Origin: a virus | DNA: 21,834 nucleotides | Virus record (IMG/VR): IMGVR_UViG_3300025132_000357 | Span: 1 to 21,834 of that record | Reading direction: 5' to 3' (one strand) | Part shown: positions 1 through 21,834 of the stretch, in pieces | How positions within the stretch are numbered: position 1 is the stretch's first letter | Layout: each line of letters opens with the position of its first letter | The notes under the pieces: generated by a model | What the model saw: only the letters and a program-made list of their open reading frames with translations | What the model was told of the DNA's origin: nothing | Databases searched by the model: none | Translations under genes and position numbers: made by a program

Positions 1-1
1 G

Positions 2-514
2 TATGAAATAATGGAAGGTGCCCGACCTGATACGGTTGCCGAAGAAATATATGGGGATGATCAACTAGATTGGGTTGTATTATTAACTGCTGGTATCATT
101 AATGTAAGAGACGAATGGCCTTTATCTGATAGAGAGATATATGATTTTGTTGAAAGTAAATATGGTCTTGCTAATATAAACAGCAATCATCACTATGAAA
201 CTAAAGAAATTAAAGATTCTATAGGTAGATTAATTCTTCCTTCTGGTCAAGTTGTTGATAGTAATTTTTCTGTTACATATAGTGAAAATGGCACGTATAT
301 AACACCAACATCTTCAAATACTATTAGTGGTGTTAGTAATTATGAATATGAAGTTCTTAAAAATAATAAAAAAAGAAGTATATTTGTTCTTAGATCTCAA
401 TATTTACAACAATTCCTAAATGATATGAGAGACATTATGGTATATCAACAATCTTCTGAACGTATAAATGATAAGTTAATAAGAACTGAGAACACCAGAG
501 TTACAATGGAATAA
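2..514 (+). CDS. gp53: Baseplate wedge subunit gp53, 3' part (5' end outside window)
   Basis: Baseplate wedge protein of T4-like phages, which helps link wedges around the central hub during tail assembly. The segment reading ARPDTVAEEIYGDD, then DWVVLLTAGI and WPLSDREIYDFVESKYG, matches the N-terminal LysM-like part of gp53 as I recall it from cyanophages. The frame stays open from the first ATG (11) back to the window edge (codons TAT GAA ATA), and the usual family pattern YxEI-x-EG-x-RPD is intact across that ATG. The ATG at 11 is therefore probably internal and the true start lies upstream. About 170 residues are visible; T4 gp53 is 196. It is the only plus-strand gene here and converges on gp32 across a shared terminator. 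Confidence 0.82.
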   Translation, partial: YEIMEGARPDTVAEEIYGDDQLDWVVLLTAGIINVRDEWPLSDREIYDFVESKYGLANINSNHHYETKEIKDSIGRLILPSGQVVDSNFSVTYSENGTYITPTSSNTISGVSNYEYEVLKNNKKRSIFVLRSQYLQQFLNDMRDIMVYQQSSERINDKLIRTENTRVTME

Positions 515-517
515 AAA

Positions 518-539
518 AAGACCCCTGTAAAGGGGTCTT
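518..539. terminator. Bidirectional intrinsic terminator between gp53 and gp32
   Basis: A 9-bp perfect stem (AAGACCCCT / AGGGGTCTT, 518-526 with 531-539) with a GTAA tetraloop sits between two convergent genes. An A-run on the left (513-519) becomes a T-run for minus-strand transcripts. On the plus strand the stem is followed only by TTAAAAT, so termination is probably stronger for the gp32 transcript. Confidence 0.85.
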
Positions 540-553
540 AAAATCAATTAACA

Positions 554-1444
554 TTATTCTGCTAATTTAGCAAAATATGATAGTGCATCATCTTCATCAT
601 CTTCTACGGGAGAAGGTTTTGAAGTTATGGCAGCAGTAACTAATTGTTCTGCTGAACCACGATCATCATCTTCATCAATAGTTTCTACATCTTCACGAAC
701 TGTAGTCTTATTACCAAGAACATAACCAAGACGCTTCTTCAAATCTTCATAAGATTTGAACTGATCTGCTGCAACAAACTCTTGAAGAGAACTTTCTTTT
801 TTCCAAAGTCCCTCTAGTGCATCATCGTCATCCAATAATGGAGTGACGGCAGTAAACTCAGAAGAATCATAGTTTCTATAACCAGCAACATTCTTTGCTT
901 TCAACTTGAAGTTGGCACCTTGCCAGAAATCAAATGGATCAATTGCTTCTTCATCCTCAAACTCAGGTTGCATTGCTGCAGTTAGTTTGTCAAAGATTTT
1001 CTTCCCATACTTGTATAGAAATACTTTACCTTCATTTTCAGGATTAGCAGGATCCTTCACAACATAGATGTTACTAATATAAGTAAGTTTACGCTTCTGT
1101 CTACGAGCAGCATCTTTACCCGCATCTGTGCCATTGTTCCAGAGTTGAGTGTTATATTCAGACACTGGATCTTTCTGACCAAGAGTGGTTAGAGAGTTCT
1201 CAATATACCAACCACCAGGCCCCTGAAAGGCATGGGAGTATAGTTTTACAAATGGTAGATCTTCCTTATCTGGAGCAGGTAGGAAACGGATAACAGCATA
1301 ACCATTACCTGATTTATCACATTCTAATTTCCATAGACGGTCATCACCTGATGTACCGTTATTATTCATTTTTTCGACTTCTTTCACAAGTTTTTGTGTA
1401 AGAGAGCCTAGCTTTGATTGCTTTTTAAGATTAGCAAACGACAT
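554..1444 (-). CDS. gp32: Single-stranded DNA-binding protein gp32
   Basis: T4 gp32-type ssDNA-binding protein of 296 aa (T4 is 301). It coats ssDNA during replication and recombination and recruits gp59, polymerase and UvsX. Anchors visible here: an N-terminal basic cooperativity region with KLGSLTQKLVKEVEK, the OB-fold stretch GYAVIRFLPAP, GWYIEN, NIYVVKDPANPENEGKVFLYKYGKKI, FDFWQGANFKLK, and a strongly acidic C-terminal tail (DDEDDALSYFAKLAE). The zinc-binding Cys residues of T4 gp32 are absent: the protein has a single Cys (in KLECDKSG, outside the core) and the CPVC motif reads DPVS. The start ATG has a GAGG ribosome-binding site 7 nt upstream and a dedicated promoter. It is last in the block and ends at the terminator shared with gp53. 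Confidence 0.95.
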   Translation of the reverse strand: MSFANLKKQSKLGSLTQKLVKEVEKMNNNGTSGDDRLWKLECDKSGNGYAVIRFLPAPDKEDLPFVKLYSHAFQGPGGWYIENSLTTLGQKDPVSEYNTQLWNNGTDAGKDAARRQKRKLTYISNIYVVKDPANPENEGKVFLYKYGKKIFDKLTAAMQPEFEDEEAIDPFDFWQGANFKLKAKNVAGYRNYDSSEFTAVTPLLDDDDALEGLWKKESSLQEFVAADQFKSYEDLKKRLGYVLGNKTTVREDVETIDEDDDRGSAEQLVTAAITSKPSPVEDDEDDALSYFAKLAE

Positions 1445-1452
1445 TAGATTAC

Positions 1453-1475
1453 CTCGGATTAATTGGATTAATTGG
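1453..1475 (-). repeat. Short tandem repeats in the gp32 mRNA leader
   Basis: On the minus strand the leader between the TATAAT box and the GAGG ribosome-binding site carries the 9-nt unit CCAATTAAT twice plus a partial third CC. It is AU-rich and predicted to be unstructured. T4 gp32 represses its own translation by binding an unstructured AU-rich leader next to a pseudoknot, so this may be the cyanophage equivalent; that role is inferred. Confidence 0.45.
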
Positions 1476-1483
1476 ATGTTTAG

Positions 1484-1512
1484 ATTATAACAAAAAATAT
1501 ACTATAAGTCAA
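1484..1512 (-). promoter_or_regulatory. Sigma70-type promoter for gp32
   Basis: The -35 box TTGACT (1507-1512) and -10 box TATAAT (1484-1489) are separated by exactly 17 bp. The -35 overlaps the last codons of the DUF1825-like gene, whose stop is at 1502. Predicted transcription start is near 1477, leaving a leader of about 33 nt before the gp32 ATG. This would let gp32 be transcribed independently of the long upstream operon by host RNA polymerase. Confidence 0.8.
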
Positions 1513-1834
1513 CAGCAGATTCAAGTGTTTCGATTGTCTGACTCATACTGTCAAACAATACACTTATACTAGTTCCTGTAGGAAAACCCAACATAGTAAC
1601 TGATTCCTCTATTTGAGATTTTAGTTCAAGAGCTTGTGGATCTTCTGAAAGAGATAATCTAGCATACATAACTTTCTGCTTTTCTAATAAATTTTTCAAT
1701 CGATTAATGTGTTTCAATCTACTTTCACGAGATAATAATGGAAAATTAAAAGCATCTCCATAAATTTCTTTTTGAAGTTCATTAATATCGTTCAATTCAT
1801 CTTGAACTATTTCAGAATTAAAGAAATCACTCAT
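1502..1834 (-). CDS. DUF1825-like protein (cyanobacterial-type)
   Basis: 110-aa acidic helical protein. The N-terminal pattern FFNSEIVQDE, followed by a Glu/Leu-rich helix, RLKHINRLKNLLEKQKVMYARLSLSEDP and a C-terminal SVLFDSMSQTIETLES, matches the DUF1825 family of small cyanobacterial proteins (typical start FFDSEIVQ, later ELSED and MFDQMxxTLE) as I remember it. It looks like a host-derived gene kept by the phage. Its biochemical role is unknown to me. It lies between gp59 (8-nt overlap with the gp59 3' end) and gp32, so it is expressed with replication and transcription proteins. Coiled-coil propensity suggests it acts by protein-protein contact. Family assignment fairly likely; function not assigned. 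Confidence 0.7.
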   Translation of the reverse strand: MSDFFNSEIVQDELNDINELQKEIYGDAFNFPLLSRESRLKHINRLKNLLEKQKVMYARLSLSEDPQALELKSQIEESVTMLGFPTGTSISVLFDSMSQTIETLESAVDL

Positions 1835-2423
1835 TTATTAAGTCTCGTAAAATTTTTTTATATTGAAATACATTAATATTTAGGAAAGGTATATACTTTT
1901 TAATTTTTAAACTCACGGTTTCCCATACTGGATCCTTTAAATTTTTATCAAAGTTTTTTACGAAAGAAAAAACTTTTTCCAGTATTATAAGTGTTTCTAG
2001 CGAAATTTCTCCACCTAGATATTTTTTTAATAATGGGGGATGTCCCTTCGAGCAATTGAACACTTTCGATAAGTCGTTCTCTGAGAGAAGTTTTTCTGTT
2101 TGCTCCTTGAAAATATAAGTCATACTCTGTTTCCGTCTCATCCATTCTGCGTAGGTTCTTTCTCCACTGTTGATTATCTCTCCGATCCATAAGTTTTGGG
2201 GTGTGTTAGTGTTTACAAAATTTGCTAAAAGAAAATTTAGCACTTCTTCATCAGAATATTTTCTAGAAGTTTTCTCAAACCAATACTTATCCTTTCTCTT
2301 ATTGAAGGATGATATAGTGGCTCTTGATTTACCTCCATATTTTATAAAGTCATACTTAGGATTGGTAAAATGACTTTTCATAGAAAGATAAGTTTGGTAT
2401 GTTTCAAATGGTGTCACTTTCAT
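1827..2423 (-). CDS. gp59: Replicative helicase loader gp59
   Basis: 198-aa homologue of T4 gp59 (217 aa), which binds fork DNA and gp32 and loads gp41 helicase. The pattern YQTYLSMKSHFTNPKYDFIKYGGK, then KRKDKYWFEKTSRKYSDEEVLNFLLANFV, WIGEI and the C-terminal half with ISLETLIILEKVFSFV and WETVSLKIKKYIPFLN, parallels T4 gp59 (YDVIKYN, KRRDKYFFQKLSEKY, WIGDI, ISFETFILLDSFL). The ATG at 2423 lies 12 nt after the 54-aa ORF. Its 3' end overlaps the DUF1825-like start by 8 nt, suggesting translational coupling. Clustering with gp33 and gp32 mirrors T4, where 33, 59 and 32 are neighbours. Confidence 0.9.
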   Translation of the reverse strand: MKVTPFETYQTYLSMKSHFTNPKYDFIKYGGKSRATISSFNKRKDKYWFEKTSRKYSDEEVLNFLLANFVNTNTPQNLWIGEIINSGERTYAEWMRRKQSMTYIFKEQTEKLLSENDLSKVFNCSKGHPPLLKKYLGGEISLETLIILEKVFSFVKNFDKNLKDPVWETVSLKIKKYIPFLNINVFQYKKILRDLINE

Positions 2424-2435
2424 ATGATGTAATTT

Positions 2436-2600
2436 TCATTCAAAAAAATTTCTATAATAAAAAGGATTAGGAACCTCTGGATTAACCATCTCAGATTTAA
2501 CTCCACTACCAGTAGTATGTTTTACAACTAATACTCTAGTCTCAACGAATGTCGCTTGAGTTGGAGGTACATATGCTGGTGACGGTAAATAAAAAATCAT
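2436..2600 (-). CDS. Small conserved-looking protein, 54 aa
   Basis: Short ORF reading MIFYLPSPAYVPPTQATF at the N-terminus and ending NPFYYRNFFE. The start forms an ATGA overlap with the gp33 stop (2597-2600), a strong sign of translational coupling. The stop at 2436-2438 is 12 nt before gp59. It is rich in Pro and aromatic residues, lacks Cys and lacks a membrane segment. Its place between gp33 and gp59 suggests a replication or late-transcription context, but I do not recognise the family. Confidence 0.65.
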   Translation of the reverse strand: MIFYLPSPAYVPPTQATFVETRVLVVKHTTGSGVKSEMVNPEVPNPFYYRNFFE

Positions 2601-2857
2601 AATGGTAATTTAGCTCTAGAGGTTTTTTTCATAAAATTAAGTTCTTGAGCATCCCACTTTAATTTTTCCTTAAGAGGTTTAGAAACTAATTTTGTAACTG
2701 ATTCTATCTCAAGATTATTAATTTCACAATAATAACAAATGGCATCAATATAATTCATATCCTCATTTGCCACAATATTTTCAATTTCCATGGCAAATTT
2801 TGATGGTGTTAGAAATTTCTTTTCTATTTCCTTTTCTAATTCTTTATTTGGTTCCAT
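2597..2857 (-). CDS. gp33: Late promoter transcription accessory protein gp33
   Basis: 86-aa homologue of T4 gp33, which bridges host RNA polymerase, the late sigma-like gp55 and the sliding clamp. The core FAMEIENIVANEDMNYIDAI, then CEINNLEIESVTKLVSKPLKEKLKWDAQELNFM, parallels T4 gp33 (FIIEKMVEEFGMSYLEAT, then LEENSIPETQFAKFIPSGIIEKIQSEA). I chose ATG 2857 over the longer GTG 2962 or ATG 2956. It overlaps the upstream nuclease by only 14 nt and has GGAG 4 nt upstream, whereas the longer starts overlap by more than 110 nt. The C-terminus (RAKLPL) lacks the hydrophobic clamp-binding LDFLL tail of T4 gp33. The stop overlaps the next start as ATGA. Confidence 0.82.
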   Translation of the reverse strand: MEPNKELEKEIEKKFLTPSKFAMEIENIVANEDMNYIDAICYYCEINNLEIESVTKLVSKPLKEKLKWDAQELNFMKKTSRAKLPL

Positions 2858-3527
2858 AGAGCTCCAATTTATCTCCAACAAACTTTCTAATATATTCTCC
2901 GAGGAGTTTAATATATTTTGCTTTATTGGTTTCTTCGTAGACGACACATTCTCCATTTTCACAAGCCATAATGATTACAAGTTTTTTTATCGAAATATCT
3001 TTCATTTCGTATAGCATACATCCATATGCCATTGCTTGAACAAAATAATGTTCAATCCAATTTCTTGGTTTAGGTTTTTTAGATGTTTTAAAATCTATTA
3101 TTGATAACTCCCCATCATATTCTGCAATACAATCAACAGTTCCAGCAATGCCTAGTTCTTTACTATATAGGGCACCTTCCAAAGCATATATGTTATCAAT
3201 TAAGTTTAACTTTGGTTTGGCAATCTTAAATAAGAAATCTGAAATGGGTGGAACAGTAGGAAGTTCTTCATCATTTTTTAGATAATGTTCTGTAAGAGTA
3301 TGCATATCAGTTCCACGGGTTGTAGCCGCTTTTGTGATTTTATCTGCAGTCTCATTACCTACCTTCTTTCTCCAATTAATAAAGATCTCTTTATTAAAAT
3401 GACTAGTAACAGAAGTAATAGAAACTAATTTAACTAATTCCTCTTCGTCTGGAATAGAATAATAACGAACACCATCTATAGTCTCTCTCTTGAGAGGTTC
3501 AAGATTTAAATCAACATGATTAAACAT
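2844..3527 (-). CDS. PD-(D/E)XK exonuclease, RecB-nuclease-like
   Basis: 227-aa nuclease of the PD-(D/E)XK superfamily, Cas4/RecB type. Visible motifs in order: RGTDMH with H76, E117 (YALEGAL), GTVD with D132, IIDFKT with D145 and K147, and QAMAY with Q164 and Y168. These are the motif set of RecB-family nucleases (H, GxxD, DxK, QxxxY), which bind two metal ions and degrade DNA. Likely roles are recombination or degradation of host DNA to feed nucleotide pools, consistent with thyX upstream. The start overlaps the phoH stop as TAATG. Family confident, substrate unknown. Confidence 0.85.
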   Translation of the reverse strand: MFNHVDLNLEPLKRETIDGVRYYSIPDEEELVKLVSITSVTSHFNKEIFINWRKKVGNETADKITKAATTRGTDMHTLTEHYLKNDEELPTVPPISDFLFKIAKPKLNLIDNIYALEGALYSKELGIAGTVDCIAEYDGELSIIDFKTSKKPKPRNWIEHYFVQAMAYGCMLYEMKDISIKKLVIIMACENGECVVYEETNKAKYIKLLGEYIRKFVGDKLELYGTK

Positions 3528-4285
3528 TAAATACCTGCTTCAACTTTTGCCATAAGATATTCTTTTACAAGGCCTGACCTAATAATATCATCAATACCAA
3601 ATTCTATTGTATCAAAAGATGGCATTTTTCGCAAGATGTTCATAAAATCAACAATACCATTACGATCATTAGTTTTAACTAAATCAGACTGACTTGCATC
3701 TCCACAAAAAATAATTCTGGTATTTTCACCAACTCTGGTAATAATACTATCAAGTTCATGAAAATTTAAGTTTTGAAATTCATCCACTATTACAATAGAG
3801 TTGTCTAATGTAGTTCCACGAAGAAATGATGTACTCCAAAATTTTATTGTTTCCTGAGACTTAAGGTTACCATATAACATTTCAAAGTCTGCATCAGATG
3901 GCATCTGAAACATATACTTTACCATATTCTTGTAAGGAATTTGATATATATCTGCCTTATCTTCATGATCACCAGGTAAAAAACCAATCTCTCTGGTGGC
4001 AACTAAAGAACGAACCAAATAAATGTGTTCATAAGGTGTATTCTCACTTAAAACATCCTTTATAGCATTATACAATGAAATAAATGTTTTACCAGTTCCA
4101 GCACAACCATAGGCAACCAAATGTTTACCATTTTTATATGAATCAAATAATCTTTGTTGATTATCATTAAGAGATTCTATATTAACCAAATAATCAGAAC
4201 TCAAAGGTTTTTTCCTCTTCATCTGTTTAGTGGTCAATCCAACTCCAATAGGTTGGTCACCATTAGATCTTTTTCTTCTTGCCAT
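3527..4285 (-). CDS. phoH: PhoH-like P-loop ATPase
   Basis: 252-aa PhoH-family ATPase, a near-universal marker gene of cyanophages. Walker A GCAGTGKT at residues 60-67, Walker B IVIVDEFQN at 164-172, and the conserved GDASQSD at 195-201 (helicase motif III-like). The Lys/Arg-rich N-terminus (MARRKRSN to about residue 28) is typical of phage forms. PhoH is in the E. coli Pho regulon, but in phages its role is unresolved; an RNA/DNA helicase-type function is more likely than a direct role in phosphate uptake. No Pho box was seen nearby. The gene starts 1 nt after the 83-aa ORF and overlaps the nuclease start. Confidence 0.95.
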   Translation of the reverse strand: MARRKRSNGDQPIGVGLTTKQMKRKKPLSSDYLVNIESLNDNQQRLFDSYKNGKHLVAYGCAGTGKTFISLYNAIKDVLSENTPYEHIYLVRSLVATREIGFLPGDHEDKADIYQIPYKNMVKYMFQMPSDADFEMLYGNLKSQETIKFWSTSFLRGTTLDNSIVIVDEFQNLNFHELDSIITRVGENTRIIFCGDASQSDLVKTNDRNGIVDFMNILRKMPSFDTIEFGIDDIIRSGLVKEYLMAKVEAGI

Positions 4286-4286
4286 A

Positions 4287-4538
4287 TTATGAAAGAGGTT
4301 TCACTACAGATCCAGGTGCTTTCTGTGCTTTTCTTAGAACATCGTTCCAACCAGGTTTGGTTTTTCGTAATGTATCTCTCCAGTCTCCAACTTCTCCCAC
4401 GCCAGGCATGGTTGAAGGATCACTCCAATCTCTTTTCCAATCTGAATTATCTTCACACCATTTAGCCCATTCATGAATACTTAATCTAACTTCTTTTTGT
4501 TCACCAGTTTCTTTGTGAACCACAGGATATGTTGCCAT
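4287..4538 (-). CDS. Conserved cyanophage protein, 83 aa, Trp-rich
   Basis: Small protein without Cys pairs. The sequence has HEWAKWCEDNSDWKRDWSD followed by VGDWRDTLRKTKPGWNDVLRKAQ; the regular Trp spacing and alternating charge suggest a short helical, possibly nucleic-acid-contacting protein. I remember similar proteins next to phoH in T4-like marine phages but know no function. It is preceded by a CTAAATA element with a 21-nt gap to the ATG, which may be a late-type promoter, and sits 1 nt from phoH, so the two are probably co-translated. Confidence 0.7.
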   Translation of the reverse strand: MATYPVVHKETGEQKEVRLSIHEWAKWCEDNSDWKRDWSDPSTMPGVGEVGDWRDTLRKTKPGWNDVLRKAQKAPGSVVKPLS

Positions 4539-4559
4539 AACTATAATACATTGTAAATT

Positions 4560-4566
4560 TATTTAG
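4560..4566 (-). promoter_or_regulatory. CTAAATA late-promoter-like element before the 83-aa gene
   Basis: Minus-strand CTAAATA overlaps the thyX stop codon and lies 21 nt before the ATG at 4538. It resembles the T4 late promoter element (TATAAATA), which needs no -35 box. The same heptamer occurs with 21-nt and 19-nt gaps before the ATGs at 11153 and 18698. AT-rich DNA makes chance hits easy, so the regular spacing is the main support. Confidence 0.4.
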
Positions 4567-5195
4567 ACCCATTCAAGGGCTTCTGATACTGCAGGAAATT
4601 GTTCGGTAAACACCTTTCGGCATCCCTCTGCAATTACCATGTGCTCCTTCTGTGTACCGTGTGCAGAACGCAAATTGATGTAATGTATCCAAGAACGGCA
4701 TGAACCCGTCATGTAGATCCTCGTAGGAGTACAGAGTGGTAATACCATTCTAGCACACTCTTTTGCAACTCCCTCCTCTAACATTTGATTATATAATGCG
4801 GTTGCAGAATCAAACAGGGTTTTCATTTGTATTTGCATTTTTTGTTTTACAAAATCATCAAGATCATCAGTAGAATTTTGACGATTTTTTGCATCCTGTT
4901 TACGTAGTTCTGGTAAATCAATCTTACCCAATGCAGTACTGGCAGCATACCTTTGAGAAAACTCTTGAAATGTAAAAGATCTATGTCTTAGTATCTGTGC
5001 AGCAATAGCACGAGTAGTCTCAATCTCAAGTGTCATAGTAGACTGCTCAAAGACACTCCAATGATTATGCTTGATACAATACTTTAATAGTCCTGAATAC
5101 TTTTCATTATCCTGATTAGATGGATTAGATACTCTGGCAATATATGCCATAAGTTGCTCCGCATCAGGAGTAATACTAACAAGTTTTACGTTCAT
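4563..5195 (-). CDS. thyX: Flavin-dependent thymidylate synthase ThyX
   Basis: 210-aa ThyX, which makes dTMP from dUMP using methylene-THF, FAD and NADPH. The signature RHRx7S is present (R70-H71-R72 to S80, with E78). The C-terminal region has SCRSWIHYINLRSAHGTQKEH, containing the Arg and Gln/Glu positions that contact dUMP and FAD. Marine picocyanobacteria also use ThyX, so this supplements a host activity for phage DNA synthesis. Its start overlaps the 51-aa ORF stop as ATGA. Length is normal for the family. Confidence 0.95.
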   Translation of the reverse strand: MNVKLVSITPDAEQLMAYIARVSNPSNQDNEKYSGLLKYCIKHNHWSVFEQSTMTLEIETTRAIAAQILRHRSFTFQEFSQRYAASTALGKIDLPELRKQDAKNRQNSTDDLDDFVKQKMQIQMKTLFDSATALYNQMLEEGVAKECARMVLPLCTPTRIYMTGSCRSWIHYINLRSAHGTQKEHMVIAEGCRKVFTEQFPAVSEALEWV

Positions 5196-5347
5196 TTACC
5201 AAATCCTTCAGGTTTATTACGTGTTTTTAAAAGACCTTCTTCCAACATTCTAAGTTGTTTTTTCATAAAAATTAATTCTTCTTCATTATACAAATAATCT
5301 TGTTTAAGAGCTTTTTTTAAGTTTTTTACTAGTTCTTTAGATCTCAT
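5192..5347 (-). CDS. Small helical protein, 51 aa
   Basis: Short ORF beginning MRSKELVKNLKKALKQDYLY and ending RNKPEGFGK, with high Lys/Glu/Leu content predicting one long amphipathic helix or coiled coil (EEELIFMKKQLRMLEEGLL). It shares a TAATG junction with the upstream 56-aa ORF and an ATGA junction with thyX, so it lies in a translationally coupled chain. Function unknown; coupling on both sides argues strongly that it is translated. Confidence 0.7.
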   Translation of the reverse strand: MRSKELVKNLKKALKQDYLYNEEELIFMKKQLRMLEEGLLKTRNKPEGFGK

Positions 5348-5517
5348 TAGTCTGGATACCCGTCGTCGTCATCATAAACCTCATCATAACTCGATATAGA
5401 GGAATCATATGTTTTTGAACTTTTATAAGCATCAACATCAGAATACACCTCTGCCTTTAAAGAATCAACTAATAATTCTAAGTTACGGACAATCAACTTT
5501 AATTTATCTTTATCCAT
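5347..5517 (-). CDS. Small acidic protein, 56 aa
   Basis: First gene of the thyX-phoH-gp33-gp59 operon. It begins MDKDKLKLIVRNLELLVDSL, a helical N-terminal half, followed by a Ser/Tyr-rich linker and an Asp-rich end (VYDDDDGYPD). The ATG lies about 20 nt after a TATAAT box and there is no clear Shine-Dalgarno. The stop shares TAATG with the next ORF. I do not recognise a family; the acidic tail might mimic DNA or bind protein, which is speculation. Confidence 0.65.
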   Translation of the reverse strand: MDKDKLKLIVRNLELLVDSLKAEVYSDVDAYKSSKTYDSSISSYDEVYDDDDGYPD

Positions 5518-5537
5518 AAAAAATTTTTATTTTATAT

Positions 5538-5566
5538 ATTATAACACAAAAAAAGGAGGGTAACAA
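5538..5566 (-). promoter_or_regulatory. Sigma70-like promoter for the thyX-phoH operon
   Basis: A TATAAT -10 box (5538-5543) lies 17 bp from TTGTTA (5561-5566), a partial match to TTGACA. The -35 lies in the loop and flank of the preceding terminator hairpin, so terminator and promoter are physically merged. Predicted start is near 5531, about 14 nt before the ATG at 5517. Confidence 0.55.
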
Positions 5567-5575
5567 CCCCTCCTT
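5548..5575 (-). terminator. Intrinsic terminator after the small-gene unit
   Basis: An 8-bp stem (AAGGAGGG 5553-5560 with CCCTCCTT 5568-5575) with a 7-nt loop, followed on the minus strand by a T7 run (5548-5554). It ends the transcript carrying the riboswitch peptide, TYRG protein and 30-aa membrane peptide. Confidence 0.85.
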
Positions 5576-5580
5576 ATAAT

Positions 5581-5673
5581 TTAGAACTTGTAACCATACA
5601 AGAACCTAGCTTCAGCGTATATGATAGTTAGAAATATAGCAGATGCTGCTAAAATTTCTGCGGTAACTAACAT
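5581..5673 (-). CDS. 30-aa single-span membrane peptide
   Basis: Micro-ORF reading MLVTAEILAASAIFLTIIYA, then EARFLYGYKF. Residues 5-20 form a hydrophobic helix flanked by charged and aromatic residues, the size class of small photosystem or cytochrome b6f subunits, although I cannot match it to PsbI, PsbN, PetG, PetL or similar. The ATG shares TAATG with the TYRG protein stop (5671-5675), so the two are coupled. The stop is followed within 6 nt by the terminator. A thylakoid or plasma membrane site is inferred. Confidence 0.6.
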   Translation of the reverse strand: MLVTAEILAASAIFLTIIYAEARFLYGYKF

Positions 5674-5780
5674 TACTTAGCGTGAGCGATACCACGATAT
5701 GTGAGTTCGACCTCTTTTGCTTGCTGAGCTTTTTTGTTGTTGGTGTCATATACAACACCACGATAAGTGACTTTTGCCAT
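5673..5780 (-). CDS. 35-aa TYRG-repeat protein (DUF4278-like)
   Basis: Tiny protein with two copies of the (V/L)TYRG motif: KVTYRGVVYDTN at residues 3-14 and ELTYRGIAHAK at the end. LTYRG is the hallmark of cyanobacterial DUF4278 proteins, so this is probably a host-derived fragment or mini-version. Function is unknown. It has a good ribosome-binding site (GGAG, 9 nt before the ATG at 5780) and is coupled to the 30-aa membrane peptide. It lies downstream of the riboswitch peptide with no terminator between them, so riboswitch transcripts should extend through it. Confidence 0.7.
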   Translation of the reverse strand: MAKVTYRGVVYDTNNKKAQQAKEVELTYRGIAHAK

Positions 5781-5818
5781 TAGGTTTCTCCAAAGTAGTA
5801 GGGTTTTAATCCGTTCCT

Positions 5819-5989
5819 TTAGTCAACTTGTGCGTCCTCAAAACATACTGGATCAGTATGTGCCACAATCACTCTAGTCATCTCTAACCTGTTAGGGTCA
5901 AAGGGTCTAACCAAAGATAGCAACTCATTGGCATCTGCACAATTAAGTGGAGCACCGAGTAATACTAATTTCATTAAAATGCTATACAT
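5819..5989 (-). CDS. Riboswitch-controlled small peptide, 51-56 aa
   Basis: Short ORF directly downstream of the probable glutamine-II riboswitch. Two starts are possible: ATG 5989 (56 aa) or ATG 5974 (51 aa, MKLVLLGAPLNCADANELLS). The open frame continues to 6112, but that longer form would run through the riboswitch and into the promoter, so I reject it. The protein has a beta-strand-like start and ends MTRVIVAHTDPVCFEDAQVD with two Cys in total. Neither start has a clear Shine-Dalgarno. The Downstream-peptide RNA class is named for sitting before short ORFs of this size. A role in tuning host nitrogen metabolism is a reasonable guess only. Confidence 0.65.
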   Translation of the reverse strand: MYSILMKLVLLGAPLNCADANELLSLVRPFDPNRLEMTRVIVAHTDPVCFEDAQVD

Positions 5990-5990
5990 G

Positions 5991-6050
5991 AGGATGAACG
6001 AACCCGTTCCGAGTCGGCTTACTTGCGTCCTGAATGTATCAGGATGAACG
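5991..6050 (-). ncRNA. Probable glutamine-II (Downstream-peptide) riboswitch
   Basis: On the minus strand CGTTC (6050-6046) pairs with GAACG (6009-6005) to form P1. Inside it a 5-bp hairpin CCTGA/TCAGG (6043-6039 with 6033-6029) precedes the conserved core GACGCAAGTAAGCC (6029-6016), recalling the glnA/Downstream-peptide glutamine aptamers of marine picocyanobacteria and their phages. Downstream, CGTTCATCCT is repeated exactly (6000-5991). The 3' P1 strand GAACG can therefore pair instead with CGTTC 6000-5996 through a GGTT loop, an alternative helix ending 6 nt before the ATG at 5989. This looks like a translational switch. The motif is identified from memory; ligand and sign of control are not shown by the sequence. 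Confidence 0.72.
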
Positions 6051-6059
6051 ATTGTGTTA

Positions 6060-6088
6060 ATACTAACACATGTATAGTATATAGTCAA
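6060..6088 (-). promoter_or_regulatory. Sigma70 promoter of the riboswitch unit
   Basis: The -35 TTGACT (6083-6088) and -10 TAGTAT (6060-6065) are separated by exactly 17 bp. Predicted start is near 6053, only a few bases before the aptamer's first P1 base at 6050, so the riboswitch begins essentially at the 5' end of the transcript. Confidence 0.72.
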
Positions 6089-6124
6089 GCACTTATGTAT
6101 TTTCTGATACAAAATCCTGTGGCT

Positions 6125-6156
6125 AAAAAAAATACCCCGATTTTTTGTCGGGATAT
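6125..6156 (-). terminator. Intrinsic terminator after the glutaredoxin operon
   Basis: The stem ATACCCCGA / TCGGGATAT (6132-6140 with 6148-6156, one mismatch) has a T-rich loop and a T7 run on the minus strand (6125-6131). It ends the glutaredoxin-to-6185 transcript just before the riboswitch-unit promoter. The right flank is also T-rich, so weak plus-strand activity is possible. Confidence 0.75.
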
Positions 6157-6184
6157 TTTGGAATCAAAAGCTGATTTTGGTGGC

Positions 6185-6532
6185 CTAAGACTTTCTTTTC
6201 TTTTTGGGTGATGTGGGTGATCGATAACCCCAAAGGTTTGGTTTGATACCACCTTTACCATAATCGATGATCTTCAAACCCATTTTAAACTTATCGTAAT
6301 ACATATCAAACAATTTTGCTCTTGAACCTCTTGTCAGGTCACGATGAACAGTGCCATCTATTTCATATGTCACGACAGACGCATCTGTTGGTGCATCAGT
6401 GGTCATTACTTCGTCGAGTGTACCATTCTCAATTAGAATTTCAGTTCCATAAACTTCTTTTGATGTTTCTTTCTCTTCTTTTGACCAAAAACATTTTTTT
6501 TGTTTACTTTTAGTTTCTTTTGTAACTGTCAT
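6185..6532 (-). CDS. Conserved cyanophage hypothetical protein, 115 aa
   Basis: Charged soluble protein. The N-terminus is Lys/Glu-rich (KETKSKQKKCFWSKEEKET). The middle predicts beta strands (VVTYEIDGTVHRDLTRGSRAKLFDMYYDKF). The end has KIIDYGKGGIKPNLWGY and a basic tail. I recall the IDYG...KPNLW block in other T4-like cyanophages but know no function. The start overlaps the 67-aa ORF stop as ATGA, and it is the last gene before the terminator. Confidence 0.7.
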   Translation of the reverse strand: MTVTKETKSKQKKCFWSKEEKETSKEVYGTEILIENGTLDEVMTTDAPTDASVVTYEIDGTVHRDLTRGSRAKLFDMYYDKFKMGLKIIDYGKGGIKPNLWGYRSPTSPKKKRKS

Positions 6533-6732
6533 TTTTCATCCTCTTTTTTACTAAATTCATTTATTCTTTCGATTATCTCATGAGCATCAATAAGATTATC
6601 AATATCTGCTAAAAAATCAGCAATATGTTTTGATACGTATGGTTTCTCACCTCTTGCTGCAAACGCAAGAGCATCTCTTAAATGTTCTTGAGCTGCTCTA
6701 AGTGATTCTTCTATTGGTCTTGCTAAACTCAT
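6529..6732 (-). CDS. Conserved small helical protein, 67 aa
   Basis: All-helical small protein: MSLARPIEESLRAAQEHLRD, then ALAFAARGEKPYVSKHIADFL and a C-terminal acidic helix. The pattern PIEESLRAAQEHLRDALAFAA suggests an amphipathic helix pair that could bind another protein. It overlaps both neighbours by 4 nt (ATGA junctions), so it belongs to a coupled chain. No recognised domain. Confidence 0.7.
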   Translation of the reverse strand: MSLARPIEESLRAAQEHLRDALAFAARGEKPYVSKHIADFLADIDNLIDAHEIIERINEFSKKEDEK

Positions 6733-7325
6733 TTTTTATCACTCCATATAATGTTTGGATATGCTTCTTCAACATTCTCTCTCGTAATATTATACTTATC
6801 AGATAATTTTTTATCTTTAGTAAGAATAATAATTTCAGCTTCCAAAGGATGAAGACCTTGTAGAATATTAATGAACATTGTTTCACGACGGATAGAATTT
6901 AATGTATTATCACCACCTTGAACAAATCTATAAAAATGTTTAGATTCTCTACGAATGGTAGTATGACCTTGAACATCACTAACACCTAATGAAAAATTTC
7001 CTTTGGTATGCATGGCACGAACTTGTTCAGAAATTTTTGTGGAAAGTGTTCCACTATAAGTATTCTGTTCATCATAACCTTCATAAGGAACTTCTCCTTC
7101 GGGAAGTATTGATTGTATAGATGTATCAAAATTCCATATAAGAATTCTTCTTATTGATTGATCGTCATATTTTCTTAAAACTTCCACTTTTTTAGCTTTA
7201 GATCTTTGTTTTGATACCAGATCAAAAACTTCAAATACTAATGGATTAGATGGTAAATCTAGATTAGATTTAACCGTAAAACTTTTTGATTTTTTAGTAG
7301 TCTTCGTCGCTGTTTTCTGTGTCAT
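6729..7325 (-). CDS. DUF6433 family protein
   Basis: 198-aa protein typical of T4-like cyanophages. The run NPLVFEVFDLVSKQRSKAKK, then VLRKYDDQSIRRILIWNFD, ILPEGEVPY, RRESKHFYRFVQGGD, IRRETMFINILQGLHPLEA and a C-terminal AYPNIIW identifies the DUF6433 family as I recall it. The LLEGLHPLEAEII segment and the charge pattern resemble phage proteins of unknown structural or nucleic-acid role. I chose ATG 7325; the upstream TTG 7337 would add four residues and increase overlap with the membrane protein gene. Function unknown, conservation high. Confidence 0.8.
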   Translation of the reverse strand: MTQKTATKTTKKSKSFTVKSNLDLPSNPLVFEVFDLVSKQRSKAKKVEVLRKYDDQSIRRILIWNFDTSIQSILPEGEVPYEGYDEQNTYSGTLSTKISEQVRAMHTKGNFSLGVSDVQGHTTIRRESKHFYRFVQGGDNTLNSIRRETMFINILQGLHPLEAEIIILTKDKKLSDKYNITRENVEEAYPNIIWSDKK

Positions 7326-7521
7326 AATTGTTTTCAAATCTGAATGCTATAACCTCATCTGGAACTAAATTTCCCATTTCATCAAACATTTCAGGATGAG
7401 GTCTTGGTATTTCCTGATAGTTCATCATATAATCTCTGGCGATCCATCCACCGAGAGCTCCTGCACAAAATAATAAAAATGATATTGGTAACACTAAGAC
7501 TAATATTGTTTCTATGGTCAT
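7294..7521 (-). CDS. Small membrane-anchored protein, 75 aa
   Basis: One N-terminal transmembrane helix (residues 5-27, ILVLVLPISFLLFCAGALGG) with RDYMMNY at its cytoplasmic-side border, then a short acidic soluble tail (PHPEMFDEMGNLVPDEVIAF). It has the best Shine-Dalgarno in the window: AAAGGAGGT ends 5 nt before the ATG. It overlaps the DUF6433 start by about 32 nt, so the two are co-expressed. I recall the same pair adjacent to glutaredoxin in other cyanophages. Function unknown. Confidence 0.78.
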   Translation of the reverse strand: MTIETILVLVLPISFLLFCAGALGGWIARDYMMNYQEIPRPHPEMFDEMGNLVPDEVIAFRFENNYDTENSDEDY

Positions 7522-7539
7522 TTGTTACCTCCTTTAAAG

Positions 7540-7761
7540 TTATTTTTTGTTCCTTAATGATAAGGAAAATTCAAAATGGATATCTATCTCTTTATTAAAA
7601 AGACAAATTATTTTTTTGAATATTATATGTAATGGTTTTTTACTCTTTACTTTACCCCCAGAAAGCATAAGGTCAACACCACGATTAAATGGAATGTCGA
7701 TTTTATTTATATCAGACTTTGATGATTTGATTTTCTCTGAGGAATTTAATTGTGTCAACAC
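7540..7761 (-). CDS. Possible small protein downstream of glutaredoxin, 42-73 aa
   Basis: Open frame filling the 190-nt gap between glutaredoxin and the membrane protein. The longest form uses GTG 7761 and overlaps glutaredoxin by 50 nt; the first in-frame ATG is 7668 (42 aa, starting MLSGGKVKSKKPLHIIFKKI). The C-terminal part alternates hydrophobic and charged residues (KEIDIHFEFSLSLRNKK), like a beta hairpin. The DIPFNRGVDLMLSGG segment upstream of the ATG also looks protein-like, hinting at the longer start. A TATAAATA string at 7704-7711 precedes the ATG. Probably real, start uncertain. Confidence 0.45.
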   Translation of the reverse strand: MLTQLNSSEKIKSSKSDINKIDIPFNRGVDLMLSGGKVKSKKPLHIIFKKIICLFNKEIDIHFEFSLSLRNKK

Positions 7762-7954
7762 AACCTCCTAATTTTTTAGAATTACAAGTTACTTGTGGAA
7801 ATGTGGATCCATTTCCAAATTCCTGATAAAATTCTTTTTGTTCAAAGTGTTCTCCTAAATTATATACTACAAAATCACTTCCTGTCAACTCTAAAACTGT
7901 TTTTACTTTATCACAATATGGACAACCATTTTTTGAATAGACTACAAAATTCAT
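7712..7954 (-). CDS. nrdC: Glutaredoxin (NrdC-like)
   Basis: 80-aa glutaredoxin. The dithiol active site CPYC is at residues 11-14, the cis-proline motif TFP at 51-53 and the GG motif at 63-64, all in canonical positions. It reduces ribonucleotide reductase or other disulfides; T4 NrdC serves the phage ribonucleotide reductase. It is the first gene after the consensus promoter at 8095-8123 but lies downstream of a hairpin terminator in the leader, implying attenuation or readthrough. No ribonucleotide reductase is in the window. Confidence 0.93.
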   Translation of the reverse strand: MNFVVYSKNGCPYCDKVKTVLELTGSDFVVYNLGEHFEQKEFYQEFGNGSTFPQVTCNSKKLGGCVDTIKFLRENQIIKV

Positions 7955-7986
7955 TTTTATTAATTAACATTGATATAGTAATTTAT

Positions 7987-8015
7987 AAAAAAAGAAGGGA
8001 GGAAAAATCCTCCCT
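7987..8015 (-). terminator. Intrinsic terminator in the glutaredoxin leader
   Basis: A perfect 8-bp stem AGGGAGGA / TCCTCCCT (7996-8003 with 8008-8015) with an AAAA loop. On the minus strand it is followed by TTCTTTTTTT (7987-7995), and on the plus strand by GTTTTTT. It ends late transcripts from the fibre genes and also falls between the consensus promoter at 8095-8123 and glutaredoxin. Confidence 0.85.
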
Positions 8016-8088
8016 GTTTTTTCACCAACACACTTCTCCCACCACAGAGAAGTGACTTCAATCCCAAAACTACAAGGATATTGAAGAT
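7988..8088 (-). ncRNA. Candidate structured small RNA or attenuating leader
   Basis: A consensus promoter predicts transcription from about 8088. The first 100 nt fold as three successive hairpins: CTTCAAT/ATTGAAG (8086-8080 with 8062-8056), CACTTCTC/GAGAAGTG (8054-8047 with 8038-8031) and the terminator (8015-7996) with its T-run. No ORF longer than a few codons lies inside. Either this is a free small RNA of roughly 100 nt or an attenuator leader for glutaredoxin. Stem 2 is separated from stem 1 by one base, suggesting coaxial stacking. I cannot match it to a known RNA family. Confidence 0.5.
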
Positions 8089-8094
8089 AAAAAT

Positions 8095-8123
8095 ATTATA
8101 ATAGATTTATTATGAATTGTCAA
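8095..8123 (-). promoter_or_regulatory. Perfect consensus sigma70 promoter
   Basis: TTGACA (8118-8123), a 17-bp spacer and TATAAT (8095-8100): the exact bacterial consensus. It lies between the 879-aa fibre gene stop (8140) and glutaredoxin and should be strongly active with host RNA polymerase immediately after infection. The two boxes and spacer leave no room for an operator upstream of 8124 without entering the fibre gene. Confidence 0.88.
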
Positions 8124-8139
8124 CTTAAATTTATTATTA

Positions 8140-10779
8140 CTAAAAACTTAATTTATATTCTTCGACTTTATCATTATCTCTATCTGCAAATAGTAATGAT
8201 GATCGGTTATTGCTTACGGTTACTGCCCTATTTAAAGTACCATGACGTTCAATATCTATGTAAGTAGTATCAACTGTGAAACCACCACTTAAATCCCAAG
8301 CAGTTTTTAATTTTATAACATATGCTTTACAAGCACCAGCACCTCCACCGTAAGAAGCAAGTATTGTTCTACCACTTGGATCTACTTTAAATGAAAAACT
8401 TCTTAGAGTTGGTAGATAACTTGAAAGATTTATATTAGAAGAAACTGTTACATCAAGATATGAATTTAAACTGTAGGGATAAGTGACATCAACTTGATAG
8501 ATATATCCATTGGATCGACTAAAAAACATTCTCGTTCCGTCAGGTTTCCATTCCACATCTGTTATCGAAGTGTAGCTGGCATTATAGTAAAATCCAAGAT
8601 CTATGCTTTTAAAATCAGTCATTGACTGCATATTATATCTTATTATATTTTTTCCAGCAGTTCTACCAAAGAAAAAAATGTATGGATTATTTGCAGCATC
8701 TGAAAAATTTGATGCAAATACATCTCTAACATCAGTCATACCAATTCTTGTATCATCTAAGTCTATGGTTCCTAATAATGTTTTTGATGATGTACTATCA
8801 TAAGCACTTGCTACAGAATAAACTTTTGACGAATCATTTCCACTACCATCTTGTATAACTGTTATAAGTTGAGTACCATCACTATTCCAATCCAGTCCCA
8901 CTAATTCGGTTGCAATTGTCTCTCCACTACCACCACTCAATGCTATTGTAGATGATAAATCCCATGCGGATGATACAGTCCATTGGTAAAGTTCATCTTG
9001 TGCACAGTGCCAGAATTTCAGTCCATCACTTTTCCATTTCATTCCTCTAGGAGTTGTAGTTCCAGAGGTAAAAGCATATTTTTGAGAATAACTAGCAGTG
9101 CTTAGATCCCAAGCAGTTGATAAAGTAAACTTAAAAATTTTATCAACACCCCTGTCATGAATCATCATTACTTTACCATAATTAGTAGTATCAGATGAAT
9201 CTGATGCAAAAACAACACTTTCGATAAAACCTGTAGTTTCACTATCAATAGTACCTACACTTAAAAGATTAGCGAGTGTTTTTGTTGACGGATCCCAAGG
9301 AGTTGACAAATCCCATTCTGCAATTTGATCATCACCAGTACCAGTGGTGTACATTTTATGTCCGTCTGGTTTGAAAAAAATTGCCGTTGGATATTGGTTT
9401 AATCCATTACTACTAGTATAACCTGCTGAATGATCCTCTACTATTCTTCCCGCAAGTGGTTCTACTGTGTTTGTTAATTCTGAAGTTACGTCAGCTACCA
9501 CTGGATAAAGTCTTCCTGTTCCATATACAAGTCTCACGGCACCAGCACCTCCATCATTTCCTGGTGTATATCCTGCTGGATTAGTAGGTGGATATCTTCC
9601 ACCACCTCCTCCACCACCATAGGTTGTACCAGAGCCACCAGATCCAGCTCCACCATTACTATCACTTCCTCCTGCTGAACCATTACTTCCTGTTCCTAAT
9701 ATTCCAACTCCTCCACCATCAGTTCCTGATCCACCACTATTTGCTCCACCGCCACCTCCAGCACCGCCAGAGCCAGCACCAGAAGAACCTGAAGAACCAC
9801 CATAACCGTCACCACCGTCACCACTATAACCACCAGCTCCACCGCCACCAGCACCATTACTATAGTTACTTGGAGTACCACCAGCTCCACCATCTCCACC
9901 AGCATCTCTTTCGGTTCCTGTGGAGGTTCCACCAGCTCCTCCATTATAAGGATTACTATATCCATAAGAGGATGAATAAGCTCCTGTTCCACCACCACCT
10001 TGGAGAAGGACTGTGCTTCCTCTTTTTACTTGACTAGATCCTCCAGTCTTTCCACCAGCCGATGCAAATACTCCACCATTACCAGCCTTACCAACAACAA
10101 TTGTTAAAGTTTCAAGTGGTGTGACTGCAAATGTTCCATATGATAGACCCCCTCCACCTCCAGCATTAGCAGGATACAGTTCAGACTGTGTATAACCACC
10201 GCCACCTCCACCACCAACAGCAACTGCGGATATTGAAGTGACACCAACTGGAACTGTAAAGGTATATGAGACAGTTTGGGTATTAGACCCAGTATAAGTT
10301 CCAGATGCAAAATATGTTGAAACACCAGCAGCTGGATCAAAAAATTCAAATGGATTGTTTAGTTTATATTTTCTTATCTCGGTACTCCATTTTCCCATAA
10401 ACATTGATTCACCATTTGAAGCAATATCAAATCCATATGGAGTTGTATTATCAGGATCAGAATATGTACTACCAGCAGAAACACCAGAACTAAAGTCGTG
10501 GACTAAAGCTAATTCATTAATTTTAACATAATTATATGATTGTGTGTATAATTTAGATCCATCTGGACTAGTACCCAATCCAAACATATCATCACCATTT
10601 GGATTTGTTACAACTGTACCAGCGTAAGTATATGTATCGGGTATTTGTGCAGCACTTCTAAAATTAAAATGATTTTGCTCATAATGATCCACCATTCCAT
10701 AATGAGATCTTGTGCTTCTGCTGTTAGCTGTATCACCATGAGTGTTACCAACACCTATAACTCCTCTTCTATGTCGCAT
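8140..10779 (-). CDS. Virion adhesin-like protein: glycine-rich domain within beta-propeller repeats, 879 aa
   Basis: Large extracellular-type phage protein. Residues 60-160 contain two propeller-like blades (SPDGSKLYT; SNGESMFMGKW). Residues 165-425 are a glycine-rich domain beginning VSYTFTVPVGVTSISAVAVGG and ending GGAGAVRLVYGTG, typical of phage glycine-rich tip proteins and reminiscent of the polyglycine blocks in T-even gp38 adhesins. Residues 430-879 hold about eight more blades with the repeating pattern pDGxkxY...I-x-xW-x-LSTAWDLST. It is probably a host-binding fibre tip, translationally coupled (TAATG) to the 124-aa protein. No signal peptide. No chaperone or enzyme motif was seen. 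Confidence 0.78.
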   Translation of the reverse strand: MRHRRGVIGVGNTHGDTANSRSTRSHYGMVDHYEQNHFNFRSAAQIPDTYTYAGTVVTNPNGDDMFGLGTSPDGSKLYTQSYNYVKINELALVHDFSSGVSAGSTYSDPDNTTPYGFDIASNGESMFMGKWSTEIRKYKLNNPFEFFDPAAGVSTYFASGTYTGSNTQTVSYTFTVPVGVTSISAVAVGGGGGGGYTQSELYPANAGGGGGLSYGTFAVTPLETLTIVVGKAGNGGVFASAGGKTGGSSQVKRGSTVLLQGGGGTGAYSSSYGYSNPYNGGAGGTSTGTERDAGGDGGAGGTPSNYSNGAGGGGAGGYSGDGGDGYGGSSGSSGAGSGGAGGGGGANSGGSGTDGGGVGILGTGSNGSAGGSDSNGGAGSGGSGTTYGGGGGGGRYPPTNPAGYTPGNDGGAGAVRLVYGTGRLYPVVADVTSELTNTVEPLAGRIVEDHSAGYTSSNGLNQYPTAIFFKPDGHKMYTTGTGDDQIAEWDLSTPWDPSTKTLANLLSVGTIDSETTGFIESVVFASDSSDTTNYGKVMMIHDRGVDKIFKFTLSTAWDLSTASYSQKYAFTSGTTTPRGMKWKSDGLKFWHCAQDELYQWTVSSAWDLSSTIALSGGSGETIATELVGLDWNSDGTQLITVIQDGSGNDSSKVYSVASAYDSTSSKTLLGTIDLDDTRIGMTDVRDVFASNFSDAANNPYIFFFGRTAGKNIIRYNMQSMTDFKSIDLGFYYNASYTSITDVEWKPDGTRMFFSRSNGYIYQVDVTYPYSLNSYLDVTVSSNINLSSYLPTLRSFSFKVDPSGRTILASYGGGAGACKAYVIKLKTAWDLSGGFTVDTTYIDIERHGTLNRAVTVSNNRSSLLFADRDNDKVEEYKLSF

Positions 10780-11153
10780 TATGATATTTCCTCATACCCC
10801 ACTACAATGTCCATTTTATCTGCAACATTTACTTTTGCCTGTAATTTAACATTTTCCTCAAGATAAAAGTAACTATCTTTTGAAGATATGATTTGAGTTG
10901 TTTGTGTTAAAACAGGTATTTCTTTTGCTAAATGATATGTAATACCTACACCTACATTATAAATTGCAACTGATATTTTAGCATCTACATCAGATATATT
11001 TGAACAAAAAATACTGTTAACTTTAATAACTTTGTTAGTACTTGCATCATTTGTGACAATACCAACTAAATTAGTTACGGCAGCACTTCCTAAAGTAATA
11101 CCTGTAGTAAACCCTGTAATTGTTGTTGGAAGTTTTAAATTTGGAGCAGACAT
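10779..11153 (-). CDS. Small beta-rich virion protein, 124 aa
   Basis: Predominantly beta-strand protein (MSAPNLKLPTTITGFTTGIT, later KVNSIFCSNISDVDAKISVA). Its C-terminal half (KEIPVLTQTTQIISSKDSYF, YLEENVKLQAKVNVADKMDI) has the same strand order as the 113-aa protein at 15429-15770 (KSLPIESSDTANLLPGKLVL, then ETDDVLIVEASNSTDIKFLG). The two are therefore probably diverged copies of one fold that precede each large fibre. It has a ribosome-binding site GAGG 12 nt upstream and a CTAAATA element 21 nt before the ATG. Probably a connector or adaptor in the fibre; role inferred. Confidence 0.65.
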   Translation of the reverse strand: MSAPNLKLPTTITGFTTGITLGSAAVTNLVGIVTNDASTNKVIKVNSIFCSNISDVDAKISVAIYNVGVGITYHLAKEIPVLTQTTQIISSKDSYFYLEENVKLQAKVNVADKMDIVVGYEEIS

Positions 11154-11174
11154 TTTATTTTATCCTCATAAGTT

Positions 11175-11181
11175 TATTTAG
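11175..11181 (-). promoter_or_regulatory. CTAAATA late-promoter-like element before the 124-aa gene
   Basis: Minus-strand CTAAATA overlaps the stop of the 1416-aa fibre and lies 21 nt before the ATG at 11153, the same gap as the copy before 4538. It could separate expression of the terminal adhesin pair from the large fibre. Confidence 0.4.
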
Positions 11182-14100
11182 AATATCATTGATAATATTG
11201 TTGGATCAGCACCAGGACCAATAACTTTAACGGTTGCTATTCCAGAAGCACCACTGGTGGCAGTAACTTCTACACCAGTTGAACCAGCAAAATCAATGGT
11301 AGAAATACTACCTCCAGTTCCCACCTGTGCTCCATTTTGATTTTTGACTGTAAGACCACCAATTGCTCCTACACCATCTGCTGTAATACCAGTTAGATTA
11401 GAACCATCAATCGCAGGTAGTGTTGCAGGGAACCTAGCATCTGGAACAGTGCCTGATCCTAAATTAGATGCATTAAGTGCTGTTAAATTTACACCAGATG
11501 CTGTTGGTAATGTTGCAGGGAACCTACCATCTGGAACAGTGCCTGATCCTAAATTAGATGCATTAAGTGCTGTGAGGTTTGCACCAGAACCACTGAATGA
11601 TGTGGCAGTAATAATACCAGTAGCACCATCCATCGTAATGGCTGCACCAACTTTTATGGAATCTCCACTATTACCAATATAAATCTTACCACTCATATTT
11701 GTATGAGAAGTACACTGATAATAAAGAACCTCTGGTGCATCAAATTGAACATCCCATATCAATGTGGTACCATTATTAGCAGAATTATTTGTTATTCCAT
11801 CATTATATGCACTACCACTAGTATCTTGAAAAGTATATTGTATTCTAAATGGATGTCCACCAGAAGCATTTTTAAATCTATATTTTTGTCCTCTCTTTAA
11901 ATAAATTGTTGGATCATTTTCGGCACCTGTTAAACCTGGTCCAATGAATGTATAATTATTATTATCTCCAGTTGCACCTAAAACCCATTCTGAAATGGCA
12001 GCATCAATTGAATTTGCAGTTACAATACCAGCATGAGCAGTGATGGCAGTTCCTACCTTTAGAGTATCGGTTATGGTAGCAATACCAATACTGTGAATAC
12101 TCTTACTCCTACCATCTAAATCACCACCTAGTTGTGGTGAATCATCATCTACAATCTCAGAAATAGCCCCATCAGCAAAACTACCAGTATTAATAGTTCC
12201 ATCTGCCTTTAAAAATCCATTTGATCCTTCAACAATAAATTTAGTGGCGGTTATAACACCAGCATGAGCAGTAATACCAGTTCCTACCTTTAAGGTATCT
12301 GATATAGTTGCAATACCAGAAACAAATAAATTATTTGCAGTTATAAATCCAACAGTGGTAATACCAGAGGTTACGTTTAAACCACCATCAGCAATACTAA
12401 CACCAGCACCAGCAATAACGTGTATTCCTTCTCTGGCAGTAACTAATCCTACTGAATCTACATTAGTTACGTCTTCATAAGTTAATGTTCCAGCAATTGA
12501 TACATTACCACTAAATGTTGCAGCAACACCGACCAAATTACGTATTGTGATATCAGGAGTTCCACTTAATCCTGCAGCAGTTCCAGATGTATCTTGGGTA
12601 CCACTTGCATTGACACCTGGTAGAGTTATATCTCCAGTTCCATTGAAAGATACTCCACCAATATTTCTAGCAGTTTTCAACGCAGTCGCTGTATCTGCAT
12701 TACCAGTTACATCACCAGTTACAGCTCCACTAAATGTAGTAGCAGTTATAATACCAGCATGAGCAGTGATAGCAGTTCCTACTTTTAAAGTATCTCCTAT
12801 TGTTCCAATACCACTTATGCTTGATGCACTTCCGACTAAATTTTCTACTGTAATATTAGGAGTACCACTTAATCCAGTAGCATCACCACTAACATTACCA
12901 GTTAAACCACCTACAAATGTAGTAGCAGTTATAATACCAGCATGAGCAGTAATACCAGTTCCTACCTTTAAAGTATCTCCTATTGTTCCAATACCACTTA
13001 TTGTTAAACCAGTTCCAACTAAGTTACCAGAGAATGTGGTTGCAGTTATGATACCAGATATAAATTGTTCCCCACCAACAATATAAATTTTTCCAAGCAT
13101 ACTGCCAGTATGAACCGAACATCTATACCTTAATACTGGTGGTGCATCGTGTTGAACATTAAGATATTGAGTTCCAATCCGAGAACCTGTGACTCCATCA
13201 GTGTAATCTGCATCATTTGCATCATTACGAAATACAAATGGATGATCAGTTCCTGTTGTATTAATAAAACGATATTTCTGTCCTCTAACCAAATATAAAT
13301 CTGGATTTCCTTCTGAACCATCTTGGCCTGGCCCTGTAAATTGATATCCTGAACCAGAACCACCACCAATACTCCAAGTAGAATTTGCGTTTTCATTTGA
13401 TGGATCACCAGCAAATGTAGTTGCAGTTATAATACCAGCATGAGCAGTGATGGCAATTCCTACTTTTAATGTATCTGCTACTGTTCCAATACCACTAATA
13501 CTTAATGCGGTTCCAACAACACGGTCAGTGCTACCAGCATAATCAGTGCTATCAAGAGTACCATCTGCCTTCAAGAATTGAGATGAAGATCCACCATAAA
13601 CATTAAATTTAGTGGCAGTTATAATACCAGCATGAGCAGTGATGGCAGTTCCTACTTTTAATGTATCTCCTACTGTTCCAATACCACTTATACTTAATGC
13701 GGTTCCAACTATCTTATCAGCAGTAACGCTACTACCAGTAAACTTACCATAAACACTACTATAAATTTCATACGCAGTTAGAATACCCACTGCTAATACT
13801 GAATTATTAGATTGCTGAACTGCGTCAGTGAATATAGTTGTTCCGATTCCAACATTACCAGTTACATTTAATGAACCTAATGTTCCAACTGTTGTGATAT
13901 TAGGTTGTGATGCAGTATTAACAGTACCAGTTACATCACCAGTTAAAGCACCCTTAAATGTAGTGGCAGTTATAACACCAGAAACAGATAAATCATTTGC
14001 AGTTATAAATCCAACAGTTGTAATACCAGAAGTTACAATTAAACCATCATTAAATGTAGAAAGACCAACAAATGTAGAAAGTCCAGTTACATTGATACTT

Positions 14101-15428
14101 TCAGATTTAATAAATTGTGTTCCAATACCAGTTATGGTGGCAACACCATCAGTAAGATTAGCACTCAAAGATGATCCAAAATCAATTGTTCCAGCAGCAC
14201 CAACAGAAATACCACTATTTCTAACCTGAACACCTTGTCCTGAAGCAGAAACATTTACTAATTGACTACCATCACCTACAAATTTAGTTGCACTTACAAT
14301 TCCTGTCGCACTAAACATTGTGATAGCAGAACCAACAAAGACATTATCGTTGAAAGTTGTAATTCCAGTAAAAGTAGACATTCCACCTACTGATAAAGCA
14401 GTTCCAACTATACCACTTACATCTATAGTTGTAGCAGTTATAATACCACCACTAGCAGTAATACCAGTTCCTATTTTTAATGTAGCTGGTCGCATCCAAG
14501 CATCAGTTAAAGTAGCAATACCCGTAAATGATAATGCTGATCCAACTATACTGGTTACATCTATATTAGGAGCACCAGTTAACCCAGTGGCATTACCATC
14601 AAATTTAGTTGCAGTTATAATACCAGCATGAGCAGTGATGGCAGTTCCTACTTCCAGAGTATCAGATAATGTGGTAATACCAGCATGTACAATTAAACCA
14701 TCATTAAATGTAGAAACACCAACAAATGTAGAAAGACCAGTTACGTTAATACTTGTAGCACTTACATTTCCTGTAGCTTGTATACCTGTTAAATATTGAC
14801 CATCACCATAATATCTATTTGCATGTATGCTTCCATCAGAAGAATAAGCCGTGATGGCAGATCCTACTTCAAGACTTGAGTCTACCGTGGTAACGCCAGA
14901 AATTACATGTAAACCATTATTAAATGTGGCAATTCCAACAAATGTAGATATACCAGAAACATCTAATTCACTTGCCCTTGCAAATCCACCAAGAAGATTT
15001 GTTGCATTATCAGTAGAGGGAATACTTGCGGTTACGGTTACAACACCTGCAGATATATCACTTACAGATAAATTAGTACCAAAGTTAATTGTACCAGCAG
15101 TTCCAACTGCATCATTACCGTCATAAACAATAACACCAGAACCTGAACCAACAACACCAGTTAATCCTGAACCATCTCCAACAAATGTTGCATTAATTCC
15201 ACTTGGTCCTCTAAATGACTTTGCACTTATTATTCCACTAGCAGCATCCATCGTAATGGCTGTACCAACTTTTATGGAACTGGAACTTATTCCTGTTTCA
15301 GAACCATCTCCAATTACAATATCATTTGCACTTACTGTACCTACAACATTAAGAGTAACCTTACTCTCACTGTAACCCGATACACCTACCTTAAGGTCTT
15401 TAACTCTACCACTAATATACTTTGCCAT
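11178..15428 (-). CDS. Giant repetitive tail-fibre-like virion protein with two cupredoxin-like domains, 1416 aa
   Basis: Beta-repeat fibre. Most of it repeats a unit like SISGIGTIGDTLKVGTAITA followed by HAGIITATTF and often GDVTGNADT, giving a long thin shaft. The end has two tandem 29-30 aa repeats with ASNLGSGTVPDxRFPATLP, common in phage fibres. Two globular insertions, residues about 680-785 and 1140-1253, read LYLVRGQKYRF...HPFVF...YRCSVHTGSM and IYLKRGQKYRF...HPFRI...YYQCTSHTNM. These are cupredoxin-like, with all four type-1 copper ligands in place. It starts one nucleotide before the end of the 113-aa gene. Probably a long fibre binding the cell surface. Confidence 0.82.
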   Translation of the reverse strand: MAKYISGRVKDLKVGVSGYSESKVTLNVVGTVSANDIVIGDGSETGISSSSIKVGTAITMDAASGIISAKSFRGPSGINATFVGDGSGLTGVVGSGSGVIVYDGNDAVGTAGTINFGTNLSVSDISAGVVTVTASIPSTDNATNLLGGFARASELDVSGISTFVGIATFNNGLHVISGVTTVDSSLEVGSAITAYSSDGSIHANRYYGDGQYLTGIQATGNVSATSINVTGLSTFVGVSTFNDGLIVHAGITTLSDTLEVGTAITAHAGIITATKFDGNATGLTGAPNIDVTSIVGSALSFTGIATLTDAWMRPATLKIGTGITASGGIITATTIDVSGIVGTALSVGGMSTFTGITTFNDNVFVGSAITMFSATGIVSATKFVGDGSQLVNVSASGQGVQVRNSGISVGAAGTIDFGSSLSANLTDGVATITGIGTQFIKSESINVTGLSTFVGLSTFNDGLIVTSGITTVGFITANDLSVSGVITATTFKGALTGDVTGTVNTASQPNITTVGTLGSLNVTGNVGIGTTIFTDAVQQSNNSVLAVGILTAYEIYSSVYGKFTGSSVTADKIVGTALSISGIGTVGDTLKVGTAITAHAGIITATKFNVYGGSSSQFLKADGTLDSTDYAGSTDRVVGTALSISGIGTVADTLKVGIAITAHAGIITATTFAGDPSNENANSTWSIGGGSGSGYQFTGPGQDGSEGNPDLYLVRGQKYRFINTTGTDHPFVFRNDANDADYTDGVTGSRIGTQYLNVQHDAPPVLRYRCSVHTGSMLGKIYIVGGEQFISGIITATTFSGNLVGTGLTISGIGTIGDTLKVGTGITAHAGIITATTFVGGLTGNVSGDATGLSGTPNITVENLVGSASSISGIGTIGDTLKVGTAITAHAGIITATTFSGAVTGDVTGNADTATALKTARNIGGVSFNGTGDITLPGVNASGTQDTSGTAAGLSGTPDITIRNLVGVAATFSGNVSIAGTLTYEDVTNVDSVGLVTAREGIHVIAGAGVSIADGGLNVTSGITTVGFITANNLFVSGIATISDTLKVGTGITAHAGVITATKFIVEGSNGFLKADGTINTGSFADGAISEIVDDDSPQLGGDLDGRSKSIHSIGIATITDTLKVGTAITAHAGIVTANSIDAAISEWVLGATGDNNNYTFIGPGLTGAENDPTIYLKRGQKYRFKNASGGHPFRIQYTFQDTSGSAYNDGITNNSANNGTTLIWDVQFDAPEVLYYQCTSHTNMSGKIYIGNSGDSIKVGAAITMDGATGIITATSFSGSGANLTALNASNLGSGTVPDGRFPATLPTASGVNLTALNASNLGSGTVPDARFPATLPAIDGSNLTGITADGVGAIGGLTVKNQNGAQVGTGGSISTIDFAGSTGVEVTATSGASGIATVKVIGPGADPTILSMIF
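11421..11573 (-). repeat. Two near-identical ~65-nt direct repeats in the fibre 3' end
   Basis: The block GTTGCAGGGAACCT(A/C)GCATC and the following ~45 nt occur twice with a period of 87-90 nt and only a few differences. They encode the tandem NLGSGTVPD repeats. This is a plausible site for in-frame expansion or contraction of the fibre by recombination. Confidence 0.75.
12027..14640 (-). repeat. Seven dispersed copies of a fibre-encoding repeat
   Basis: The plus-strand string ACCAGCATGAGCAGT recurs near 12027, 12257, 12753, 12937, 13436, 13627 and 14622, each within a longer similar block (about 45-50 nt, continuing into AGTTCCTAC). They encode the AITAHAGIITAT shaft unit. The copies are in one reading frame and keep near-identical codons, which suggests recent duplication or ongoing gene conversion rather than protein-level selection alone. 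Confidence 0.8.
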
Positions 15429-15770
15429 TTAACTAAGTGTCTCTAGTATGCTTCCTAAAAATTTAATATCAGTCGAATTACTCGCTTCAACAATCAGTAC
15501 ATCATCAGTTTCAAGAACAAGTTTACCTGGAAGAAGATTTGCAGTATCACTAGATTCAATAGGTAAAGATTTTACAATTTCAGTGGTTACTGCAATTCCA
15601 GAAGTTGTTCGTTCATGAGAAAATGAAATTGTCTGAGTGGAACCTCCAACATTTGCTGCTTGTGCTAAAAGAATTACTCCCGTATATCCAACAGGTGCTG
15701 TATAGATTCCAACTGCACTTGTAGGTACAACTTTAGTAACTGTTCTGAATACGTTTAATGCTAATGCCAT
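15429..15770 (-). CDS. Small beta-rich virion protein, 113 aa
   Basis: Beta-sandwich-type small structural protein: MALALNVFRTVTKVVPTSAV, then VGYTGVILLAQAANVGGSTQT and a C-terminal set of strands ending KFLGSILETLS. It belongs to a small class of cyanophage virion proteins that I recall next to fibre genes. It abuts the fibre gene (15428/15429) and follows the beta-helix protein after 3 nt. Probable paralogue of the 124-aa protein at 10779-11153. Likely adaptor; biochemical role not visible. Confidence 0.68.
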   Translation of the reverse strand: MALALNVFRTVTKVVPTSAVGIYTAPVGYTGVILLAQAANVGGSTQTISFSHERTTSGIAVTTEIVKSLPIESSDTANLLPGKLVLETDDVLIVEASNSTDIKFLGSILETLS

Positions 15771-15773
15771 TTT

Positions 15774-18272
15774 TTAATCTCCCCCTAATGCTAGTATAAA
15801 TGGTGTCATTGTTGAAAATAAACTCTTAGTATAAGAATCCCCAGTAATAGTTCCATCTTGTTGATTGATAATAACACCATCACCAATTCTAAAATTACCA
15901 GTTTGATCAGTGCTTGTAAATATAGTTATTCCACCATTTCTATCATCAACTTCATTATCTTGAATTGGAACGGCACCTCTTGATGGTAATGATCTAAGTG
16001 GATCAATACCAGTTCCTATGTATTCAAATGAATGACTTGATGCAAGAATTCTACTCTGTTTAAAAAAGGGAACTGTTGAACCAACACCAACTGCATAAGG
16101 AACAGCTTCATTTACTGTAATTGTGCTAATACCACTAGAAAGTGGAGTAGATTTTGTTATAAGATAGTAATCATTTGTCATTATTGCAGTTGCAGTAGCA
16201 GTGGTTCCACTAGGTGGATCTGCAATTGTAATATTTACAGATTGTCCAGAGGTATATCCTCTACCATTAGAGGCAATATTAATAGCGGTTACAATTCCGT
16301 TTGTAAGTTCAACTATACCACTTGCTTTTATTCCCCATGATTCAGAAGGATCAGTAATAGTTACACTTGGTATACTTGTGTATCCAGATCCTCCATTCGT
16401 AATATTTATTTTCTGTAATTGTTGAAATAAACCGTCAAAATATACAGCTTGACCATCAAATGGTCTTATAATATCAAGTTTAACATTTCCACCCGAAACA
16501 TAATTGTGTGGATACTTATTAGGACCAACAAAAGTTGAGAAAGTTGTAAGTCCAATAACTTCATTTACTTCAAAAATATATCCATTTACTCCAGATGGTG
16601 TAATATCATGAGTTGAAGTACCAACATTAACCGTAAAACTATTAGTAGTTACTGCTTCAATACCCAGAGTGGCATTATGTGCAGGATCACCAACTCTAGG
16701 ATAAGGATGTAATGTTGCATGGTTATCCTTAGAACAAGTAAATGTTATTCCACCAGTTGCAATACCAATTGTGTTGTTTGCCTTTAGAATACCTTTAGGA
16801 GTTCCAGATACAAAAGCATGTGTATAATCTCCTCCACTTGAAGCACCCACATTAACTGTAAATGATGTAGCACTATTAGGTGTTACTTCCACCCATTTAT
16901 TATAAAAAGGATCACTTATTCTAGGATATGCGTGTTGTGTAGCATAATTATCCTTAGCACATGTAAATGTAAGAGAACCCTCTAAGAACTTAACATAATC
17001 ACCACTATCCAATCCATGCAGCCCGCTAGTTGTTACTGTAAGTTGTCCAGTTGAAGGTACGTAACTCGTAGGGGAAATAGCAGTCAATCCAATACCAGGT
17101 GCAGACAATCCATGTGCTGTACCAACATCTATAACCAATTCTCCTGTGGAAGCAGTGTATGTGGTTCCAGCTCCTGCTGTATAAGCAGCACCAGTATTAA
17201 CTGTAATAGCACTTGAAATTCCCGATACAAATAAATGTGTATAATCTCCATAGTTACATGTGAACCCAAGTTTTGATAATGTTACACCCATACCAACTGC
17301 AAGACCATGAGGGGTATATGTTGTGATAGTTGTAAGACCAGTATTCCCATCATAAGTTGCATCAGAAACACTATGAGTCAACGTATTTAAATCTAATACA
17401 AAGTCAGTTTGACCAGCAATTTGTGATGAGGTTACTATTCCTGTATATTTTAAAGGTCCGACACCATCAGCTCTCATGCCAAAATTACCAAATGATGAGT
17501 TAGAGTTTGTCACATCACACTGACCACCACTATTAGCAGCAATACCAACATCAAGGTTGATTGTAAACATTGACACTATTTGAGCATAACCCTCATTACT
17601 TAGGGAAACTCCTATACCATTTGCATTGTATTGTGTATATGAGTCCGTAACCATACTTCTAAAAGGCCCGATAGATTTACTACCATCAACCTTCATACCA
17701 ATACTATTGGTAATTCTATTTGTACAAAATCGAATATAAGGTGATTGATTACCAAACTCAATTTTATTAGGATTAAATGCAATCGCAGAAACTCCCGAAT
17801 TAACTGTCCCAGAAAATGTCAATTCCGATAACATGGATCCAGGCCCAACAAAAAATAAATCCTGATCAGAATTTTGGGGAGTGATTGTTACCTCTCGTAA
17901 ACTATCTCCAACTAAACTAACTTGTTTTGGTATGGCGATTGGATTATTTTCTACATAAACACCAGCACTTACTTTGACCACATCTCCATCAGATGCAATA
18001 CCAATCGCAGATTTAATAGTTCCTTTTGCATCTCCAAGTTTTAATCCAGTATTATTATCATTTCCATCTTTTGTTACGTATATTACATTTGTGACAGTTG
18101 CTCCAGCACCTATCCTTACTACCTCTGTCGCAATACCAGCAGCAGATCTATCTCTAAGAGTTACTAATTCTGCATCATAAGTATTAAGAGCTAATTCTCC
18201 AACTTGCAAATCAGAAACCTGCGGTCTTTTACCCTCTACAGAAGATCTCTTAATCCTAATAGGTGTTGCCAT
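15774..18272 (-). CDS. Virion structural protein with pectate-lyase-like beta-helix, 832 aa
   Basis: The N-terminus ATPIRIKRSSVEGKRPQVSD, then LQVGELALNTYDAELVTLRD, is a fibre attachment segment common in cyanophage fibre proteins. Residues 80-300 look like a right-handed beta-helix of the DUF1565/pectin-lyase type (VYVTKDGNDNNTG, DVVKVSAGVY, VSLVGDSL). Residues 310-560 carry repeats of a FTC-x-KDN-x-AT...HxYPR module with FTVNVG strands (two full copies, one partial). The C-terminus has GGSGYTSIPSVTITDP and ends in NFRIGDGVIINQQDGTITG and a hydrophobic tail. No polysaccharide-lyase catalytic motif was recognised. It opens the fibre operon. Confidence 0.82.
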   Translation of the reverse strand: MATPIRIKRSSVEGKRPQVSDLQVGELALNTYDAELVTLRDRSAAGIATEVVRIGAGATVTNVIYVTKDGNDNNTGLKLGDAKGTIKSAIGIASDGDVVKVSAGVYVENNPIAIPKQVSLVGDSLREVTITPQNSDQDLFFVGPGSMLSELTFSGTVNSGVSAIAFNPNKIEFGNQSPYIRFCTNRITNSIGMKVDGSKSIGPFRSMVTDSYTQYNANGIGVSLSNEGYAQIVSMFTINLDVGIAANSGGQCDVTNSNSSFGNFGMRADGVGPLKYTGIVTSSQIAGQTDFVLDLNTLTHSVSDATYDGNTGLTTITTYTPHGLAVGMGVTLSKLGFTCNYGDYTHLFVSGISSAITVNTGAAYTAGAGTTYTASTGELVIDVGTAHGLSAPGIGLTAISPTSYVPSTGQLTVTTSGLHGLDSGDYVKFLEGSLTFTCAKDNYATQHAYPRISDPFYNKWVEVTPNSATSFTVNVGASSGGDYTHAFVSGTPKGILKANNTIGIATGGITFTCSKDNHATLHPYPRVGDPAHNATLGIEAVTTNSFTVNVGTSTHDITPSGVNGYIFEVNEVIGLTTFSTFVGPNKYPHNYVSGGNVKLDIIRPFDGQAVYFDGLFQQLQKINITNGGSGYTSIPSVTITDPSESWGIKASGIVELTNGIVTAINIASNGRGYTSGQSVNITIADPPSGTTATATAIMTNDYYLITKSTPLSSGISTITVNEAVPYAVGVGSTVPFFKQSRILASSHSFEYIGTGIDPLRSLPSRGAVPIQDNEVDDRNGGITIFTSTDQTGNFRIGDGVIINQQDGTITGDSYTKSLFSTMTPFILALGGD

Positions 18273-18299
18273 TTATATATTCGGTATGTACCAGAACAA

Positions 18300-18326
18300 C
18301 AGTATATACTGCCTTGATATATTTAT
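18300..18326 (-). promoter_or_regulatory. ATAAATA element and 12-bp palindrome upstream of the beta-helix gene
   Basis: ATAAATA on the minus strand (18320-18326, in context AATAAATA) resembles the T4 late promoter. It is followed by the perfect 12-bp palindrome CAGTATATACTG (18300-18311), about 27 nt before the ATG at 18272. The palindrome would lie in the 5' leader as a weak hairpin or act as a protein site on DNA. The only gap between the HNH gene and the fibre block is here. Confidence 0.45.
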
Positions 18327-18698
18327 TCAACTCGCATTGTTGCGTCTTGGCTTATAGACAAATAAATTTTTAGATGGTTCTGGTTCCATCCAATCTTTTA
18401 TTTTTTGATATCTATCAGCATTAAAAAACTCCTGTGAAAAATACCATTCTTCCCAAGGAGTATGTGATTTTTGTTGATTACATGAATTACAACAGCAAAC
18501 TACATTTTTTGTAAAATCAGATCCTCCCTTTGAGCGAGGAACCACGTGATCAATCGTGAGTTCACTTTCATTTCCACAGTATGCACACTGATATTCCCAT
18601 CGTTCTTTTATCTTTCTCCTCCATAATCTTTTTGCTTCGGCTGAACTTGTAGTTTTTAAATTGTACAAATAATGTTGAGGAGAAGATAAGATTTCCAT
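18327..18698 (-). CDS. HNH endonuclease
   Basis: 123-aa HNH nuclease (start at ATG 18698; the longer TTG start adds four residues). C38-x2-C41 and C70-x2-C73 form the structural zinc site around the catalytic beta-beta-alpha-metal core: DH at 50-51 (TIDHVVPRSKGG), N65, and the terminal NxxK at 74-77. The flanks (LWRRKIKERWEYQCAYCG, then PWEEWYFSQEFF) are typical of free-standing phage HNH proteins. It sits between the fibre block and the auxiliary genes, consistent with a homing endonuclease or a DNA-processing enzyme. Which one cannot be told from sequence; no intron is seen next to it. Confidence 0.85.
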   Translation of the reverse strand: MEILSSPQHYLYNLKTTSSAEAKRLWRRKIKERWEYQCAYCGNESELTIDHVVPRSKGGSDFTKNVVCCCNSCNQQKSHTPWEEWYFSQEFFNADRYQKIKDWMEPEPSKNLFVYKPRRNNAS

Positions 18699-18717
18699 AT
18701 GTGATTGCAACTATTTT

Positions 18718-18724
18718 TATTTAG
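18718..18724 (-). promoter_or_regulatory. CTAAATA late-promoter-like element before the HNH gene
   Basis: Minus-strand CTAAATA (within ACTAAATAAAA) lies 19 nt before the ATG at 18698, just after the stop of the oxygenase gene. Third copy of the heptamer with a near-constant gap. Support comes from the repeated geometry. Confidence 0.4.
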
Positions 18725-18735
18725 TAATACTCCAA

Positions 18736-20175
<1,440 letters not shown>

Positions 20176-20176
<1 letters not shown>

Positions 20177-20664
20177 TATCCGTATGTAAAAGTTTTTCCT
20201 TTGATTTGAGATTGACCCTCTGGGTTTTTACCCTGCGGTTTAAATTTTCCCAATTTAACATTTTTTGATTTGCCAAGTCCACCTTTTCTTGTTGCAGCCA
20301 GTGTACCAGTTTTTTTCGTTTGTGTCAATACAGAATCTTGTCCGTACTTCTTCCCTAATTTCTTAACTGTTTTCTTAAACTTTCTTTTACCCATCTTTCC
20401 AGATGTAACAACATGACTTCTTTCTTTTACTTTAGTTTCTTTACCAGTTTTGTCATCTTTCTCTACATATGAACCAGTTACTTTAGTTGCACCAGGTAAA
20501 CCTTTACCACGAATATCTTTATCTAATTGTTTTGCCCTTGCACGATTTTCTTTTGCAGACTTATCATCTCTAGATGCAGACATTGTGGCTATGCCACCTT
20601 TATCAGATTTACTTTTTATTCTAGAAAGACTACTCTCTTGTATAAATTCTTTGAATGTCTTCAT
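20176..20664 (-). CDS. Candidate internal head protein with capsid-targeting N-terminus, 162 aa
   Basis: Begins MKTFKEFIQES, strikingly like the capsid-targeting sequence of T4 internal proteins (MKTYQEFIAEA). The tripeptide I-Q-E at residues 8-10 fits the gp21 prohead protease site (L/I-x-E followed by cleavage), so mature protein would start at S11. The rest is Lys/Arg/Gly-rich, low complexity, without Cys or Trp, and probably disordered with DNA-binding capacity. T4 internal proteins are packaged in the prohead, processed and injected with DNA. This analogy is the best explanation; function after injection is unknown. It is coupled to both neighbours by overlapping stop/start codons. Confidence 0.65.
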
Positions 20665-20924
20665 TGTTCTTGTAATTTTTCTACAACAGTTTTTGCTTGC
20701 ATTGGTGCAATATCATTCAATCCGTTGGCATCAAACCAAGGTGCTTCTTCCCAGTCAAAACCTTCACCAAATGTATTGTCAGGTGACATGACATACCAAT
20801 GGCATTTTGCATCAGGCACATCTACTGCACACACTGCCCAATCATCTGCCCACTGAGGTACTTGAACGTACATCACAGGTAGATGATTAGCAAACAATGA
20901 AAGTATAAAAGAAAAAATAATCAT
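20661..20924 (-). CDS. Small exported or membrane-anchored protein, 87 aa
   Basis: N-terminal hydrophobic stretch (MIIFSFILSLFANHLPVMYV) followed by an aromatic- and acid-rich domain (VPQWADDWAVCAVDVPDAKC, then FGEGFDWEEAPWFDANGL). The two Cys are 9 residues apart and might form a disulfide if exported. Seven Trp in 87 residues is unusual. The stop overlaps the internal-protein-like start by 4 nt. It may be a membrane-anchored or periplasmic factor acting on the host envelope; this is inference from topology alone. Confidence 0.6.
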   Translation of the reverse strand: MIIFSFILSLFANHLPVMYVQVPQWADDWAVCAVDVPDAKCHWYVMSPDNTFGEGFDWEEAPWFDANGLNDIAPMQAKTVVEKLQEQ

Positions 20925-20931
20925 TTGTTAT

Positions 20932-20939
20932 TATTTATA
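20932..20939 (-). promoter_or_regulatory. TATAAATA late-promoter consensus match
   Basis: Exact T4 late consensus TATAAATA on the minus strand, but it overlaps the stop of the 95-aa gene and ends 7 nt before the ATG at 20924. If active, the transcript would be nearly leaderless. Position makes a chance match in AT-rich DNA quite possible. Confidence 0.35.
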
Positions 20940-21222
20940 TACCGTTCCAGAATGTATCTGAGGGTGTCGCCATACTTCTTGAAATAAAGTATAATCCTAC
21001 ATTACATAAAAACCAATACAAATTGGTTATCCATGCTTGTCTCCAACAGTATTTTCTGTTGCTCTGTACAATGTACATGTTTCTTTCATTCATTGTTGTG
21101 TCAACAGACAAGGGTCTGAATTTCAACCACTGTTCTAATAGCAGTGATATTACAAATCCAATAGCAAAGACATAGAATATTAGGTTTAGTAAACCTGCCA
21201 TTGAAAATAGAAATGATATCAT
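20935..21222 (-). CDS. Two-span membrane protein, 95 aa
   Basis: Transmembrane helix 1 at about residues 4-29 (LFSMAGLLNLIFYVFAIGFV), an amphipathic linker containing basic residues, and helix 2 at about 65-82 (ITNLYWFLCNVGLYFISRSM). Positive charges lie mainly in the linker (K34, R36, R47, R56, K57, R61), suggesting an N-out/C-out or hairpin arrangement with a cytoplasmic loop. Small two-span membrane proteins beside psbD invite comparison with photosynthetic accessory subunits or holin-like proteins; the sequence decides neither. One nucleotide separates it from the zinc-ribbon gene. Confidence 0.65.
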   Translation of the reverse strand: MISFLFSMAGLLNLIFYVFAIGFVISLLLEQWLKFRPLSVDTTMNERNMYIVQSNRKYCWRQAWITNLYWFLCNVGLYFISRSMATPSDTFWNGI

Positions 21223-21223
21223 T

Positions 21224-21577
21224 TTATTTTTTTTCTTTATGTAGGTATTCTATCATAGATTGTAGAGTTTGTATATTATTATTCACTAACCTAAGCATTT
21301 TATCACATCTCTTACATCTATTCTTATTTAATTTTACATCAACAGTTTCACAAATAACACATGCACCATAAGTTTTAAATGTTTTTTTATAATAATTTTC
21401 TAATACTCTTTTTTTTGCACATTCTTTACATTCATATGAATAAGATGATTCTAATTTTGGATCTTTACGACACCTGTAAAAATCTGCCACTAAATCTTTT
21501 TCTTCTCCACATACTCTACAAATTCTCTTAATTAAAAAGAGATGCTGTGTCTGAAGTTCTTCATCTAAAAAATCCAT
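21224..21577 (-). CDS. Double zinc-ribbon protein, endonuclease VII-like N-terminus, 117 aa
   Basis: Two Cys4 clusters: C20-x2-C23 with C50-x2-C53, and C73-x2-C76 with C88-x2-C91. The first (CRVCGEEKDLVADFYRCRKD, then YECKECAKKRVLENYYK) resembles the zinc-binding N-terminal part of phage recombination endonuclease VII-like and HNH proteins, but the DH(G/A) catalytic histidine that normally follows is absent, so it is more likely a nucleic-acid-binding relic or regulator. The C-terminal 25 residues are helical. The ATG lies 5 nt after the T-tract of the psbD terminator, so expression needs readthrough or initiation within psbD. Confidence 0.62.
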   Translation of the reverse strand: MDFLDEELQTQHLFLIKRICRVCGEEKDLVADFYRCRKDPKLESSYSYECKECAKKRVLENYYKKTFKTYGACVICETVDVKLNKNRCKRCDKMLRLVNNNIQTLQSMIEYLHKEKK

Positions 21578-21582
21578 TCCAT

Positions 21583-21613
21583 AAAAAAAGACCCTAATAT
21601 AGTTAGGATCTTT
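21583..21613 (-). terminator. Intrinsic terminator after psbD
   Basis: Stem AAAGACCCTAA (21587-21597) with TTAGGATCTTT (21603-21613), 10 pairs and one mismatch, loop of 5 nt; on the minus strand it runs into a T7 stretch (21583-21589). It lies 19 nt after the psbD stop codon and immediately before the next gene. Confidence 0.8.
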
Positions 21614-21632
21614 GAAGTTCTGACTTTGTCAT

Positions 21633-21834
<202 letters not shown>

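Follow-up and report, generated by a model that had tools for sequence, protein, structure and literature searches.

Two copies of the sequence CGTTCATCCT lie on the minus strand of a 21.8-kb virus record (the window, i.e., the whole stretch of 21,834 nucleotides that was analyzed), at 6050-6041 and 6000-5991, and a single GAACG between them (6009-6005) is able to pair with the CGTTC of either copy; with the second copy it forms a hairpin, GAACG-GGTT-CGTTC, that ends 6 nt before the A of an ATG at 5989. These observations, made in an initial annotation of the locus, were all confirmed in the sequence, as was the placement of the repeat at a predicted transcript 5' end: a sigma-70-like promoter stops immediately 5' of the first copy and predicts a transcript start at ~6053. 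The window encodes tail fibres, thymidylate synthase, PhoH, exonuclease, and single-strand binding protein, a gene set that is, by its content, that of a T4-like cyanophage; P-SSM2 is among its closest named relatives in a DNA comparison around the element. 

The best explanation, which we regard as probable, is that the DUF4278 transcript of this T4-like cyanophage has a leader with a double glutamine riboswitch, one aptamer nested in the other; covariation shows the structure, and we infer that it binds two ligands. In the outer aptamer, the first CGUUC and the last GAACG would pair to close a three-way junction of the glutamine-I (glnA) type; the P3 helix of this aptamer would open into a second, circularly permuted aptamer, the P1 of which is the hairpin GGAACG-loop-CGUUC, so that a single P3 would connect the two binding sites. 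The parts of the element in the window, in the direction of transcription, are these:

6125..6159, minus strand: terminator-like hairpin that parts the element from the upstream gene (this hairpin is called on the plus strand too, at 6136-6152).
6060..6088, minus strand: sigma-70-like promoter, a match to consensus only (-35 TTGACT at 6088-6083, -10 TAGTAT at 6065-6060, spacer 17).
6046..6050, minus strand: outer P1 5' strand CGUUC, in the first repeat copy; RNAalifold on 39 ORF-free relatives gives the last GAACG as its partner.
6028..6044, minus strand: outer P2 hairpin UCCUGA-UACAU-UCAGGA, ORF-free in this phage; P2 covaries in relatives.
6020..6027, minus strand: outer binding-site strand CGC (ls1 is C6025, partner G5811, from the ls1/last-flank pairs) and 5' loop E strand AAGUA (6024-6020).
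6012..6019, minus strand: P3 5' strand AGCCGACU, common to both aptamers, partner 5828-5821, from P3 covariation between the units.
6004..6010, minus strand: GGAACG of the inner permuted aptamer, the canonical 3' P1 strand coming first; its flank G6004 pairs with C5832 (ls2/first-flank pairs).
5996..6000, minus strand: inner P1' 5' strand CGUUC, in the second repeat copy, forming a hairpin with 6009-6005 (loop GGUU; sequence and RNAalifold).
5989..5994, minus strand: inner P2' 5' strand UCCUCA, which ends on the A of the AUG of the ORF, from compensatory changes.
5819..5989, minus strand: 56-aa ORF between the P2' strands, extending into the 3' half of the aptamer (55 viral relatives; pN/pS).
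5835..5840, minus strand: inner P2' 3' strand UGAGGA, from the comparison of P2' in relatives.
5832..5834, minus strand: inner binding-site strand CGC (ls2 is C5832), from ls2 pairing.
5821..5828, minus strand: P3 3' strand AGUUGACU, its final U opening the stop codon UAA (5821-5819), from P3 covariation.
5811..5820, minus strand: 3' loop E strand AAA (mostly GAA in relatives), G, outer P1 3' strand GAACG (5816-5812), and flank G5811.
5788..5795, minus strand: CUUUGGAG, the Shine-Dalgarno sequence of the DUF4278 gene; its CUUUGG part can pair with CUAAAG 5822-5817 (anti-SD, within the aptamer).
5673..5780, minus strand: DUF4278 gene, 35 aa (PF14105, E 1.4e-6; phrog_5049).

The identification of a phage glutamine aptamer in the initial annotation is borne out by cmscan of the window, in which RF01739 (glutamine-I) scores 35.1 bits at 6052-6001 (gathering score 35, E 2.6e-4), more than chance; the assignment to the glutamine-II class is not, since only RF01739 passes its gathering score and RF01704 (glutamine-II) reaches 32.7 bits in the window vs a gathering score of 33. 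Two relatives do pass the RF01704 gathering score (35.7 and 34.0 bits), and their enclosing helices contain several non-standard pairs. The outer aptamer carries the glutamine-I loop E strands, that is, AAGUA plus, in most relatives, GAA, and across relatives it has the glutamine-I three-way junction of P1, P2, and P3 with its loop E (AGUA/GAA); in the window AAA stands in place of the consensus GAA. The junction of the inner aptamer is reduced (AAA/C) and lacks the glutamine-I loop E. Given the Rfam scores and the covariation, we reject a single glutamine-II aptamer with a competing strand.

The RF01739 match uses the first GAACG as the partner of the first CGUUC; the partner that matters, we find, is a second GAACG at 5816-5812, overlooked in the initial annotation and located directly 3' of the stop codon of the 56-aa ORF. 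A second CGTTCATCC occurs at the homologous site in the viral relatives of this ORF whose contigs reach that far, with one base different in L155. The relatives comprise 55 viral loci. In most of these the first CGTTCATCC is located ~203 nt, not 20 nt, upstream of GGACGCAAGTAAG, with a whole ORF of 67-68 aa between, and all of the relatives end in GACGCA...GACTRA, followed directly by AGGAACGG; therefore, each CGTTCA is part of one half of an aptamer, and the P2 loops are occupied by small ORFs. (A circular permutation alone, without an outer aptamer, was suggested by relatives that appeared to have no near 5' strand; it was dropped when the strand was found ~203 nt upstream, beyond the ORF.) ORF-free forms of ~82-102 nt, with both units back to back, were obtained with a glnA-type pattern scan of viral contigs.

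The 177 distinct phage elements that were compared fall into four configurations: an ORF in P2' only (75, including the window and P-SSM2), in both loops (52, e.g., P-HM1), in neither (40), and in P2 only (10). The elements were selected by at least three pairs at the start of each P2, which leaves the fourth and fifth pairs free of selection; in the loci that fail this requirement, the missing part is at or near a contig end in all except L284. P2' is paired across ORFs of 49-66 codons: its fourth pair is U-A in 57, C-G in 49, A-U in 14, and U-G in 7, that is, in 127/127 of the ORF-bearing elements, and the fifth is a standard pair in 121/127. The strands differ accordingly from phage to phage (UCCUCA/UGAGGA in the window, UCCUUA/UAAGGA in P-HM1, UCUUCA/UGAAGA in L155, UCUCAU/AUGGGA in P-SSM2). 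When P2 holds an ORF it is shorter, often with 3-4 pairs.

The initial annotation took the small ORF for the downstream target of the switch; instead, the loop of the inner P2' contains this ORF, and the gene behind the element is the DUF4278 gene. The ORFs are set into the RNA at regular positions: counted from the start of CGTTCA, the ATG lies at 10-13 nt in 62/62 of the P2 ORFs and at 9-21 nt in 126/127 of the P2' ORFs, and 120/127 of the latter have their stop codon inside the aptamer; in the window, the last codons of the 56-aa ORF encode the GGACGC...GACUAA of the aptamer. Judged from their sequences, the embedded ORFs are under purifying selection (pN/pS 0.25 for the 67-aa ORF, 0.41 for the window's family with 32 sequences, and 0.46-0.48 for two other families); profile searches match them to phrog_6471 and, weakly, phrog_504. 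Most of the peptides have a hydrophobic start and then a cysteine (e.g., MIDLLLYSTLSCADADA), and some may resemble export signals (MTKALLLLAWVPLLS). The P2' ORF of P-SSM2 (L002 6010-6146) is unannotated in its record; the counterparts in P-HM1 and P-SSM4 are annotated. As a separate observation, many ORF-free elements (L015, L027, L049, L062, L116, L381, which is S-PM2, and others) share a near-identical 22-nt inner P2' hairpin, TTCGCTATTCGCAAATAGCGAA, and its conservation far exceeds the need of pairing alone.

We used a long-range base pair to tell a nested from a side-by-side arrangement. In the glutamine-II crystal structure, the third base of CGC pairs over a long range with the base that follows GGAACG, and this pair caps the CGUUC/GGAACG binding helix; a corresponding pair exists in glutamine-I (PMC6698751). 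Any base was allowed at the tested sites. The base ls1 of the first unit pairs with the flank of the last GGAACG in 177/177 elements (152 C-G and 25 G-C) with no mismatches, and ls2 pairs with the flank of the first GGAACG in 176/177 (172 C-G, 2 G-C, and 2 G-U, with one unpaired C-A); the changes occur in both directions and in both units. The first version of this test comprised 125 elements; the 177 elements are distinct but mutually related phage sequences, so their counts are those of non-independent events. P1 and P1' are invariant and, hence, have no covariation of their own. The initial annotation had proposed to look for covariation of the duplicated 10 nt in related phages; the repeat itself is nearly invariant, and it is its partners, that is, P2', P3, and the long-range pairs, that covary as the nested model needs.

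A second line of evidence is P3, which links the 5' strand between AAGUA and the first GGAACG to the strand before the GAA of the second unit. Its end pair is standard or U-G in 72/72 cases (U-A 49, A-U 11, G-C 10, U-G 2) and its fifth pair in 71/72 (G-C 53, G-U 13, A-U 5), values that were each reached by 0/500 shuffles; the third pair is a C.A/A.C mismatch that is kept in the common class, as the sixth often is. For 32 skeletons, 99.4% of the cells of the nested structure are paired, with a covariation score of 0.399 vs 0.122 for shuffled sequences; slid controls all have <50% paired, and the side-by-side long-range pairs reach 59.4% each. A plain alignment of 39 ORF-free elements, given to RNAalifold without the model, returned the nested P1, P2, P1', and P2', and the single-sequence minimum-energy folds of three elements (L061, L099, and L086) are the whole nested fold. 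The Rfam glnA model itself places L303, L099, and L061 in the nested register, with 38-41 bits and 39-43 nt skipped in P3.

The inner unit reads GGAACG-loop-CGUUC-A-P2'-CGC-P3; because this keeps the canonical cyclic order, with the open end at P3 rather than P1, the unit is a circular permutation of a glutamine aptamer. With regard to the second repeat copy, the initial annotation was right that its CGTTC pairs with GAACG; this copy is no mere competitor, however, and provides the P1 5' strand of the second, permuted aptamer.

An RNA that changes topology, being side by side without glutamine and nested with it (or side by side until the ORF has been transcribed and nested from then on), is the alternative closest to the competing helices first proposed; we think it unlikely. 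Either CGUUC can pair with GAACG 6009-6005, and the first GAACG also allows a lone promoter-proximal aptamer to be drawn, as in the Rfam match at 6052-6001; this aptamer is complete ~50 nt past the predicted start, when the ORF is still to be transcribed, and could at first fold by itself. The constrained folding energies of the window are -66.9 kcal/mol (nested) and -65.9 kcal/mol (side by side), which does not decide between them, and the unconstrained minimum, at -72.0 kcal/mol, is neither; because the two folds are within ~1 kcal/mol, competing pairings are possible in the window according to these energy models. However, no covariation specific to the side-by-side form was seen, and the ls1/first-flank pair that it uses is standard in 152/177 elements vs 177/177 for the nested pair.

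Two ordinary glutamine aptamers in tandem, each closing on its own GAACG, are much less probable still. Since the P1 strands are identical, the side-by-side P1 helices are also 100% paired; taken alone, the first unit has an Rfam score of 35.1 bits in the window and the second one of 36.9 in L353 and 35.4 in L116, and 157 doublet glutamine riboswitches have been reported as tandem (PMC9481103). Nevertheless, the long-range pair, if closed within each unit, is mismatched in 25 and 25 of the 177 elements, the P3 covariation runs between the units, and the first unit lacks GAA while the second lacks AAGUA; true tandems have both in each unit. One such true side-by-side pair of complete glnA aptamers is present in a phage contig (L112, ~12423 and ~12490, reverse complement). 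About as improbable is a DNA cassette, in which the repeats are a recombination site that swaps small ORFs and the aptamer likeness is inherited and no longer functional: the four configurations and the dissimilar ORFs in the same slot are as it would have them, but compensatory changes maintain all of the helices regardless of the content of the loops, and ORF-free forms persist upstream of a DUF4278-type gene in S-PM2 and P-TIM68.

The DUF4278 gene is likely the regulated gene. Its match to PF14105 is better than the curated cut-off. In the glutamine synthetase inactivating factor IF17, the DUF4278 domain covers the N-terminal part, and the glutamine riboswitches of hosts, which act as ON switches, mostly precede DUF4278 genes (PMC6316151). 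Ordinary single glnA aptamers in other phage contigs (L022 and L081) also precede DUF4278-like genes, as judged from the ORF start. We propose that glutamine stabilizes both sites and that CUAAAG 5822-5817 is thereby drawn into P3, loop E, and the junction; otherwise, CUAAAG could pair with CUUUGG 5795-5790 and mask the DUF4278 Shine-Dalgarno sequence. Glutamine should therefore switch DUF4278 on, with the folded aptamer leaving CUUUGGAG free for translation as in the host riboswitches. Folding of the segment in isolation predicts the CUAAAG/CUUUGG hairpin; the complementarity of CYRAAG to the Shine-Dalgarno side is 6/6 in 92/169 elements, a modest excess over the maximum of 89 in 2000 shuffles, and the leader 3' of the element differs in some relatives.

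The same fold would occupy the AUG of the embedded ORF and should hinder its start, because the AUG begins at the last base of a P2' strand. Conversely, ribosomes on the ORF would traverse P2', CGC, and P3 and undo P2' and P3, so a translated ORF and a folded aptamer should be mutually exclusive. Alternatively, a ribosome stopping at 5819 would also cover the anti-SD, and translation of the ORF might then aid that of DUF4278; we rate exclusion only a little above such coupling. The P3 shared between the two sites could confer cooperativity, with a response steeper than that of a single aptamer. The complete scheme, in which two cooperating aptamers of the same class, one permuted within the P3 of the other, carry translated genes in their loops, ribosome and glutamine compete, and the conditions that favor the embedded gene are opposite to those that favor the downstream gene, is put forward tentatively, as rather more doubtful than secure.

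The element occurs in P-SSM2, P-HM1, P-TIM68, P-SSM7, P-RSM6, P-SSM4, S-PM2, P-RSM1, and S-N03; those of S-PM2 and P-TIM68 are ORF-free. In 386 + 201 cyanobacterial genomes, a covariance model (R1), which detects ORF-bearing forms poorly, gave only matches of 50-60 nt, that is, single aptamers (two were inspected). A core pattern gave two real elements in 400 + 386 genomes, both in picocyanobacterial assemblies. One is in G719 contig 3 (L375), which resembles P-HM2 by BLAST, and the assembly seems, on this likeness, to include phage DNA; the other (L284) is in a contig of the Prochlorococcus single cell AG-337-J18 that is taken to be phage. The pattern scan of host genome contigs yielded mostly chance matches, and L284 is among the matches listed.

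A separate observation concerns the promoter, the -10 box of which is within a short inverted repeat (window 6070-6053). The arms co-vary among phages (GGTATG/CATACC, GGTCTA/TAGACC, TGTGTTA/TAACACA, and ATGTCAT/ATGACAT), and arms of at least 5 bp are present in 143/164 distinct upstream regions vs about one third of shuffled sequences. An operator or a DNA-hairpin promoter are candidate readings of this repeat.

If the nested structure is correct, a riboswitch aptamer has been circularly permuted in nature and lies inside a second aptamer of the same class; a whole gene can be enclosed by an aptamer, and the sequence of a binding site sets the stop codon and last amino acids of a peptide. The element is testable, as it is carried by cultured isolates (P-SSM2, P-HM1, P-SSM4, P-SSM7, P-TIM68, and S-PM2), and the downstream gene type makes part of a glutamine synthetase inhibitor in cyanobacteria, which would provide a concrete lead into the sensing and steering of host nitrogen metabolism by ocean viruses. 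T4-like cyanophages already have annotated glutamine riboswitches, including one match of 99 nt in S-CREM1 (PMC9964418, PMC9602691), which in length would be compatible with a nested element. In the open-licence literature, we found no description of a nested or permuted riboswitch of this arrangement or of a small gene in the hairpin loop of a glutamine sensor. The known natural circular permutations listed in a 2023 paper are those of hammerhead, twister, 5S rRNA, and group II introns as well as genes with processed transcripts, with riboswitches absent (PMC10085705).

Compared with known systems, the phage element resembles glutamine-I (glnA, RF01739) in the outer unit, with its P1/P2/P3 three-way junction, CGUUCA, AAGUA, and GGAACG, in the nested register in which Rfam aligns ORF-free relatives, and in the DUF4278 gene downstream, as in hosts; unlike glutamine-I, the phage P3 ends in a second aptamer rather than a loop, the long-range pair is in many cases C-G where glutamine-I has G-C, and P2 may hold an ORF. 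With glutamine-II (Downstream-peptide, RF01704), it shares a core, CGC...GGAACGG, as in the structure of that class (PMC6698751), the small peptide ORFs nearby (PMC2864571), and a window score slightly below the cut-off; however, the enclosing helix of the class is lost in the phage element, and the ORF is within the aptamer, not downstream. As in the tandem glutamine doublets (PMC9481103), two aptamers precede one downstream gene and a steep response is expected; those doublets, some of which may in reality be nested, are described as separate neighboring units, whereas here the second unit is a circular permutation in the P3 of the first. Finally, as in the natural circular permutations of hammerhead, twister, 5S rRNA, and group II introns (PMC10085705), the 5' and 3' parts are exchanged and the structure is the same.
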